A stretch of 64,000 bases of DNA from Geodermatophilus telluris (GTDB lineage: Bacteria; Actinomycetota; Actinomycetes; Mycobacteriales; Geodermatophilaceae), in contig NZ_FMZF01000002.1 of assembly GCF_900102745.1 (NCBI RefSeq), positions 124,001-188,000 of the forward strand. The letters run 5' to 3'. Below the pieces are notes generated by a model. It was not told the origin of the DNA and ran no database searches. It saw only the letters and a program-made list of their open reading frames with translations. A program made the translations under genes and the position numbers. Within the stretch, counting starts at the first letter, position 1, and each line of letters begins with the position of its first letter. This document shows, piece by piece, positions 1 to 64,000 of this stretch.

Positions 1-121
1 GCAGCTGTTCGCCGGGGAGACCACCCGGCTGGCCTACGCGGCCGAGGAGGCCGTCGAGGGGCGGGACGCGTTCCTGGAGAAGCGGGACCCGGACTTCTCC
101 CGGTTCCCCTGGCACGTCTGA
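1..121 (+). CDS. menB: 1,4-dihydroxy-2-naphthoyl-CoA synthase, C-terminal end (partial)
   Basis: Only the last 39 codons lie in the window; the gene begins upstream. The reading frame starts at base 2 and ends in TGA at 119-121. The visible C-terminus contains [20 protein letters not shown] and a Trp/Pro-rich tail (FPWHV), the pattern I recall for the C-terminus of actinobacterial MenB, a crotonase-fold enzyme that closes the second ring in menaquinone synthesis. Another enoyl-CoA hydratase/isomerase paralogue cannot be excluded from so short a piece, although the [10 protein letters not shown] tail favours MenB. Confidence 0.75.
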
Positions 122-132
122 GAGGTGCTGCG

Positions 133-462
133 GTGATCGTCGAGGTGGTGGGGGGCGCCGACGAGCGTCCCGAGGTGCGGGTCGTCGACACCGACGACCT
201 CACGTCGTTGCACCTGGCCCTGGGCGAGGTGACCGACGAGGAGGCCGACGAGGCGCTGCGCGCGGGCGGGCTGGGCCGGGTCGAGGGGGACACCGGTCAC
301 CTCGACACCGCGGCGCTGCGCGCCGCCGCGGAGCCTGCCGACGCCCCGGGCGACTGGGGGCAGCGCTGGGACGCGATGGTCGAGCACGCCCGCGGCAGGG
401 GCTGGGTGTCCGAGGACGGGGCCACCCTGCAGGTGCACGTCGAGAGCGCCGCCGGGGCGTGA
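133..462 (+). CDS. small acidic protein of unknown function
   Basis: A 109-residue protein starting at GTG 133, only 11 nt after the menB stop, so probably co-transcribed with it. It is rich in Asp, Glu and Ala with no membrane segment, signal peptide or cysteine. The middle (EVTDEEADEALRAGG, then GDWGQRWDAMVEHARGRGWV) looks like a compact alpha/beta fold. I do not recognise the family. The tight placement after menB and third-position GC typical of the region support it being real; a menaquinone role is only a guess from position. Confidence 0.65.
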   Translation: MIVEVVGGADERPEVRVVDTDDLTSLHLALGEVTDEEADEALRAGGLGRVEGDTGHLDTAALRAAAEPADAPGDWGQRWDAMVEHARGRGWVSEDGATLQVHVESAAGA

Positions 463-521
463 ACGGGTGGTTGCCCCGGACCGTTCGGGTGAGGCGGCGG
501 TGACTCAGGGGGTTCCGGTCG

Positions 522-550
522 TTGTGGTCACTCCAATGACGAGTCAGTAT
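522..550 (+). promoter_or_regulatory. possible promoter for the first TetR gene
   Basis: TTGTGG (522-527), a 17-nt spacer and CAGTAT (545-550) give a weak sigma-70-like pair about 40 nt before the GTG start. The -10 keeps only the A at position 2 and T at position 6. Suggested by eye only. Confidence 0.25.
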
Positions 551-591
551 GTGGGTGTGCGCAATCAGATGACGCGCGAACGGATCAGTCC

Positions 592-1188
592 GTGAGCGGA
601 ACTCCCGGGCGGCCGCTGAGCGCCGAGCTGTCCGAGCAACTGGTCGGCGTCGCCGTCGACATCCTGGCCGACGAGGGCTGGAGCAGGCTCAACAGCGACC
701 GGGTCGCTGCGCGGGCCCGCGCGGGCAAGGCCGGCATCTACCGGCGCTGGCCGTCGATGTCGGCCCTCGCCCGCTCGGCCGTCGGCCGCTTCACGCTGGT
801 GGAGGTCCCCGAGGACGGCGGCTCGGCGCGCGGTGACCTCGTCGAGCTGGTGTCGTCCTGGCGGCGGCCGCTGTCCCGCGAGGAGCGGGCCGTGGCCAGC
901 CTCGTGGGCGCCGCCCGGCACGACGAGGACCTCCGCGCCGGGCTCGACGCGGCGCTGGTCCGCCCGCTCACCCAGGTCGTCGAGGTCCTGGGCGCGCGCT
1001 GGGACGAGCGCGGCGAGGAGGTGCCGGCCGAGCGGCTGGCCCTGCTGCGCTCGGTCCTCGAGGCGTTCTGGTGGCAGCGGCTGACCGCTGCCGGCGACGG
1101 CGCGATGGTGGCCGAGCACGTCGAGCAGGTGGTCGACGACGTGCTGCTGCCGATCGTGCTGCCCGCCGCGGAGCCCGCGCGCCGCTGA
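592..1188 (+). CDS. TetR/AcrR family transcriptional regulator
   Basis: This 198-residue protein starts at GTG 592. Residues about 15-60 form the N-terminal helix-turn-helix: LSEQLVGVAVDILADEGW, then RVAARARAGKAGIYRRWPS, the classic TetR recognition helix with a Tyr-Arg-Trp end. The remaining all-alpha domain (EAFWWQRL and a hydrophobic C-terminus) would bind a ligand. The family represses nearby efflux or catabolic genes and releases DNA on ligand binding. No obvious target is adjacent: the next gene is another TetR on the opposite strand. The ligand is unknown. Confidence 0.85.
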   Translation: MSGTPGRPLSAELSEQLVGVAVDILADEGWSRLNSDRVAARARAGKAGIYRRWPSMSALARSAVGRFTLVEVPEDGGSARGDLVELVSSWRRPLSREERAVASLVGAARHDEDLRAGLDAALVRPLTQVVEVLGARWDERGEEVPAERLALLRSVLEAFWWQRLTAAGDGAMVAEHVEQVVDDVLLPIVLPAAEPARR

Positions 1189-1215
1189 CCGGTCGCGCGC
1201 CCGTGGGGACGGGCG

Positions 1216-1902
1216 TCAGGAAGCGCGCAGCGCGCCCGTGCGGGCCGCCTCGGCCACGTGCGCGGTCACGTCGGTCTCGTAGCGGCGCAGCAGCCGCTCG
1301 GCCAGCTCCCGCGTCGCGGCCGCGTGCGCCGGCACGTCCTCCGGTGCCGGGAGGGGGTGGCGCGGCTCGGTCACCAGCACCCGGGTGGTCGCCAGCCAGG
1401 TGGCCGCGACCAGGCCGGCGGTCGCCCGTGGGTCCGCCGGGGCGGGCTGCTCGGCGTCGGGACCGGTCCAGGCCGCCAGCAGGGCGGCGCGCAGCCGCCC
1501 CTCGGCCTCGAAGTGCAGCTCCCGCTCGGCGGCCTGCAGCGCCGGGGAGCCGGCCAGGGTGGTGACCATCCGCCGGCCCTCGACGGTGCCCAGCGACGTC
1601 ACGTAGTCGGCCACGGCGGTGACCAGGTGCTGGCGGAGCGCGGTCAGCGCGGGCATGCCGGGCCGGCGCTCCCGGACGGCGACCGAGGGCGCGTCCACCC
1701 ACGGCGTCCGGTCGGACCAGTAGAGCTCGTCCTTGGTGGCGAAGTGGTTGAACACCGTCTGCACGGCGACGTCGGCCGCGGCGGCGACGTCGGCGATGGT
1801 CACGGTGTCGAACCCCCGCTCGGCGAAGAGCCGCTGGGCCGTCTCACGGACGTGCGCGCGGGTGAGCGCCTTCTTCTGCGCGCGACGGGACTGCTCACTC
1901 AC
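1216..1902 (-). CDS. TetR/AcrR family transcriptional regulator
   Basis: A 228-residue regulator with start GTG at 1902, chosen because the conserved helix-turn-helix (TRAHVRETAQRLFAERGFDTVT, then IADVAAAADVAVQTVFNHFATKDEL) begins about 15 residues in and a -10-like box TAGCGT lies 7 nt upstream, the leaderless arrangement common in actinobacteria. The recognition helix VQTVFNHF is typical of TetR proteins. The C-terminal ligand domain is Ala-rich and not diagnostic. It converges on the upstream TetR gene and is divergent from the oxidoreductase gene at 2150, which it could control. Confidence 0.88.
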   Translation of the reverse strand: MSEQSRRAQKKALTRAHVRETAQRLFAERGFDTVTIADVAAAADVAVQTVFNHFATKDELYWSDRTPWVDAPSVAVRERRPGMPALTALRQHLVTAVADYVTSLGTVEGRRMVTTLAGSPALQAAERELHFEAEGRLRAALLAAWTGPDAEQPAPADPRATAGLVAATWLATTRVLVTEPRHPLPAPEDVPAHAAATRELAERLLRRYETDVTAHVAEAARTGALRAS

Positions 1903-1909
1903 GGTAGAA

Positions 1910-1915
1910 ACGCTA
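1910..1915 (-). promoter_or_regulatory. -10 box of a leaderless promoter for the minus-strand TetR
   Basis: TAGCGT read on the minus strand, 7 nt before the GTG start at 1902. This spacing implies that transcription starts at or next to the initiation codon. No convincing -35 was seen. Confidence 0.4.
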
Positions 1916-2149
1916 ACAACTCTCTGTGCTCGATCGTACGGGTGCGGGACGAGATCGACCGGTCGGGTGGGGTCCCGGTCCTCGGCTCCGGCGCCGTCCC
2001 CGGGCCCGGCCGGTACCGGCGGGCCGCCGACGGCGTCGTCGCGGGGCACCCGTCGATGGTGCCGCACGCCGCCCGCGTGCGGGCTGCCCGGCCCGGCTCC
2101 GGGGGTTGAACGGCGGTTGCCCGGCGCCCGGGCTGGGCAGCTGTCCGCC

Positions 2150-3106
2150 ATGAGCCTGCGGGTGGGTCTGGTCGGGGCCGGCGGTGTGGGTGCCCGCCAC
2201 GGGCACACGCTGCGCCGTCTGGACGGCGTCGAGCTGGTGGGCGTCACCGACGCCGTCCCAGCCGCGGCCGCGGCGCTGGCCGGCGAGCTCGGCGTCCCGG
2301 CGGTCGACGACGTCGGGCGACTGCTCGGGTCGGGGCTGGACGCCGTCTGGCTGTGCGTGCCGCCGTTCGCCCACGGGGAGCTCGAGCTCGCGGTGGTGCG
2401 CGCCGGCCTGCCGCTGTTCGTGGAGAAGCCGCTGGGCGCGGGGCTGGCCGTGGCCGAGGAGGTCGCCGCTGCCGTCACCGCGGCCGGGGTGCCGACGGCG
2501 ACCGGCTACCACTGGCGCCACCTCGACACCGTCGCCCGGGCCCGGGCGGTGTGCGCGGCCGCCCCGCCGCGGGTGGTGGCGGCGACCTGGCTGGACAGGG
2601 TCCCCCCGCCGGCGTGGTGGGCGGATGCCGGGCGCTCGGGCGGGCAGGTGGTCGAGCAGGCCACGCACGTGCTCGACCTCGCCCGCTGGCTCGCCGGGGA
2701 GGTGGCCGAGGTGCAGGCGGTCGTCGCGCCGTCGTCGGCGTCCGGGCGGTCCGTCGACGACGCGACCGCGGCGCTGCTGCGCTTCGAGTCCGGTGCGGTC
2801 GGCACGCTGACCGCGGCGTGCGTGCAGCCGGTGAAGACGCGGGCCGGCATCGAGCTGTCCTGCGCCGGCGCCGCGGTGGAGCTGACCGAGACCTCGCTGG
2901 TGGTGACCACGCCCGACGGCAGCCAGCGCGTGGAGCCCGCGGTGGACGCGCGCACCGCCGTCGACCGGGCCTTCGTCGACCTGCTGGTGACCGGGACGAG
3001 GGCCGAGGGGCTGGTCGACCACGCCGAGGCGCTGCGCACCCACCGGCTCGCCGTCGCCGTCGCCGAGTCGGCCCGCACCGGCGCCCCCGTCCGGGTGGGT
3101 CGGTAG
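2150..3106 (+). CDS. Gfo/Idh/MocA family NAD(P)-dependent oxidoreductase
   Basis: The 318-residue protein starts at ATG 2150, right where the Rossmann fold begins (RVGLVGAGGVGARHGHTL, a GxGxxG dinucleotide site at residues 8-13). Residues about 65-100 hold WLCVPPFAH and the conserved EKPLG motif whose Lys is catalytic in this family; GQVVEQATHVLDLARWL near residue 165-180 is the usual second-domain His motif. Members oxidise or reduce sugar, inositol or bilin derivatives; the substrate cannot be told. It ends in TAG (3104-3106), showing that TAG still works as a stop here. Confidence 0.85.
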   Translation: MSLRVGLVGAGGVGARHGHTLRRLDGVELVGVTDAVPAAAAALAGELGVPAVDDVGRLLGSGLDAVWLCVPPFAHGELELAVVRAGLPLFVEKPLGAGLAVAEEVAAAVTAAGVPTATGYHWRHLDTVARARAVCAAAPPRVVAATWLDRVPPPAWWADAGRSGGQVVEQATHVLDLARWLAGEVAEVQAVVAPSSASGRSVDDATAALLRFESGAVGTLTAACVQPVKTRAGIELSCAGAAVELTETSLVVTTPDGSQRVEPAVDARTAVDRAFVDLLVTGTRAEGLVDHAEALRTHRLAVAVAESARTGAPVRVGR

Positions 3107-3115
3107 CGCCCCGGG

Positions 3116-4303
3116 TCAGCGGGCGGGGATGCGGGACCGCGGCGAGCCCGACCCGCGCAGCGTGCGCACCCGGGCGCGGTGCAGCACCTCGGCGTAGACC
3201 CGCTCGTAGGCGTCGGCCATGACCGCCGGGGCGAACCGGCGCCGGGCGTCCTCGGCGCAGGCCCGCGGGTCGATCTCCCCGAGCCGGGTGAGCGCGGCGG
3301 CCAGTCCCGGCTCGTCGTCGCGGAGGAAGCCGGTGCGGCCGTCGTCGACCAGCGCGGGCAGGCAGCCGCGCGGGGTGCCGACCACCGGCGTCCCGGCGGC
3401 GAGGGCCTCGCAGACCGCCGTCCCGCCCGGCTCCTCCCAGCGGATCGGGGTCAGCAGCGCCCGCGCCCGGCGCAGCAGGTCCGCCTTCGCCGCGCCGCTC
3501 ACGCTGCCCACCCAGCGGGCGTCCGCACCGTCGAGCAGGGGGTCGACGGCCTCGAGGAACCAGGCGACGTCGGGGTGGGCGAGCGCCGGGTGCCCCGGGG
3601 TGGCGAGGGCGGCGTCGAGGGCGGCGCGGTCGGGCAGCGGGCCCACCGGCCCGGCCAGCACGACCGGGACCCCGGCCGCGCGGGCCGCCCGCACCGCGGT
3701 GTCGGTGCCCTTGAGCGCGCAGACCCGGGCGAGCACGAGGACGGCGTCGTCCCGCTCCCCGTGCGGCAGCGGCGGCGGGCCGTCGACGGCGACCGCCAGG
3801 GGGATCGCCGCCAGGGTCTGCCGGCGCAGCCGCTCCGGGCCGCGGGCGACCTGGCTGTCGGACACCCCGGCGAAGAACACCCGCCCGCGGCCGTCGAAGC
3901 GCTCGTAGAAGGCGGCGTTGCGGCGCAGGTCCCAGTGCAGGGTCTGCAGGACCGGGGGCGCGGCCCGGCCCAGCGCGCCGAGGATCGCCGGGCCGACCAC
4001 CTCGAGGTGGGTGTGCACCAGGTCGAACCCGCCCGCGGTGGCCGCCTCGGCGACCGCCAGCGCGTGCGCGTGCGCGACCCCCACCACCTGGGCGTAGGGC
4101 GCGCCGAGGACGTCGAAGCGGCCGGCCGGGAAGGCGCTGACCAGCCCGTCGGTGGGCAGCGGGGAGTCCCCCGACGCGGCCAGGACGACGGTGTGCCCTC
4201 GGGCGCGCAGCTCGGCGGTCAGCGTGGCGACGACGTTCTCCAGGCCGCCGTAGCCCTCGGGCGGGACCGGCAGCCACGGGCCGGCGTCCATCAGCACCCT
4301 CAC
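3116..4303 (-). CDS. GT4-type glycosyltransferase
   Basis: A 395-residue GT-B enzyme. The N-terminal half begins MDAGPWLPVPPEGYGGLENVVATLTAEL, the acceptor-domain glycine loop of family 4; the C-terminal half has VLVLARVCALKGTDTAV and the nucleotide-sugar motif PIRWEEPGGTAVCEALAAGTPVVGTPRG (E-x7-E type). It overlaps gpgS by 4 bp (ATGA), so the two are translationally coupled and probably act in one pathway, plausibly on glucosylglycerate or a related compatible solute or glycolipid. The exact sugar is unknown. Confidence 0.85.
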   Translation of the reverse strand: MRVLMDAGPWLPVPPEGYGGLENVVATLTAELRARGHTVVLAASGDSPLPTDGLVSAFPAGRFDVLGAPYAQVVGVAHAHALAVAEAATAGGFDLVHTHLEVVGPAILGALGRAAPPVLQTLHWDLRRNAAFYERFDGRGRVFFAGVSDSQVARGPERLRRQTLAAIPLAVAVDGPPPLPHGERDDAVLVLARVCALKGTDTAVRAARAAGVPVVLAGPVGPLPDRAALDAALATPGHPALAHPDVAWFLEAVDPLLDGADARWVGSVSGAAKADLLRRARALLTPIRWEEPGGTAVCEALAAGTPVVGTPRGCLPALVDDGRTGFLRDDEPGLAAALTRLGEIDPRACAEDARRRFAPAVMADAYERVYAEVLHRARVRTLRGSGSPRSRIPAR

Positions 4304-5256
4304 GGCCGGCTCCCGCCGGTCTCGGCGCGCACCGCGCTCATCGGTGGCCGTTCGGTGACCCCGACGTTCCAGCTCACCGCCTCCACTCCGTCGGCGGTGC
4401 GGAGGAACTGCAGCAGGTCGGCGGCCGGGGCGCCGGCGTGCGGGCGGCGGGACAGCGCGGTCTGCAGGATCTGCCCGGCCATCCGGCCGAGGGCGGCGTC
4501 GGACTGGTGGCCGTGCCGGCGGGTGCCGAGGTCGACCTGGGCCAGCGCGTCGACGCCGGCCAGGGCCGCGAGGTCGACCAGCAGGCCGAACTCGACGCCG
4601 TACCCGGAGACGAACGGCACCTGCTCCAGCAGCTCGCGCCGCCCGGCGTACTCGCCCGACAGCGGCTGGACGAACCCGGCGAGCTCCGGCCAGAACGCGT
4701 TGAGCAACGGCCGGGCGACCAGCTCGGTGACCCGCCCGCCGCCGGAGGGGACGATGCCCTCGGTGGTGCTCAGCGGGCGGTCGTAGAGGGCCTTGACGTA
4801 GCCGATGCCCGGGTCGGTGAGCAGCGGGCCGAGCAGCCCGACGACGAACTGGGGGTCGAAGCCGACCAGGTCGGCGTCCACGAAGACGACCAGGTCACCG
4901 CTGGTGGCCGCCAGCCCCTTCCACAGGGCCTCGCCCTTGCCCGGGACCCGGCCGTGCGCGGCCAGCACGGTGGTCGTGTCCACGACGCGCGCCCCGGCCG
5001 CGGCGGCCACCGCGGCGGTGCGGTCGGCCGACCCGCTGTCGACGACGACCACCTCGTCGACCAGCGCCACGCGCCGCACCAGCTCCTCGCGGACCGCGGT
5101 GACGATCGCCCCGACGGTGGGCTCCTCGTCGAGCGCCGGGAGCACGACGCTGACCGTGGCGCCCTGCGCCCGTCTGGCCTCGGCCAGCTCGGCGGCGCCC
5201 CAGGTGGCGGCGGAGAAGGTGCGCCGGCGCAGCCAGCGGCGGACGTCAGGGCGCAC
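4300..5256 (-). CDS. gpgS: glucosyl-3-phosphoglycerate synthase
   Basis: The 318-residue protein matches the GT81 family that joins glucose from a nucleotide donor to 3-phosphoglycerate, the first step toward glucosylglycerate and methylglucose lipopolysaccharide. Visible signatures are VVLPALDEEPTVG (residues 38-49), VVDSGSADRT, the phosphoglycerate loop PGKGEALWKG (105-114), the metal-binding DAD (127-129) and GYGVEFGLLVD. Length equals that of mycobacterial GpgS. It is upstream of, and overlaps, the GT4 gene. The matching phosphatase is not in the window. Confidence 0.88.
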   Translation of the reverse strand: MRPDVRRWLRRRTFSAATWGAAELAEARRAQGATVSVVLPALDEEPTVGAIVTAVREELVRRVALVDEVVVVDSGSADRTAAVAAAAGARVVDTTTVLAAHGRVPGKGEALWKGLAATSGDLVVFVDADLVGFDPQFVVGLLGPLLTDPGIGYVKALYDRPLSTTEGIVPSGGGRVTELVARPLLNAFWPELAGFVQPLSGEYAGRRELLEQVPFVSGYGVEFGLLVDLAALAGVDALAQVDLGTRRHGHQSDAALGRMAGQILQTALSRRPHAGAPAADLLQFLRTADGVEAVSWNVGVTERPPMSAVRAETGGSRP

Positions 5257-5368
5257 AGGCTGCTCCCCTGGTCGGGTGCCGGTCCTTCTCCCGGCACGGG
5301 ACCCCCCGTCGCGCCACTATGCCGTACCCGGCGCCGTCCGCCACGGGGTGAGCGCTGTCCGGGGGGCA

Positions 5369-5415
5369 GCACGGTCGTGCTCTGCCCACGCGGGCGGGGC
5401 AGAGCACGACCGTGC
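5369..5415 (-). terminator. 19-bp perfect inverted repeat, likely terminator of the DedA/phosphodiesterase operon
   Basis: Left arm 5369-5387 and right arm 5397-5415 are exact reverse complements around a 9-nt loop. It follows the stop of the minus-strand phosphodiesterase gene and precedes gpgS on the same strand. There is no U-run, which is normal for actinobacterial terminators. The long perfect stem could instead be a protein-binding site. Confidence 0.7.
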
Positions 5416-5447
5416 CCGGGAGGGGATCCGCCGCGGGTCCCCCGGGC

Positions 5448-7601
5448 TCACACCCGGCTGCGCTCCCGCAGGGCGGTCGCGCTGTCGGGGCCGACGGCGG
5501 CGTCCGCGCCGTCGGGCTCGGGGTGGCCGAGCTCGGTCAGCCAGCCGCGCAGCACCCGGTGCAGCTGCTCGGCGCCCACGACCTCGCCCGGCGCGGTGAG
5601 CACCCGCGGGTGGGCGAGGAACCCGTGCTGCTGCGGGCCGCCGAGCCCGCCGTGCGAGCCCACGTGCGGCTCGAACGGGCTGGCCTCGTCGGTGTCGGGG
5701 TCGTAGCGGCTGTTGACCACCACGTCGGGGCAGTGCGGGAAGGCCGACACCCGGGCCACCAGCGCCGGCGCGTGCTCGCCGTAGGGCCCCAGTGGGTCCT
5801 CCCCGAGCACCTCGCCGGTGGCCAGCCGGTGCAGCCCGTCGCGGCCGAGCACCACCGGGCCGTGCTGCTCGGAGTGCACGAGCAGGAAACCGACGCCGGG
5901 GTGGTCGACCAGCGCCGGCAGCAGCTCGGGCCAGTGGTGCTCGACCTCCTCCAGCGGGACCCGGCCGGGCAGGTCGGGGAAGGAGACGCCGGCCGTGTGC
6001 CCGGAGACGACGACCACCACCCCGGGCGCCACCCGCGCCACGCGCCCCGGCGCGCCGGACGGCGTGCGGTGCCGGTGCTCGGCGGCCCCGGCGGTCTCCA
6101 CCCGCTCGCGCAGCCGGCGGGCGACCACCCCCGGCCCGGACGCCGCCTCGGCGAGGGCGGAGGCGACCTGCCAGCCCTCGGCGGGGCGGCGGCTGTCCCG
6201 GGGCTCGGCGCCGCGCAGGTCCGCGGGTGGGGCGCCGCCGCTGTGCCGCCCCACGAAGGCCTCGATGGTCTCGCCGAAGCGCTGGGCGAACGCCTCGCCC
6301 TGGGTCTGGCCGTGGTCGGAGAGCAGCACCAGGTGGTAGGGCCGCGGCGCCAGCGCGCCGGCCCGCGCCAGCCGGCCGATCTGCTGGTCGATGCTGCGCA
6401 GCACCTCGAGGGTGTCGAAGCGCTCGACGCCGGAGTGGTGGGCGACCTCGTCGTAGCCGAGGAAGTCGGCGTAGACCACCGGCCGCCCGGCGAGCATGTC
6501 CTCGAGGATCGCGGCGACGACGACGTCGCGGGCGATGACCGTCGTCCCCGGCCGGGCCAGCGGGTAGAGCCCGCCCCGGCTGACCCGCGGCCGGACGTCG
6601 GCGCGCCGCTGCCGGGCCGCGGCGACCAGCTCGCGGTAGACGTCGGCCAGCGAGGTGCCCAGCGTGCGGACGGCGTTGACCGGGTTGGCGAAGTAGGCGT
6701 AGTAGCCCGCACCCACCCGGTCCCGGCGCCGACCGGCCCGCCGCGTGGTCACCAGCGGCAGCGAGCTCATCGTCAGGCTCACGTGCGGGGCGTCGCCGCT
6801 GAACAGGTTGCCGCGGCTGGCCCCGCCGCCGGCGAGCAGTCCCCGGCCGTCGGAGTGCCGGCGCTCGACCTCGGCGGCGTCGGCCGGGTGCGACACCTGC
6901 ACGACGTGGTCGCGGTCCTTCTCGTAGTACCGGAACCCCACGACGTCGTGGTTGGAGCCGTGCAGGATGCCGCACACCGCGGCGCCGGTCTGCGAGCTCC
7001 AGTCGGTGTGCCAGGAGGTGAGCGCGTGGCTGCCCGAGCGCAGCCAGGCGGCCAGCGTGGGCATCGACCCGTCGCGGACGGCGCGGCGGGCGACGTCGGC
7101 ACCCAGCCCGTCGATCTGCAGGAACAGCACCCCGGGCGGGCAGGGCGCCAGGGCCGCGGCGCTGCCGGCGCGGCGGCGGGCGCGGCGGAAGAAGAGCTCG
7201 TCCTCGTCGACGGCCAGCGCGCTGCTCACCACCGCGCCGACCGCGGCCATGGCGACCACGACCAGCACGCCGGTGCGCAGGTCGGCCACCACCACGCCGG
7301 GGACGGCGAAGGAGACGGCGAGGACCACCGCCCCCAGCAGCAGGAAGCTGCCCAGGCCCAGGGTGAACAGCGCCACCGGCAGGGCCACCCGCATCACCAG
7401 CGGCCAGACCACGGCGGAGAGCAGGCCGAGCAGCAGCGCGACCAGCGGCGGCTGCCACCAGCCGCCCGCGGCGAAGCCGTCGAGCCAGCGGTCGAGGACG
7501 ACGAGGGCCAGCGTGCTCAGCAGCCAGGTGAGCAGCACGCGGGCCGTCGTCCGCCCCCGGCCGAGCACCCGGCCGCCGGCGGCTCCGGCGGGGCTGCTCA
7601 C
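5448..7601 (-). CDS. membrane protein with N-terminal helices and alkaline-phosphatase-like (phosphodiesterase) domain
   Basis: A 717-residue protein with start GTG 7601, overlapping the DedA stop as GTGA. Residues about 20-130 contain four hydrophobic segments of the small-membrane/holin-like type (WLLSTLALVVLD, PLVALLLGLLSAVVWPLVM and others). A large domain follows with the alkaline-phosphatase superfamily layout: VLFLQIDGLGADV (metal Asp), SSQTGAAVCGILHG (nucleophile Thr region), DFLGYDEVAHHSG and LLSDHGQTQG (metal ligands). It probably hydrolyses a phosphate ester or diester at the membrane; the substrate is unknown. Last gene of a three-gene operon. Confidence 0.82.
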   Translation of the reverse strand: MSSPAGAAGGRVLGRGRTTARVLLTWLLSTLALVVLDRWLDGFAAGGWWQPPLVALLLGLLSAVVWPLVMRVALPVALFTLGLGSFLLLGAVVLAVSFAVPGVVVADLRTGVLVVVAMAAVGAVVSSALAVDEDELFFRRARRRAGSAAALAPCPPGVLFLQIDGLGADVARRAVRDGSMPTLAAWLRSGSHALTSWHTDWSSQTGAAVCGILHGSNHDVVGFRYYEKDRDHVVQVSHPADAAEVERRHSDGRGLLAGGGASRGNLFSGDAPHVSLTMSSLPLVTTRRAGRRRDRVGAGYYAYFANPVNAVRTLGTSLADVYRELVAAARQRRADVRPRVSRGGLYPLARPGTTVIARDVVVAAILEDMLAGRPVVYADFLGYDEVAHHSGVERFDTLEVLRSIDQQIGRLARAGALAPRPYHLVLLSDHGQTQGEAFAQRFGETIEAFVGRHSGGAPPADLRGAEPRDSRRPAEGWQVASALAEAASGPGVVARRLRERVETAGAAEHRHRTPSGAPGRVARVAPGVVVVVSGHTAGVSFPDLPGRVPLEEVEHHWPELLPALVDHPGVGFLLVHSEQHGPVVLGRDGLHRLATGEVLGEDPLGPYGEHAPALVARVSAFPHCPDVVVNSRYDPDTDEASPFEPHVGSHGGLGGPQQHGFLAHPRVLTAPGEVVGAEQLHRVLRGWLTELGHPEPDGADAAVGPDSATALRERSRV

Positions 7602-8239
7602 GCGGGGCCGCACGGGGTCGGGGCGGACTCGTCGTCCGGCTCGGGGGCCGGGTGCCGCCGGCGGCGCGCGCCGACCAGGTTGAGCACCCCGCCGGCGAGC
7701 AGCACGAGCACGGTGGCCACCAGCGTGGCCACCAGGGGGTTGTCGAACACACCGCCGCTGACGACGCCGAGCAGGGCGTAGGCCACCGCCCACAGCGTCG
7801 CGGCCAGCAGCGACGCCGGCAGCAGCCGCCGCCACGGGTAGGCCAGCGCCCCGGCGGCGAGCAGCACCGGGATGCGCCCGGCGGGCAGCAGCCGGCCGAC
7901 GACGACGATCAGCCAGCCGTGCGCCCGGAACTGCGCGCGCACCTCCTCGATCCGGTCGGCGTGCTGGCCGCGGGACACCCAGCGCACGGCGGCGGGCCCG
8001 CCGAACCGGCAGACGGCGAAGGTGACGACGTCACCGATCCACGCGCCCAGCGTGGACAGCAGCAGGACCAGCGCGAGGTCGAGTCGGCCGGTGCTGGTGG
8101 CCAGGGCCGCGGCCGCGCCGACCACCGCCCCGGTGGGCACCACCGGCACGATCGAGCCGAGCAGCACACCGCCGAGCACCACGGGGTAGCCCAGCGAGGA
8201 GCCGTCGGTCCAGCCCGAGGCCAGGGTCGCGGTGCTCAC
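7598..8239 (-). CDS. DedA family membrane protein
   Basis: A 213-residue polytopic protein (GTG start 8239 overlapping the upstream stop as GTGA). The DedA/VTT fold is visible as LGSIVPVVPTGAVVGAAAAL near the N-terminus, GAWIGDVVTFAVCRFGG, then GWLIVVVGRLLPAGRIPVLLAAGALAYPW, the conserved R-x-x-PxxR-like motif. Proteins of this superfamily move or scramble phospholipids or polyprenyl-phosphate carriers. The coupling with a membrane phosphodiesterase and a hydrolase fits a membrane-lipid task, an inference from context. Confidence 0.83.
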   Translation of the reverse strand: MSTATLASGWTDGSSLGYPVVLGGVLLGSIVPVVPTGAVVGAAAALATSTGRLDLALVLLLSTLGAWIGDVVTFAVCRFGGPAAVRWVSRGQHADRIEEVRAQFRAHGWLIVVVGRLLPAGRIPVLLAAGALAYPWRRLLPASLLAATLWAVAYALLGVVSGGVFDNPLVATLVATVLVLLAGGVLNLVGARRRRHPAPEPDDESAPTPCGPA

Positions 8240-9048
8240 GCCGCACCCTCGGAGGCGGTGGGCAGCACGACCGGGTCGCCGGGCGCGGTCAGGGCCACCG
8301 CGGTGGGCAGGCCCCGGGCGGCGACCGCGGCGGCGAAGGCCAGCGGCGGCTCGGTCAGCAGCCGCCGGTAGCGCCGGGCCAGGCCGGGCAGCGTCGTCCC
8401 GCCGGGGACGGCGAGCGTGCCCCAGTGCACCGGCACGGCCACCCGCGGGCGCACCCGCGCCACCGCCTCCGCCGCGCGCCGCGGGTCGAGGTGCCCGGGT
8501 CCCAGCGTCGGGCCCCAGCCCCACACCGGGACCAGCGCGACGTCCACCCCACGGCCGCCGATGCGGGTCATGCCGTCGAAGAGGTCGGTGTCGCCGCAGG
8601 CGTAGACGGTGCTTCCGGCGCCCTCCACCAGGTGCCCGACGGCGGCGGTGTCGGGCCCGTGGGTCAGCCGCGGGCCCCAGCGGTGGCCGCTGTGCCGGGC
8701 CGGGACGGCGGTGACCCGCAGCCCCCGGTGGGTCAGCGACTCGCCCGCCGCCAGCTCGTCGACCCACGGGAAGCCGCGCGAGCTCAGCCACCGCCCCGCC
8801 CCGCGGGGCACCACCACCCGCACGTGGCGGCCCAGCAGCCGCAGCGACGGCAGGTGCAGGTGGTCGGCGTGCAGGTGGCTGACCAGCACCAGGTCGACGC
8901 CGGCCCACGCGGCGTCCGGCAGCGGGGCGGCCACCCGGCGCAGCGGGCCGACCCGCGGGGTGAGCACCGGGTCGGTGAGCACCGTGCTGCCGGCCAGCTC
9001 GACGCGGACGGTCGAGTGACCGAGCCAGTGCAGCTCCGGGTTCGCCAC
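8236..9048 (-). CDS. metallo-beta-lactamase-fold hydrolase (UlaG-like)
   Basis: A 270-residue protein starting GTG 9048. The start was chosen because the fold begins at once: LHWLGHSTVRVELAGSTVLTDP, as in UlaG-type enzymes. The metal motif HxHxDH is at residues 58-63 (SHLHADHLH), followed by ARHSGHRWG, YACGDTDLFDG and VPVHWGTL, giving the remaining His/Asp ligands. Related enzymes cleave lactones, phosphodiesters or N-acyl lipids. First gene of the operon with DedA and the phosphodiesterase, each joined by GTGA overlaps. Confidence 0.85.
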   Translation of the reverse strand: MANPELHWLGHSTVRVELAGSTVLTDPVLTPRVGPLRRVAAPLPDAAWAGVDLVLVSHLHADHLHLPSLRLLGRHVRVVVPRGAGRWLSSRGFPWVDELAAGESLTHRGLRVTAVPARHSGHRWGPRLTHGPDTAAVGHLVEGAGSTVYACGDTDLFDGMTRIGGRGVDVALVPVWGWGPTLGPGHLDPRRAAEAVARVRPRVAVPVHWGTLAVPGGTTLPGLARRYRRLLTEPPLAFAAAVAARGLPTAVALTAPGDPVVLPTASEGAA

Positions 9049-9160
9049 CCGGCCAGTATCGACCCGGGGACCGACGACCCGGCGTGCCGTCGCGCGACCG
9101 GGTGGCCGGCGTCCCCGTCCCGGGGTGCGGGGCGCACCGGCTGGTCCCACCATCGCTGCC

Positions 9161-9415
9161 ATGACCTCAGCGGGAGCAGACCCGGGGTCGTCGGGGACCG
9201 ACCTGGCGGCGCAGCTGCGGCGCATGGCGCTGCACCTGGAGACCGCCGCCGTGCTGGAGCTCCGGGCCGCACGCGCGGAGCCGCGGCAGGGCGCGGTGCT
9301 GCGGCGCCGCGCCGAGCAGCGCCGCCAGGAGGCCGCGCGGCTGCGCGAGCGGCTGGCCGCCTGCGGCGCCGCGCTGCCGCCGCGCGCCCGTCGCCCCACG
9401 GCCCCGTCGGCCTGA
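9161..9415 (+). CDS. small Arg/Ala-rich helical protein, unknown
   Basis: An 84-residue ORF from ATG 9161. A CACCAT box lies 7 nt before the ATG, compatible with a leaderless promoter. From residue 15 to 70 it is one long amphipathic helix rich in Leu, Arg, Glu and Ala (AAQLRRMALHLETAAVLELR, then EQRRQEAARLRERLAA), suggesting a coiled coil. No family recognised. It sits between a divergent hydrolase gene and the YjbR gene. Confidence 0.5.
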   Translation: MTSAGADPGSSGTDLAAQLRRMALHLETAAVLELRAARAEPRQGAVLRRRAEQRRQEAARLRERLAACGAALPPRARRPTAPSA

Positions 9416-9429
9416 ACCCCTTGCCGGCC

Positions 9430-9822
9430 GTGGCCACCTGGGCGGACGTGCGGCGCCTGGCCCTCGCCCTGCCCGCCACGACCGAGGGCACCTCCTACGG
9501 CTCGCCGGCGTGGAAGGTGCGCGACCGGGCCTTCGTCTGGGAGCGCCCGCTGCGCCGCGCGGACCTCGAGCACCTGGGGGACGCCGCCCCGGCCGGTCCC
9601 GTGCTGGCCGCCGCGGTGGCCGACGAGGGCGTCAAGCACGCCCTGGTCGCCGACGACCCCGCCGTCTACCTGACGACGCCGCACTTCGACGGGTACGCCG
9701 CCGTCCTCGTCCGGCTCGACGCGGTCGACGTCGACGAGCTCGCCGAGCTGGTCACCGAGGCCTGGCTGGCCCGCGCGCCGCGACGCCTCGCCCAGCAGCA
9801 CCTCGCCGACCGCGGCTGCTGA
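9430..9822 (+). CDS. MmcQ/YjbR family protein
   Basis: A 130-residue protein. GTG 9430 was chosen because the family begins WxDVRRLALALPxTxEG; a TTG at 9421 is an in-frame alternative. Family hallmarks are the N-terminal LALALPATTEGTSYGSPAWKVRDRAFVW and the C-terminal LVTEAWLARAPRRLAQQHL. YjbR proteins have a CyaY-like fold with a proposed DNA-binding surface, but their role is not settled. It precedes the fdh operon; no functional link is evident. Confidence 0.8.
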   Translation: MATWADVRRLALALPATTEGTSYGSPAWKVRDRAFVWERPLRRADLEHLGDAAPAGPVLAAAVADEGVKHALVADDPAVYLTTPHFDGYAAVLVRLDAVDVDELAELVTEAWLARAPRRLAQQHLADRGC

Positions 9823-9835
9823 AGGACCCTCCTGA

Positions 9836-9853
9836 GCACTCCCGCGGGAGTGC
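9836..9853. promoter_or_regulatory. perfect 18-bp palindrome upstream of fdh (site 1)
   Basis: GCACTCCCGCGGGAGTGC reads the same on both strands. It lies 14 nt after the yjbR-like stop and about 83 nt before the fdh alpha start. It could be the terminator of the upstream gene or a dimeric-regulator operator; with its neighbour at 9863 the operator reading is attractive. Confidence 0.5.
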
Positions 9854-9862
9854 ACGGAGCAT

Positions 9863-9880
9863 CCGGACGACGTCGTCCGG
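9863..9880. promoter_or_regulatory. perfect 18-bp palindrome upstream of fdh (site 2)
   Basis: CCGGACGACGTCGTCCGG is a second exact palindrome; its centre is 27 bp from that of site 1 and its sequence is different. It lies 56 nt before the fdh alpha start, a place where a repressor or activator would control the operon. Confidence 0.5.
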
Positions 9881-9936
9881 CACCGCCCGGTCCCGTCCGC
9901 GCGCCGGATCGCGCGCGGAGTGGCAGAGTCCACAGC

Positions 9937-12900
9937 GTGAAGACCTGGCTCGACGCCTGGCCGGTGTTCCGGCAGCTGACCGGCCCCGACCCCCTCGGCC
10001 GCGGCGCCGCCGCGCGCAGCAAGGACACGGAGAACGTGGTGAGCCGCACGGCCACCGCCGACCGCGTCGTGCAGAGCGTCTGCCCCTACTGCGCGGTGGG
10101 GTGCGGGCAGCGGATCTTCGTCGAGGACGAGCGGATCGTCCAGATCGAGGGCGACCCCGACTCGCCGATCAGCCGCGGCCGGCTCTGCCCCAAGGGCAGC
10201 GCGAGCAAGTCCCTGGTGACCAGCCCGACGCGGGTGACCAAGGTCCGCTACCGCCGGCCGTACGGCACCGAGTGGGAGGACCTCGACCTCGACACGGCGA
10301 TGGAGATGATCGCCGACCGCGTCCTGGAGGCCCGGCGCAAGGGCTGGCAGGACGAGAACGACGGCAAGCGCGTGAACCGCACCGTGGGGTTGGCGAGCCT
10401 CGGAGGGGCGACCCTCGACAACGAGGAGAACTACCTCATGAAGAAGCTCTACAGCGCCCTGGGCGCGATCCAGATCGAGAACCAGGCGCGCATATAGCAC
10501 TCCGCCACGGTGCCCGGTCTGGGTGCCTCGTTCGGTCGTGGCGGCGCCACGAACTCCCAGGAAGACCTCGCGAACTCCGACTGCATCGTCATCGAGGGTT
10601 CCAACATGGCCGAGTGCCACCCGGTGGGTTTCCAGTGGGTGGCGGAGGCCAAGGCGCGCGGCGCGAAGGTCGTCCACGTCGACCCGCGGTTCACCCGGAC
10701 CAGCGCGATCGCCGACCTGCACCTGCCGCTGCGCATCGGCACCGACATCGCCTTCCTCGGCGGGCTGATCAACTTCGTCCTCGAGAACGACCTGTACTTC
10801 AAGGAGTACGTGGTCGCCTACACCAACGCCGCGGCGCTGGTGAGCGAGGACTTCGTCGACGCCGAGGACCTCGGCGGCCTGTTCTCCGGCTTCGACCCCG
10901 AGCACAACACCTACGACGAGTCCAGCTGGCAGTACGAGTTCGAGGAGCCGCCACACTCGGGCTCCGACGACCCGGCCGGCGCCGCCGCGCAGGACGAGCT
11001 CGAGGACCACCCGGAGATCCGCAAGACCGACAAGGCGCAGGCGGCCGGCAGCGGCGGCCCGCCGATCGCGGCCAAGCCGAAGCGCGACGAGACGCTGCAG
11101 CACCCGCGGACGGTCTTCCAGATCCTGAAGCGGCACTTCGCCCGCTACACCCCGGAGACGGTCGCCGAGGTCTGCGGCGTCGAGCCGGCGGCGTTCCTGC
11201 AGGTGGCCCGCTGGGTCACCGAGAACAGCGGCCGGGACCGGACGACGGCGTGGGTGTACTCGGTGGGCTGGACGCAGCACAGCGTCGGCGCGCAGTACAT
11301 CCGCACCTGCTCGATCCTGCAGACGCTGCTGGGCAACATCGGCCGTCCCGGCGGCGGGATCCTGGCGCTGCGCGGGCACGCCAGCATCCAGGGCTCGACC
11401 GACGTCCCCACGCTGTACAACCTGCTGCCCGGCTACCTGCCGATGCCGCACGCGATGCAGCACGGGTCGCTCGACGAGTACTGCGCCGACGCGGCCGGCA
11501 AGGCCGGCTTCTGGGGCAACAAGCGGGCCTACGCGGTCAGCCTGCTCAAGGCCTGGTGGGGCGACGCCGCGACGCCGGAGAACGACTTCTGCTTCGACCA
11601 CCTGCCCAGGATCGACGGGGACCACAGCTCCTACCGCACGATCAAGGACATGATCGAGGGGAAGGTCTCCGGCTACTTCCTGGTCGGTGAGAACCCGACG
11701 GTCGGGCACCCCAACGGCCGGATGAACCGCTTCGGGCTGGCCAACCTCGACTGGCTCGTCGTCCGCGACCTGCAGCTGATCGAGTCGGCGACCTTCTGGC
11801 AGGAGTCCCCGGAGATCGAGACCGGGGAGCTCGCGCCCGAGACGATCGCCACCGAGGTCTTCTTCCTGCCGGCGGCGTCGCACGCGGAGAAGGAGGGCAC
11901 CTTCACCCAGACCCAGCGGCTGCTGCAGTGGCGGCACAAGGCCGTCGAGCCGCCGGGCGACGCGAAGAGCGACCTGTGGTTCTACTTCCACCTCGGCCGC
12001 ATCCTGCGCGAGCGGCTGAAGGACTCGACCGACCCGCGCGACCGGCCGCTGCTCGACCTCACCTGGGACTACCCGACGCACGGCCCCGACGCCGAGCCCA
12101 GCGCCGAGGACGTGCTGCGGGAGATCAACGGCGTCGGCCCCGACGGGCGCGCCGTGTCCGGGTACCTGGAGCTCAAGGACGACGGGTCGACGTCGTGCGG
12201 CTGCTGGATCTACTCCGGCGTCTACGCCGACGAGGTCAACCAGTCCGCGCGCCGCAAGCCCGGCCGTGAGCAGGGCCAGGTCGCCTCCGAGTGGGGCTGG
12301 GCCTGGCCGTACAACCGGCGCGTCCTCTACAACCGCGCCTCGGCCGACCCCGAGGGCAGGCCGTGGAGCGAGCGCAAGAAGTACGTGTGGTGGGACGAGG
12401 AGGCCGGCCGCTGGACCGGCGTCGACAACCCGGACTTCGAGGCGACCAAGCGGCCGGACTACGTGCCGCCGGAGGGGGCCCGGGCGCAGGACGCGATCGG
12501 CGGCGCCGACCCCTTCATCATGCAGGGGGACGGGAAGGCCTGGCTGTACGCGCCCGCGGGCGTCGTCGACGGGCCGCTGCCGACGCACTACGAGCCGGCG
12601 GAGTCCGTCGTCGAGAACGCGCTGTACAAGCAGCAGGCGAACCCGACGATCGAGCACATCGAGGGCCCGTGGAACCGGGAGAACCCCTCGCTGAGCCCGG
12701 TCTTCCCGTTCCAGGTGACCACCTACCGGCTCACCGAGCACCACACGGCCGGCGGGATGAGCCGCACGCTGCCCTACCTCTCGGAGCTCCAGCCGGAGTT
12801 CTTCGTGGAGGTCAGCCCGGAGCTCGCCGCGCTGCGGGGACTGGTCAACGGGGAGTACGCCACCCTGGTCAGCACGCGGACGGCGATCGAGGCCAAGGTG

Positions 12901-13227
12901 CTGGTCACCGAGCGGGTGCGGCCGATCCGGCTGCGCACCGGCCAGGTCGTGCACCAGATCGGGATGCCCTACCACTGGTCCTACAGCGGCATCTCCACCG
13001 GAGACTCGGCCAACGACCTGCTCGGGATCGTGCTCGACCCGAACACGCACATCCAGGAGGACAAGGTCAGCACCGCCGACATCGTCCCGGGACGGCGCCC
13101 GCGCGGTCCCGCGCTGATCGACTTCGTGGAGGGCTACCGGCGCCGCGCCGGGGTGGAGTCCGGCCGGGTGGGCGTCAACGGGCGCGACCCGGTGGCCGCC
13201 GAGGCCGGCGAGGGGTCGCAGCTGTGA
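9937..13227 (+). CDS. formate dehydrogenase alpha subunit, selenocysteine encoded by UAG
   Basis: The gene reads through an in-frame TAG at 10495-10497 to give 1096 residues with Sec at 187; without readthrough it breaks into two ORFs. It oxidises formate to CO2 using a molybdenum or tungsten bis-pterin guanine dinucleotide cofactor. Start GTG 9937 gives the KTWLDAWPVFRQLTGPDPLGRG N-terminus I recall for actinobacterial homologues. C49, C52, C56 and C84 bind a 4Fe-4S cluster, K86 follows, and the active site reads NQARI-Sec-HSATVPGLG, with the His that pairs with Sec. The molybdopterin domains continue to a C-terminal aspartate-decarboxylase-like domain (GEYATLVSTRTAIEAKVL). A SECIS-like hairpin follows the TAG. 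It is first in an operon with the beta and membrane subunits. Confidence 0.95.
10495..10497 (+). other. UAG codon read as selenocysteine
   Basis: In-frame TAG between NQARI and HSATV of the formate dehydrogenase alpha subunit, exactly where other family members have Sec (usually TGA) or Cys (TGC/TGT). Frame and similarity continue on both sides with no indel. TAG is still a terminator elsewhere in the window (3104-3106, 15361-15363, 15671-15673, 56783-56785), so recoding must be context dependent. Confidence 0.93.
10502..10544 (+). promoter_or_regulatory. SECIS-like hairpin directing Sec insertion at UAG
   Basis: Outer stem 10502-10509 pairs perfectly over 8 bp with 10537-10544. An inner helix (10513-10515 with 10521-10523, extendable by wobble pairs) exposes the pentaloop GGUCU at 10516-10520. 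As I recall the E. coli fdhF element, it also has a GGUCU loop beginning 18 nt after the Sec codon; here the same 18-nt gap separates TAG from GGUCU. This is the site a SelB-type elongation factor would bind. Confidence 0.85.
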
Positions 13228-13249
13228 GCGCAGCAGGGAGGAGGCCGGC

Positions 13250-14314
13250 ATGACCACGATCAGCTCGGCGAGCGCGGCCTTCACCGGCAACGACCCCGAG
13301 AACCGGCTGTTCGGGCCGGTGCCGGACGTGACCGGCCAGTCCGGCTACGACGGCGACCACCCGGCGCGGGTGGGCTTCTTCACCGACACCTCGGTGTGCA
13401 TCGGCTGCAAGGCCTGCGAGGTGGCGTGCAAGGAGTGGAACACCCTGCCGATGGACGACGCGAACGGCGTGCGCGACGTCATCGGGCTGTCCGGGATGTC
13501 CTACGACAACACCGGCCAGCTCGGGGCCAACTCGTGGCGGCACGTGGCGTTCATCGAGCAGGCGCGCACCGTCGACCTGCCGATGCCGACGTTCGGGCGC
13601 CCGGGGGACGACCGGCACGACGGCGGCCCGTCGGTCCCCGAGGGTGAGAACGACGAGAGCCTGGCGCGGGCGCAGCAGTCGAGCGTGCTCAACGCCGAGG
13701 CGCTGAGCGAGTTCGACCCGCAGACCGGCCAGACCGGCACCGACAAGCAGATCCGGTGGCTGATGAGCTCCGACGTCTGCAAGCACTGCACGCACGCCGG
13801 CTGCCTGGACGTCTGCCCCACCGGCGCGCTGTTCCGCACCGAGTTCGGCACCGTCGTCGTGCAGGGCGACATCTGCAACGGCTGTGGCTACTGCGTGCCC
13901 TCGTGTCCCTACGGCGTCATCGACCAGCGCAAGGACGACGGCCGGGTCTTCAAGTGCACGATGTGCTACGACCGGCTCACCGACGGGCTGCAGCCGGCCT
14001 GCGCCACCGCGTGCCCGACCCAGTCGATCCAGTTCGGCAACCTCGACGAGCTGCAGGCCCGCGCCGACGCGCGGCTGGCCACGCTGAAGTCGCAGGGCGT
14101 GGAGACGGCGCGGCTCTACGGCCGGGACGAGGACGACGGCGTCGGCGGCGCGGGGGCGTTCTTCCTGCTGCTCGACGAGCCGGAGGTCTACGGCCTGCCG
14201 CCGGACCCGGTGGTCACCACCCGCGACCTGCCCTCGATGTGGCGGGCGGCGGCGGCCGGCGCCGCGATGATCGCCGGTGTCGTGATCTCGTCGTTCGTGG
14301 GGCGGCGGCCGTGA
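13250..14314 (+). CDS. formate dehydrogenase beta subunit, four-cluster ferredoxin-type protein
   Basis: A 354-residue electron-transfer subunit with a strong ribosome site (AGGGAGGAGG) before ATG 13250. Four Cys groups are visible: CIGCKACEVAC (C50, C53, C56, C60), CKHCTHAGCLDVC (from C177), CNGCGYCVPSC and CTMCYDRLTDGLQPACATAC. They bind [4Fe-4S] clusters that carry electrons from the Sec/Mo site to the membrane partner. A hydrophobic C-terminal stretch (AAAGAAMIAGVVISSFV) probably anchors it. It follows the alpha gene by 22 nt and overlaps the next gene as GTGA. Confidence 0.93.
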   Translation: MTTISSASAAFTGNDPENRLFGPVPDVTGQSGYDGDHPARVGFFTDTSVCIGCKACEVACKEWNTLPMDDANGVRDVIGLSGMSYDNTGQLGANSWRHVAFIEQARTVDLPMPTFGRPGDDRHDGGPSVPEGENDESLARAQQSSVLNAEALSEFDPQTGQTGTDKQIRWLMSSDVCKHCTHAGCLDVCPTGALFRTEFGTVVVQGDICNGCGYCVPSCPYGVIDQRKDDGRVFKCTMCYDRLTDGLQPACATACPTQSIQFGNLDELQARADARLATLKSQGVETARLYGRDEDDGVGGAGAFFLLLDEPEVYGLPPDPVVTTRDLPSMWRAAAAGAAMIAGVVISSFVGRRP

Positions 14315-15363
14315 CGGAGGGGCTGACCGCGCCGGGCGCGGGGTGGCGGCGGGCCGACGGCCCGGCGGCGGAGGCCCGCGGCAAGCGGCGGCGCAAGGGC
14401 GGGCGGCGCGGCGGTGGCGGCGAGGTCGCCATGGTCGACGACGCCACCTTCACCTCCTACTACGGCCGCCCGATCATCAAGCCGCCGGTGTGGAAGTCGC
14501 CCGACGTCCCGCTGTACCTGTTCCTCGGCGGGATGGCGGGGTCGTCGTCGATCCTGGCGGCGGTCGCCGACGTCACCGGCCGGCCCACGCTGACCCGGGT
14601 GGGTCGCTACACCGCCGGCGGCGGGGCGCTGGCCTCGGTCGTGTTCCTCATCCACGACCTCGGCCGGCCCGAGCGGTTCCTGCACATGCTGCGGGTGTTC
14701 AAGCCGACGTCGCCGCTGTCGGTGGGCTCCTACATCCTCGCGCCGTTCAGCGGGGCGGCCGCGGCGACCGCGGCCGTGGAGCTGCTCGGCTGGTTCCCGC
14801 GGCTCAAGCGCCTCGGCGGCGTGGGGTCGGCGCTGTTCGGCGGCCCGCTGGCCACCTACACCGGCGTGCTGCTGGCCAACACCGCGGTGCCCTCGTGGCA
14901 CGCCGCGCACGACCAACTGCCGTACGTCTTCGGCGGCTCGGCGATGGCGGCCGGCGGCGGCGTCACCATGCTCTTCACCCCGGTGGCCGAGGCGGCGCCG
15001 TCGCGGCGGACGGCGGTGGCCGGCGCGGCGATCGAGCTCGCGGTGATGCACCGGGTGGAGCACGACCACGGGATCGTGAGCGAGCCCTACCTCGAGGGCC
15101 GTCCCGGGACGCTGCTGCGCGCGGCGAAGGCGTGCACGGCCGCCGGCGCGGCCCTGACCGTCGTCGCCGGCCGGCGTCGTGCCGGTGCCGTGGTGGCCGG
15201 GCTGCTCCTGGCGGCCGGGTCGCTGCTGACCCGCTTCGGCGTCTTCGAGGCCGGCCTGGTGTCGGCCCGGGACCCGAAGTACACCGTCGTCCCGCAGCGC
15301 GAGCGGCTCGCCGCCCGGGAGGCCGCCGCGCTCGACGGGCACGCCCCCACCATCACCCGCTAG
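14311..15363 (+). CDS. NrfD/PsrC-like membrane subunit of formate dehydrogenase
   Basis: This 350-residue protein starts at GTG 14311, overlapping the beta-subunit stop. An N-terminal cytoplasmic Arg/Gly-rich stretch leads to VDDATFTSYYGRPIIKPPVWKSPDVPLYLFLGGMAG and about eight hydrophobic segments, the NrfD quinone-reducing fold. ATG 14431 is a possible shorter start, but the basic extension also occurs in homologues as I remember them. It would pass electrons to menaquinone, consistent with menB at the left edge. It ends in TAG followed by a GC hairpin. Confidence 0.88.
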   Translation: MTEGLTAPGAGWRRADGPAAEARGKRRRKGGRRGGGGEVAMVDDATFTSYYGRPIIKPPVWKSPDVPLYLFLGGMAGSSSILAAVADVTGRPTLTRVGRYTAGGGALASVVFLIHDLGRPERFLHMLRVFKPTSPLSVGSYILAPFSGAAAATAAVELLGWFPRLKRLGGVGSALFGGPLATYTGVLLANTAVPSWHAAHDQLPYVFGGSAMAAGGGVTMLFTPVAEAAPSRRTAVAGAAIELAVMHRVEHDHGIVSEPYLEGRPGTLLRAAKACTAAGAALTVVAGRRRAGAVVAGLLLAAGSLLTRFGVFEAGLVSARDPKYTVVPQRERLAAREAAALDGHAPTITR

Positions 15364-15368
15364 CCCGA

Positions 15369-15389
15369 CCGGCCCGCCTCCCGGGCCGG
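15369..15389 (+). terminator. hairpin terminator after the fdh operon
   Basis: A 7-bp all-GC stem (15369-15375 with 15383-15389) and 7-nt loop starting 6 nt after the last stop codon of the operon. No U-tail. Confidence 0.6.
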
Positions 15390-15496
15390 ATCCACGTCCG
15401 CATCGTCCCGGTGTGTCTGGTGCACGTTCCGATCACGTTCCGTAGCCTGGTGGTGGCAAGGTGCCGCCACGGGGGCCGGGAACGGCTGGGGGAAGC

Positions 15497-15673
15497 GTGC
15501 CGTGGTGGGGATGGGTGCTGGTCGCCTGGCCGGTGGTCGCACTCGTGGTGGCGGTGGTCCTCGGTCGGCTGATCCGGATGGCCGACCGCCGCGACCTGAA
15601 GGGTGACCGGCCCGACGAGGACCCGCCGTCCGAGGAGGGCACCGGCGGGGGAGGTCAGCGGACGCCGCGGTAG
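15497..15673 (+). CDS. small single-pass membrane protein
   Basis: A 58-residue ORF from GTG 15497 with a good ribosome site (GGGGGAAG) just upstream. Residues 2-22 are one hydrophobic helix (WWGWVLVAWPVVALVVAVVL) followed by an acidic, Gly-rich cytoplasmic tail. The function is unknown. Its 3' end overlaps the convergent GGDEF-like gene by 19 bp. It ends in TAG. Confidence 0.65.
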   Translation: MPWWGWVLVAWPVVALVVAVVLGRLIRMADRRDLKGDRPDEDPPSEEGTGGGGQRTPR

Positions 15674-16149
15674 CGGACGACGCTCCCGGCGCCGGACGAG
15701 CGGGCGGTGGTCAGGCACAGCGTGGCGCGGCGCAGCACCTCGCGCGCGGGCAGTCCCTCCTCGAGGACCGCGATGCCCACGCCGGCGCCGAGTCCCGGGT
15801 GGCCGAGCGCACCCACTCCGGCGGCGAGCCGGAGGGCCACCGCATCGGCGTCGGCCGGGTCGCCCCCGACGAGGACGGCGAACTCCGCCGGGCCGGAGCG
15901 GCCGATCCAGTCGTCCCCCCGCAGCGAGGCGGCCACCAGGCGGGTGGTCGCGTCGAGCGCCGGGGCCGGCGTCGGCCAGGTGTCGTCGCGGCGCAGGAGG
16001 CCGAGCACGAGCAGGGCGGCCGGACGCCGCCGGGCGGCGGGGAGGCGGGCGGCGAGCTCGGCAAGGACGTCGCCAGGGCCGGGCAGCAGTGCGGTGCAGC
16101 CGTCGGTGGCAGTCAGGTCGAGGGCGACAGTGTCGTGCGCAATGGTCAT
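15655..16149 (-). CDS. degenerate GGDEF-like domain protein
   Basis: A 164-residue protein from ATG 16149. The layout resembles a diguanylate cyclase domain: LLVLGLLRRDDTWPTPAPALDATTRLVAASLR, then IGRSGPAEFAVLVGG where an active enzyme would read GGDEF, then VTVSIGxA-like GVGIAVLEEGLPAREVLRRA. The metal-binding and substrate residues are mostly lost (SGPAEF), so cyclic-di-GMP synthesis is unlikely; it may be a regulatory relic. No output domain is attached. An alternative start further upstream is open to 16287. Confidence 0.6.
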   Translation of the reverse strand: MTIAHDTVALDLTATDGCTALLPGPGDVLAELAARLPAARRRPAALLVLGLLRRDDTWPTPAPALDATTRLVAASLRGDDWIGRSGPAEFAVLVGGDPADADAVALRLAAGVGALGHPGLGAGVGIAVLEEGLPAREVLRRATLCLTTARSSGAGSVVRYRGVR

Positions 16150-16307
16150 GCCGGGCTGATCGGCTCCGCCGCACGGGCCCGCGAGCCGGGACTGGGCCGC
16201 CCCACCCCGAGGGGGGAGCCCGGTCCGTCGTCCTCGGACGGTCAGGGGGAGGGCGGCGGGGCCGGGAGACGTCCCCTCCGTGGGCACCGGGCACCCACCC
16301 GGCTACT

Positions 16308-16559
16308 GTGCTGCCGGTGCTCCGCTGGGTGTGCGTCGCCGTGGCGGGCGTGGTGCTGTCCGGGTCCGCGCTCCTCCTGGTGGCCGGGCACCACACCTAC
16401 GACGGCCCCGTCCTCCTGCAGGTGTCGGCGACGCACGGCCTGCACGTGGGGGACCTGTTCGTCGTCGCCGGGTGGGCCGTGGCGATGACCGTGTTGGGGC
16501 TCCTGGCCCGGCCGCGCCGGCCGGTCAGCCGAGCAGGCCGGCGCGGGCCTTGGCGGTGA
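16308..16559 (+). CDS. small two-helix membrane protein
   Basis: An 83-residue protein from GTG 16308 with two hydrophobic segments (VCVAVAGVVLSGSALLLVAG and VGDLFVVAGWAVAMTVLGLLA) separated by a short loop GHHTYDGPVLLQVSATHGLH, and a basic tail. No family recognised. It converges on and overlaps the end of the GH3 lipoprotein gene by 35 bp. Confidence 0.6.
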   Translation: MLPVLRWVCVAVAGVVLSGSALLLVAGHHTYDGPVLLQVSATHGLHVGDLFVVAGWAVAMTVLGLLARPRRPVSRAGRRGPWR

Positions 16560-17718
16560 GCGCGGTGCGCACCGCGTCGTCGACGGTGGCGGAGAACGCC
16601 GGGTCGGCCTCGGCGCGGGCGAGGACGGCGTCGAGCATCTCGGCGTAGACGTCGGCGTCCACGGTGAGCACCAGCGTGCCGCCGGCCTCGAGGAAGCGGG
16701 TAGCCCGCTCGCCGGGCGGGATGCCCTGGACGGCGACCGCGGCGCCCACGTCGTCGGTCATCACCGGGCCGTCGAAGCCGAGCTGCCCGCGGAGCACGTC
16801 GGTGACGACCACCCGGCTGAACGTCGCCGGCGCCGACGGGTCGATCGCCGGGTAGGTGGCCGACGAGAGCATCACGAACGGCTCGGCGGGGGAGTCGGCC
16901 AGCTCGCCGAAGGCGGCCACCTGCTCGCTGTCGGCGGTGGTGACCGGGTCGGCGACCCCGGCGGCCTCGTCGGTGTTCTGGTCGACCAGGCCCAGGCCGG
17001 GGAAGTGCTTGAGCGTGGAGGTGACGCCGTGGTCGGCCAGCCCGTCGACCACGGTGCGGACGTCGGCCACGACGTCGGCGGCGGTGCTGCCGTACTGGCG
17101 GCCGAACGCACCGATCGGGTCGTTGTCGGCCTCGGTGCCCGCCGGGACGACGTCGGCCACCGGCGCGAGGTCGAGGGTGACGCCGGCCGCGGCCAGCGAG
17201 GCACCGAGGCCGTCGGCCAGCGCGGCGAGCTGGTCGGGCGGCAGCTGGCCCTGCTCGGCGGCCGACGGCAGGCGCTCGAACCCGGGGCCGCGCAGCGCCT
17301 GCACCTGACCGCCCTCCTGGTCGGCGGCCACCCACGGGCCCGGGCCGGTCGCCGTCTCCGCCCAGCGGCCGGTCACCTCGGCGAGGTCCGCGGCGGGGGC
17401 CTGCGACCGGCCGGCGAGGAAGACGCCGCCGACGCCGTCCTCGACCAGCGCGTCGCCGGCGTCGAGGCCGGTCAGCGGGACGCCGACGACGAACAGCTGC
17501 GCCACCTGCGCGCGGCGGTCGAGGTCGGCGAGCGCCGCGTCGACCTGTGCGTCGAGCGCGTCCTCCGGCGCCGGGCTCGGTGTGGGCGAGGTCGTCGCAG
17601 TGCTGGTGGCGGAGGTGCTCGACGCGGTCGACGGCGAGTCGCTGCCCGAGCAGGCGGTGAGGAGGCAGATCAGCGCGCAGAGGGCCGGCAGGGACCGGGC
17701 GGGCGCGGGCGGGCGCAT
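16525..17718 (-). CDS. glycoside hydrolase family 3 lipoprotein (LpqI/NagZ-like)
   Basis: A 397-residue secreted lipoprotein: positively charged start, hydrophobic core and lipobox LLTAC with acylated Cys near residue 23, then a Ser/Thr/Pro linker. The GH3 barrel has PWVAADQEGGQVQAL, LDLAPVADVVP, LKHFPGLGLV and the nucleophile Asp in VMTDDVGAA. Family members remove beta-N-acetylglucosamine from muropeptides. The usual catalytic KHFPGHG...DSH dyad is altered here (KHFPGLG...QNTD), a variant I associate with the actinobacterial LpqI group. It may recycle cell-wall fragments at the outer membrane face. Confidence 0.87.
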   Translation of the reverse strand: MRPPAPARSLPALCALICLLTACSGSDSPSTASSTSATSTATTSPTPSPAPEDALDAQVDAALADLDRRAQVAQLFVVGVPLTGLDAGDALVEDGVGGVFLAGRSQAPAADLAEVTGRWAETATGPGPWVAADQEGGQVQALRGPGFERLPSAAEQGQLPPDQLAALADGLGASLAAAGVTLDLAPVADVVPAGTEADNDPIGAFGRQYGSTAADVVADVRTVVDGLADHGVTSTLKHFPGLGLVDQNTDEAAGVADPVTTADSEQVAAFGELADSPAEPFVMLSSATYPAIDPSAPATFSRVVVTDVLRGQLGFDGPVMTDDVGAAVAVQGIPPGERATRFLEAGGTLVLTVDADVYAEMLDAVLARAEADPAFSATVDDAVRTALTAKARAGLLG

Positions 17719-17807
17719 GGAGCTCCTCGGACGGCGGACGGGGGACCGGTCCCAGTCTGACCGGTCGCCCCGTCGCGGTCGGGGACCCCTGGGGCACCAT
17801 CGGGCGG

Positions 17808-18467
17808 GTGGCGAGGGCGGGGGTGCGGGCAGCGGTCCTCGTCGCCCTCCTCGCCGCGGCGGTCGGAGTGGTCCTCGTCGTCGACCTGCCCGACGCGGAC
17901 ACGGTGCGCGCCTGGCTGGCCGGGACCGGGCCCGTCGGTCTGCTGGTCGTCACCCTCGGTGTCGCGGCAGCGCTGGTCGCCCCCGTGCCGAGGACGGCGG
18001 TGTCGCTGCTGCTCGGCGCCGTCCTCGGCTTCTGGACCGGGCTGGTCGTCGCCGTCGTCGGCGGCACGCTGGGCGGGCTGGCCGCCTTCGGCCTGAGCCG
18101 GGCGCTGGGCCGGGACGCGGTCACCCGGCTGGCGGGCCGGCGGCTGGCGGCGGTGGACCGGGCGCTCGCCGGCCGGAGCCTCGGCGCGGTCGTCCTGGCG
18201 CGGCTGTCACCGCTGTCGTACACGCTGGTCAGCTACGCCGCCGGGGTGACCGGGGTGCGGCTGCGTCCCTACGCGGTGGGCACGGCGCTGGGCATCGTGC
18301 CCGGCTCGGCGCTGCACGTCGCGGCGGGCGCGTCGGCGGGCCGGCTGCTGGGGTGGGTGACCTCGCCCGGCGGGCTGCTCGTGGAGGGGGCGGTGCTGCT
18401 GCTCGCCGTCGCCGGGGGCGTGGCGTGGTGGCGCCGGGGCCGGTCGCGGTCCGCGCCGGGCCCCTGA
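17808..18467 (+). CDS. TVP38/TMEM64 family membrane protein
   Basis: A 219-residue polytopic protein, GTG start 17808. It shows the VTT/SNARE-associated fold: VTLGVAAALVAPVPRTAVSLLLGAVLGFWTGLVVAVVGGTLGGLAAFGLSRALGRD, then ARLSPLSYTLVSYAAGVTGVRLRPYAVGTALGIVPGSALHV. It is distantly related to DedA; a role in lipid scrambling or export is possible. It is divergent from the GH3 gene. The last helix is followed by an Arg-rich tail. Confidence 0.82.
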   Translation: MARAGVRAAVLVALLAAAVGVVLVVDLPDADTVRAWLAGTGPVGLLVVTLGVAAALVAPVPRTAVSLLLGAVLGFWTGLVVAVVGGTLGGLAAFGLSRALGRDAVTRLAGRRLAAVDRALAGRSLGAVVLARLSPLSYTLVSYAAGVTGVRLRPYAVGTALGIVPGSALHVAAGASAGRLLGWVTSPGGLLVEGAVLLLAVAGGVAWWRRGRSRSAPGP

Positions 18468-18565
18468 GGTCACCCCGATCACGGCGGCGGGCGGTTACCC
18501 TCCTCCGGCCGAGACGCACCGCGCGAGCGGGAGCGGTCCCGGCCACCGTGGACGGGGAGGTCAGG

Positions 18566-19438
18566 GTGTCGCAGGAGGACCTCGCGCGCCGGTTCGCCGG
18601 GGACGTGGACGAGACCAGGCGGGTGTGGTCGCCGTCCGGTGAGCCGGTGCTGCCGCCGCCGCCCGGTGGCTGGCCGGTGCCGCCGCCGCGCGCGGCCGCC
18701 ACCACCATCCGGCCGGTGCCGCCGCAGCAGTCGCCGTCCCCGCTCTGGGACGCGCCGCCGGCCGCCCCGGGACCGGTGTCCGGTCCGGCGCCGCTGTCCC
18801 CGGCACCCGCCCGCCGCGGGTCGGGGCGCACCGTGCTGGTCACCGCCCTGGTCGCCGCGCTGGCGGTCGGCGGCGGCGTGGCGACGTGGTTCGCCCTCGG
18901 CGACGGCTCGGACGGGACGACGCCGGCGGGCCCGACGACCGCCGCCGCCGACGCCACCACCGGCAAGGACCTGGACGACGCGACGTCCCCGGCGCCGGCG
19001 CCGGCCGCGCCCACGGCGTCCCCCGAGGAGCAGGCGCTGGCCGACCTGCAGGCCCTGCGCGACGAGTCGCTGGCCCGGGTCGTCCTCGACGGCCGTTGGG
19101 TGGCGCAGGTGGCCAGCAAGGACGTCGGGATCACCGACCCCCTGCAGACGGCCGCCAACGGCACCCACCAGTTCTTCGCCGCCGACATCCTGCAGGAGAG
19201 CCGGGCCGCGCTGTCGGTCGTGGAGGACCCCTCGGACCTCTACGTGCTGTGGAGCACCGACTTCGGCCGGGCCTCGACCGCCCCCGACGGCGACCCGTAC
19301 TGGGTGACCCTCGTCGACGGCGACTTCGCGAGCGAGGGCGCCGTCGACGCGTGGTGCGCCGGCGCCTACCCGCAGCTGTCCGCCGAGCAGCTCGCCAACA
19401 CCTGCGTCGGTCGGACCCTCACCCCGCCGCACGAGTGA
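18566..19438 (+). CDS. Pro-rich, single-pass membrane-anchored extracytoplasmic protein
   Basis: A 290-residue protein starting at GTG 18566, preceded by GGGGAGG at good spacing (GTG 18548 is in frame too). The N-terminal 85 residues are Pro-rich and cytoplasmic, one membrane helix follows (TVLVTALVAALAVGGGVATWFAL), then a Thr/Ala/Pro linker and a folded extracellular domain of about 130 residues with two Cys (WCAGAYPQLS and NTCVGRTL) able to form a disulfide. Family unknown; the layout suits a surface sensor or wall-binding protein. Confidence 0.72.
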   Translation: MSQEDLARRFAGDVDETRRVWSPSGEPVLPPPPGGWPVPPPRAAATTIRPVPPQQSPSPLWDAPPAAPGPVSGPAPLSPAPARRGSGRTVLVTALVAALAVGGGVATWFALGDGSDGTTPAGPTTAAADATTGKDLDDATSPAPAPAAPTASPEEQALADLQALRDESLARVVLDGRWVAQVASKDVGITDPLQTAANGTHQFFAADILQESRAALSVVEDPSDLYVLWSTDFGRASTAPDGDPYWVTLVDGDFASEGAVDAWCAGAYPQLSAEQLANTCVGRTLTPPHE

Positions 19439-19804
19439 GTGGAGCGCCGACCGAGTCACCGGACTGGTCGGTGCAGCTCGGGCGCATCGGTGAGGTCGTC
19501 CGGATGTTGCCGTGCCACGGGGCCCGACCCGGTCGACCATCGGGGCGCAGCCACCCGACAGCCACGACCTCGAACAGGCTGGCCCCCGCCCGTCTTCATC
19601 AGTCCGAGGGGGAAGGTGAGCACCTGACGGCAGCACGCCCCGTCCTACGGCGAGCGGCTGCCGTTCCGGACGAGCAGCAGTCGACACATCGTCGTCGACG
19701 GTCCTGCGATCGCCGGCGAAGCGAGGACCGCACGGGTTGGTCGACAGGCGAGGTGCCTCCTCGGGGCGAGGTCCTGCGGGAGCCGTGCCAGGCCCCATGA
19801 TGGC
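19439..19804. other. 366-bp gap without a convincing gene
   Basis: Between the membrane-anchored protein and the galE remnant. Open frames here are short or lack a start with a ribosome site and family resemblance. Codon positions do not show the strong third-position GC bias of the neighbours, so it looks like decayed or non-coding DNA. Confidence 0.5.
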
Positions 19805-19810
19805 TAGGCT
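19805..19810 (+). promoter_or_regulatory. -10 box conserved before the galE remnant
   Basis: TAGGCT lies 6 nt before GTG 19817, matching TAGGGT 7 nt before the intact galE ATG at 58175. The shared box and spacing suggest the promoter region was copied along with the gene start. Confidence 0.4.
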
Positions 19811-19816
19811 GCCGTC

Positions 19817-20005
19817 GTGTCCTGGCTGATCACCGGCGGGGCCGGTCACACGGGACCCTCCGTCGCCGTGGCGTGCAGCGTCGGCGGGCGCGGGGTGCTG
19901 GGCTCGGGCGCCCTCACCCCGAGGCCGACCGAGGGGGTCTGCGGCGCGCCGCTCGTGGCCGGCGTCCACGCTGGACCAGCGGGATCCCCCGTCTGCGACC
20001 GCTAG
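19817..20005 (+). pseudogene. decayed 5' fragment of a galE-like epimerase gene
   Basis: The 62-codon frame begins SWLITGGAGHTG, nearly the same as SWLVTGGAGYIG at the start of the intact galE at 58175; similarity fades but reappears as GAPLVAG against GVPLVTG around codon 45, offset by one codon. The Rossmann glycines remain, yet the rest of the epimerase (catalytic YxxxK, sugar-binding domain) is absent. It is best seen as a remnant of a duplicated or rearranged galE at the left border of the polysaccharide locus. Confidence 0.65.
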
Positions 20006-20280
20006 TGGCCCTGCACCGGTACCGGGAGATCCGGTCGGCTCGCTTTCCGCTGGGGCCGCCGGACCGCTGCGACACGACGATCATCGAGGCATTCGACGAC
20101 GCGTGGCTGCTCATCGAGCACGCACCCGGCGGCGCAGAACTCGTGGGGATCGCCGAGGACTACGACGCCGCCCGAGCCTGGTTGGTCGAGGAGCTGCAGG
20201 AACCCGAGGACCCCCAGGAACTCAAGGACCCCCAGGAACTCGAGGACCCCCAGGAACTCGAGGACCCCCAGGAGCCCTGA
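20005..20280 (+). CDS. small protein with C-terminal DPQELE repeats
   Basis: A 91-residue ORF from GTG 20005, overlapping the stop of the galE remnant. Residues 1-65 look like a compact domain (TTIIEAFDDAWLLIEHAPGGAELVGIAEDYDAARAWLVEEL). The C-terminus is made of four copies of an 18-bp unit encoding EDPQEL-type hexapeptides. It is highly acidic. Function unknown; the repeat length may vary between strains. Its start has no clear ribosome site. Confidence 0.55.
   Translation: MALHRYREIRSARFPLGPPDRCDTTIIEAFDDAWLLIEHAPGGAELVGIAEDYDAARAWLVEELQEPEDPQELKDPQELEDPQELEDPQEP
20206..20277 (+). repeat. 4 x 18-bp in-frame tandem repeat
   Basis: Units at 20206-20223, 20224-20241, 20242-20259 and 20260-20277, consensus GAGGACCCCCAGGAACTC, differing at one base in unit 2 and in the last three-codon end of unit 4. 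It encodes the acidic tail of the small protein. Near-identity points to recent slippage. Confidence 0.9.
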
Positions 20281-20302
20281 TCCCGCGTTCCGGCTCAGCG
20301 CG

Positions 20303-22201
20303 TCAGGGGAGCACCCCCATCTGCCGCAACGCGTCGACTACCCGCTGCGCCGACTGCTCCGGCGTCGAGGTCGTGGTGTCGAGTCGGAGTTCCGGGTCCT
20401 CAGGTGGCTCGTACGGAGAGTCGACCCCGGTGAAGTTCACCAGTTCGCCGCGCCGGGCCTTGCCATACAGCCCCTTGACGTCCCGCTGCTCGGCGATGGC
20501 CAGCGGCGTGTCCACGAACACCTCGCAGAACTCACCCTCGTCCACCAGCGTGCGAGCCATCAGGCGTTCGGCCCGGAAGGGGGAGATGAAGGACACCAGC
20601 ACGACGAGTCCCGCGTCGACCATCAGCTTGGCGACCTCGGCGACGCGGCGGATGTTCTCCACGCGGTCCGCCTCGGTGAAGCCGAGGTCCCGGTTCAACC
20701 CGTGCCGCACGTTGTCGCCGTCGAGCAGCGTGGTGTGCACCCCGAGCGCGTGCAACCTCTTGTCGACCATGTCGGCGATCGCCGACTTCCCGGCGCCGGA
20801 CAGCCCGGTGAACCAGACGACGCAGGGCCGGTGACCCTTGAGTGCGGCGTGCGCCTCCTTGTCCACCGTCAGTGCCTGCCAGTGGATGTTCTGGGACCGC
20901 CGCAGCGCGAAGTGCAACATGCCTGCGCCGACCGTCGCGTTCGTCAGCCGGTCGATGAGCACGAAGCCACCCATGTCCCGGTTGTCGGCGTACGGGTCGA
21001 AGGCGACCGGCCGGTCCAGGCTGAGGTTGCACACCCCGATCTCGTTAAGTGCCAGCGTCGTGGCGGATGCGTGTTCGAGCGTGTTGACGTCCACGCGGTA
21101 CTTGGGCCGGCTCACCGAGGCGGCCACGGTCCCAGTGCCGAGCTTGAGCAGGTAGGGGCGGCCCGGCAGCATCTCGTGCTCGGCCATCCAGACGACGTGT
21201 CCCTCGAACTGGTCGGCGGCGCCGGCGGGCGACGCGGCGGCGCACAGCACGTCGCCGCGGCTGACGTCGATCTCGTCGGTCAGGGTGATCGTCACCGACT
21301 GCTCGGCCACCGCCTCGTCCAGGTCGCCGTCCATCGTGACGATGCGCGAGACGGTGCTCTGCTGCCCTGACGGGACGACCCGAACGCGGTCGCCGACCCG
21401 GACACGGCCACCGACGATGAGACCCGAGAACCCCCGGAAGTCGTGGCTCGGCCGGTTCACCCACTGCACGGGCAGCCGGAAGGGGCCGTCCTGCGCCGGC
21501 GCGGCCACCTGGACCGTCTCGAGGTACCCGATCAGCGTGGGGCCGTGGTACCAGGGTGTGTGTGGACTGGGCTCGGTGATGTTGTCGCCACGCAGGGCCG
21601 ACACCGGGATGCAGACGACGTCGGTGAGCCCGATCTGCTCGGCGAACGCCCGGTACTCGGTCTCGATCGTGTCGAAGACCTCGTGCGAGTAGTCGACGAG
21701 GTCCAGCTTGTTGACGGCGACGACGACCTTGCGGATGCCCAACAACGAGACCAGGTAGCTGTGCCGACGCGTCTGGGTGAGGACGCCACGGCGGGCGTCG
21801 ATCAAGATGACCGCCACCTCGGCCGTCGACGCCCCGGTGACCATGTTGCGGGTGTACTGCTCGTGACCAGGGGTGTCCGCGACGATGAACTTCCGCTTCT
21901 CAGTGGCGAAGAACCGGTACGCGACGTCGATGGTGATGCCCTGCTCGCGCTCGGCGGCCAGGCCGTCGACCAGCAGCGCGAAGTCCAGCTCGCCCCCCTG
22001 CGTGCCGACCTTCCTCGAGTCCTCCTCGAGCGCGGCCAGGTGGTCCTCGAACACGAGGTGTGACTCGTACAGCAGCCGCCCGATCAGCGTCGACTTGCCG
22101 TCGTCCACGCTGCCGCAGGTGATGAACCGCAGCATGGTCTTGTGCTGGTGGGCCTCGAGATAGCCCTCGACGTCCTCGGCGATCAGGTCGGAGGCGGCCA
22201 T
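20303..22201 (-). CDS. cysNC: bifunctional sulfate adenylyltransferase subunit 1 / adenylylsulfate kinase
   Basis: A 632-residue fusion. Residues 1-430 are the CysN GTPase that drives ATP sulfurylase: GSVDDGKST (30-38), [22 protein letters not shown] and NKLDLVDY G-motifs, then elongation-factor-like beta barrels. Residues about 455-632 are the CysC APS kinase: GLSGAGKS (K472), [22 protein letters not shown] and CEVFVDTP. It makes APS and then PAPS from sulfate. It overlaps the cysD stop by one base (TGATG) and is the last gene of the sulfate operon. The same fusion occurs in mycobacteria. Confidence 0.96.
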
Positions 22202-23127
22202 CAGAAGTAGCCCTCCTGCTTCTTCTTCTCCATCGACCCCGTGGAGTCGTGGTCGATGACCCGGCCCTGCCGTTCCGACGTCGTGGTCAGCAGCATCTCC
22301 CGGATGACGGCCGGCAGCGTGTCCGCCGTGCTCTCCACCGCGCCGCTGAGCGGGTAACAGCCCAGGGTCCGGAACCGGACGCTCCTCAACTCCGGCTCCT
22401 CGCCGGGGAACAGCGGCATCCGCTCGTCGTCGACCATGATCAGCGTGCCATCGCGCTCGACCACAGGGCGCGGGGCCCCGAAGTACAGCGGGACGATCGG
22501 GATCTCCTCGAGGTAGACGTACTGCCAGACGTCGAGCTCGGTCCAGTTCGACAGCGGGAACACCCGGATGTTCTCGCCCTGGCTGTGCCGGACGTTGTAG
22601 GTCCGCCACAGCTCCGGACGTTGCTGCTTGGGGTCCCAGCGGTGCTGGGCCGACCGTACGGAGAAGATCCGTTCCTTGGCCCGGGACTTCTCCTCGTCCC
22701 GCCGGGCACCGCCGAACGCCAGGTCGAAGCCCCACTTGTCGAGAGCCTGTTTGAGCCCCTGCGTCTTCCACATGTCCGTGTGGACCGCCGAGCCGTGGGT
22801 GAACGGGTTGATCCCCAGCTCGAGGCACTCGGGGTTCTGGTGCACCAGGAGTTCGAGCCCGAGCTCGACTGCGGTCTTGTCCCGGAACTCGTACATCTGC
22901 CGGAACTTCCACGTCGTGTCCACGTGCAGCAGCGGGAAGGGTGGGGGCGAGGGGTGGAAGGCCTTTCGCGCCAGGTGCAGCATCACCGAGCTGTCCTTGC
23001 CGACGGAGTAGAGCATGACCGGGCGCTCGCTCTCCGCGACTGCCTCCCGCATGACGTGGATGCTCTCGGCCTCCAGACGCTGCAGGTGCGTGAGCGTCCG
23101 GTGGGGCAGTGTCGCCTGCGTGCTCAA
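22201..23127 (-). CDS. cysD: sulfate adenylyltransferase subunit 2
   Basis: A 308-residue PP-loop ATPase that transfers AMP to sulfate together with CysN. The start is TTG 23127: it overlaps the cysQ stop as TTGA, has AGGAG about 10 nt upstream, and gives an N-terminus [24 protein letters not shown] as in homologues. Motifs: [15 protein letters not shown] (SGGKDS-like loop), [37 protein letters not shown] and the C-terminal EGYF. Operon partner of cysNC and cysQ. Confidence 0.95.
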
Positions 23128-23912
23128 CGGTGTGCTCCTGCCTGTGCGATGACCGACATCAGGTGTGGTGCCAGCTCCGGCCGGCAGACCACGAGGTCCG
23201 GGAGGTGCGGGTCCGGCTGGTTGTAGCGAAGGGGTGAGCCGTCCAGACGGGAGGTGTGCAGTCCCGCCGCACGGGCGACGGCCACGGGGGCCGCCGAGTC
23301 CCACTCGTACTGCCCGCCGCCGTGCACGTAGAAGTCGACCTCGCCGCGGACCACCGCCGCCACCTTGAACCCGGCCGATCCCATGGCGACCAGTTCAGCG
23401 TCCATCGCCGCGGCCACGGCGGTGGCGATGGACGGCGGTCGGGTACGGCTGACCGCCATGCGCAGGGGTGCGGCCGGATCCCGGTCCGGGACCACCGGCG
23501 ACGTGGCCGACGTGAGGACGACGTCGAGCCCCGGGAGCGCCACCGCGCCGGTGACGAGGTCGGCGTCTGCCCACAGGGCCACGTGCACGGCCCAGTCCGA
23601 TCGGTCCTCCGAGAACTCCCTGGTGCCGTCCAGCGGATCGATGATCCACACCCGTCGTGCACCGATGCGTGCGCCGTCATCAGGCGCTTCCTCCGACAGC
23701 ACGGCGTCCGACGGGCGAGCTGCCGCCAGGCCGCCCGCGAGCAGGGTCTGCGCCTCGGCGTCACCGCGCGTCCTGACCTCTTCCGGCGGGGAGCCTTGCA
23801 GCGCGCGGCGCAGGTCCCGCAGTCGCTGTCCGACCGTCCGGGCCAGGACAGCAGCGAGCTCGGCGTCGGACAACCCCTCGGTCAGTGGCGTGGTGGACGG
23901 GTCGTCTCGCAT
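23124..23912 (-). CDS. cysQ: 3'(2'),5'-bisphosphate nucleotidase (PAP phosphatase)
   Basis: A 262-residue inositol-monophosphatase-fold enzyme. Start ATG 23912 has GAGG eight bases upstream. Metal motifs are visible: LSEEAPDDG, then [25 protein letters not shown] (the DPxDGT signature) and [16 protein letters not shown] near the C-terminus. It converts PAP, the by-product of every PAPS-dependent sulfotransferase, to AMP, and can also limit PAPS. It sits just upstream of cysD with coupled translation. Confidence 0.93.
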
Positions 23913-24060
23913 CGACGTCCTCACTGCTCCCGGTTCCGGAGGGGCCTGCGCCGGGCGGAGGGTGGTGGGACGAGCCCGGTGTGCCGCGACATGGTGCACG
24001 CCCGACCTGGTCCGGGGAACCGTTCCGTCCACGAGCGTCGGCAGGAGCATCCGTCCGGCC

Positions 24061-25047
24061 TCACTCGACCGGCGCGATCGGTGTCACGTGGCCGGCGCGT
24101 CCGGCGCGGCCGGGGGCGGCCCGGCGACGCTGCTGCCAGACCAGCGGGGCCAGACCGTGTCGGGAGCGCACCCAGGCCCATCCCCCGGCGCCCGCGACGA
24201 GGGCGGCGACGACGATCCCGAGCACCGTGCTCGTCGACGCGCCGAGCAGCTTGGCTCCTGACGCCAGGAGCACGATCGCGAGCGCCCGACGCACCAGCCC
24301 ACCGGGGGAGTGCGACGAGACCTGCGCGCCGAGCCAGACGCCGGGAATGGCACCCACCAGGACGCTGCCGGTCAGGCCGAGGGTGAAGTCGCCGAACAGG
24401 ATGTGGCCGACGGAGGCGGACGCGACCAGGGGCACCGCCTGCACGAGGTCGGTGCCGACCAGCTGTCCCGCCTTCATCGACGGGTAGAGCAGCAACAGGG
24501 TCACGATCATCAGCGAGCCGGCGCCCACGGAGGTCATCCCGACCACCAACCCACCCCCGGCCCCCACGAGGACGGTGACCAGCCGGCGCACGGGGACCCT
24601 GGTCAACGACGTCTCCGGCGCCTCGGGGTGGCCGGTGGCTCGGCGTCGTTCGCGTGCCAGCAGCTTGAGGTAGGACTTGGCCACCATCGACAGGGACGCC
24701 AGGACGAGGACGACGCCGAGCGCCACGAGCAGGACCTCCTGCAGGTCCTCGCCGGAGCCGAGCAGTCGGAGGAGCAGGACGCCGGCGAAGGCACCGGGGA
24801 CCGAGCCCACGCACAGCCACGTGACCAGGCCCAGGTGGACGGTGCCGCGGCGCAGGTGCACCAGTCCGCCGATCGGTTTCATGAAGAAGCTGGCGACCAC
24901 GTCGCTGGAGACGGCGGCCAGGGGGGAGATCCCGAAGAAGAACACCAGGACGGGGGTCATCAACGCGCCGCCGCCCATGCCGGTGAGGCCGACCACCACG
25001 CCGACCAGCAGGCCGGCCACGGCGATCGCCGGGTTCCACCAGTCCAT
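24061..25047 (-). CDS. TauE/SafE family anion permease
   Basis: A 328-residue membrane protein, ATG 25047 preceded by AAGGGGGG. About eight helices in two repeats, each opening with a Gly-rich stretch: LLVGVVVGLTGMGGGALMTPVLV and GGLVVGMTSVGAGSLMIVTLLLLYP, diagnostic for TauE/SafE. Members move sulfite, sulfoacetate or sulfate-like anions. As first gene upstream of cysQ-cysD-cysNC it probably imports the sulfur source for PAPS synthesis or exports sulfite; direction is not settled by sequence. Confidence 0.88.
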   Translation of the reverse strand: MDWWNPAIAVAGLLVGVVVGLTGMGGGALMTPVLVFFFGISPLAAVSSDVVASFFMKPIGGLVHLRRGTVHLGLVTWLCVGSVPGAFAGVLLLRLLGSGEDLQEVLLVALGVVLVLASLSMVAKSYLKLLARERRRATGHPEAPETSLTRVPVRRLVTVLVGAGGGLVVGMTSVGAGSLMIVTLLLLYPSMKAGQLVGTDLVQAVPLVASASVGHILFGDFTLGLTGSVLVGAIPGVWLGAQVSSHSPGGLVRRALAIVLLASGAKLLGASTSTVLGIVVAALVAGAGGWAWVRSRHGLAPLVWQQRRRAAPGRAGRAGHVTPIAPVE

Positions 25048-25217
25048 GAGCCCCCCTTCGCGCCGGGCGAGCAGGGCTGCGTCCGTCCGGCGCGACTCGG
25101 CACTGACGAGGAAGGCGACCATAGGGCCTGTCGCCCCACAAGGGAGGAATTCCGTCTCTTCGGTCGGCTCTCACGCGCGGGGCGCCGGATCGGCTGTTCC
25201 TCGGGTCGTACCTGTCC

Positions 25218-25223
25218 TACGGT
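25218..25223 (+). promoter_or_regulatory. possible -10 box for the response regulator pair
   Basis: TACGGT 38 nt before the GTG at 25262, with a weak TGTTCC 17 nt upstream as a -35 candidate. By-eye suggestion only. Confidence 0.25.
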
Positions 25224-25261
25224 CGCCGGGCCGAGCACGACGTGAGGGGTGGGGGGGCGCC

Positions 25262-25921
25262 GTGCGGATCCTGCTCTGCGACGATCACAGACTCTTCCTG
25301 GAGACCCTCGCGGTCACCCTCCAGGCCCGTGGGCACGAGGTCGTCCTCACGACCTCACCGGCCGAGGCCGTGCGGCGGGTGGAGACGGACGACCCCGCCC
25401 TCCACGTCCCCGACCTCTACGTCACGGAGCTGCGCTTTCCCGGAGGAGCCGGCCTCGTCGCGCTGGAGGCCCTACGGGCCCGTCACCCGACGTGCCGTGG
25501 CGTGGTCCTCTCGGGGACGATCGGTCCGCAGGACGCGGAGGCCGCCGTCGCAGCAGGTGCGGTCGCCGTTCTGTGCAAGGACGATCCTCTCGACGCACTT
25601 CTCGACGCGTTCGACCGGATCGCCGCTGGGGTCGAACCGACGCCGCCGGTCGCACGCCCCGTGTCGCTCCCGGTCGCGGTGCACCGAAGAGGTGGTCAGG
25701 GCCGCCTGCACCGGCTGCTGGGTGACCTCACGCACCGGGAGCGGCAGGTGCTCCAGTGTCTGATCGACGCGGAGGACACGGTGTCGATAGCCCGCTCGCT
25801 CGGCGTAGCGCCCAGCACGGCCCGCACCCACCTGCAGAACGTGTTCCTCAAGCTGGGTGTCCACAACCGTCTCCAGGCGGTCGCACTCGTCGCCGGACCG
25901 GAGGGGGACGCGGAGTCATGA
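25262..25921 (+). CDS. LuxR/NarL-type response regulator lacking the phospho-acceptor Asp
   Basis: A 219-residue regulator. The receiver domain (1-120) starts RILLCDDHRLF with the acidic pair D7/D8, and has the switch Ser/Thr (VVLSGT) and conserved Lys (K106 in VLCKDDP). The usual phosphorylated Asp is Glu 56 (LYVTELRFPGG), which may mimic the phosphorylated state. The C-terminal HTH reads LTHRERQVLQCLIDAEDTVSIARSLGVAPSTARTHLQNVFLKLGVHNRLQAV. No histidine kinase is nearby. It stands upstream of the polysaccharide genes and could control them. Confidence 0.88.
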   Translation: MRILLCDDHRLFLETLAVTLQARGHEVVLTTSPAEAVRRVETDDPALHVPDLYVTELRFPGGAGLVALEALRARHPTCRGVVLSGTIGPQDAEAAVAAGAVAVLCKDDPLDALLDAFDRIAAGVEPTPPVARPVSLPVAVHRRGGQGRLHRLLGDLTHRERQVLQCLIDAEDTVSIARSLGVAPSTARTHLQNVFLKLGVHNRLQAVALVAGPEGDAES

Positions 25922-25950
25922 GTGCTGCGCGGTCCCGGCGACGGAGGTGA
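25918..25950 (+). CDS. 10-codon linker ORF between two regulators
   Basis: ATG 25918 overlaps the stop of the first regulator (ATGA) and its own TGA overlaps the GTG of the second regulator (GTGA). GCGGAG precedes the ATG. The peptide would be MSAARSRRRR. Its likely role is to keep ribosomes moving across the gap so that both regulators are made together; the peptide itself need not matter. Confidence 0.4.
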   Translation: MSAARSRRRR

Positions 25951-26654
25951 GCACCGCTCACGCCCGTGCCCCAGGGCCCCCACGCGTTCCTCCTCGACCC
26001 AGTGCGCCGACCCTCCGCCTGCTCCTGGCCCACGGCCATCGTTCCTTCGTCGAGGCGCTCGCCATCCGACTCGACGCCGAGAAGGGGATGCGGGTCGTCG
26101 CGGCGGTGTCGCACCCCCGGGACGTACAGCACGTCGTCCGCGCGCATCCGGTCGACATCGCCGTCCTGGCCGTGGGCGCCGGCCAGCCGGAGTTCCTCGA
26201 GGAGGCAGTCGATCTGCTGAACGCGCGAGCCGAGCTCCGGCTCGTCGCGGTGGCCGAGGTCGAGGACCCGGCGCTGCTGGCGCGGGCCGTGCGGATGGGC
26301 TTCCGCGGATGGGTGCCGAAGAACGTCGGCGTGGCCGCTCTCATCACCGCACTGCAGGAGGTCCGCCAGGGAGGGACCGTCATCCCGCCCCTGTCCCTGA
26401 CGGGTCTGTTGGCACACCTGCTGGATGAGGAGCGGCAGCAATGGGAGGCGGCGCGACCCTTGGCCGCCCTCACTCCTCGAGAGCGTCAGGTGCTGACCGC
26501 CATGTGTCGGGGTGCCAGCCGACAGCGCATCGCAGCCGATCTGGCCATCTCGCCGAACACCGTGCGCACCCACGTGCAGAGCGTCCTGCGCAAGCTCGAC
26601 GTCCACTCGTCCCTCGCAGCCGTCACCCTCGCCCGACGCGCCCGGTTCGGCTGA
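25947..26654 (+). CDS. LuxR-type regulator with pseudo-receiver domain
   Basis: A 235-residue paralogue of the preceding regulator, GTG 25947. The receiver shape is kept (LRLLLAHGHRSFVEALAIRLDAE ... GFRGWVPKNVGVAALITAL) but the acidic pocket is AHGH rather than DD and the phospho-Asp position falls in VLAVGAG, so it cannot be phosphorylated in the standard way. The HTH is intact: LTPRERQVLTAMCRGASRQRIAADLAISPNTVRTHVQSVLRKLDVHSSLAAV. It may act as a dimer partner of the upstream protein. Confidence 0.86.
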   Translation: MSTAHARAPGPPRVPPRPSAPTLRLLLAHGHRSFVEALAIRLDAEKGMRVVAAVSHPRDVQHVVRAHPVDIAVLAVGAGQPEFLEEAVDLLNARAELRLVAVAEVEDPALLARAVRMGFRGWVPKNVGVAALITALQEVRQGGTVIPPLSLTGLLAHLLDEERQQWEAARPLAALTPRERQVLTAMCRGASRQRIAADLAISPNTVRTHVQSVLRKLDVHSSLAAVTLARRARFG

Positions 26655-26789
26655 GCACCAGGGGCGTCCACGTCTCCTCCCCCCTTTCCTACGTACGTCG
26701 GGTCATCACCATGACGGATCCCCCTCCGCGGGGAGCCGTCTAGCGTCCGACGGACTGGGAGCCCATCCAGTTCAGACACGGGGGATCTC

Positions 26790-26867
26790 ATGCTCCGGAC
26801 CGGTCTCGTCGTCGTCCGCGCCGCGGATGGCAGTGCCACCGCCCACGGCGCCCGGCGCTGTTGCTGA
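26790..26867 (+). CDS. 25-residue leader ORF before the initiating transferase
   Basis: ATG 26790 has a strong upstream GGGGGA, and the TGA ends 3 nt before the ATG of the glycosylphosphotransferase. The peptide (LRTGLVVVRAAD...CC) resembles nothing I know. Ribosomes finishing it would be placed at the next start, so it could couple or regulate expression of the first committed polysaccharide gene. Confidence 0.35.
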   Translation: MLRTGLVVVRAADGSATAHGARRCC

Positions 26868-26870
26868 GCG

Positions 26871-28472
26871 ATGACCCAGCACGGGGGAGGGCTGGCCGGA
26901 GGCGAGGAGTCTGCCGTCTCGCCCGCCGGCCACCGGTCGCGGTGGCACTCGCTCGGAGTCGCGGACCGGACCCACCGACTGACCGGTCACCCACGCGCGT
27001 CGGTGCTCCCGAACCCTCCGGTGCGGGATGCGCACCAGGTCGGGACGGCGCGCGCCACCCGCGAGTTCCTGCTCCCCGAGAACTACCTGGACGCGGCGCC
27101 CTGTGCGGGGACCGCCGGAGGGGTCGAATCACGGTCCGGGCGGTCGATCGCCCGCGTCGTGTGGATCCCGTTCATCGTCGTGTGTGCAGATCTCGCCGCC
27201 TTCGCGGCAGCCACGGCGCTGACCTCGGAGCCCAGTCCCAAGCTCGTCGCTCTCCTGACCATCGTGCTGGTCCTCTTCCACGTGGGCGGTCTCTACCGGC
27301 CGAGGTTGACGCTGTCGGTCCTGGACGACGCGCCGGCCATCGTCGGACGGGCGCTTGCCGCGGGCGCCGCAGCGATGGTGCTCGGCGGACTCGACGACGG
27401 GGTTGCCGGGACCGCGCGACTGGCCACCAGCGCCGCCTTCGGCGCGCTGAGCGTCGTCACGCGGGCGGCCGCCTACTCCGTAATCCGATGCGCACGACGG
27501 CGGGGCCGGCTGTACCAGCGCACCTTGCTGCTGGGGGCCGGTACGTTGGCCGGGTACCTCGCGGCCAACCTGGTGGCGCATCCTGAGTACGGGCTGCGTC
27601 CCGTCGGCATGCTCGACGACGAGCCGCTGCTCACCGAGGAGGAACGGGCCGTCCCCGTGCTCGGGGGGTACACGGACCTGAACAACGTCCTGCTGGGCGA
27701 GCGGGTCGACGTCGTCGTCGTCACCTACGGTTCCCTCCGGGAGCCCCTGATGATCCCCCTCCTGCGTGCTTGCGACCGTCTGTCCTGCGAGATCTTCTTC
27801 GTCCCCCGGCTCTACGAGATGCACACCGTCACGAGGGACACCGAGCTGCTCTGGGGTGTGCCGCTCGTGCGGATGCGTCGCGCCGCCTTCCGATCGGGTG
27901 CGTGGATGGCGAAGCGCGTGACGGACCTGGTCATCTCCGGACTCGGGCTCTTCCTGCTGCTGCCCCTCCTGGGGTGCTGCGCGGTGGCGAGCCGAGTGGA
28001 GACCGGGTGTGTGTTGTTCCGCCAGATCCGGATCGGCATGGACGGGCGGCCGTTCACTCTCCTGAAGTTCTGTTCGCTCCGGCCCGCGGTGGAGTCGGAG
28101 GCCGGCACGCAGTGGAACATCGGCGAGGACACGCGCGTGGGACCGTTCGGCCGGTTCATGCGCCGGACCTCGTTGGACGAGCTCCCACAGCTGTTCAACG
28201 TGCTGCGCGGTGACATGAGCCTGGTGGGTCCGCGGCCGGAACGGCCTCACTTCGTGGACGAGTTCACCCGCCAGTACCCGTGGTACACGGCGCGCCACCG
28301 CGTCCCCGTGGGGTTGACCGGCTGGGCGCAGGTCCACGGCCTGCGCGGCGACACGTCGATCGCCGACCGCGCACGATTCGACAACTTCTACATCGAGAAC
28401 TGGTCGATGTACGGAGACGTCAAGATCCTCCTCCGTACGGCAGCGCAGGTGCTGCGCGCAGCCGGCCGCTGA
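26871..28472 (+). CDS. polyprenyl-phosphate glycosylphosphotransferase (WbaP/WcaJ-like)
   Basis: A 533-residue initiating enzyme that loads a sugar-1-phosphate onto undecaprenyl phosphate. N-terminal helices (WIPFIVVCADLAAFAAATAL and following) lead to a CoA-binding-like Rossmann region (RTLLLGAGTLAGYLAANL) and the catalytic bacterial sugar transferase domain: KRVTDLVISGLGLFLLLPLL, LFRQIRIGMDGRPFTLLKF, RRTSLDELPQLFNVLRGDMSLVGPRPERPHFV, GLTGWAQVHGLRGDTSI. Complete in length. It begins the polysaccharide locus on the plus strand. Sugar specificity cannot be read from sequence. Confidence 0.93.
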   Translation: MTQHGGGLAGGEESAVSPAGHRSRWHSLGVADRTHRLTGHPRASVLPNPPVRDAHQVGTARATREFLLPENYLDAAPCAGTAGGVESRSGRSIARVVWIPFIVVCADLAAFAAATALTSEPSPKLVALLTIVLVLFHVGGLYRPRLTLSVLDDAPAIVGRALAAGAAAMVLGGLDDGVAGTARLATSAAFGALSVVTRAAAYSVIRCARRRGRLYQRTLLLGAGTLAGYLAANLVAHPEYGLRPVGMLDDEPLLTEEERAVPVLGGYTDLNNVLLGERVDVVVVTYGSLREPLMIPLLRACDRLSCEIFFVPRLYEMHTVTRDTELLWGVPLVRMRRAAFRSGAWMAKRVTDLVISGLGLFLLLPLLGCCAVASRVETGCVLFRQIRIGMDGRPFTLLKFCSLRPAVESEAGTQWNIGEDTRVGPFGRFMRRTSLDELPQLFNVLRGDMSLVGPRPERPHFVDEFTRQYPWYTARHRVPVGLTGWAQVHGLRGDTSIADRARFDNFYIENWSMYGDVKILLRTAAQVLRAAGR

Positions 28473-28535
28473 GCGGTCCGGATGTCTTTGATGCCCGACT
28501 CCTCGGCGGACCCGGGCCGGTGGGTCACTGCGTGC

Positions 28536-30173
28536 TCAGGACGCGCGCCGCCGAAATGCGTAGACGGCTGCCAGCGGAGCGAGGGCGAGCACTCCCAGCC
28601 CGACGTAGAGGGGAGTCCTCGTCGCCGCTCCGGGCAGATCGACGACGACGCGTGCGGCGTCGGAGCGGTTCCCTGCGTCGTCGACGGCCACCACCTCGTA
28701 CTCCACGGACGCGGCCACGGTGGTTGCCGTCGCCACCCGCGGTCGGTCCTGGAGGGACGTCGCAGTCACCGTGGCGATCGGCTCCCCGTCGCACGACACC
28801 TCGTAGTGGTGCACCGGTACCCCTCGGCCGGCCGGCACCCAGCGGTCCCCGTCTGTCGCCGGACTCCAGGAGAGGACGAGGGTGTCGGGGGAGATCGCCC
28901 GCCCCTGCAACCGCCCCGGCGGCGTCGGGGGGGTGTGATCGGCCGGATCGACACTCGGCACTGCTGGGCTGATCGGCCGTTCGGCGTGCCGATACGCCTT
29001 GTCCCTGGTGTTGCTCGCCAGCACGACGAGGCCGGATCGCTCGTCCGCCGGCTCCTGGGAGACCGTCGGGGCAGCGAGCCCACCCTCGGGGGCGAGCACG
29101 AACAGGTCGCCTCGGCCGGGCGCGAACTTCACATCGTCGAGCGGGGCCTGCTTGTCGACGATGCTGCCGTTCACGGCGGCGAACAGGTGCAGCGTCCGCG
29201 TCGCTCCGTCGACAGCGAGAACCGGCTCGGCGAGCCCGTCTGCGATCGTGCCTGCCGGTACGACCGACCACTGTCCGTCCGGTGTCCGGAGGAGCACGTC
29301 GACCACCGGGGTGTCGGGGGCGGCGTCAGCGTCCGCCCAGGTCGTCACGGCGGCAGCGAGGGAGTCGGCCGGTTGCCCGGGTAACCGCACGAGGCTGAGG
29401 TGGCTGTCGGCCGCCGGGGTCGCGGGCACCGGCTCGCGCAGCCAGACACCGGGCGGATCGCCGTCGGAGCGGGACGCGAAGACGAACCGACCCGAGCCGT
29501 GATCGGACCACAGGAGGCCCAGGCGGTCGTCATAGGCAACGAGGGCCGCGACCTCCGGGGTCCTGCCGTCACCGGCCTGGGCGAACGCGGGCAGTCGCAC
29601 CCAACCGGCACCACCGTCGTCGCTGTACGACACCACCACTCCGGTGACGGTGGCGAAGGCGACCCAGAGCCGCCCGGTGGAGTCCTTGGCGATGGTGGGC
29701 TGCGGACCGCTGCGGGGCGTGACGGCCCGAGGCGGGTCGCTCCGGTAACCACGGGCGCTCGGGTCGAACGTCAGTCGGACGTAGTCGAGGGCCCCGTCGC
29801 TCCGGCGGTAGAGCACGTGGACGCTGTCCCCGTCGGGCAGGACGTCGCCCCCGTCGGCGGCAGCAGTGGTCACGGCGGTCGGAGTCGGGCGCCACGAGTG
29901 GTCGGGCATGAGTTCGAACACGCGCAGCGTGCGACCGGTCGGCTCGAGGAGCAGCGCCCACCACGCGTCGGCGGCGAACCACATCTTGTCCTGGTTCCCC
30001 GCGCGTGTAGGGGGCGTTGCGAATTCGACGCTGTACGACGTGCCGGTGTAGGTCTGTGGTCGGTCTCCGGCAGCAGTCGCCATCGGCGCCAGCCCGACGG
30101 CGAGCGCGGCGGAGGCGAGCAGGGCGGGGAAGGCGGATCTGAGTCGCACCACCCGTCTGGCCGGGGAGGTCAT
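28536..30173 (-). CDS. secreted surface protein with propeller-like region, fibronectin-III domain and C-terminal anchor
   Basis: A 545-residue exported protein: signal peptide ending in ALAVGLAPMATAAG, then repeating blocks with SYSDDGGAGWVRL and WVAFATVTG of the sialidase/BNR beta-propeller kind (about 40-390), a fibronectin type III domain (about 410-500: PPGRLQGRAISPDTLVLSWSPATDGD ... YEVVAVDDAGNRSDAA) and a final helix with Arg tail (LGVLALAPLAAVYAFRRR). It overlaps the Wzz-like gene by 4 bp (ATGA). A role in binding or displaying the polysaccharide is inferred from context. No hydrolase residues identified. Confidence 0.8.
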   Translation of the reverse strand: MTSPARRVVRLRSAFPALLASAALAVGLAPMATAAGDRPQTYTGTSYSVEFATPPTRAGNQDKMWFAADAWWALLLEPTGRTLRVFELMPDHSWRPTPTAVTTAAADGGDVLPDGDSVHVLYRRSDGALDYVRLTFDPSARGYRSDPPRAVTPRSGPQPTIAKDSTGRLWVAFATVTGVVVSYSDDGGAGWVRLPAFAQAGDGRTPEVAALVAYDDRLGLLWSDHGSGRFVFASRSDGDPPGVWLREPVPATPAADSHLSLVRLPGQPADSLAAAVTTWADADAAPDTPVVDVLLRTPDGQWSVVPAGTIADGLAEPVLAVDGATRTLHLFAAVNGSIVDKQAPLDDVKFAPGRGDLFVLAPEGGLAAPTVSQEPADERSGLVVLASNTRDKAYRHAERPISPAVPSVDPADHTPPTPPGRLQGRAISPDTLVLSWSPATDGDRWVPAGRGVPVHHYEVSCDGEPIATVTATSLQDRPRVATATTVAASVEYEVVAVDDAGNRSDAARVVVDLPGAATRTPLYVGLGVLALAPLAAVYAFRRRAS

Positions 30174-31360
30174 GCTCGCTCTGGCTCCGGCACGTTGCCG
30201 ACCGAGCGGACGTCGTCCACCTCACGGGAGGGAGGCGCCGTTCCGTGGACCCGGTGGGTGCCGCCCTGGAGGTATCTCGGCCGGACGTCCACGAGCACGA
30301 CTCCCACGAGCCCGCCGTCGACGTAGTCGGAGGTGAGGCGTCCGAGGCGACCTCGAGAGATCCCACGTCGCGCCACGGCGACGACCGACACGCCCGTCGT
30401 CGTGGGGTCGACGGTGTCGAACGGTGACCCCCCGTCGACGAGGACCAGTCCTCCGGGCTCAGCAGTGGCCGGTCCCGCACCGTGCCGTCCGACCGCGTGC
30501 CGGTGGACGGCGTCGATCAGGTGCCCGTGCGCCTCCAGGCGCACGGGCCGCAACGACGCGAGGGCTGCTGCGGCCATCACGTAGATCCGACGCCGCACCT
30601 CTGCGCCGGAGGTCGGGCTGACGAGCAGGAGCCGGCCGCTCGGCAGAGTGGCGAGCCAGCGCGTCACCGCGGGCATCCCCCGCACCCCGAGCGGTCCCGG
30701 GAAGCCGTTGCGCGCCCCGCTCGGGAGGTGCACCGTCCCGAGGAGCGGGACTCCTGCTGTCTCCTCGACGTCCTTGGCGTCGAGGATCGGGCGGCGCACC
30801 GCGGCGATCAACGCAACCAGACCGGTGCCCAAGAGCAGGCCGGCTCCGGCCCCGCCGGCCGTCAGGGTCATCGCGGAGACCGTGCTGAGCGGCTCGGTGG
30901 GCACGACTGCCGGCGACGGGATGGTGAACTCCGCAACGCCGGGACCTGTCCGGTTGAGCTCGTCGACGTAGGCGGCCGCCGCCAGGTCGGCCAGGCGCGC
31001 CGCTGCTGCCGGGTCGGTGTCCCGAGCCTGCACGGCGATGGCGATCGAGTTGGGACCGGTCACCACCGAGACCTTGTCGGGGATGAGCGCCCCGGTCCCA
31101 CCCGCGACACTGGGGTCCTCGGCGACCGCGGCTGCGACGGAGCCATCGCTGAACACGGCCTCGGCCAGGCTGGGCAGCACCTCGGGGTTCACGGTGAGCT
31201 GCCGGGCGACCACCAAGGTCTGGGCCTGGTAGACCGGCGGCGTCTCGCCGAGGACGAGGGGCGCCGCAGCCATGGCTAGCACGCAACCCACGACCACCCA
31301 GGCGTAGTGCCGCAGGCCCCACGCCAGGCGGCTGCCCTGTCGTGCTGCACCAGTGCTCAA
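30170..31360 (-). CDS. Wzz-like polysaccharide co-polymerase with degenerate ATPase half
   Basis: A 396-residue protein. TTG 31360 is preferred: GAGGACG lies at good spacing and 12 residues precede the WGLRHY motif exactly as in the paralogue at 38034; GTG 31381 is the alternative. Two membrane helices (WVVVGCVLAMAAAPLVL and about residue 190) flank a periplasmic Wzz domain (NPEVLPSLAEAVFSDGSVAAAV ... GPNSIAIAVQARDTDP). The C-terminal part resembles a BY-kinase (LLLVSPTSGAEVRRR, LVLVDGGSPFD) but lacks the Walker A GKS/T, so it should not bind ATP normally. Likely sets chain length. Confidence 0.8.
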   Translation of the reverse strand: MSTGAARQGSRLAWGLRHYAWVVVGCVLAMAAAPLVLGETPPVYQAQTLVVARQLTVNPEVLPSLAEAVFSDGSVAAAVAEDPSVAGGTGALIPDKVSVVTGPNSIAIAVQARDTDPAAAARLADLAAAAYVDELNRTGPGVAEFTIPSPAVVPTEPLSTVSAMTLTAGGAGAGLLLGTGLVALIAAVRRPILDAKDVEETAGVPLLGTVHLPSGARNGFPGPLGVRGMPAVTRWLATLPSGRLLLVSPTSGAEVRRRIYVMAAAALASLRPVRLEAHGHLIDAVHRHAVGRHGAGPATAEPGGLVLVDGGSPFDTVDPTTTGVSVVAVARRGISRGRLGRLTSDYVDGGLVGVVLVDVRPRYLQGGTHRVHGTAPPSREVDDVRSVGNVPEPERA

Positions 31361-31496
31361 CGCGACGTCCTCGCTCTCCACCGCTGGCCGCAGTGGGCCC
31401 GCACCATAGCTGCTACGGCTGGGGAAGGGATGACGGTAAGGTGCGCCCTCCTCCGGCGGCCGCTCGGCCGCATCCGACCACTGCGCGGGAGCTGGC

Positions 31497-32579
31497 GTGA
31501 GCAGGGTGTTGCTGGTCGGCAAGGGGGCACCGGACCGCGGCGGGATCCCGACCTTCCTGGAGACCTTGCTGGGGAGTCGGCTCGCCGAGGAGCACGACGT
31601 GCGCTTCCTCAACGTGGCGCACGCGGGTACGCCGGAGGGGGGGCGCATCACGACGGGAAACATGGTGCGCACGGTGCGCGACGCGTTCGCGGTCTGGAGG
31701 AGCTCCGGGGGCCAGGACGTCGTTCACGTCCACTCCGCGCTCGCACCGGCAGTGACCGTCATCCGGGCGGCCCTGCTGGCGTTGGCGGCGCGTGTCCGCG
31801 GTTGCGCCGTGGTGATCCACGCCCATGGTGGGAACATCCAGACCTGGTTGACGACGCCCTGGCGGCGGGCGCTGCTCCGGGTGGCCGTCCTCCCGGCGCA
31901 CCGCGTCGTCGCGGTCTGGACCGCGGGGTTCGAAGCCCTGCGCACGGTACTTCCCGAACACCGCGTGGCTCTGATCGACAACGGGGTGCCGCTCGGCGAC
32001 TTCAGTGGCCCACCGTCGGCTCACCAGCCGCCGCGCGTGCTCTACGTCGGGTTGCTCACCCCGCGGAAGGGCGTGGTGGACCTGCTCACGGCCGCGCGAC
32101 TGCTGCGCGAACGCGGTGTGGCTCACGAACTGTGGCTCCTCGGCGGGACGCCGGACGAGGGCCCGGCGGCGGAGGCCGAGGTGCGTGCGGTCCTGGACGC
32201 TGACGTGCGCGTGCTCGGTACCCGGCCGCCCGAGCAGATGCCTGCCGCCTTCGCCGATGCCGACGTCTTCTGCCTCCCGTCCTGGTGGGAGGCGATGCCC
32301 CTGTCGGTTCTCGAGGCGATGGCGGCCGGACTCCCCGTGGTCGCCTCGGACGTCGGCGACATCGGGCGGGCTGTCGCCGACGGGGTGACCGGTTACGTCG
32401 TCCCTGCGAAGGACCCGGATCAGCTCGCCGCAGCCCTCGAGAGACTGCTCGTCGATCCGGAACTGAGGCGGCGGATGGGTGCCGCAGGCCGTGAGCGGGT
32501 GAAGGCCATGTTCTCGAGCGACGTGACGGCCCGAGAGGTGTCCGCCTTGTACCGACGACTCGTCCGGAGTGCCTCGTGA
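31497..32579 (+). CDS. GT4 glycosyltransferase
   Basis: A 360-residue GT-B enzyme, GTG 31497. N-terminal LLVGKGAPDRGGIPTFLETLL, VVHVHSALAPAVTVIR and IHAHGGN; C-terminal RVLYVGLLTPRKGVVDLLTAARLL and the E-x7-E motif in CLPSWWEAMPLSVLEAMAAGLPVVASDVGDIGRAV. It retains the alpha-anomer, as do all GT4 members; sugar unknown. It is coupled to the deacetylase gene (GTGA overlap) and divergent from the Wzz-like gene. Confidence 0.92.
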   Translation: MSRVLLVGKGAPDRGGIPTFLETLLGSRLAEEHDVRFLNVAHAGTPEGGRITTGNMVRTVRDAFAVWRSSGGQDVVHVHSALAPAVTVIRAALLALAARVRGCAVVIHAHGGNIQTWLTTPWRRALLRVAVLPAHRVVAVWTAGFEALRTVLPEHRVALIDNGVPLGDFSGPPSAHQPPRVLYVGLLTPRKGVVDLLTAARLLRERGVAHELWLLGGTPDEGPAAEAEVRAVLDADVRVLGTRPPEQMPAAFADADVFCLPSWWEAMPLSVLEAMAAGLPVVASDVGDIGRAVADGVTGYVVPAKDPDQLAAALERLLVDPELRRRMGAAGRERVKAMFSSDVTAREVSALYRRLVRSAS

Positions 32580-33349
32580 CCATCCTGTGCTACCACTCGG
32601 TGCACGCCCGGTGGAAGTCGCCGCTGGCGGTCGAGCCCCATGCGTTCGTGCGACAGGCGGCTTGGTTGCGGAGCAGTCGGCGCGTGTTGGGCCTCGAACA
32701 GGCCCTCCACCGACTCGACGCCTCGGGGCGGTTGCCTCGTGGCGCCGCGGCCTTGACGTTCGACGACGGGTTCGCCGCGTTGCACGAGCATGTGCTCCCG
32801 GTGCTGACCCGAGAACGACTGCCGGCCACCGTGTTCCTGGTGGCTCAGACCCTGACCCCGGCCGGCCAGGCAGTCGACTGGGTCGACACCCCGGGCTCCG
32901 AGCCGATCACGACACTCAACCTGGAGCAGGTCCTGGAGATGCAGGACGCCGGCGTGGACTTTCAGTCACACAGCTGGGCCCACCACGACCTGACCCGGCT
33001 CTCGCAGGCCGAGTGTGAGAACGACCTGCGGCGGAGCCGGGAACTGCTGTGCGACCTGCTCGGCCGCCGAGTCACGCTGTTGGCCTATCCACGGGGCCGG
33101 CACGACCGGCACGTCCGCACGGCTGCAGCGCGCGCCGGGTACACGCACGCCTTCGCCCTGCCCGAGGGGCCAGAACTCCCTGACCCGTACGCCATCCCCC
33201 GAGTCGGGATCTACCGGGGGAACGGGCAGTTGACCGTCCGCGTCAAGACGTCCCGGCCCTACCTGCGGGTGCGGACGTCCAGGCACGTCTCGACTGGGGT
33301 CAAGGCGGTCAAGCGGGTCACACGGACGCCCGGGCGTCCCGGGCGCTGA
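32576..33349 (+). CDS. polysaccharide deacetylase (NodB-type)
   Basis: A 257-residue protein of carbohydrate esterase family 4. Motif 1 TFDDGF (about residue 60-65, catalytic base and metal Asp), motif 2 HSWAHHDLT (the HxxxH metal pair) and motif 3 LLAYPRGRHD are present. Such enzymes remove N-acetyl groups from amino sugars in a polysaccharide. No signal peptide is visible (it begins TILCYHSV), so it may act on lipid-linked units in the cytoplasm or use another export route. Overlaps the GT4 gene by 4 bp. Confidence 0.87.
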   Translation: MTILCYHSVHARWKSPLAVEPHAFVRQAAWLRSSRRVLGLEQALHRLDASGRLPRGAAALTFDDGFAALHEHVLPVLTRERLPATVFLVAQTLTPAGQAVDWVDTPGSEPITTLNLEQVLEMQDAGVDFQSHSWAHHDLTRLSQAECENDLRRSRELLCDLLGRRVTLLAYPRGRHDRHVRTAAARAGYTHAFALPEGPELPDPYAIPRVGIYRGNGQLTVRVKTSRPYLRVRTSRHVSTGVKAVKRVTRTPGRPGR

Positions 33350-33353
33350 GGAC

Positions 33354-34313
33354 TCACGCTCCGCCGGTGCGTGCTGCGCCGGTCAGCAGGGGATAGCGGT
33401 AGTACAGCAGGAAGGGCCAGGCGAGCGCCCGGACCACCAGTTGCCGGCGTCGGGGCATGCGCCGGCGCCACTCGTCGTCGAGCGAGATGCGGACCGGACC
33501 GACCCGGAAGCGGTTCGGGTTGCCTTCCACGGTGTGGTGGACACCCAGGACGACGGTCCGGTCGTCGATGAAGGGCGGTGCGGCGTCCTCGTGCAGGAAG
33601 GTCAGGACGCGGCCCACGGTCGCCTCCGGTGCGGCCGCGAAGTCCTCGTAACGGAGGAAGAGCCATCGGTCCGGCGGCACGAAGCGACGTAGCGCCTCGG
33701 CGCTGAGGCAGTTCTCCGTCCACCTCGCCATGCTCGGCACGAGGCGGCGAGTGGCCATCGTCCGGCCGGCACCGGGAATCGGGACGGTCTTGTTCCGTCG
33801 CTGCCAGGAGAACGCGACCGCGCCCGGATCGCGCACGATGTGGAGCACGTAGTGGTCGACCTGGTCGAGGCCGGCCATCACGGCGGCGTCCTGGGCGCGC
33901 TTGGAGCTGTCCACGAGCACCCGTGCGCCCGTCACCTCGGCGATCGCGGGGATCAGCCGTGCGGTGATCCCGCGCACCTCGTCGAGCGCCGCCCACCCCG
34001 TACGGCCCGTCGCCGCTGTGCGGATGACGCGCAGGCGGCGTCGCCGGGGTGCGAGCGCGTCCTGGGCTGCAGCGATCGCGGTGACTGACTGAGGCGCTCC
34101 GCCTCCCGCCTTCACGAGGACGGCAGACCACACGGGGCACTGGTCCGGTGGCAACCCGCAGCCGCAGGAACGCTGCTCGAGCAGTCCGCGCCGCCAGAGC
34201 CACCGCAACTCGCCTACGTCGACGACGCCGTCGGCCTCCCCGAGGGCACCGGCGAGGATCGTGGTGCCGCTGCGCCCCGGGCCGACGATGGACAGCACCT
34301 TCGTGCGGCTCAT
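33354..34313 (-). CDS. PAPS-dependent sulfotransferase family protein
   Basis: A 319-residue protein, ATG 34313. The 5'-phosphosulfate loop GPGRSGTT is at residues 11-18 and the 3'-phosphate motif RDPGAVAFSW at 161-170, both typical. DSSK (135-138) and FLRYEDF are further family features. It would transfer sulfate from PAPS, made by cysD/cysNC nearby, to a hydroxyl or amine of a glycan or lipid. It contains a Cys-rich insertion (RSCGCGLPPDQCPVW). Divergent from the polymerase gene. Acceptor unknown. Confidence 0.85.
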   Translation of the reverse strand: MSRTKVLSIVGPGRSGTTILAGALGEADGVVDVGELRWLWRRGLLEQRSCGCGLPPDQCPVWSAVLVKAGGGAPQSVTAIAAAQDALAPRRRRLRVIRTAATGRTGWAALDEVRGITARLIPAIAEVTGARVLVDSSKRAQDAAVMAGLDQVDHYVLHIVRDPGAVAFSWQRRNKTVPIPGAGRTMATRRLVPSMARWTENCLSAEALRRFVPPDRWLFLRYEDFAAAPEATVGRVLTFLHEDAAPPFIDDRTVVLGVHHTVEGNPNRFRVGPVRISLDDEWRRRMPRRRQLVVRALAWPFLLYYRYPLLTGAARTGGA

Positions 34314-34384
34314 CTGGCGCAAGGTACCGGTCCCGGGACTACCCGTGTGTGCGACGATCCCCGGCGTCCGGGAGGAGGGGTCAC

Positions 34385-35779
34385 GTGCTGCTGGCGGCCC
34401 TGGCACCGCTCCTGGTCGCCTATGCCGTCGCGTGCTTCCGTGACCCGCTGCGCTGGGCGCTGCCGGCTTACGCCGTCTCCATCCCGTTCAGTTCGCTGTT
34501 GTCCTTCGGAGCGGGTCCGTTCTCCTCCGCGTCGTCACTGCTGGGCTTGCTGCTCGGGGTCGCTCTACTGACCCAGTTGATCACCACGCGGCGGAGCAGT
34601 CCGCGTCTGTCGCTGGCGATACCGGTGTGGTTGGCGTTCCTCGCGCTGTGTGGACTCTCCGTGTTCTGGAGCATCTCGCCCTCCGTGACCGTCAAGGCCG
34701 TCGCCGTCTTCGCCAGCCTCGTGCTCCTGTTCTTCGCGCTCGCTCTGACCCGATTCGATCGGGCGAGCCTGCGGCGCTTCGAGAGCGCTCTCCTGGTCGG
34801 CGGCATCCTGGTGGTCTGCTACGGGGCCGCGCAGCTGCTGTTCCTCGGGGGCCTGCCGTCCTTGGACGGCAAGTCCGCGCGGCTGGGCAACGACCTGCTC
34901 GACCCCAACAACCAGGCCGCGGCCCTGCTCCTGCCGCTGGCCCTCGCAGCTGGTCGGAGCCTGGCGGGGGAGCGGACCTGGCGATTGCTGCACGGTGCGG
35001 CCGCCCTCGTGCTGGTGGGCGGCATCCTGATGACCGGCTCCCGTGGCGGGCTGCTCGCCAGCGTCGTCGTGGTCAGCGCCGTCCTGCTCCTCGGTGCCGG
35101 CTCACGGCTGACCAGAGCCACCCTGGGAGCGGCTGCCGGGGTGGTACTTGCAGTCGTCCTCATCCTGCAGCCCGCCGGGATCGGGCAGCGTCAGGTCCAG
35201 GACACCCTGGACTCCTCGGGCAGGACCGACATCTGGACAGTGGGCCTGCACGCCTGCCAGGTGTACTGCCTGACCGGTGCTGGCTGGGGTGGGTTCCCCG
35301 TCGTGTACCGGGAGCAATTGGTCGCGGTCCCCGAGGCCCGCTTCTCACCGCGGGGCACCATGTACCAGCCCCACAACATCTTCCTCCTCGCTCTCGTCGA
35401 GGCAGGCGTGCTGGGGCTGGTGCTGGTGGCCCTCGGTCTCGGCGTCGCACTGGTCAGCGCCCTACGCCTACCGAGAGACATGCGCGGCCCTCCGGCGGCG
35501 GCGATGTTGGGAACGCTGGTGTCGTCCTTCTTCCTGTCCAACCTGGAGTTCAAGTTCTTCTGGGCGCTGCTGGCCTACATCGCGATCTCGGTGGTGCTCG
35601 CCGACGATCAACGCTTGCCACCGGCTCACCCGAGGGTTCTCCGGCGCTTCCCGATCACGGGGTCGACCAGCCGGATGACCACAGCCTCTGGTGAGTCGAC
35701 GGCCCTGTCCCCGCCACCGCGGGCGGGCCCTGCTGGTCCTCGGAGCCGCGACGGTGAACGACAGGTAGAACGAGGCTGA
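34385..35779 (+). CDS. O-antigen ligase/polymerase family membrane protein (Wzy-like)
   Basis: A 464-residue protein with about eleven to twelve helices. GTG 34385 has GGGAGGAGGGG at good spacing. The Wzy_C domain features are present: LMTGSRGGLLASVVVV, then a large external loop with GRTDIWTVGLHACQVYCLTGAGWGGFP and YQPHNIFLLALVEAGVLGL (the conserved H-N). It probably polymerises flipped repeat units at the outer face of the membrane, with Wzx (40656) and the Wzz proteins as partners. The C-terminal tail is Pro/Arg rich and disordered. Confidence 0.87.
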   Translation: MLLAALAPLLVAYAVACFRDPLRWALPAYAVSIPFSSLLSFGAGPFSSASSLLGLLLGVALLTQLITTRRSSPRLSLAIPVWLAFLALCGLSVFWSISPSVTVKAVAVFASLVLLFFALALTRFDRASLRRFESALLVGGILVVCYGAAQLLFLGGLPSLDGKSARLGNDLLDPNNQAAALLLPLALAAGRSLAGERTWRLLHGAAALVLVGGILMTGSRGGLLASVVVVSAVLLLGAGSRLTRATLGAAAGVVLAVVLILQPAGIGQRQVQDTLDSSGRTDIWTVGLHACQVYCLTGAGWGGFPVVYREQLVAVPEARFSPRGTMYQPHNIFLLALVEAGVLGLVLVALGLGVALVSALRLPRDMRGPPAAAMLGTLVSSFFLSNLEFKFFWALLAYIAISVVLADDQRLPPAHPRVLRRFPITGSTSRMTTASGESTALSPPPRAGPAGPRSRDGERQVERG

Positions 35780-35784
35780 CGTAC

Positions 35785-36939
35785 ATGCGGACGGACATCC
35801 TGGTGTGCCCGACGTCGAAGCAGCCGTTGCGCGAGGTCCCGCTCGAGGTAGCCGAGCGAGACCTACCGCGGGGGAGCGCCTTCCAGGCGCCTCTCCTCAC
35901 CGGCTGTCAACCGGTCGGCCGCACCCCGACCGTCTGGTTGAGGGCCGATGGGCGGGGCGCCTACCCCGTCGAGGACGGCTTCCCGGTCCTGCGTGCACCG
36001 GAGATGTTGACGCCATCCGATCAGGAACGCGTAGTCGACGTGACGGTCGAGCCTTATTCCGAGGTCTACTCGGAGTTGCTCCACTACAGCGGCATGGGCC
36101 GTGCCGACGCGGCCTCGATCGACAGCTCGACCGCCTTGCGCGACATGCGGCGGTTGACGGATTTGGCCGAGTCCGGTCGAGTCGCCTTCCCCGACCCTCC
36201 GGGAACGTGGTTGGACGCGAAGTACGAACTCGGTGCGCAGTACGACGCCTTCCGGCACCTGCGGCCCTTGCGGGGGGCCCGGGTGCTCCAGCTGGGCGGC
36301 AGTGGCCTGCACGCGGTCCGCTTCCTGCTCGCTGGTGCGGAGGAGGCCTGGCTGGCCAGCCCGATGACCGGAGAACTGCTGTTCGGCACGGCGCTCGCCG
36401 CCCGGTGCGGCGTAGCCGACCGGCTGCACTCCGTCGCAGGCCTGGCCGAGGAGTTGCCGTTCGCCGACAACAGCTTCGACGCCATCTACTCACAGGGGTG
36501 TGTGCACCACTGGGTGGTTCCGCTCGCCGGGCCGGAGTGTCTGAGGGTGCTGCGATCGGGCGGCCGGTTCGCGGCAGTTGAGCCCTGGCGGGGCCCGCTG
36601 TACGGGATCGGCACCAAGCTGCTCGGCAAGCGGGACCGCAACGTGGAGTGCGTCGTCCTCACGGCCGGCCGGGTCGCGGTACCGTTCGGGGGGCTGGACG
36701 CGCTGACCGTCGTCCACCACGGCGCACTCACCCGGTACGTGCTGCTGGCCCTGACGAGGGCAGGGCTCAAGTTCGACCGCCGGGTCGTCTGGCGCATCGG
36801 CCGCATCGATGACGCGATCAGCAGTGCCATCCCGCACCTGCGCGACACGGGGAGCAGCGTCGCCATCCTGGGGGTTCGCCCCGGCGTGGCCAGGACGGAT
36901 GCGGCGGGCGACATGACTCACCAGATGTCGATCTCGTGA
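35785..36939 (+). CDS. class I SAM-dependent methyltransferase with N-terminal Trm112-like domain
   Basis: A 384-residue protein. Residues 1-70 look like a Trm112 zinc-ribbon-derived domain (DILVCPTSKQPLREV ... AYPVEDGFPVLRAPEML). The Rossmann methyltransferase follows: RVLQLGGSGLHAVRFLLAGA (motif I), GLAEELPFADNSFDAIYSQGCVHHW (motifs II-IV) and LRVLRSGGRFAAVEPW. It starts 5 nt after the polymerase stop, so it probably methylates the polysaccharide or its lipid-linked precursor. Confidence 0.85.
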   Translation: MRTDILVCPTSKQPLREVPLEVAERDLPRGSAFQAPLLTGCQPVGRTPTVWLRADGRGAYPVEDGFPVLRAPEMLTPSDQERVVDVTVEPYSEVYSELLHYSGMGRADAASIDSSTALRDMRRLTDLAESGRVAFPDPPGTWLDAKYELGAQYDAFRHLRPLRGARVLQLGGSGLHAVRFLLAGAEEAWLASPMTGELLFGTALAARCGVADRLHSVAGLAEELPFADNSFDAIYSQGCVHHWVVPLAGPECLRVLRSGGRFAAVEPWRGPLYGIGTKLLGKRDRNVECVVLTAGRVAVPFGGLDALTVVHHGALTRYVLLALTRAGLKFDRRVVWRIGRIDDAISSAIPHLRDTGSSVAILGVRPGVARTDAAGDMTHQMSIS

Positions 36940-36949
36940 CGTCGTGGCC

Positions 36950-38017
36950 ATGACGCCGGAACCCCCCGGTAGAGGGTGCACCCGCCGCAGGCAGGGCCGA
37001 CTCGTCGTGGGCCTGGCCGTCCTCACCTCCGTCGCCCTGGCGATCACGCTCCTCGTGGTGAACCGCGAGAAGGCGGCCGGGCCCAGCGCGGACCGCGCCG
37101 GCGTGGGCGCGCGCCCGTTCATCGCCTATGGGGAGGACTCCTTCTTCCGCACGCCGTTGCCTGACGACGTACCCGTGGATCCGCAGAGCAGCCAGGGCAT
37201 CGCCTTCATCAAGCGCGAGGACGAGAGTGACCACCCGGTCATCCGTGGAGTCGAGGGCGACGAGTGGGGGATGCCCTTCGCCATCGGCACCTGTGAGGAC
37301 CCCGTCTGGCGGTTCACCGGCGACGTGCCGCAACAGGTGGCCTGGTTGGGGACCGACGGGTTCCACGCGCCGAGCTGGCTGGGTGACGCCTTGACCCTCA
37401 CCAGCGACTCCCCGCTGGTGGTGATCGACCGGTGCGGGTCACCCTCGATGCCCGAGGGCATGTCCGTGTGGGGGTTCGCGGCGATGCCCGGCCCCCGGCA
37501 CACGATCGAGGTGGCGGACGCCGGGGCCTTCCGGCACGACTCCAACGGGCTGGACGCGCGCAACCCGTTGTCCGACTCCGACCTCAACTTCAACAGCCGT
37601 GGAGCGATACCCGACGGGATGTTGATCCGAGATGACCTCCTCGCCTGGGCAATGGCCCACGACGGGGACCTCGGACACGTGCTTCACGTCTTCTGGCTGG
37701 AGACCGACACCTCGGCCGGCTTCGTGCACCCCATGGTGGGCGACGAGAACCGCAAACGAGGCTGGGGCCCGGAGGGCATCCGACTCCGGATCAAGCCCGA
37801 TGTCGACCTGGCCGCACGGAACTGTGATCCCGCCGGACTGGTGGTGGCGCGGACTCTGCAGCGCTACGGCGGTTACCTGGGCGACAACGCCGGAGGCCCG
37901 ACCGCCATCAAGGGTCAGCAGGGCAGCGCTCTCCTCACCCGTGACGCCCTCTCGTGCGTGACCTGGGACGACTTCGCGTTCGTGCAACGTGGATGGGACG
38001 GGTCGACGACTGGTTGA
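36950..38017 (+). CDS. membrane-anchored extracytoplasmic protein, unknown
   Basis: A 355-residue protein (ATG 36950; GTG 36944 also in frame). A basic N-terminus precedes one helix (LVVGLAVLTSVALAITLLVV) and a large external domain: GIAFIKREDESDHPVIRG, GMPFAIGTCEDPVWRF, then LRIKPDVDLAARNCDPAGLVVARTLQRYGGYLGDNAGG, a pattern I associate with unnamed secreted proteins of polysaccharide loci (usually ...ALKKYGMILADNG...). It contains three Cys. It may process or bind the polymer; I do not assign an activity. It follows the methyltransferase closely. Confidence 0.7.
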   Translation: MTPEPPGRGCTRRRQGRLVVGLAVLTSVALAITLLVVNREKAAGPSADRAGVGARPFIAYGEDSFFRTPLPDDVPVDPQSSQGIAFIKREDESDHPVIRGVEGDEWGMPFAIGTCEDPVWRFTGDVPQQVAWLGTDGFHAPSWLGDALTLTSDSPLVVIDRCGSPSMPEGMSVWGFAAMPGPRHTIEVADAGAFRHDSNGLDARNPLSDSDLNFNSRGAIPDGMLIRDDLLAWAMAHDGDLGHVLHVFWLETDTSAGFVHPMVGDENRKRGWGPEGIRLRIKPDVDLAARNCDPAGLVVARTLQRYGGYLGDNAGGPTAIKGQQGSALLTRDALSCVTWDDFAFVQRGWDGSTTG

Positions 38018-38033
38018 CGGCCGCCGAGCGCCC

Positions 38034-39218
38034 TCACGACTGGTCGGGTGTACCGGCGTTCGGCATGCCGGGGAGACCCGGAGCCGCGGCGAGTGGGTCT
38101 CTCCGCAGGCCCCGTGCGCCACGTCCGTACGTGGCCAACAACAGTCGGGCTTCCGCGCTGCCGCCGAGGTGCTCGGACACAGCGGTGTGCAGGGCAGTGC
38201 TACCGATACCCACCGGCACGACGAGGACGGTGACGGTGGTGTCCGGTGGCGGGATGAGGTCGGACGTCTCCGTACCGTCGACCAGGGTGACCGTCGGTCC
38301 GTGCCTGGGCTGGTGGCCGTTGGACGGATCGAGTGGGCCATCGGTCACCGGAGGCCGCCCAACGGCGCCCGCCGGCTCCGTCGCGGGCACCAGGCGGGTG
38401 TCGCGGACACGTGCCAACAGGCTGCCCAGGGCCGAGCCGACCTGCTGCCGGACTCGTTCCTCGTACGGCCGGCTGACCAGGACGGCGGTCGGCGTGGACA
38501 GCCTGAGCAGGCGCCGGCAGACCGGCACGAGGCCGGCGACGTCCTCGGGTCGAGGCTGTTCGTCGCCCCGCGTACGGGGGACGGTCACCAGGCCCAGGGC
38601 CGGCACACCGGTCGCCTCCTCGGCGCTCGCCGCGTCGAGTACGGGCCTGCGGGCGATGAGCAGCAGGCACACGGCGGCCAGACCCAGCACCAGCCCGCTG
38701 CCGACCCCGAGTGGTGCGGCGAATATGGTGCCGATCCCCTTGTCCTCGGCTGCTGGCGCCTCCGCCGGGCTCTGCAGCGCGAACGAGCCGACGCCCACCC
38801 CGGCGGCGTTCAGGGCCTCGATGAAGGTGTCGGCAGCCGCGTTGGCGATGGCTGCCGCCGTCTCGGGGTCGGGGTCGTGCCCGACGACACCGAAGACGAT
38901 GGAGTTCTGCTCGGCGATCAAGGACACCCGGTTGGGGACGATCGCGGCGAAGTCGCCCGTGTCCCCGAACGTCGCCGAGATCGTCCGGGCGACTTCCCCG
39001 TTGTCGAAGACGGCCTGACCGTATCGGGGGAGGGCATCCAGATCCATGTCGAGTTGCCTCGCGATGACGACGGCCTCGGCGTCGGCTGGCAGGGTGTGCT
39101 GGACATCCAGGAGCGGCGCCAGCACCCCGCCGAACAACAGGCAGGCGGCGAAGAGGACGCGGTAGCGGCGTAGCCCCCACCGGAGCACGGTGACGGCGTC
39201 GGGACCGGCCGGCCTCAT
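38034..39218 (-). CDS. second Wzz-like co-polymerase with degenerate ATPase half
   Basis: A 394-residue paralogue of the protein encoded at 30170. ATG 39218 has GGAGAG at good spacing; ATG 39233 is in frame. Helices near residues 16-36 (YRVLFAACLLFGGVLAPLL) and about 190 flank the periplasmic domain (AVVIARQLDMDLDALPRYGQAVFDNGEVARTI ... EQNSIVFGVVGHDPDPETAA). The C-terminal half (AVLVSRPYEERVRQQVGSALGSLL, TVTLVDGTETSDL) keeps the BY-kinase outline without a P-loop. Two such proteins plus a true BY-kinase in one locus is unusual. Confidence 0.78.
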   Translation of the reverse strand: MRPAGPDAVTVLRWGLRRYRVLFAACLLFGGVLAPLLDVQHTLPADAEAVVIARQLDMDLDALPRYGQAVFDNGEVARTISATFGDTGDFAAIVPNRVSLIAEQNSIVFGVVGHDPDPETAAAIANAAADTFIEALNAAGVGVGSFALQSPAEAPAAEDKGIGTIFAAPLGVGSGLVLGLAAVCLLLIARRPVLDAASAEEATGVPALGLVTVPRTRGDEQPRPEDVAGLVPVCRRLLRLSTPTAVLVSRPYEERVRQQVGSALGSLLARVRDTRLVPATEPAGAVGRPPVTDGPLDPSNGHQPRHGPTVTLVDGTETSDLIPPPDTTVTVLVVPVGIGSTALHTAVSEHLGGSAEARLLLATYGRGARGLRRDPLAAAPGLPGMPNAGTPDQS

Positions 39219-39336
39219 CGGTGGTCTCTCCATGACCTCATGGCACCGCCCCGTGGTCGTCGTCCGGTCGGAGCAGCCAAGCACGTCGAGACGGTCGACA
39301 CCACGGATCCAGCCGCCGCTCGAGGCGGGCCGTACC

Positions 39337-40488
39337 TCAGGACATCCGCTCCAGGACGGACTCGACCGGAGCCACCAGTGATTCCAGGCGAAGGGGGTGG
39401 GGGTGCCGCAGCGCGTGTGCCTCGCGACCGGCCAGGATCTGCTCCAGGAGGCGGCACTCCAGCGCCGGGGCGTCCTCCACCCCCGGTGCCCGCCGCTCGG
39501 GGAACAGGAAGCGGAACTGTCGGTAGAGCGTGAGGAACAGGGCACGCTCGTCCTCGAGGGAGGCGCGCATGCGGGCAGCCACCCACGCGCCGGGTACCGG
39601 TTCGACGCTGACTTCCTCTCGATCGTGACTCTCGACCAGCACCACGTGGTCGAGCCGGCCGTGCAGCGCGACGGCGAGGTCACCGAACACCTGCGCCGGC
39701 GGGATGCGGACGTTGGCCTGCCGCGCCAGCACCGGAGCGGCGCGGCGGAGGACGGAGGCGGGCAGTCCGTGCAGCAGCCCGGCCAGGTGTGTCGCTGACG
39801 ACGCCACCGCGGGGAGGGCGCGGAGGCGGGCGCGGGTACCGCGAGGGAGCCCGGCACGCAAGGCCGGCAGCTGTTCGAGCTGCCACTGCCAGACCCGGAT
39901 CGGCTCCGGGATGCCGTGCATCCGTCCGTCCGCGGTGAGGTAGACCCACTCGTCGCCGACGTACCGCGCGCCCCGCGCCGCGAAGGCGAGCAGTGTCTCG
40001 GTCTTACCGCCCTTGGCCCAGCCGGTGGCGAGGACGCCGACCCCCCGGTAGGTGAAGGCGGAGGCGTGGAGGGGGAGCACCCCCTTGCTCAGGGCGGTCA
40101 GGTTGATGATGGCGAGCAGGTGCGGCACGTGGCCGGTGCGTCGTTCGCACACGATGTCGCAGCGCTGGCCGACCGTCTCCACAGGGAGCAGCGTCCGGGC
40201 GCGGATCCCGTCCCTGCCGCGGAGGAGGTAGAGGTCGTCGCCCGCGGCTGCGCAGTCCGGCCCGGCATGCACCATCCGTCGTGGCTCCGGCAGCTCGTCG
40301 ACGAATCGCACGGTGATGTCCGGATCTCCCGTCAGCGGTGCGATCAGAGGCCCGATCTGCCGGACGAGGGTCTCGACGTCCCGGTCCTGCCCGTCGAGCA
40401 CCCGGATCCTCACGAAGCCGTGCAGGTCGAAGTCCACGTCCCCCCGGAGTGCAGCCGGTCCGGTCCCTGTCTGCATCGACGTGCTCAC
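39337..40488 (-). CDS. HPr-kinase-like P-loop protein
   Basis: A 383-residue protein, GTG 40488. The second half has an HPr kinase/phosphorylase-like core: LPLHASAFTYRGVGVLATGWAKGGKTETLLAFAARGARYVGDEWVYL, with the P-loop at 156-163 and a following acidic DEW. The N-terminal 130 residues and the C-terminus do not match HprK, and no phosphotransferase system is present, so a role in regulating or modifying the polysaccharide machinery is more likely than carbon control. Translation is coupled (GTGA) to the 49-residue ORF upstream. Confidence 0.75.
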   Translation of the reverse strand: MSTSMQTGTGPAALRGDVDFDLHGFVRIRVLDGQDRDVETLVRQIGPLIAPLTGDPDITVRFVDELPEPRRMVHAGPDCAAAGDDLYLLRGRDGIRARTLLPVETVGQRCDIVCERRTGHVPHLLAIINLTALSKGVLPLHASAFTYRGVGVLATGWAKGGKTETLLAFAARGARYVGDEWVYLTADGRMHGIPEPIRVWQWQLEQLPALRAGLPRGTRARLRALPAVASSATHLAGLLHGLPASVLRRAAPVLARQANVRIPPAQVFGDLAVALHGRLDHVVLVESHDREEVSVEPVPGAWVAARMRASLEDERALFLTLYRQFRFLFPERRAPGVEDAPALECRLLEQILAGREAHALRHPHPLRLESLVAPVESVLERMS

Positions 40489-40634
40489 CGTGCCGCCCGG
40501 GGTGCCAGCCGCTGCGACGGGCGGGACCGGGCCTCGACGCGCCAGCCGACGTACAGCGCGTGGAACGCCGTAGGCACGACGAGCCGCGCCCGGTCAGCGC
40601 TCCGGGCGGGCGCAGGGGCCCCCATCGGTGTCAT
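40485..40634 (-). CDS. 49-residue protein between flippase and HPr-kinase-like gene
   Basis: ATG 40634 follows GAGAGG at good spacing, 21 nt after the wzx stop; the TGA overlaps the next GTG. The peptide is basic (TPMGAPAPARSADRARLVV, PTAFHALYVGWRVEARSRP) with no membrane segment. The fixed spacing and double coupling argue that it is translated. It could be a small partner or substrate of the kinase-like protein, an idea from position only. Confidence 0.5.
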   Translation of the reverse strand: MTPMGAPAPARSADRARLVVPTAFHALYVGWRVEARSRPSQRLAPRAAR

Positions 40635-40655
40635 GGGATCACCTCTCGCTCGGGG

Positions 40656-42272
40656 TCATCGGATGAGCCACCGCGCCAGCGGCACCCTGCGAAGTGCTGG
40701 GAAGGTGTCGGCCAGCTCGATCGCGTTGCGGCTGACGAGGAGGACGACGATCCAGGCGACAGCCCCGCCGGCCAACCCCACGGCCAGGCCCGGCTGGACC
40801 GTGGCCTGGAGGATCCAGAGCGCCGACGCGGCCGCCAGGATCACCAGGTAGCAGGGCAGCAGCCGACGGTCGACGAAGCCGGTGTCGAGGGAGCGTCGGA
40901 GTGCCCACTGGTTGAGCAGGTTCTGGACGACCAGTGCGCTCAGGTTGGCCACCGCGACGCCGACGGCGCCGTAGCTCGGCACGAGGGCCAGGTTGAGGGC
41001 CACGTTGAGCACCGTGACGCCGAGGTTGACGCCCACGAGGTAGCGGATGCACCCGGTCACCTGCAACGTGTAGGCGTTGAACCCGAGGACGACGCTGAAG
41101 TAGTAGCCGACCGAGAGGAGCGCGAGGACGAGCCCTGAGTCGACGTAGCGTTGGCCGAACAGGAGCACGGTGAGGTCGGGAGCGAGCGGTCCGGTGAGCA
41201 CGAACACCGGGAACGTGAGCACCGCCACGAAGCCTGCGGTGTGCCAGTAGGACTGACGTAGGCCGTTGAGATCCGTCCGGGTGAAGAGGCGTGCCGCGAG
41301 CGGCAGGAAGAGCGGCGCGAAGGCTTGCTGTACGGCGTTGTTCAGCCGTGAGGGGTTGAAGACCGCCCGGTAGCTCGCCACTTCGGCTGCGGAGTGGTGG
41401 AGGCCCAGGATGAGGACCCCGCCGACCGTCAGGGACAGCAGGAAGAGTTCGCCGGTGAGCAGAGGGAACGAGAAGGAGAAGACGGCGCGGTAGGGCAGGA
41501 CGACGTGGCGCGGCCGCAGCAGCCGGAGCAGGTCGCGCTCCCTGAGCACGCGGACGAACACCAGCGCGGACACGACCAGCCCGACGACGCCCGCTGCGAC
41601 GTACCCGATGGCCAGGAAGGTCACCGACGAGCCGGTGAGGGCCAGGCAGACGACGACGACGAGTCGCAGACCCGGTGTGAAGAGGTACTTGCGGACGAAG
41701 ATGGCGCCCGGTCTGCTGAACGCTGCGAAGAGGGAGACGAACACCTGATCCAGCGCGTCAAGCGGTCCGAGGAAGACCAGGATGAGAGCCACCCGGACCG
41801 TGGCCGGGTCCTGGACCGCTGACTGGACCAGGATGTCCGACAACAGGAACAGCACAGTCAGTGACACGGCGCTGGTGATCAGGATGGTGGCCACCGCGAG
41901 GACCATGCTGCCGAACATGCGGTCGTAGTCGCGTTCCTCGTCGTACTTCGCGAGGAAGCGGCTCAGGAGCCGGCCTTGACCGAGGGACAGCAGTGTCTGA
42001 CCGGCAGCGGCGAGCGCGAGCGCGTAGGCGAAGCCGCCGTACTCGGTCTTCGTCAGGGCGCGCACGATCACGATCTGGGTGGCCGTGGTCAGGAGCACGG
42101 TCAGCACGCGGCCTGACACCAGGAGGGTGGAGCCGCGGACCTGGGACCTGCGCAGGTCCGCGGTGCTGGCTGGGTCCCGGGCCTCGGCCGTCGTGGCGGT
42201 CGCGGGAGAGGACGGCCTGTCCGAGGAACCGGGCGGTCGGCCGGACGCAGCCGCGCCCCGTCCTGCGCTCAT
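40656..42272 (-). CDS. Wzx-type lipid-linked oligosaccharide flippase
   Basis: A 538-residue MOP-superfamily protein with about fourteen helices. It opens with a Pro/Ser/Ala-rich cytoplasmic tail, then RRSQVRGSTLLVSGRVLTVLLTTATQIVIVRALTKTEYGGFAYALALAAAGQTLLSLGQGRLLSRFLA, the signature N-terminus of flippases. Other features are FNPSRLNNAVQQAFAPLFLPLAARLF and LLFGQRYVDSGLVLALLSVGYY. It would flip the repeat unit made by the glycosyltransferases to the polymerase. First gene of a minus-strand operon with the 49-residue and kinase-like genes. Confidence 0.9.
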   Translation of the reverse strand: MSAGRGAAASGRPPGSSDRPSSPATATTAEARDPASTADLRRSQVRGSTLLVSGRVLTVLLTTATQIVIVRALTKTEYGGFAYALALAAAGQTLLSLGQGRLLSRFLAKYDEERDYDRMFGSMVLAVATILITSAVSLTVLFLLSDILVQSAVQDPATVRVALILVFLGPLDALDQVFVSLFAAFSRPGAIFVRKYLFTPGLRLVVVVCLALTGSSVTFLAIGYVAAGVVGLVVSALVFVRVLRERDLLRLLRPRHVVLPYRAVFSFSFPLLTGELFLLSLTVGGVLILGLHHSAAEVASYRAVFNPSRLNNAVQQAFAPLFLPLAARLFTRTDLNGLRQSYWHTAGFVAVLTFPVFVLTGPLAPDLTVLLFGQRYVDSGLVLALLSVGYYFSVVLGFNAYTLQVTGCIRYLVGVNLGVTVLNVALNLALVPSYGAVGVAVANLSALVVQNLLNQWALRRSLDTGFVDRRLLPCYLVILAAASALWILQATVQPGLAVGLAGGAVAWIVVLLVSRNAIELADTFPALRRVPLARWLIR

Positions 42273-42684
42273 CCCCGTTGCCCCCTAGGACAGCATCCCC
42301 AGCCCGATCGCGCCGAAGGATCGGGACGTTAGCGGGTCGTGAGGCCGTGGAGGTGGGCGTTCCTCGTCGCCGCTGTGATCCGGGACCACGGTGCGGGCTG
42401 TCCGGTGGCGCGGGGACAGGCGGCCGGCGGGTGTACCGCCGCGAGGTCCGAGCCCATGGACGAGGTCGATCTGAGCATCTAGTGTCCCGCGACACCGACG
42501 GGCCGGCGGGTCGACCAGTCGTGACTCAGCCGTCGTCGAGTGCGGCGGCGCGGCTGGTCGCCCTGAGAGCCCGTGGACCGGAGCAGGGAGGCGCCGGGCC
42601 GTCCTGACCCGCAGGAACCTGTGGACCGCGGGTCCGGTACGGGCGCCCGTTGTCCTTCGACGATCGTGGGGGAGAGCCGGACCG
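42273..42684. other. 412-bp divergent intergenic region
   Basis: Between the flippase gene (minus) and the leader ORF/kinase (plus). It must hold promoters for both directions but I see no clear -35/-10 pairs. A short hairpin GTGTC-CCGC-GACAC is near 42483. Open frames crossing it lack ribosome sites and look spurious. Confidence 0.5.
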
Positions 42685-42798
42685 ATGCAACTCACGGGGG
42701 GCGCGGCCGGAGGAGCAGGTGGAGCTGATCCGGTGGTCACGGGCATCGTGCGGATGGTCGTCGAGTGCTCCTCCGCTACGCCCGGGCAGCGCCAGTGA
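42685..42798 (+). CDS. 37-residue leader ORF before the P-loop kinase gene
   Basis: ATG 42685 follows GGGGGAGAG with a 10-nt gap; its TGA overlaps the GTG at 42795 of the kinase (GTGA). The peptide is Gly/Ala/Val rich and not recognised. It supports GTG 42795 as the kinase start by translational coupling. Similar in layout to the leader ORF at 26790. Confidence 0.35.
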   Translation: MQLTGGAAGGAGGADPVVTGIVRMVVECSSATPGQRQ

Positions 42799-43478
42799 TC
42801 AGCGTGGCGCTCATTGGTCCGGATGGGGCCGGCAAGAGCACCATCAGCGAGCAACTCGGACGCCAGCCGATGCCCGCGCCGGTAAAGCGGATCTACATGG
42901 GGGTCAACCTCGAGGCCAGCGGCCTCATGCTGCCCACGACCCGACTGGCGCTGGCCGTGAAGAAGGCGCGGGGTAGGCGGTCGGACATGGTGGCTCCCGG
43001 CGTGACGTCACCGCGAGCGACCCGCAACCCCGCGCGGCGTGCGGTCAGGGGAGGGGCGCAGGTCCTCCGTCTGGTGCTCTGGCTGGCCGAGGAGTGGTTC
43101 CGCCAGCTCGTGGCGGAGTACCACCGGCGACGGGGGGCGATCGTGGTGTTCGACCGGCACTTCTACGCCGACTACTACCCGTTCGACCCAGCGGCGGACC
43201 GCCGCCGGTCACTCACCGCCCGCGTCCACGGCCACCTGTTGCAGAAGGCCTACCCGAAGCCCGACCTGGTGATCTGCCTCGATGCACCCGGCTCCGTCCT
43301 GTTCGACCGCAAGCACGAGGCATCGGCGGAGTGGCTCGAGAAGCGACGGGAGCAGTACCTCCAGCTCGCCGACGTCATACCCCGGTTCGTGGTGATCGAC
43401 GTCGATCGCCCGTTGGCAGCCGTCACCCGTGACGTGGCGGCCGCCATCACCGACTTCTTCGAGGAGAGGCGCGCGTGA
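42795..43478 (+). CDS. thymidylate-kinase-like P-loop kinase
   Basis: A 227-residue protein; GTG 42795 puts the P-loop right at the start (ISVALIGPDGAGKST), while GTG 42765 adds ten residues. Other kinase features are VVFDRHFYADYYPFDP (DRH/DRY motif), LVICLDAPGSVLFDRKHE and WLEKRREQYLQL. The fold is that of thymidylate kinase, but the lid and surroundings differ, and such genes are common in surface-polysaccharide loci. Possible role: phosphorylating a sugar or other small molecule. It overlaps the dehydrogenase gene by 4 bp. Confidence 0.78.
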   Translation: MISVALIGPDGAGKSTISEQLGRQPMPAPVKRIYMGVNLEASGLMLPTTRLALAVKKARGRRSDMVAPGVTSPRATRNPARRAVRGGAQVLRLVLWLAEEWFRQLVAEYHRRRGAIVVFDRHFYADYYPFDPAADRRRSLTARVHGHLLQKAYPKPDLVICLDAPGSVLFDRKHEASAEWLEKRREQYLQLADVIPRFVVIDVDRPLAAVTRDVAAAITDFFEERRA

Positions 43479-44449
43479 AGATCCTCCTTGCCAGCTCGAT
43501 CGACCCGACGGCCATCGAGGCGCTCGAGGCGGACCACGACGTGGTGCGGGCCTTCAACGCGCCCGAGGAGCAACTCGTACGGCTGGTACCGGACCGTGAG
43601 GCGGTGGTGTTCCGGAGCGGGGTCAGGATCACGGCAGCGGTCCTCGACGCCGCCCCCAACCTGGCCCTGCTGGTCCGTGCCGGCTCCGGGCTCGACAACG
43701 TGGACATCGCAGCCGCCGGCGAGCGGGGGGTCCGGGTGGTGCGGGTGCCCGGTTCGTCGGCGCAGCCGGTGGCCGAGCTGACCTTCGCACTACTGCTCAG
43801 CCTGGTGCGGAAGGTGTCGCTCGCCGACCGCCTGCTCCGGGACGGTCACTGGCCCAAGTCGCAGCTGGGAGGACCGCTGCTGGCAGGGAAGACGCTCGGC
43901 ATCGTCGGGGCGGGGCGCATCGGCAGCCGCGTGGGCGAGATGGGCGCGGCCTGGGGCATGCGCGCCATCGGCTGCGTCGACAACGACGCCTCGGCCGCGG
44001 CGAGCGCCCTCGCGGCCCGGGGGATCGCCCTTACCGACTTCGACACGGTGGTCACCGAGGCGGACTTCCTCTGTCTGCACCTCCCGCTCGACGAGCGCAC
44101 CCACCACATCATCGACGCCCACGTGCTCTCGCGCATGAAGCAGGGCTCGTTCCTGGTCAACGTGGCCCGCGGCGGGGTGGTGGACGAGTCGGCGCTCTAT
44201 CCCGAGCTCACCGAGGGCGGCAAGCTGCTCGGGGCGGCCCTGGACGTGCACGAGCACGAGGGGGAGGGCGTCGTCTCACCGTTCGCAGCCCTGCCCAACG
44301 TCGTCCTCACCCCGCACATCGGGGCGATGGCCTGGGACTCCCAGCGACTCATCGGCGAGCGGGTCGTCGAACTGCTCGGCGCGCACGAGCGGGGCTGCCT
44401 GGACGAGTCGTTGACCGCCGAGGAGCTGGTGCCCGGTTCGGGGTCGTGA
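43475..44449 (+). CDS. D-isomer-specific 2-hydroxyacid dehydrogenase
   Basis: A 324-residue NAD-dependent dehydrogenase of the 3-phosphoglycerate dehydrogenase family, GTG 43475. NAD site TLGIVGAGRIGSRV; catalytic Arg in NVARGGVVDE, Glu in DVHEHEGEG and His in LTPHIGAMA. It lacks the regulatory ACT domain of serine-pathway enzymes. It is followed after 63 nt by a PEP-mutase-like gene, so phosphonopyruvate is a plausible substrate, giving phosphonolactate; that is inference by analogy with known phosphonate clusters. Confidence 0.87.
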   Translation: MKILLASSIDPTAIEALEADHDVVRAFNAPEEQLVRLVPDREAVVFRSGVRITAAVLDAAPNLALLVRAGSGLDNVDIAAAGERGVRVVRVPGSSAQPVAELTFALLLSLVRKVSLADRLLRDGHWPKSQLGGPLLAGKTLGIVGAGRIGSRVGEMGAAWGMRAIGCVDNDASAAASALAARGIALTDFDTVVTEADFLCLHLPLDERTHHIIDAHVLSRMKQGSFLVNVARGGVVDESALYPELTEGGKLLGAALDVHEHEGEGVVSPFAALPNVVLTPHIGAMAWDSQRLIGERVVELLGAHERGCLDESLTAEELVPGSGS

Positions 44450-44512
44450 CACCTGTCGAGCTCGGACCGGCGACCGCCGTGAACGGGAAGCACGAAGGGG
44501 AAGAGGGACGGT

Positions 44513-45409
44513 ATGGCAGTCAATCGGGCTGAGCGGAAACGCGCCGCGATGCGGGCCGGCTTGGCGGCGGAGGGACCGTACGTGGCGGTGGGCGCCCACG
44601 ACGCCATGAGCTCGCAGCTCATCGAGGCCTACGGCTTCGACGCCGTGTGGGTCAGCGGCTTCGGCATCGCCACCATGACGCACGCGCTCCCCGACCTGAA
44701 CCTGACGACGATGACGGAGACGTTGGCGGCGTCCGTCCGCATCGACGGCGCGACCGATCTCCCCGTGCTGGCCGACTGCGACAACGGGTTCGGCGGCCTG
44801 ACCAACGTGGTCCGCACGGTGGTGGAGTTCGAGCGCGCCGGCATCGCCGGCGTCTGCATCGAGGACAACCTGTTCCCCAAGCGGAACAGCCTCTACACCG
44901 GTGAGTCCAAGCGGGAGCTCATCCCCACAGAGGAGCAGGCGCGCCGTATCCGTGCCGGTAAGAACGCCCAGGAGACCGACTCGTTCGTCCTGGTGGCCCG
45001 GGTCGAGGCGCTCATCGCCGGACACGGGGTCGAGGCGGCGTGCGAACGCGCCGACGCCTACGTCGAGGCGGGGGCGGACGCCATCCTCATCCACTCGAAG
45101 GACAAGTCGCTGCAGGAGATCGAGGGCTTCCTCGCCGGCTGGGACGGCCTCGGCAGGACACCGCTGGTGGCGGTGCCGACGCTGTTCCCGGACTACACCG
45201 ACCACGAGCTCTACCAGAAGGGCTTCCAGATGGTCATCCTCGCGAACCACCCGATGCGAGCGGCAGTCCAGGCGATGGAACAGACGTTGGACGTGCTCCG
45301 GTCGGAGCGCAAGGCGGCGGCTGTCGACCCGCACATCGCATCGGTGGACCACGTGTTCGAGCTGGTCAAGACGAAGGAGACGATCGCGCTCGAGGAGACC
45401 GGAGGTTGA
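44513..45409 (+). CDS. PEP mutase / isocitrate lyase family protein, probably phosphoenolpyruvate mutase
   Basis: A 298-residue barrel enzyme, ATG 44513 with AGGGGAAGAGGG upstream. Residues matching PEP mutase: D61 (PDLN), D88 and D90 (ADCDNGFGG), E117-D118, K123 and N125 in EDNLFPKRNS. The family signature is EDKxxxKxNS; only the first Lys is replaced by Asn, while the Lys and Asn I recall as catalytic in the mussel enzyme are kept. The reaction would be PEP to phosphonopyruvate, the entry to phosphonates. A carbon-carbon lyase relative is the alternative. No phosphonopyruvate decarboxylase is seen nearby. Confidence 0.75.
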   Translation: MAVNRAERKRAAMRAGLAAEGPYVAVGAHDAMSSQLIEAYGFDAVWVSGFGIATMTHALPDLNLTTMTETLAASVRIDGATDLPVLADCDNGFGGLTNVVRTVVEFERAGIAGVCIEDNLFPKRNSLYTGESKRELIPTEEQARRIRAGKNAQETDSFVLVARVEALIAGHGVEAACERADAYVEAGADAILIHSKDKSLQEIEGFLAGWDGLGRTPLVAVPTLFPDYTDHELYQKGFQMVILANHPMRAAVQAMEQTLDVLRSERKAAAVDPHIASVDHVFELVKTKETIALEETGG

Positions 45410-45443
45410 CGGCACGGTCGACGGCGCACTGCGGACCACCCCG

Positions 45444-46682
45444 GTGAGCCGGCCGCCTGCCGTCGTCATAGGGCTGGACACCATCACCGGCCTGCAGACG
45501 GCCCGTACGCTCTCCTCGCGCGGTGTGCCTGTCGTCGGGCTGAGCAACGACCTCCGTCACTACGCCTGCAGGACCCGGGCCTGTGTTCGGGTCCTGCAGG
45601 CGGACCTGCTCGGTGCACCGCTCGTCGACGCCCTGGTCGAGCTCGGACCAGAGCTCGACGGACCAGCGGCGCTGTTCCCCTGCACCGACGTGTCCGTCCT
45701 GCTGGTCTCCCGTCATCGCGACCGGCTGGCTCCCTGGTACCGCATCGCGCTGCCGGACCACGACGTGGTCGAGCTGCTCATGGACAAGAGCACCTTCCTC
45801 CGTCATGCCCAGGCCACCGGTCTACCCATCCCGGGTACAGCCTTCCTCGACGACCGGGGCGACGCCGAGGAGGCGGCTCGGACGCTGACCTTCCCGGTGG
45901 TCGTCAAGCCACCGATCAAGTCACCGACCTGGCAGGGCCACACCAACCTGAAGGCCTTCCAGGTGCAGGACGCCTCGGAGCTCCTCGAGGTCTACGACCG
46001 CGTGTCGGCGTGGTCGGACTGCCTCATCGCGCAGGAGTGGGTCGCCGGCGGCGTCGACTCCCTGTACTCGTGCAACGCCTACTTCGACCGGTCCTCCCGG
46101 CCGCTCGTGACCTTCGTCGCCCGCAAGATCAGGCAGTGGCCGCCGCTCACCGGCACCAGCAGCCTGGGGGAGGAGTGCCGCAACGACGAGGTCCTCGACG
46201 GCACCGTGGCGCTGTTCCGGAGCGTCGGGTACGTAGGTCTCGGCTACGTGGAGATGAAGCGGGACGCGCGCACCGGCCGGCACCTCGTCATCGAGCCGAA
46301 CGTCGGCCGGCCCACCGGGCGCTCTGCCATCGCCGAGGGCGGTGGGGTCGAGCTCCTCCTCACGGCCTACTGCGACATGGTCGGTTTCCCGCTGCCGGAG
46401 GCGCGGCAGCAGCGCTACGTCGGTGCGAAGTGGATCGACGACCGTCGGGACGTGCAGTCGGCGCTCTACTGGGTCCGCCGCGGTGAGCTCACGCCGCTGC
46501 AGTGGTGGCGTTCGGTGCGCGGTCCCAAGTCCCACGCGGTGGCCTCCCGCTCCGATCCCCTGCCGCTCGTCCACGACCTGCTGCAGTCGACGGGCAGAGC
46601 CGTTCGGTTGATCGCCGCACGCTCCGGCCGGCTGCTCAGGCAACGGTGGCCGGTCCGTCGCCCGGCGCCGCACGGTCCGTGA
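45444..46682 (+). CDS. ATP-grasp family ligase
   Basis: A 412-residue protein, GTG 45444. The N-terminal pre-ATP-grasp domain reads AVVIGLDTITGLQTARTLSSRGVPVVGLSND; the grasp domain has LMDKSTFLRHAQATGLPIPGTAFL, FPVVVKPPIKSPTWQG (Lys for ATP), LIAQEWVAGGVDSLYSCNAYF and VEMKRDARTGRHLVIEPNVGRPTGRS (Mg2+ ligands E and N). Such enzymes join a carboxylate to an amine. With the PEP-mutase-like gene just upstream it may make an amide or peptide of the product. The C-terminal tail is basic. Confidence 0.83.
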   Translation: MSRPPAVVIGLDTITGLQTARTLSSRGVPVVGLSNDLRHYACRTRACVRVLQADLLGAPLVDALVELGPELDGPAALFPCTDVSVLLVSRHRDRLAPWYRIALPDHDVVELLMDKSTFLRHAQATGLPIPGTAFLDDRGDAEEAARTLTFPVVVKPPIKSPTWQGHTNLKAFQVQDASELLEVYDRVSAWSDCLIAQEWVAGGVDSLYSCNAYFDRSSRPLVTFVARKIRQWPPLTGTSSLGEECRNDEVLDGTVALFRSVGYVGLGYVEMKRDARTGRHLVIEPNVGRPTGRSAIAEGGGVELLLTAYCDMVGFPLPEARQQRYVGAKWIDDRRDVQSALYWVRRGELTPLQWWRSVRGPKSHAVASRSDPLPLVHDLLQSTGRAVRLIAARSGRLLRQRWPVRRPAPHGP

Positions 46683-46713
46683 CCGAGCGGCCGGCTCGTG
46701 GCCTCCGCCGAGC

Positions 46714-47652
46714 TCAGGCCGCCCGGTGGGTGCCCAGCCAGTCCGGGCGGCCGGCGATCCCCGCCGCGTCCAGCATGGTGACGAGCCGTTGGTTGTGCGG
46801 GGCGTAGAAGTCGGTGAGCCGTTCCCGAGTGGGGGCGTCCATGCGGACTTCGGCGGCATCACCGTTGACGCGGTAGTAGGCGCTGCGCAGGGAGCGCTTG
46901 AGGCCGGGGTGCTGAGCGAAGAAGCGTTCGCTGCGCCGGTTGACGAAGAGCGCGCCCATCTGCAGTCGCTTGTTCTTGTACTGCACGGTCTTGTTCTCGA
47001 TCGCGTAGGAGAAGCCGGCGCACACCGTCCGGTCGATCCCCAACCAGTCGCACAGGTCCTCGACCACGTCCCGCGGGGCAGACACGACGTACTCGAAGTA
47101 CTCGACGCGAAGCCGCTCACCCAGCACCTCGAGCCACGGTTCGAGCCACGTGTCGTAGCAGCCGCCACCCAGACCCCAGAAGGGCTGGTTCTCCCGCCGT
47201 CCGTCGGTGCCCTCTCGGTGGAGGTGCACGCAGCGGTCGACGTACTCCGGAAAGGTCATCTCCTTGGGTATGCGTGCCGTGCTCCGCACGAACCGGTACC
47301 AGGACCAGCACCGCTGGACGGGGTCCCGGAAGCTGACGATCGCGCGGGCGTCCGGCAGCAGGCGGTCGACCGCCTCGGCCACCGTTCGACCGCCCGCGTA
47401 GTAACCCGGCGTCGCCTCCATCCGATAACGCTCGCCGCTGTGGTGGCTGAAGTGTCGGCTGTAGGTCTCGAGTGGCGGGAGTGGCTCCCCGTACCGCAGT
47501 GCGGAGAAGTACCGCAGCTCCTTCAGATCGGCGGGGCACACGTCGGGGTGCTGGGCCAGATAGCGGAACAGGGACGTCGTCGCAGCCTTCGCCACCCCGA
47601 TGATCAGGAGGTTCGGGAGGTGTGGTGCGGCTGCTGGCGAAGTCACGGCCAT
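46714..47652 (-). CDS. PAPS-dependent sulfotransferase (heparan-sulfate type)
   Basis: A 312-residue protein beginning with the 5'-phosphosulfate loop LLIIGVAKAATTSLFRYL (K22, T25, T26) and YFS, with the 3'-phosphate site IVSFRDPVQRCWSWYR (R109). ATPGYY and the C-terminal DFYAPHNQRL are typical of bacterial and animal carbohydrate O/N-sulfotransferases. Together with the PAPS operon it points to sulfation of the surface glycan. It is convergent with the ATP-grasp gene and divergent from another sulfotransferase-like gene. Confidence 0.92.
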   Translation of the reverse strand: MAVTSPAAAPHLPNLLIIGVAKAATTSLFRYLAQHPDVCPADLKELRYFSALRYGEPLPPLETYSRHFSHHSGERYRMEATPGYYAGGRTVAEAVDRLLPDARAIVSFRDPVQRCWSWYRFVRSTARIPKEMTFPEYVDRCVHLHREGTDGRRENQPFWGLGGGCYDTWLEPWLEVLGERLRVEYFEYVVSAPRDVVEDLCDWLGIDRTVCAGFSYAIENKTVQYKNKRLQMGALFVNRRSERFFAQHPGLKRSLRSAYYRVNGDAAEVRMDAPTRERLTDFYAPHNQRLVTMLDAAGIAGRPDWLGTHRAA

Positions 47653-47736
47653 GCTCCCTGTGCTCGGACCCTGTGCTGGTCTGGTGGTCGGCGGGGTGAT
47701 CCTGCGCGAAGCGGAGCGGGAAGAGCAATCCGGAGG

Positions 47737-47754
47737 TCCCGGTTCGAACCGGGA
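47737..47754. promoter_or_regulatory. perfect 18-bp palindrome between divergent sulfotransferase genes
   Basis: TCCCGGTTCGAACCGGGA is exactly self-complementary and lies in the 225-bp region between the two divergent start codons, where a shared operator would be. It recalls a tRNA T-arm, but no tRNA is folded around it. Confidence 0.5.
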
Positions 47755-47877
47755 TCCGTGCGGGCCCTGGAGTCCTCATCGTCGGGCTCCCTCCGCTCAC
47801 GCACCGTGAGGTGGTGAGCCCGCGATCTCGCCGCGGCGCCGCCTGATCCGACTCCAATCGTCGGGGCGGGACGAGGG

Positions 47878-48654
47878 GTGCCGATCGGCGACCGACACCA
47901 CCAGAATGGCGCTGTGCTCGCGACGCTCCTCCGCAGTGCCGACCGCGCGCGTCATCACGCCCGGCGGCCGGTGGCGCGCGCCCCCTATCTGTGGGACCTC
48001 GCCATGCTGGTGCGGCCGGAGAAGCGGGAGACGCTGGCCCGCCGGGGAACGGCGATCGTGATCGAGGGGTTCCTGCGCTCGGGCAACACGTTCAGCGTGG
48101 CGGCGTTCCGGGTCGCCAACGGTCACGATCTGCACGTGGGGCGGCACCTGCACGGTGCACCGCACGTGCTCCGCGCAGTTCGCCTGGGACTGCCCACGGT
48201 CGTCCTCGTCCGTGAGCCGGGGGATGCGGTCCTGTCCTACCTGATCCGCCGGGACTCGCTCACCCCGCACGACGCCGTGCTGGAGTACCTCGACTTCTAC
48301 CGGACGGCCTGGCCGGCTCGGGAGGGCTTCGTCGTCGGTCCGTTCGACCGGGTCACCGGGGACTTCGGCGGCGTCATCGACGAGGTGAACGCGCGGTTCG
48401 GGACGTCGTTCATGCGTTTCGAGCACACGCCGGAGAACGAGGCGAACGCCTTCCGGCTCGTGGAGGACATGAACCGGCTCGAGTCCGGGGGCGAGGTCGT
48501 CGAGACCCACGTGGGACGGCCCTCGGGAGCCCGCGCCCGGCGCAAGGAGGAGTTGCGTGAACTCCTGAGCCGGCCACGGACCGCTGCTCGGCTCCGGGAG
48601 GCGGAGGCCCTCTTCCAGCGGTACACGGACCTGGCCGCTCAGCGGGCCCGCTGA
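47878..48654 (+). CDS. sulfotransferase-like P-loop protein
   Basis: A 258-residue protein; GTG 47878 is taken, though GTG 47914 (with CAGAAT just upstream, leaderless style) is equally possible. IVIEGFLRSGNTFSVAAFRVAN (64-72) resembles the 5'-phosphosulfate loop, and VLVREPGDAVLSYLIRRD the 3'-phosphate motif. It is more diverged than the other two, and an unrelated small-molecule kinase role cannot be excluded. The divergent placement with a clear sulfotransferase supports the call. Confidence 0.68.
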   Translation: MPIGDRHHQNGAVLATLLRSADRARHHARRPVARAPYLWDLAMLVRPEKRETLARRGTAIVIEGFLRSGNTFSVAAFRVANGHDLHVGRHLHGAPHVLRAVRLGLPTVVLVREPGDAVLSYLIRRDSLTPHDAVLEYLDFYRTAWPAREGFVVGPFDRVTGDFGGVIDEVNARFGTSFMRFEHTPENEANAFRLVEDMNRLESGGEVVETHVGRPSGARARRKEELRELLSRPRTAARLREAEALFQRYTDLAAQRAR

Positions 48655-48664
48655 CCGGCGGACC

Positions 48665-49678
48665 TCACCGCCGACGGCGGGCCAGGTCACCCACTCCCTG
48701 CCAGAAGCCGAGCCCCCAGCCGACCTGCATGGCGACCACCGCTGCTGGGATGACCCGGCGGTCAGCACCGGGTTGGGCGTGCCGCGCGATCACGGCGCCG
48801 AGGGCTGACACGGCGAGGACGTAGGCCAGGGCGGCGGCCCCGCCGAGACGAGGGTGACGGAGCGAGACGGCCGCCGAGCCACCCAGCCACAGCACCAGGA
48901 GGGGTGGCGCCACGTGTCTCGGGTGCAGGCTCTCCGGGTGCCTCCGGGCTACCAGCGGCTTACCGCGCCCGTACCGTCGGTACTGGCGGAACAGGTCCCG
49001 GAGGCTCTCCCGTGTGTTCCACGCGATCTCCAGGTCCGGGTCGAGCAGCAGCTCGCCTCGGCGGCGGATGCGCTGGTCGAACTCGAAGTCCTCGTTGTTG
49101 GGGACGTCCTCGTCCCAGCCGCCGAGCTCACGCACGGCTGCTGTGAGGTATGCCCCGAAGGGGATGTGGTCCACCACCGCCTCGGCGGTGGCGTAGTGGT
49201 AGCTGGATCCTCCGACGGCGAGCGGCGAGTTCAGCACGGTCGCGATCGCCCGGCCGGCGGGCGTGCGGGCCACCGCCGTCTTGCGGCCTCCGACGCCGGC
49301 CCAGCGCCCCTCCTCCAACCGGGCCACGGCGCGAGCGAGGTATCCCTGCGGTATCACCGAGTGGGCGTCGACTCGTACCAGCCACGTCCCGCGAGCCGCC
49401 CCGAGGGCGGCGTTCAGACTCGCCGGGATCGAGGGTGTGGGATGCCGCAGGACGGTCATCCGTGGGTCACGCGCTGCCCGGTCGAGCAACTTCTCGGTGG
49501 TGCCGTCGGTGGACCCGTTGTCCACGACCACGACCTCGAACGTGACCCCCTCCTGCACGAGCACCGAGTCGAGGCACGTGTCGATGGTGGACACCTCGTT
49601 GCGCGCGGGTACCACGACCGTCACCTGCGGCGACACGTCAGGGCCCGGGACATCCCACCCGGCTCTCCTCTCGGGCAT
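48665..49678 (-). CDS. GT2 glycosyltransferase with C-terminal membrane helices
   Basis: A 337-residue GT-A enzyme; ATG 49678 follows GAGGAGAGGGGGG. Motifs: VTVVVPARNEVSTIDTCLDSVLVQ, VVVVDNGSTDGTTEKL, WLVRVDAHSVIPQGYL (the DxD-type metal site), GGWDEDVPNNEDFEFDQRIRRRG and a QYRRYGRGK motif. The last 90 residues form about three helices (LLVLWLGGSAAVSL and on). It resembles succinoglycan-type ExoA transferases, which act on lipid-linked sugars. Confidence 0.9.
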   Translation of the reverse strand: MPERRAGWDVPGPDVSPQVTVVVPARNEVSTIDTCLDSVLVQEGVTFEVVVVDNGSTDGTTEKLLDRAARDPRMTVLRHPTPSIPASLNAALGAARGTWLVRVDAHSVIPQGYLARAVARLEEGRWAGVGGRKTAVARTPAGRAIATVLNSPLAVGGSSYHYATAEAVVDHIPFGAYLTAAVRELGGWDEDVPNNEDFEFDQRIRRRGELLLDPDLEIAWNTRESLRDLFRQYRRYGRGKPLVARRHPESLHPRHVAPPLLVLWLGGSAAVSLRHPRLGGAAALAYVLAVSALGAVIARHAQPGADRRVIPAAVVAMQVGWGLGFWQGVGDLARRRR

Positions 49679-50163
49679 CCCACCCCCCCTCTCCTCGGCT
49701 TCCTCAGCCGGTGTGGCGCGCGGGGCCGGCCGCTGCCCTGGCCGTGGGTCCCGGGACCTTATCGAACCAACAGGACGTTGCCGGTGCCTCCGCGCGCGGT
49801 ACTGGACCGGGAGGACTGCCTCGACCGGAGATCGATGGGTCGCCGCCCCAGGCCGGTCCGGCCGTGGCTGCACGGCGACGGCGACGGCGAGGGCGCTGGG
49901 ACTCGATCGTCAGGGCGGTGCGGACGGTGGTGGGAGAGCAGCCCAGGTGAGGTCCCGGTCCCCCGTGATCCGGTGACTCCCGAGGGTCGAGCGGTGGATC
50001 GGGCACGTGCGAATCGAATCCGGTCAAGGGCGCCGACAGTCAATGAGCGGCGCAGAGTAGTGGCGTGTAGGTGCTCGGTGACGGCCCTTGCCAATGGTGA
50101 ACCGGAGTCACACGATGTGCTCTCGCGCGGTCGACCAACACGTTCAACTACCTGAGGGCAGGG
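49679..50163. other. 485-bp intergenic region without a convincing gene
   Basis: Between the GT2 gene (minus) and the epimerase pseudogene (plus). No frame shows family resemblance or a ribosome site at its start. It probably holds the promoters of both sides plus decayed sequence linked to the pseudogene. Confidence 0.5.
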
Positions 50164-50172
50164 GTGGACAGG

Positions 50173-50859
50173 GTGCTCGTCACGGGAGGGGTCGGTTTTC
50201 CGGAGACTCATGTCCGTAGGCGTTCACTCGCAGGGAGTTGCCAGGTCAGCGCCGAGGGGCATTCGGTGCCCAGTACGGCGCACGAGGTCTACGACCCGAC
50301 ACGAAGCGGACATTTCCACGTCATGGGGAGTGGCGGGATCGAGGACGCAGACGACGCAGCTGCGGTGAATCCGGTCCCTCATTCCGCGAGCCCTCACTTC
50401 CCACATGGCCACGAACGGTCGTCTGTCGGGATGTCTGGGGTCGCCGGCGCCGGGTGGCCGCGCTCCCCCGAGCACGTGCACGAGGGCCGCACGCTCCCCC
50501 TCAGGATCGAGCGGAGTGACGTGCGGTGGCCCGCTGTGCGCTCGAGGCCCGGAGGCTGCTCGGCGTGTGCCGATTCAGCGGTCCCCCGAGGGTTCCGCTC
50601 TGGGAGGGCCGCGTGCCACGTCGAGGTCCTGACATCCCACCGCCAGGCCCTGGACGGGGAGCCGTTGCTCGTGGCTGGTGACGGCAGCCGGACGCCGTGC
50701 GGCTCTCCCGTCCACGACCTCGTCGAGGACGGCCTCCGGCTCACTCCCTCCGGACACACGGCTCCGATCGACACCGGTGACCCGGCCGAGGTCGGCGTCC
50801 TGGACCTCGTACGGGCGGTCGACGGCGGCCGCGAGCAGGTGGCGGTCCATGCCCCCTGA
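50173..50859 (+). pseudogene. internally deleted UDP-glucuronate decarboxylase/dehydratase-like gene
   Basis: The frame from about 50164 to the TGA at 50857 starts RVLVTGGVGFPETHV, the Rossmann glycine motif of extended SDR epimerases with the usual IG changed to PE. Its last 80 residues match the C-terminal end of UDP-glucuronate decarboxylases: LDGEPLLVAGDGSRTPCGSPVHDLVEDGLRLTPSGHTAPIDTGDPAEVGVLDLVRAV. The middle has lost the YxxxK catalytic region; total length is about 230 codons against some 310-330. The 3' end overlaps the tandem glycosyltransferase start, which may explain why that part survives. Confidence 0.72.
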
Positions 50860-53524
50860 GGCACGAACCGGCGGTCCCATCGACCTCCCGGTCGAGGACG
50901 TCGGCGCGTCACCCGTCACTCCTGGCCCCTCACCGACCCAGGACGGCGCGCTCTCGCCTCAGCCGGCAGACCAGCGACGTCGGAGCGCCCGTCGGATGCT
51001 CAGACCCGACGGACGGACGCACTACCGCGCTCTGGCCGTCGCGGACGTGGACCTCGACAGGGGAACTGCCTCACCCCGCCCGCCGGTCATCGGTCCGGAG
51101 CACCAACCGGAGGGCGTCCACGCACTCGTGTGGCTGCACGGCCATCCCATCGGAGAACTGACCCTCCCCGGGGATCCGCAGACGCTCCTGCCCGGCCTGC
51201 CCGGTGTGGCTGCTCGGGAGCTGGCCACTGCCGTGGACGCGCACCTCCTGCGTGATGCGCTCGCCACGTGCGGGGGGCTGGAACGCGCCCGCTCCCGCGG
51301 ACTCCACTCCATCCCCCACCCGAGAGAGACCCTGGACACCTCGCAGATCACCGTGGCCGTCTGTACCCGCGACCGGCCGGAGGACCTGCGTCGCTGCCTC
51401 GCTGCCATCCAGCTCCTCGAGCCGGCACCCGCAGCCGTCCTGGTCGTCGACAACGGGTCCGCCGACGACCGGACCCGCCGGGTGGTCGAGGCGTTCGGTC
51501 TCTCGTGCGTCCGCGAGCCGCGGCTGGGCCTGGACTGGGCGCGCAACCGTGCCCTCCTCGAGGCCAGGACCGGGATCGTCGCCTTCACCGACGACGACGT
51601 CCTCGTGCACCCCCGGTGGATCGCGGGCATCGCGAGGGCCTTCACCGAGGAGCCCGGGGCCGTGGGGGTCACCGGTCTCGTCGCGCCGGCGGAGCTGGCG
51701 ACACCGGCTCAGGTGCTGTTCGAGGCGTACGGGGGCTTCGGCCGTGGCTACGCACGGCAGTGGATGTCGGTCGCGGTCGAGACGGGTGAGGTGGCGGCGC
51801 GGGTCCACCCGGGCACCGGCGGTGCGGGTACCGGGGCGAACATGGCGGTCCGTCGCGAGGAGACGCTGGCGCTCGGGGGGTTCGATCCTGCGCTCGACGT
51901 CGGTACGCCGACCGGCGGCGGGGGGGATCTGGAGATGTACTTCCGCGTGCTGGCCGCCGGCCACCTGCTCGTGTACGAACCCTCGGCTGCGGTCTACCAC
52001 GTGCACCGGCGCACCGAGTCCCAGCTCCTGCGGCAGATGAGGGGGCACGGCACCGGGACCTACAGCATCTTCGCGGGGGCGGCACTCCGGTACGGCAAGG
52101 TGCAGGCCGGTGAGTTCCTGGCGTTCGCTCTGTGGTGGGCGCTGCACCGGCACCTCAGAGCCCACGTCGGGCAACTGCTCCGCCGCCGACCGCTGCCCTG
52201 GGCGCTCGACCGTGCCGAGACCCGCGGCATGTGCGCCGCGGTGCTCGGCCGCTACTACACCCGCGCCCGGAGGCAGGCCGTCCAGCAGCAGGGCGAGAAC
52301 CCGGACGAGCCGCGAGCTCCTGCTCTCGTCCGGCCCCGGGCCCGCAGGACTCGAGACCACACGCCCGACCCGGTCGTCACCGTCGACCTCGCCCGTGACG
52401 GCGGTGAGAGCGCCCTCCGACAGGGGTCTCCGGTCGGTGACAGCCGGGCTCGCCGCGTCCGCCTCGTCGTCGAGCGGAACGGGGTCGCGCAGGCGCACCT
52501 CGTGGTCAGGACCGGTGGATCCCCCCTGACGCCGTCGCGGCTGCGGTGGAGTCTGGTCCAACGCCTTGGACCGGCCGTCCTCGAACCCGGGGCGGTGTGG
52601 CAGGAGCCTCCGGGACCACGGGCCCGTCGTGGCTCGGGCAGCGACGCGGTCGCCCCTCACGTGCAGATCGTCGTCGTGTCCGACGGCGCGGAGGTGCACG
52701 GACGACCGGCGCTGGACGCGGTGTCGGCACAATCTGATCTCATCGGTGCGAGCGTCACGTACGGTGACTCCCCGGGTGCCGCCCGACCGGGCGAGCACGG
52801 CCGGGTCCGGCGTCACACCATGGCGGGTGACGGTGGTGCACAGCCGGCGGAGGAGGTGCTGGTCCTCCTGCGCAGCGACCTCCTCGTCGCTCCCGGGTGG
52901 TTGCAGGAACTGCTCGTTCCGCTCGCGGACCCGGGTGTCGCAGTGGTCACCGGCCGTGTGCTCCCCGCTGGGCAGAGCGGCACCTACGCCCAGTGGCGGG
53001 ACTACCAGGACGTGCTCGACCGCGGGCCCCACCGGGCGGTGTTCGACGGCGACTGGCTGCGCTCGTCCCGGGGTCCTGCTCGGCTGTGGGAGATCGGCAC
53101 GTTGGCGAACGCCGCCGTCCGGTGTTCGGCGTTGTCCCGACTCCCGTCCGTCGCCGGTCCGGCTGCCCTGACGGGAGCCGTCGTCAGCGAGGACTTCTTC
53201 TACCGGGTCCTGCACGCCGGCGGGCGCATCGCGTACGCGCCTGCCGCCGTCGCCCGCCGCGTCGCCGCCCCTGCGGACCGGACCTCGGTGCGTGCGGAGG
53301 TCGCGTCAGCGGCGACCGCGCACGTGGCCTCACTGCTCAACGTCGTCGTGGAGCACCGGGATCTTCGGGGGCTGGTGCGACTCGGTGTCGTGCTGCCCCG
53401 TCAGCGCCTGCGCAGGATCTGGCACGTCCTCCGGGGCAGGGACGACATCCCGGCTGACCTCGTCGTCGCGGACCTGGCCGGTCTGGTGCGCGGACTCGCG
53501 TGGTGGAGATGGCGGGCGGGATGA
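50849..53524 (+). CDS. tandem two-domain GT2 glycosyltransferase
   Basis: An 891-residue protein from ATG 50849, overlapping the pseudogene end. Domain 1 (about 165-480) is a full GT2: QITVAVCTRDRPEDLRRCLAAI, VLVVDNGSADDRTR, FTDDDVLVHPRWI and GTGANMAVRREETLALGGFDPALDVG. Domain 2 (about 610-850) has a GT2 outline: HVQIVVVSDG, EEVLVLLRSDLLVAPGWLQELL, WEIGTLANAAVRCSAL and ALTGAVVSEDFFYRVLHAGGRIAY, but the nucleotide-binding and DxD residues are weak, so it may be inactive or of changed specificity. It overlaps the ABC permease gene by 4 bp. Confidence 0.87.
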   Translation: MPPEARTGGPIDLPVEDVGASPVTPGPSPTQDGALSPQPADQRRRSARRMLRPDGRTHYRALAVADVDLDRGTASPRPPVIGPEHQPEGVHALVWLHGHPIGELTLPGDPQTLLPGLPGVAARELATAVDAHLLRDALATCGGLERARSRGLHSIPHPRETLDTSQITVAVCTRDRPEDLRRCLAAIQLLEPAPAAVLVVDNGSADDRTRRVVEAFGLSCVREPRLGLDWARNRALLEARTGIVAFTDDDVLVHPRWIAGIARAFTEEPGAVGVTGLVAPAELATPAQVLFEAYGGFGRGYARQWMSVAVETGEVAARVHPGTGGAGTGANMAVRREETLALGGFDPALDVGTPTGGGGDLEMYFRVLAAGHLLVYEPSAAVYHVHRRTESQLLRQMRGHGTGTYSIFAGAALRYGKVQAGEFLAFALWWALHRHLRAHVGQLLRRRPLPWALDRAETRGMCAAVLGRYYTRARRQAVQQQGENPDEPRAPALVRPRARRTRDHTPDPVVTVDLARDGGESALRQGSPVGDSRARRVRLVVERNGVAQAHLVVRTGGSPLTPSRLRWSLVQRLGPAVLEPGAVWQEPPGPRARRGSGSDAVAPHVQIVVVSDGAEVHGRPALDAVSAQSDLIGASVTYGDSPGAARPGEHGRVRRHTMAGDGGAQPAEEVLVLLRSDLLVAPGWLQELLVPLADPGVAVVTGRVLPAGQSGTYAQWRDYQDVLDRGPHRAVFDGDWLRSSRGPARLWEIGTLANAAVRCSALSRLPSVAGPAALTGAVVSEDFFYRVLHAGGRIAYAPAAVARRVAAPADRTSVRAEVASAATAHVASLLNVVVEHRDLRGLVRLGVVLPRQRLRRIWHVLRGRDDIPADLVVADLAGLVRGLAWWRWRAG

Positions 53525-54333
53525 CGGGCGGACCGCTCGCCTGGGCGCTGAGGACCGGAGGGGTCCCGGTCCCCCGGTCGCGTGCCGTGCAGGTGACGCT
53601 CCACCTGACCGCGCGCGAGTTCCGCATCCGCTACCAGGCCGCCTTCTTCGGGTGGCTCTGGGCACTGGCGCCCGCCGTGGCGCGCTTCCTCGTCCTCGGG
53701 CTGGTCTTCTCGGCGCTCGTCGCGGGTGGTGGTCCCGACTACCTGGCGGAACTCGCCGTCGGCGTCCTCGCCTGGAACTGGTTCTCCGCGGGAGTGTCGG
53801 CCTCGGGGAGGAGCGCGGTCGACCGTCGCGACCTGCTGGGCCACCCGACTCTCCCGCGGGAGGTGGTCCCGGCGGTGAGCGTGCTGACGGACGCCTTCGA
53901 CTACTTCGCAGCTCTCCCGGTCCTGCTCCTGGTCGTCTGGCTGGACACCGGCACGCTGCCCGTCACCTCCGTCCTGCTGCCCACCCTGCTGGTCCTCCAG
54001 GGTCTGCTCATCCTCGGTCTGGGCATGGCCGCGTCCGTGGCCGACGTGTACTGGCGGGATGCCCGCCTCGCCGTCGACCTCGTCCTCTCCCTCGGCTTCT
54101 TCGTGACCCCCGTCTTCTACACGGCACAGGCGCTCGCCGACGAGGGGCTGGCTGCACTGGCGTCCTGGAACCCGATGGCCGGCCTGATCAGCGCTCAGCG
54201 GCAGCTCCTCGTCGAGGGAGTCGTACCGCCGGTGACGGACCTCCTGCCCCTCACGGCGGTGTGCGTGGTCGTGTTCCTCTCCGGCTGGATCGTCTACCGC
54301 CGTCACGCACCGACCTTCCTGGACCAGCTGTGA
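53521..54333 (+). CDS. ABC transporter permease for polysaccharide export (Wzm-like)
   Basis: A 270-residue ABC-2 family permease with six helices. After a short tail comes VTLHLTAREFRIRYQAAFFGWLWALAPAVARFLVLGLVF, the classic Wzm start, then VLAWNWFSAGVSASGRS, DVYWRDARLAVDLVLSLGFFVTPVFY and SWNPMAGLISAQRQLLV. It exports a lipid-linked finished chain with the ATPase just downstream. Overlaps both neighbours by 4 bp (ATGA and GTGA). Confidence 0.92.
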   Translation: MTGGPLAWALRTGGVPVPRSRAVQVTLHLTAREFRIRYQAAFFGWLWALAPAVARFLVLGLVFSALVAGGGPDYLAELAVGVLAWNWFSAGVSASGRSAVDRRDLLGHPTLPREVVPAVSVLTDAFDYFAALPVLLLVVWLDTGTLPVTSVLLPTLLVLQGLLILGLGMAASVADVYWRDARLAVDLVLSLGFFVTPVFYTAQALADEGLAALASWNPMAGLISAQRQLLVEGVVPPVTDLLPLTAVCVVVFLSGWIVYRRHAPTFLDQL

Positions 54334-55517
54334 CCGAGCCGGTCCTGGTCCTCGACCGGGTGGGGAAGCGCTTCCGGCGTGGCCGAGCCCGCTCACTGCG
54401 TGAGCGCTTCACCCGCCCCACCGCCGCACCCCGCTGGGTCCAGGTGCTCGACGACGTGAGCCTGAGTGTCCGGCCGGGCCAGGTGGTCGGAGTCGTGGGG
54501 CGCAACGGCGGCGGCAAGTCGACCTTGCTGCGCATCGCCAGTGGGCTCACCACACCCACCAGCGGCACGGTCCGCAGGCGCGCGGCGGTCTCCGGCCTGC
54601 TCACCCTCAATGCCTCTGCGAGCGGCGAGCTGTCCGGGGCGGACAACGCCGTCACGGCGGCTGTCCTCGCCGGCCTGAGCCCCGCCGAGGCCCGGCGGCG
54701 GCTGCCCGACATCCGGGACTTCGCCGAACTGAACGACGCAACGCTCCACGAGCCGTTGCGGACCTACAGCGACGGGATGAAGCTCCGCCTCGCCTTCGCC
54801 GCGGTGGCCGTCACCCGGCCGGACCTGCTCCTGATCGACGAGGTCATCGCAGTCGGGGACCTGTCCTTCCAGGAGAAGTGCCTGACCCACGTCGAGGGCC
54901 TGCGCGACCGTGGCTCCGCGGTCCTCGTCGTGTCGCACGTCATGAGCCAGTTGCGGCGGTTGGCCACGGACGCCGTGTGGCTGCGCTCCGGCCGCGTCCA
55001 CGCGCGCGGGACCGCGGCCGAGGTGATGGACGCCTACGAACGGTCCATGGACGAGCGCGCAGGACCTCCCGTCCCCCTCGCGTCCGGTGGCTACCGGAAG
55101 GGGACGGGTCAGGTCCTCATCACGTCGATCACCTGCACGGGCACCCAGGACACAGGACCCGGGACCACCGCCCTGGGAGGCGGGCTGTCCGTGGCAGTCG
55201 AGTACCGGCGTCAGGTGCCGGCGGACTCGGCTCACTTCGGGGTCTCCCTGCGGCGGGCGGGCACGGACACCGCTCTCCTGGACCTGACGACGGACGGGAG
55301 TGGCGCCGGCGCTGTCCCGCTCCACGATGACGGTCGGGTGGTCCTGACGGTGGACCGGCTGGACCTCGAGCCCGGCACCTACTGGGTCGACGCGGGGATC
55401 TACGCCACCGACTGGGAGGTGCCCTTCGACTACTGCTGGGACGCGACCCAGGTCCGCGTCCTGGGGGTCCCGTCCCACGGGCCGGTACAACCGCCGCACC
55501 GGTGGGCCGTCGGGTGA
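54330..55517 (+). CDS. ABC transporter ATPase with C-terminal carbohydrate-binding domain (Wzt-like)
   Basis: A 395-residue protein, GTG 54330. Residues 1-245 are the ATPase: Walker A GRNGGGKST (57-65), signature region TYSDGMKLRLAF, Walker B LLLIDEVIAVGD and the H-loop VVSHV. Residues about 260-395 are a beta-sandwich (VLITSITCTGTQDTGPG ... LDLEPGTYWVDAGIYA), as in Wzt proteins that read the non-reducing end of the O-polysaccharide before export. Works with the permease upstream. Confidence 0.93.
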   Translation: MTEPVLVLDRVGKRFRRGRARSLRERFTRPTAAPRWVQVLDDVSLSVRPGQVVGVVGRNGGGKSTLLRIASGLTTPTSGTVRRRAAVSGLLTLNASASGELSGADNAVTAAVLAGLSPAEARRRLPDIRDFAELNDATLHEPLRTYSDGMKLRLAFAAVAVTRPDLLLIDEVIAVGDLSFQEKCLTHVEGLRDRGSAVLVVSHVMSQLRRLATDAVWLRSGRVHARGTAAEVMDAYERSMDERAGPPVPLASGGYRKGTGQVLITSITCTGTQDTGPGTTALGGGLSVAVEYRRQVPADSAHFGVSLRRAGTDTALLDLTTDGSGAGAVPLHDDGRVVLTVDRLDLEPGTYWVDAGIYATDWEVPFDYCWDATQVRVLGVPSHGPVQPPHRWAVG

Positions 55518-55579
55518 ACGGTGCCGTCGGACCACGCCGAGCGAGGTCACCCCGGGAGCCGTCGTCGGAGGAGACTACG

Positions 55580-56785
55580 GTGACGACGGGGGAGCCCGAG
55601 ACGCCTCAATCGCGAGACGCCACGGAACCCTATGCGCGGGTCCTCCACATCGACGTGGACACCCCGGACTGGTCCCTGGTGGCGAGCCGGCGTCGCTCGA
55701 GGACGTTCTTCGTCCTCTGGCGCGCGGAATGCGCGGTGGGGCACGTCTGGGTCGACGAACGCGACGACCCGACACCGGCCGTGCAGCGGGCCCTGGTCAC
55801 GGCGCCTCGGGCCCCCGCCGTCGCAGGTCCCGTCACGCCGCCGAGCACGGTCAGCGTCGTCATCTGCACCCGTGACCGGCCGGGTGCGCTGGTGCGCTGT
55901 CTGGCGAGCTTCGGTAACCAGAGCCGCCGTCCCGACGAGGTCATCGTGGTGGACAACGCATCGCGCGCCGCAGCGGAGACACAGGCCGCGACGCTGGCCG
56001 CAGGTGCCACCTACATCCGGGAAGACAGACCCGGACTCGACATCGCCCGCAACACGGGCATGCTGGCGGCGAGATCACAGGTCGTCGCATACACGGACGA
56101 CGACACGGAGTTGCACCCCCGATGGCTCGAGTGCCTCGTCGGCGCGTTCTCGGAGGACCACGTCGTCGCCGTGACGGGTCTGGTCCTCCCCGCGGAGCTC
56201 GACACGGAACCACAGTGGCTCTTCGAGCGGGACTGGGGGTTCGGCAAGGGGTACCTCACCCGAGACTTCGACGAGGTGTTCTACGAGGACACCCGGACGA
56301 GGGGCTGCCCCGCGTGGGAGGTGGGCGCAGGCGCGAACATGGCGTTCCGTGCGTCTGTCGTCGACAGGGTCGGGCTCTTCGACGAGCGGCTCGACGTCGG
56401 GGCGGCCGGGTGCTCCGGCGACTCGGAGTACTGGTACAGGATCCTCGCGGACGGCGGCACCTGCCGGTACGAGCCGTCGGCGATCGTCTACCACCACCAC
56501 CGACGGGATCTCGAGGGGCTGGCCCGTCAGCTGCGGTACTACATGCGCGGCCACGCGGCCGCCCTCCTGGTGCAGTACGAGCGGACCGGCGATCGGGGCA
56601 ACCTCCGGCGCCTGGTCCTGAGCCTCCCCGCCTGGTACCTGCGCCTGGTCGCCCATCGCATCTGCGGGCGCACGGACGCACCCACGACCGCCCTGCTCCC
56701 GCAGGTCCTCGGACTCCTCTCCGGCGTCGCCTTCTACCTGCGTCGTTCACCCCTCGTCCCCCGGGTTCTCCGACATGGCGGGTAG
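55580..56785 (+). CDS. GT2 glycosyltransferase
   Basis: A 401-residue protein. GTG 55580 is chosen because GGAGGAG sits 6 nt upstream; GTG 55514 (GTGA overlap with the ATPase gene) is the alternative. Motifs: STVSVVICTRDRPGALVRCLASF, VIVVDNASRAAAE, AYTDDDTELHPRWLE, AGANMAFRASVVDRVGLFDERLDVG and CSGDSEYWYRIL. Its domain layout is close to domain 1 of the tandem enzyme at 50849, so the two probably arose by duplication. It ends in TAG. Confidence 0.9.
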   Translation: MTTGEPETPQSRDATEPYARVLHIDVDTPDWSLVASRRRSRTFFVLWRAECAVGHVWVDERDDPTPAVQRALVTAPRAPAVAGPVTPPSTVSVVICTRDRPGALVRCLASFGNQSRRPDEVIVVDNASRAAAETQAATLAAGATYIREDRPGLDIARNTGMLAARSQVVAYTDDDTELHPRWLECLVGAFSEDHVVAVTGLVLPAELDTEPQWLFERDWGFGKGYLTRDFDEVFYEDTRTRGCPAWEVGAGANMAFRASVVDRVGLFDERLDVGAAGCSGDSEYWYRILADGGTCRYEPSAIVYHHHRRDLEGLARQLRYYMRGHAAALLVQYERTGDRGNLRRLVLSLPAWYLRLVAHRICGRTDAPTTALLPQVLGLLSGVAFYLRRSPLVPRVLRHGG

Positions 56786-57755
56786 CGGACCGGCGCCGGG
56801 GGTGACGGTCGTCATCCCGACCAGGGATCGGCGGCGGCTCCTGATGCGGACCCTCACGTCGGTGCTGGCACAGGTCGACGTCCCGCTCCACGTACTCGTC
56901 GTCGACGACGGCAGCACCGACGGGACCGCGGATGCGGTCGACGCGCTGCACTCACCCGCGGTGAGCCTGGTACGCCACGAGCAGAGCCTCGGGGTCTCCC
57001 GGGCCCGGAACTCGGGCCTCGCGGATGCAGACACGCCCTTCGTGGCCTTCACTGACGACGACGACCTCTGGGCTCCCACGAAGCTGCGGGACCAGTTGGC
57101 CGGCCTGGACTCGTTCCCCGCGGCCCGCTGGTCCTGCACGGACGCCGTGCACATCGACGGACGCCTCCACGTGATCACCTATGCCGAGGCTCCACCGTCC
57201 GGTGACGTGGCTGCCGTCATGACGCGTCGCATGGCCGTGCCCGGTGGCGGATCAGGGGTCCTGGTGCGGACGTCACTCGCCCGCTGCGTCGGGGGGTTCG
57301 ACCCGGACTTCTCGATCCTCGCGGACTGGGACTTCTACCTCCGGCTGGCACTGTGCTCACCGGTGGCTGCGGTACACGCCCCTCTCGTCGGTTACTACGT
57401 GCACGCCGACAGCATGTACCACGATCCGCTCGGCCTGGCCGACGAACTCGACCGGCTCCGCCAGAAGTACTCGCACCCGGTCCCCCTGTGCTCCGGTTCC
57501 CGGATCAGGAGGGTGCAGTTCTCGCCGGACCTGCCACGGTGGTACGTGCGGTCGGCTGCCATGGCGTACGCGCAGGGCGACGTGAGAGCAGCACTGAGGA
57601 TCTTGAGGGACGGCGCTCGGAGCGCTGGCGGGTGGTCGATCGCCGGACGACTGCTCGGGCGCATCGTGCGGAGGGCCGGTCGTCGTCTGGGGACTGCGCC
57701 CGACGAAGGTGCGCCCGCCCGGTGGGTGCCCTTCGAGAAGTGGCCCCACGTCTGA
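56775..57755 (+). CDS. GT2 glycosyltransferase
   Basis: A 326-residue GT-A enzyme, ATG 56775, overlapping the previous gene by 11 bp. GVTVVIPTRDRRRLLMRTLTSVLAQ, VLVVDDGSTDGTADAV, VSRARNSGLADADTPFVAFTDDDDLWAPTKL and FSILADWDFYLRLAL are all typical. The metal site is in TDDDD. It carries a C-terminal Arg-rich amphipathic stretch that may bind the membrane. Last gene of the ABC-exporter operon. Confidence 0.92.
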   Translation: MAGSGPAPGVTVVIPTRDRRRLLMRTLTSVLAQVDVPLHVLVVDDGSTDGTADAVDALHSPAVSLVRHEQSLGVSRARNSGLADADTPFVAFTDDDDLWAPTKLRDQLAGLDSFPAARWSCTDAVHIDGRLHVITYAEAPPSGDVAAVMTRRMAVPGGGSGVLVRTSLARCVGGFDPDFSILADWDFYLRLALCSPVAAVHAPLVGYYVHADSMYHDPLGLADELDRLRQKYSHPVPLCSGSRIRRVQFSPDLPRWYVRSAAMAYAQGDVRAALRILRDGARSAGGWSIAGRLLGRIVRRAGRRLGTAPDEGAPARWVPFEKWPHV

Positions 57756-58161
57756 CCGGTCGGGTGACGGGCGACGCTGGCGTGCTCGTGGGCGTCGGCG
57801 GTGGTGTCCGTGGCGCTGCGCCTGACCGGCGGAGCGCGGCGTCGCGGGACTCGACCGCGAGGGTGTCCGGCTCACCTCCTCGCCCGAGCTGCAGAAGCCG
57901 CGTCCCCACGGGCGAGCCGACGCCTGACGATCATCAGCCGACGGTCACGCGGACTGCTCCGTGGTCTCCGCCGGCTCCGGGACCGGCGACGACGTCCGCG
58001 GTCCACCTCCCGGCAGATGGGTCCCTGTCACCGCCACGCGGACCGAGTCGGCTGCTGTGCCGACAGCCGCGGGAGGTCCTCGGCCACCTCGAGGTGCACA
58101 GCTCCGCTCCGGTCTCATCACGCCCACGCCGGCGGCAGGGAGCCGATGGGGTGGACGGCTC
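57756..58161. other. 406-bp gap before galE without a convincing gene
   Basis: No open frame here shows a family motif or a ribosome site. The last 15 bp hold the galE -10 box. The rest looks non-coding or decayed. Confidence 0.5.
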
Positions 58162-58167
58162 TAGGGT
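58162..58167 (+). promoter_or_regulatory. -10 box of a leaderless galE promoter
   Basis: TAGGGT 7 nt before ATG 58175; no ribosome site is present, which agrees with leaderless translation. The same arrangement precedes the galE remnant at 19817. Confidence 0.5.
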
Positions 58168-58174
58168 GCGGCGC

Positions 58175-59236
58175 ATGTCGTGGCTGGTCACCGGAGGCGC
58201 CGGGTACATCGGGGGACACGTCGTCGCTGCGATGAGGGAGGGTGGGGAGTCGGTCGTCGTGCTGGACGACCTCTCCAGCGGGGACCCCGGACGGGTGCCC
58301 GACGGCGTGCCCCTGGTCACCGGGGACCTGCTGGATGCCGTGCTCCTCCGGCGGACGATCCGTGATCACGAGGTCGGCGGCGTGGTGCACATCGCGGCCA
58401 AGAAGCAGGTCGAGGAGTCGGTGCGGCGACCGCTGTTCTACTACCGGCAGAACGTCGAGGGTCTCCGCGTGCTGCTCGACGAGGTGTCCGAGGCCGGTGT
58501 GAGCTCCTTCGTCTTCTCGTCCAGCGCAGCCGTCTACGGGGCCCCGGACGTCGACGTCGTCGACGAGGACACGGACTGTCGGCCGGTGAACCCGTACGGG
58601 CGGACCAAGCTGGTCGGTGAACACATGATCGAGGAGGTCGGAGCCGTCACCGGCCTGCGGTACGTCAACCTGCGCTACTTCAACGTCGCGGGGGCCGCCG
58701 AGCCGACCCTGGCCGACCGAGGGGTGTCGAACCTCGTCCCGATGGTGTTCCGGCAACTGGCCGCGCGGAGGCCACCGCGGATCTTCGGGAACGACTACGA
58801 CACCCCGGACGGCACCTGCGTGCGTGACTTCATCCACGTGGCGGACGTCGCGTCTGCCCACGTGGCCGCTGCAGACGCCCTCGCCGGGGGACGGGTCCGC
58901 GGGCTCACCGCCAACATCGGTCGGGGGGAGGGCGTCTCGGTGCAGGACATGGTCTCCACCATCAGAACCGTCACGGGAACCGCTGCGGAGGCATGGTCGA
59001 ACCCGGTCGTGGAGCCGCGGCGGCCGGGTGATCCGGCGCGCGTGGTGGCGTCGGCGGACCGGATCCGGGACGTGCTCGGCTGGCGGGCCCGCTGGGACGT
59101 CGAGGCCATGGTGCGGTCCGCGTGGGAGGGGTGGGCCGCGAGCTCAGGGGCCGGCGACCTCCGCCAGGTGCCGGTGGAGGCGCCCGCCGGTCCGGCGGCG
59201 AAACCGGTCCGAGCCGACGGGCGCGGCGGGGACTGA
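58175..59236 (+). CDS. galE: UDP-glucose 4-epimerase
   Basis: A 353-residue extended SDR enzyme: WLVTGGAGYIGGHVV (NAD site), VLDDLSSGDPGRVP, VVHIAAKKQVEESVRRP, FSSSAAVYGAPD (catalytic Ser), NPYGRTKLVGE (YxxxK), LRYFNVAGA and DTPDGTCVRDFIHVADVASAHVAA. It interconverts UDP-glucose and UDP-galactose (or the N-acetyl forms), supplying a sugar for the polysaccharide. Length is normal. Leaderless start at ATG 58175. It shares a near-identical start with the remnant at 19817. Confidence 0.93.
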   Translation: MSWLVTGGAGYIGGHVVAAMREGGESVVVLDDLSSGDPGRVPDGVPLVTGDLLDAVLLRRTIRDHEVGGVVHIAAKKQVEESVRRPLFYYRQNVEGLRVLLDEVSEAGVSSFVFSSSAAVYGAPDVDVVDEDTDCRPVNPYGRTKLVGEHMIEEVGAVTGLRYVNLRYFNVAGAAEPTLADRGVSNLVPMVFRQLAARRPPRIFGNDYDTPDGTCVRDFIHVADVASAHVAAADALAGGRVRGLTANIGRGEGVSVQDMVSTIRTVTGTAAEAWSNPVVEPRRPGDPARVVASADRIRDVLGWRARWDVEAMVRSAWEGWAASSGAGDLRQVPVEAPAGPAAKPVRADGRGGD

Positions 59237-59354
59237 GCGACGGGCGACTGAGCGGGTTCGTCACACGAGGCCGCACTGCCGCCAGAGCATCGGCGGCGGT
59301 CCGCTGGTGTCGCCCTCAGTCGGCGAGGTCTCCACCCTGCTCAGGCCGAGCCGG

Positions 59355-59370
59355 CCCGGAGCTGTCCGGG
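59355..59370. terminator. small hairpin between convergent galE and glycosyltransferase genes
   Basis: CCCGGA-GCTG-TCCGGG: a 6-bp stem with 4-nt loop, directly after the stop codon of the minus-strand glycosyltransferase. It may serve transcripts from either side. Confidence 0.4.
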
Positions 59371-59374
59371 AGGA

Positions 59375-60556
59375 TCAGGCGCACCGGCCGGTGATGGCCC
59401 TCAGGCGGGTGGACCACGAGTGTTCGTCGTACGGCAGCGGGTCCACCTCGTCCGGCGACGACACCAGCACCCGCAGCGTCGCCACAGCGAGCGCGTCGTC
59501 CTCCGGGAGTCTCACGACCCGGTCCGCCAGCTGCTCGGAGACCGGGATGCCGCGGACCGCGACCCGGAAGCCGGCAAGTGCGTTGAGGAGCTTCGCGGGC
59601 GTGATGGAACCGACCCTCGGACCGCGGTACGCGAGCAGGGCGACCCGCCAGTGCGAGATGCGCCGGGGCAGGTCCTCGATCGAGACCGCAGGCAGGAGGG
59701 TGACGCCGGCATCCGCCAACTGGCGACCCACCGCTGGGTCCTCGACCGGACCCACCGTCTCGACCCGGAGCCCTGCTCGGGCGGCCGCGCACAGCAGATC
59801 CACGTCCACCTCCCGGTGGAGCGCCCCGAACCACCCGATGACCTCCTCCCGCTGTGCGAGCGGTGTCCAGTCGTGCGCGAGGAACGGGTCGTCCACAGCG
59901 GGCGGGACGACCGCCACGGGACGGCCGAGACGCCTGCTCAGGCCGTCGGCCACGACCGGGTTGTCACTGACGACGCGCCAGTGAGCGGGCATCGCTCCTT
60001 CGGCTGACAGGACGGCCTTCGGCGGGTGGAAGGAGCGTGGTGCCTCCGCCCAGGAGACGACGGCGTCATACACGACTCGGGCTCCCCGCTCGGCCAGGCG
60101 GCGGGCGACCTCGAGGTAGGCGGTGCTGGGTACGTAGACCACCACGTCCACGGGTCGTCCACCGGACCGCGCGAGGATCCGCTCAGCCAGCACCCGTGCC
60201 CAGGCGCGCGGGAACAGCACGGCCAACGGGGACGGCGCCACGAGTCGGACGCCGCGCGGCACCGAGGACGGGACGGCGTGCTGGCGCTGCCCCCGCAGCC
60301 GTGACAGCGGAGTGAGGACCAGTTGACGCAGGCGCCGAGGCTGGCTCTCCACGAAGACCACGTCGGCACTGGTGGCGGCAGCCGCGGCGAGGCTGTGGTG
60401 GCGCTGCCACAGGTAGCCCCAACGGACGCTGGACAGGAACACGGTCACCGGTCGGGGCGTGTGCCCGATCTCCCGTGCGTCGTCCGACCTGTCCGAGGCG
60501 TCATCGCTGTCCGGTACCGATGTCATGTGGCTGAGTATTTCGATTGATGACTGCAA
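59375..60556 (-). CDS. GT-B glycosyltransferase
   Basis: A 393-residue protein. TTG 60556 is preferred because GGAGGGGG lies 6 nt upstream; ATG 60526 lacks any ribosome site. N-terminal VTVFLSSVRWGYLWQRHHSLAAAAATSADVVFVE, central VVYDAVVSWAEAP and VVSDNPVVADGLSRRL, C-terminal VIGWFGALHREVDVDLLCAAAR and the LLAYRGPRVGSITPAKLLNALAGFRVAVRG motif (E-x7-E replaced by a Pro-Ala-Lys type). It resembles enzymes that take a UDP-sugar in exopolysaccharide loci. Donor unknown. Confidence 0.82.
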   Translation of the reverse strand: MQSSIEILSHMTSVPDSDDASDRSDDAREIGHTPRPVTVFLSSVRWGYLWQRHHSLAAAAATSADVVFVESQPRRLRQLVLTPLSRLRGQRQHAVPSSVPRGVRLVAPSPLAVLFPRAWARVLAERILARSGGRPVDVVVYVPSTAYLEVARRLAERGARVVYDAVVSWAEAPRSFHPPKAVLSAEGAMPAHWRVVSDNPVVADGLSRRLGRPVAVVPPAVDDPFLAHDWTPLAQREEVIGWFGALHREVDVDLLCAAARAGLRVETVGPVEDPAVGRQLADAGVTLLPAVSIEDLPRRISHWRVALLAYRGPRVGSITPAKLLNALAGFRVAVRGIPVSEQLADRVVRLPEDDALAVATLRVLVSSPDEVDPLPYDEHSWSTRLRAITGRCA

Positions 60557-60625
60557 CTTCGTCCCCCTCCGTGGGGGGTGTCGCGTCCTTCCGGCATTCC
60601 CGGAGTCGGAGTCCGGGCGCCCGCC

Positions 60626-62218
60626 TCAGGTGTGGGAGATGAGCAGCCCGACGCTGCCATAGCTGTCGGCCGCCTCGGCACGGAAGGTGACGGCCAGGTT
60701 CCCGGACGAGGTGCCGATCTCGTGCGAGCAGGTGAACTCGGGAGCGGTGGAGAACCCGCGCGGCTGCTCCTCGCGGATGACGATGACGGTCCAGTCGTCC
60801 GTCTCGTTGACGCGGCTCGCGATGGCGATGTCCGCGCTGTACGTCGCTCGCACGGTGCCGTCGTCCCGCCCTGCCGCAGCGATGACCACGTGGACCGGTA
60901 CCACCGTGTGGTCGTCCATCCGAGGCAACGGGATCTCGAGTCGCTGCGCTGCGTCACCGGACCACTCGACCCAGTCGGCCAGCGCCAGGGGCCGGTCGCC
61001 GTAGGTGAGAGTGCGTCGGTTCGCGGAGTCGCCGACCTGACCGGACGTCCGCAGTCCGCCGGCCGAGGCGACGACGGTGCCCGCTCCCGGCCCACCGCTG
61101 CGGAGGACGACTCCTCCGTGGTCTCCCGTCGTCGTCAGGAGGCCCAGCGCCACGTGGATGTCCGGGGACGCGTTGTGGACCGCGGTCATGGGGACCGCGT
61201 GGTCCTGGACGACCGTCAGGTTGCTGATGCTGGCACCGGCGGATGCCACGTCCGAGGCGAGTGACGCGAACTCGATGGCGTGACCGCCCGAGGTCGATCC
61301 CCGGATGATCAGCCTCTCCATGCTCAGCGACTGCTGCATGCTGACGAGGCGGATCGCGGCCTGCGAGTAGTCCTCGACGTGGATCCCGCTCAGGTCGGTG
61401 TCGTAGGCGTGGTGGATCTCCACGGCAGGTCCGGCGATCCGGCCGTACACGTGGACGTCGCCGATCTTCCACCCGCCGGCCGAGCCGACGGCCAACGCGC
61501 CGGCTGCGTCGACGGCGCACTCGAGGAAGCAGTGGTGGAGGTAGCCGTCGGTCAGTTTCCCGTTCCCCGGTTCACCGAGGTACATCCCCACGCCGTGGCA
61601 CAGGCGCACGTCGACCTCGGTGATGCGGTTCTCGACCAGCGACGGCCCGGGGAACGGCGTCCCGTTCTCGTCGGCTGAGGTCAGCTGCACCCCGTGTCCT
61701 CCGCACGAGTAGACCGTCAGGCGCTCCAGGCGGGAGTAGTAGTCGCGGAGCACGATCCCGTGGGACTCCTCGTGCCCCTCCTCGCCCCGGAGCGTGAGGT
61801 CGTGCAGATACACGTCACCACCGGGGCCCCCGCCGTCGTGGAACCAGTTGCTGCTGGCCATGACCGGTCGTCCCGGGGTCACCTGCTGGACGACGGTGTT
61901 GACCCTCGATCCGCCGACGTCGATCCCGCTGGGGAGTCGGAGGGCCTCCGACACCAGGAAGACCCCGGCCGGGAAGAGGACCCGGCGGCCGTCCCGGGCA
62001 GCCGTGTCGATCGCCGCCTGACACGCGGCGGTGTCGTCCACCTGCCCGTCGCCGACTGCGCCGTGGTCGCGCGGGTCGACGTGAGTCCGCGACGGACCTG
62101 GCGGTCGCGGCACGTCGTCCGCCGACACCGCGTGCCCGGTCAGCAGTCCGCCGCCCACCGCAGAACCGCCGAGGGCCAGTGCCCGCCGTCGAGACAGCCG
62201 GCGGTCCTCGCTCGTCAT
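60626..62218 (-). CDS. Tat-exported right-handed beta-helix protein (pectate-lyase-3 type)
   Basis: A 530-residue protein, ATG 62218. A twin-arginine signal (LSRRRALALGGSAVGGGLLTG) is followed by the start of a glycosidase-28/pectate-lyase-3 helix: RDHGAVGDGQVDDTAACQAAIDTAA and RRVLFPAGVFLVSEALRL. Repeating beta-helix rungs (HDLTLRGEEG, LERLTVYSCGGHGVQLTSADENG, LVENRITEVDVRLCHGVG) run to about residue 400, then a C-terminal beta-sandwich. It may cleave or modify the exopolysaccharide. Catalytic Asp residues could not be assigned. Confidence 0.82.
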   Translation of the reverse strand: MTSEDRRLSRRRALALGGSAVGGGLLTGHAVSADDVPRPPGPSRTHVDPRDHGAVGDGQVDDTAACQAAIDTAARDGRRVLFPAGVFLVSEALRLPSGIDVGGSRVNTVVQQVTPGRPVMASSNWFHDGGGPGGDVYLHDLTLRGEEGHEESHGIVLRDYYSRLERLTVYSCGGHGVQLTSADENGTPFPGPSLVENRITEVDVRLCHGVGMYLGEPGNGKLTDGYLHHCFLECAVDAAGALAVGSAGGWKIGDVHVYGRIAGPAVEIHHAYDTDLSGIHVEDYSQAAIRLVSMQQSLSMERLIIRGSTSGGHAIEFASLASDVASAGASISNLTVVQDHAVPMTAVHNASPDIHVALGLLTTTGDHGGVVLRSGGPGAGTVVASAGGLRTSGQVGDSANRRTLTYGDRPLALADWVEWSGDAAQRLEIPLPRMDDHTVVPVHVVIAAAGRDDGTVRATYSADIAIASRVNETDDWTVIVIREEQPRGFSTAPEFTCSHEIGTSSGNLAVTFRAEAADSYGSVGLLISHT

Positions 62219-62273
62219 GTCTCGTCTCGTCCGCTGTGTGCAACGGTGACCGACAGGAGGGGCGGCCGTCTGC

Positions 62274-63863
62274 TCACGGTCGGTCTGCCGTCTCCTCGTC
62301 CTCGGCTGCGCGTGAGGTCGACTGCGGCCGTTCAGCCGACGCGACCGGGCGTCCGTCCCCCGTGCCCGCTGTCGCTGTCCTCCCGTCATCCGCCGATGGA
62401 GGACCGTCGACTCCGCTGGCGGCGACAGCGGTCTCGGGAGCGGAACCGTCCGCTGCAGCCGCGCGTCTGCCGGCCCGTGAGCCGGAACGGTGCGCGGAGC
62501 GTGGACGGTCCGGCGGGTCGTCGCTGTAGCCGTACGCGTACGCGCCGGTCGTCCGGGCACGAGGCGGGACCATCGTCAGCACGGCGCCCAGCACGCTCGC
62601 CCCGACACGGTCGAGGACCTCCCGGCTGGACTCCAGGGCCTCCCGTGGTGTCTTGCCGAAGCGCGCACAGATGACGACCCCGTCGACCCGCGACGCGAGA
62701 CCCACGGCGTCGGCCACGGGGAGGAGGGGAGGTCCGTCCACCAGGACCACGTCGCTGCGCGTGCGGAGCTGGGCGAGCACCTGGCTCATCGCCTCAGACG
62801 ACAGCAGTTCACCGGGGTTGGGTGCCTTGGGGCCGGACGCGAGGACCTGGAGACGACCGTCGCCGTGCGGCTGGAGCACGTCGTCGAGGTCCGCGGTCCC
62901 GCTGAGGATGTTGGTGAGGCCGACACCGGTGACCCTGCCGAGGTAGCGCGCCGCTCGGGGACGGCGGAGGTCGGCCTCGACCAGCGTCACGGACAACCCG
63001 GTCTCACTCAGCGCCAGAGCGAGGTTCACCGTGAGCGTGCTCTTGCCCTCCCCGGCCAGGGGGCTCGAGACGAGGATCACGCGAGGAGGCTGGTCGACGC
63101 GCAGGAACTGGAGGTTGGCGCGCACCTGGCGGAAGCCCTCGGCCACACGGCTGGTGTCGTAGGGGCGCATCACGTGCGCCTCGGCGAGCTGGGCGTCCGT
63201 CACGATGTCCCCGATGACGGGGGCGCCCACGGCCGTGGCGGTCGCGTCGTCGTCCTTCACGGCTGTGTCGCGCCGGCCGCGGAGAACGGCCGCGCCCATC
63301 CCGGCCAGCAGACCCAGCGCAGCGCCGAGGGGGACGTCGCGCGCGGTACGCGGTGAGCTGGGCTCCGTCGGCAGCTCCGGGCTGGCCACGACCGCGATCC
63401 GGACGGGGGAGGTGGTGGCGTCCTCGGGGGTCTCCAGCCGTGTGACGAGCTCACCGAACTCATCCGCCACCGAGGAGGTGATGGCGAGGGCTCGCTCCGG
63501 CTCCGGATCGGTCACCGTGACGTCCAGCAGTACCGTCTCGGGCACGACCGTGGCCTCGATCTGGGACTGGAGTTCATCCGGTGTCGTCGCGAGGTCCAGA
63601 CGGTCGATCACGGTGGCCATGAGGTCCCGGCTCTCGAGCAGCTGGGCGTAGGAGGCCACCCGTTCCTGGGAGAACTGGCTCCCCTGGACGGCGGTGGCCA
63701 GGTCGTCCGTGCCGACCGTGGACACGAACAGCCGGGTGTTGGTCTCGTAGAGCGGGGTCGACGCCATGACGACCGCTGTCGCCAGGCCTGCACCCAGGAG
63801 AGCGCCCAAGACGGCCAGCCACCATCCGGCCCGCAGCGCGCGGATGTACTCGGCGTAGGGCAT
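62274..63863 (-). CDS. Wzz/BY-kinase fusion (polysaccharide chain-length tyrosine autokinase)
   Basis: A 529-residue protein; ATG 63863 follows GGAGGGAG. Residues 1-200 are the Wzz domain with helices at about 16-36 and 178-196. The kinase domain has Walker A SSPLAGEGKST (to residue 276), Walker A-prime VTLVEADLRRPR and Walker B DVVLVDGPP. The C-terminus carries a Tyr cluster (TGAYAYGYSDD, about 447) followed by a long disordered Ser/Ala/Asp tail. Autophosphorylation there is known to control chain length. It contrasts with the two P-loop-less Wzz-like proteins in the same locus. Confidence 0.93.
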   Translation of the reverse strand: MPYAEYIRALRAGWWLAVLGALLGAGLATAVVMASTPLYETNTRLFVSTVGTDDLATAVQGSQFSQERVASYAQLLESRDLMATVIDRLDLATTPDELQSQIEATVVPETVLLDVTVTDPEPERALAITSSVADEFGELVTRLETPEDATTSPVRIAVVASPELPTEPSSPRTARDVPLGAALGLLAGMGAAVLRGRRDTAVKDDDATATAVGAPVIGDIVTDAQLAEAHVMRPYDTSRVAEGFRQVRANLQFLRVDQPPRVILVSSPLAGEGKSTLTVNLALALSETGLSVTLVEADLRRPRAARYLGRVTGVGLTNILSGTADLDDVLQPHGDGRLQVLASGPKAPNPGELLSSEAMSQVLAQLRTRSDVVLVDGPPLLPVADAVGLASRVDGVVICARFGKTPREALESSREVLDRVGASVLGAVLTMVPPRARTTGAYAYGYSDDPPDRPRSAHRSGSRAGRRAAAADGSAPETAVAASGVDGPPSADDGRTATAGTGDGRPVASAERPQSTSRAAEDEETADRP

Positions 63864-64000
63864 GCGGTTCTTGTCTCCCTCCAGCAGGACGGACGAGGTC
63901 CCACGATCGCAGTCGTCAGCCAACACCGCACGGGAGGCGGCCGCCTCGCCCGAACGGGGGAAGTCGCCGAGTGCGCGCCCGACACCGTCGTCAGGGACAC
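63864..64000. other. upstream region of the BY-kinase gene at window end
   Basis: 137 bp to the edge; should contain the promoter, but no clear box is seen. Confidence 0.4.

Follow-up and report, generated by a model that had tools for sequence, protein, structure and literature searches.

The pyrrolysine system uses the stop codon UAG together with a tRNA-Pyl that carries a CUA anticodon. UAG is reportedly also read as selenocysteine (Sec) in Geodermatophilaceae, a finding that is ascribed to Mukai et al. 2016. The statement in an earlier note on this DNA that UAG-selenocysteine is already known from the family agrees with the accessible part of PMC5330540, which describes a tRNA-Sec with a CUA anticodon in three Geodermatophilaceae genomes and UAG in formate dehydrogenase (FDH), UGSC proteins and AhpC of Blastococcus saxobsidens, citing Mukai et al. 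2016. UAG-selenocysteine is also mentioned in the accessible parts of PMC5133445 and PMC10778597, and those of PMC8318568, PMC7609411, PMC5756416 and the 2026 review PMC13188914 contain no mention of it for Geodermatophilaceae. The third system for comparison is the UGA-selenocysteine FDH of other families of the order, in which TGA follows ATT and the tRNA-Sec has the anticodon UCA, whereas the locus described here, from Geodermatophilus telluris, combines TAG after ATA with CUA. It shares with the system in the accessible part of PMC5330540 the CUA tRNA-Sec, the UAG site in FDH, the link to UGSC and the family itself, and it differs in nothing essential from the UAG-selenocysteine ascribed to Mukai et al. 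2016. Its FDH is another instance of this published code variant.

The window, i.e. the whole stretch of 64,000 nucleotides that was analysed and lies at C3:124001–188000 of the genome, contains on its forward strand a gene for an FDH alpha subunit (9937–13227), for which the GTG at 9937 was chosen as start by us. The in-frame TAG at 10495–10497 (forward strand), which sequence comparison with the family and the order predicts to be a selenocysteine codon, lies at the active-site position between codons for NQARI and HSATV. The claim of the earlier note that the frame of 1096 codons is otherwise intact agrees with both the sequence and the profile match. With TAG counted as one residue, the reading frame runs without a stop from 9940 up to the TGA at 13225–13227 and, from the GTG at 9937, encodes 1096 residues, with Sec as residue 187 (186 if counted one codon later), and the NCBIfam formate dehydrogenase model NF041513 matches across the TAG with 1910.3 bits (cut-off 1400), covering model positions 2–1067 of 1067. 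The following gene (13250–14314, forward strand) encodes an iron-sulfur subunit, probably FDH beta; it contains Pfam 4Fe-4S domains, and its best NCBIfam match is the FDH-beta model TIGR01582 with 180.5 bits, below the cut-off of 334.7.

If the TAG were an ordinary stop, the gene would be a pseudogene, contain a sequencing error, or encode two polypeptides with a restart at the GTG at 10510, and a GTG-started frame of 905 amino acids does begin there, 12 nt past the TAG. This is nevertheless very improbable, given the unbroken profile match, the presence of a CUA tRNA-Sec and sel genes, and the recurrence of TAG at the same site throughout the family. The comparison of homologues at this codon, which the earlier note had proposed, finds the FDH site pattern in 98 of 112 Geodermatophilaceae genomes, 118 times in all and always as ATA-TAG-CAC. 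Outside the family but within the order, the site reads ATT-TGA-CAC in 61 of the 64 matches listed and has a Cys codon (GTC-TGC or GTC-TGT) in the other three. Eleven of the 14 family genomes without the pattern have no FDH match at 1e-60; the match in G034 is confined to the region downstream of the Sec site, and that in G096 to the first 124 residues. G079 has two FDH copies (L155 and L157), neither with a recognisable Sec codon or SECIS element at the place where their frames change, and each with one further in-frame stop, which is attributable to decay or an assembly fault. Together with the comparison across the order, the sequence makes it very likely that UAG at the FDH active site is read as selenocysteine.

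The G. telluris genome contains a tRNA-Sec gene with the anticodon CUA (CTA) on the minus strand of contig C7 (386771–386862). It scores 65.3 bits, and a search of the whole genome found no other tRNA-Sec above the Rfam cut-off of 47, a threshold that tRNA-Ser can narrowly exceed (47.7 and 48.4 bits). The tRNA gene is followed by selA and then selB, with selD on the other side and on the opposite strand; their scores against TIGR00474, TIGR00475 and TIGR00476 (418.5, 270.2 and 374.7 bits) are all above the NCBIfam cut-offs. The CUA tRNA-Sec, selA, selB and selD, for which the earlier note had suggested a search, are therefore all found, adjacent to one another. Neither of the situations that it regarded as contrary to its reading, a UCA tRNA-Sec only or a lack of any Sec machinery, exists in this genome, whose sole tRNA-Sec above the cut-off is the CUA one.

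ARAGORN labels the CUA tRNA-Sec as tRNA-Pyl (L001:1497–1592), which is a way in which an annotation pipeline could miss such a tRNA. Taken at face value, this name would favour pyrrolysine as the inserted residue; a related proposal is unspecific readthrough, in which near-cognate amino acids are inserted. Both are even less probable than an ordinary stop. UAG and CUA are indeed common to this locus and the pyrrolysine system, but the tRNA belongs to the Sec family by its Rfam score, has the sel genes as neighbours and closely resembles the UCA tRNA-Sec found in other genera of the family, and the FDH site of relatives outside the family carries TGA or a Cys codon among the matches listed. For selenocysteine, the preferred reading, SerRS and SelA would charge the CUA tRNA with Sec, and SelB would deliver the Sec-tRNA to UAG only where a hairpin keeps SelB beside the ribosome, while all other UAG codons would be read by RF1 as stop. 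As far as genome comparison can tell, it is very likely that the TAG at 10495–10497 is translated as selenocysteine by the CUA tRNA-Sec of this genome; UAG would be a stop elsewhere, and the clade would have switched from UGA to UAG.

Termination at UAG had been deduced in the earlier note from four other TAG-ending genes in the window. TAG-ending genes do exist there, but their number is less firm: a crude gene caller gives seven TAG-ending frames, and Pfam supports two of the five that were tested, a GFO/IDH/MocA gene (1733–3106) and a glycosyltransferase 2 gene (55502–56785). Because these two genes end in TAG, UAG seems to be still a stop elsewhere in the window. A second TAG selenoprotein was not found in the G. 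telluris genome, which gave no UGSC match, no AhpD-like match at 1e-20, and seven AhpC-TSA matches, all without in-frame stops.

Downstream of the TAG, pairing and covariation define a SECIS-like apical hairpin (10509–10527, forward strand), with a stem formed by 10509–10515 and 10521–10527 and the loop GGTCT at 10516–10520, which begins 18 nt after the TAG, just as the earlier note had it. Its alignment comprises 29 sequences, of which 27 are distinct; TAG is present in 20 and TGA in 9. They are the window, 19 of 30 FDH loci of the family after near-duplicates were dropped, and 9 of 10 loci from outside the family, the tenth being omitted for its Cys codon. Among the 27 distinct sequences, 97.4% of the cells of the inner 7-bp helix are paired, and one of its pairs occurs as GU, CG, GC, UG and UA, i.e. 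in five standard pair types. The 8-bp outer stem that the earlier note had described (10502–10509/10537–10544, spanning 10502–10544 on the forward strand) is present in the window but is broken in many relatives. In a version with seven pairs, 82.0% of its cells are paired in the same 27 sequences, and three of the seven counted pairs are unpaired in 14, 8 and 9 of them. The outer stem was therefore rejected as a conserved SECIS element, with pairs broken in up to 14 of 27 sequences, and the inner helix is conserved instead.

For the structure as a whole, none of 500 shuffles reached the covariation score, in a comparison in which related sequences can beat shuffles without any structure. Two further measures are no higher than in the shuffles: for pairs changed on both sides 499 of 500 shuffles score as high, and for further pair types 395 of 500. 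The covariation of the hairpin rests mainly on one pair. Folding of the region, also proposed in the earlier note, shows no unusual stability; the energy is ordinary for the composition (z = −0.88), 35 of 200 shuffles are at least equally stable, and energy alone is no evidence here. The SECIS core is common to the UAG-containing FDH and to the UGA-selenocysteine FDH of other families, which is the same protein with the same site. All nine aligned TGA sequences contain it, with the loop GGTCT in seven, AGTCT in one and AGTTT in one; GGTCT is missing from the loop position of L097, a relative in which the site is a Cys codon.

The codon directly 5' of the Sec codon is ATA (10492–10494, forward strand), which is rare for isoleucine in this DNA. 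Of the 43 Ile codons in the FDH gene of the window, 42 are ATC and only one is ATA, the one that precedes the TAG; in 49 crude gene calls for the window as a whole, without a filter for third-position GC, the counts are 353 ATC, 7 ATA and 5 ATT. The Ile codon before Sec in FDH is ATA at 118 of 118 TAG sites of the family and ATT at 61 of 61 TGA sites among the matches listed from outside it, counts that are not independent since the genomes are related; the third bases of the two codons preceding this Ile are variable. Another ATA occurs 34 codons upstream in 18 of 30 loci, which counts against a special role of the codon. A general rule of 'A before UAG' was rejected, the 22 UGSC genes that were read having GAT (13) or GAC (9) before TAG, and ATA was observed as a rule in FDH alone. 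Our guess from these sequences is that the P-site codon might tune how well Sec insertion competes with the release factor of the respective stop codon.

A tRNA-Sec was detected in 108 of 112 Geodermatophilaceae genomes. The anticodon arm with CUA is identical in 101 of the 112, from nine genera, and the remaining seven of the 108, from genera g5, g6 and g7, have the anticodon UCA; no intermediate anticodon (UUA or CCA) occurs in the family, as 101 CUA and 7 UCA genomes account for all 108. In other families of the order, UCA was found in 18 of 18 sampled genomes, which were chosen for matching the FDH pattern. One of these 18, a metagenome bin of another family (G230), has, besides UCA, a second tRNA-Sec with CUA of the Geodermatophilaceae type on another contig (L185). 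It was not counted as a dual code, the CUA copy probably being a Geodermatophilaceae contaminant. The UGSC family (NF041046) uses the same codon as FDH: of 95 matches, 72 contain a single in-frame TAG and 23 lack one, TGA or TAA is present in none, and TAG is the U of UGSC in the 22 genes that were read.

The UAG clade would have arisen from UGA by a two-base change in the anticodon of tRNA-Sec and a change of the Sec codons, and the distribution of anticodons is probably read most simply as a single switch. The UCA genera g5–g7 gave no FDH match at 1e-60 in nine genomes, and the FDH codon before the switch could therefore not be read inside the family. A SelA tree was built from 32 of 45 loci, leaving out 12 without a SelA match and one piece of less than 250 residues. 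Its 16 CUA rows, which represent five of the nine CUA genera, group in a single clade with a support of 100/100, and the UCA genera g6 and g7 fall outside it. Since the neighbour of this clade is a row from another family (G115; 91/84) and not g6 or g7, the SelA tree alone does not locate the switch within the family, and transfer may instead account for the sel genes.

Geodermatophilus marinus LHW52908 (G059) contains two tRNA-Sec genes, one with CUA on C11 and one with UCA on C17 (1173–1263; scaffold NZ_QVQH01000024.1, 69,133 bases). Its FDH and UGSC genes have TAG, and only one selB is above the cut-off. The segment with the UCA tRNA-Sec (L042:1–6000) has a GC content of 59–65%, compared to 74% for the contig, and is flanked by an ISAs1-like transposase piece at the contig start and by an IS110-like gene. 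It includes an AhpD-like gene (TIGR01926, above the cut-off) with a TGA at 1870–1872 in the motif CFY-TGA. At this Sec position, the 120 homologues listed of 231 have Cys (60), Trp (59) or Leu (1), and Trp would be explained by gene callers translating TGA with code 4.

The segment also carries a candidate for a new selenoprotein gene on the minus strand (5467–4493; L042:4493–5467), which reads EYVPMVGAWQY-TGA-MAVNR; its product is filed as 'hypothetical protein', starting from the Met after the TGA. The candidate protein has 260 relatives. Among the 120 of them that were listed, GGW is absent from the first 80 residues throughout, and 109 start at or beside the Met that follows the TGA. Six loci of this family come from named genomes (L148–L153), and the five that cover the site (L152 does not reach it) have the common motif EYxPxxGxWxY-TGA-M. 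Those from Pyrinomonadaceae, Acidobacteria, Bryobacterales and an Acidobacteriota bin read EYxPxAGGWxY-TGA-M, and all four genomes have a tRNA-Sec with UCA. The protein has no NCBIfam match, and the part after the TGA has no Pfam match. The EYxPxxGxWxYU-M proteins look like a new, undescribed selenoprotein family. The hairpins after the two G. marinus TGA codons are weak evidence, since their energies are ordinary (z = 0.22 and −0.50) and 66 of 500 shuffles attain the covariation of the second.

On balance, although with limited confidence, these features suggest that G. marinus LHW52908 writes Sec with two stop codons: UAG in its own FDH and UGSC genes, read by the CUA tRNA-Sec, and UGA in an acquired, low-GC, IS-flanked cassette that comprises the UCA tRNA-Sec, the AhpD-like CxxU protein and the protein of the new family, with one SelB for both. 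A mobile UGA cassette would thus have been laid over a UAG clade. The scaffold may instead be misassembled, with a misjoin at the insertion sequences, but the contig is free of runs of N, and close relatives of its IS21 transposase (13.6–14.8 kb) occur in G. marinus and in other members of the genus. In a comparison with plasmids, the segment matched only in transposase regions and one tRNA-sized piece among the 20 listed of 35 matching records. No report of a genome in which UAG and UGA both encode selenocysteine was recognised among the papers listed from an open-licence library, a scope that excludes the founding 2016 paper and supports no claim on all print.

The window gene alone changes little beyond annotation, in which the standard reading splits the FDH gene. 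What the present analysis adds is the census of 112 genomes, the ATA/ATT difference, the UCA genera inside the family and a congener in which both tRNAs occur. A single family, in which UCA genera are still present, allows the change from UGA to UAG to be sought, and the effect of stop-codon context becomes testable because the preceding codon, ATT or ATA, differs with the Sec codon. G. marinus, which seemingly uses both codes with a single SelB, would provide a natural test of whether the choice of the Sec codon is set by the tRNA alone.
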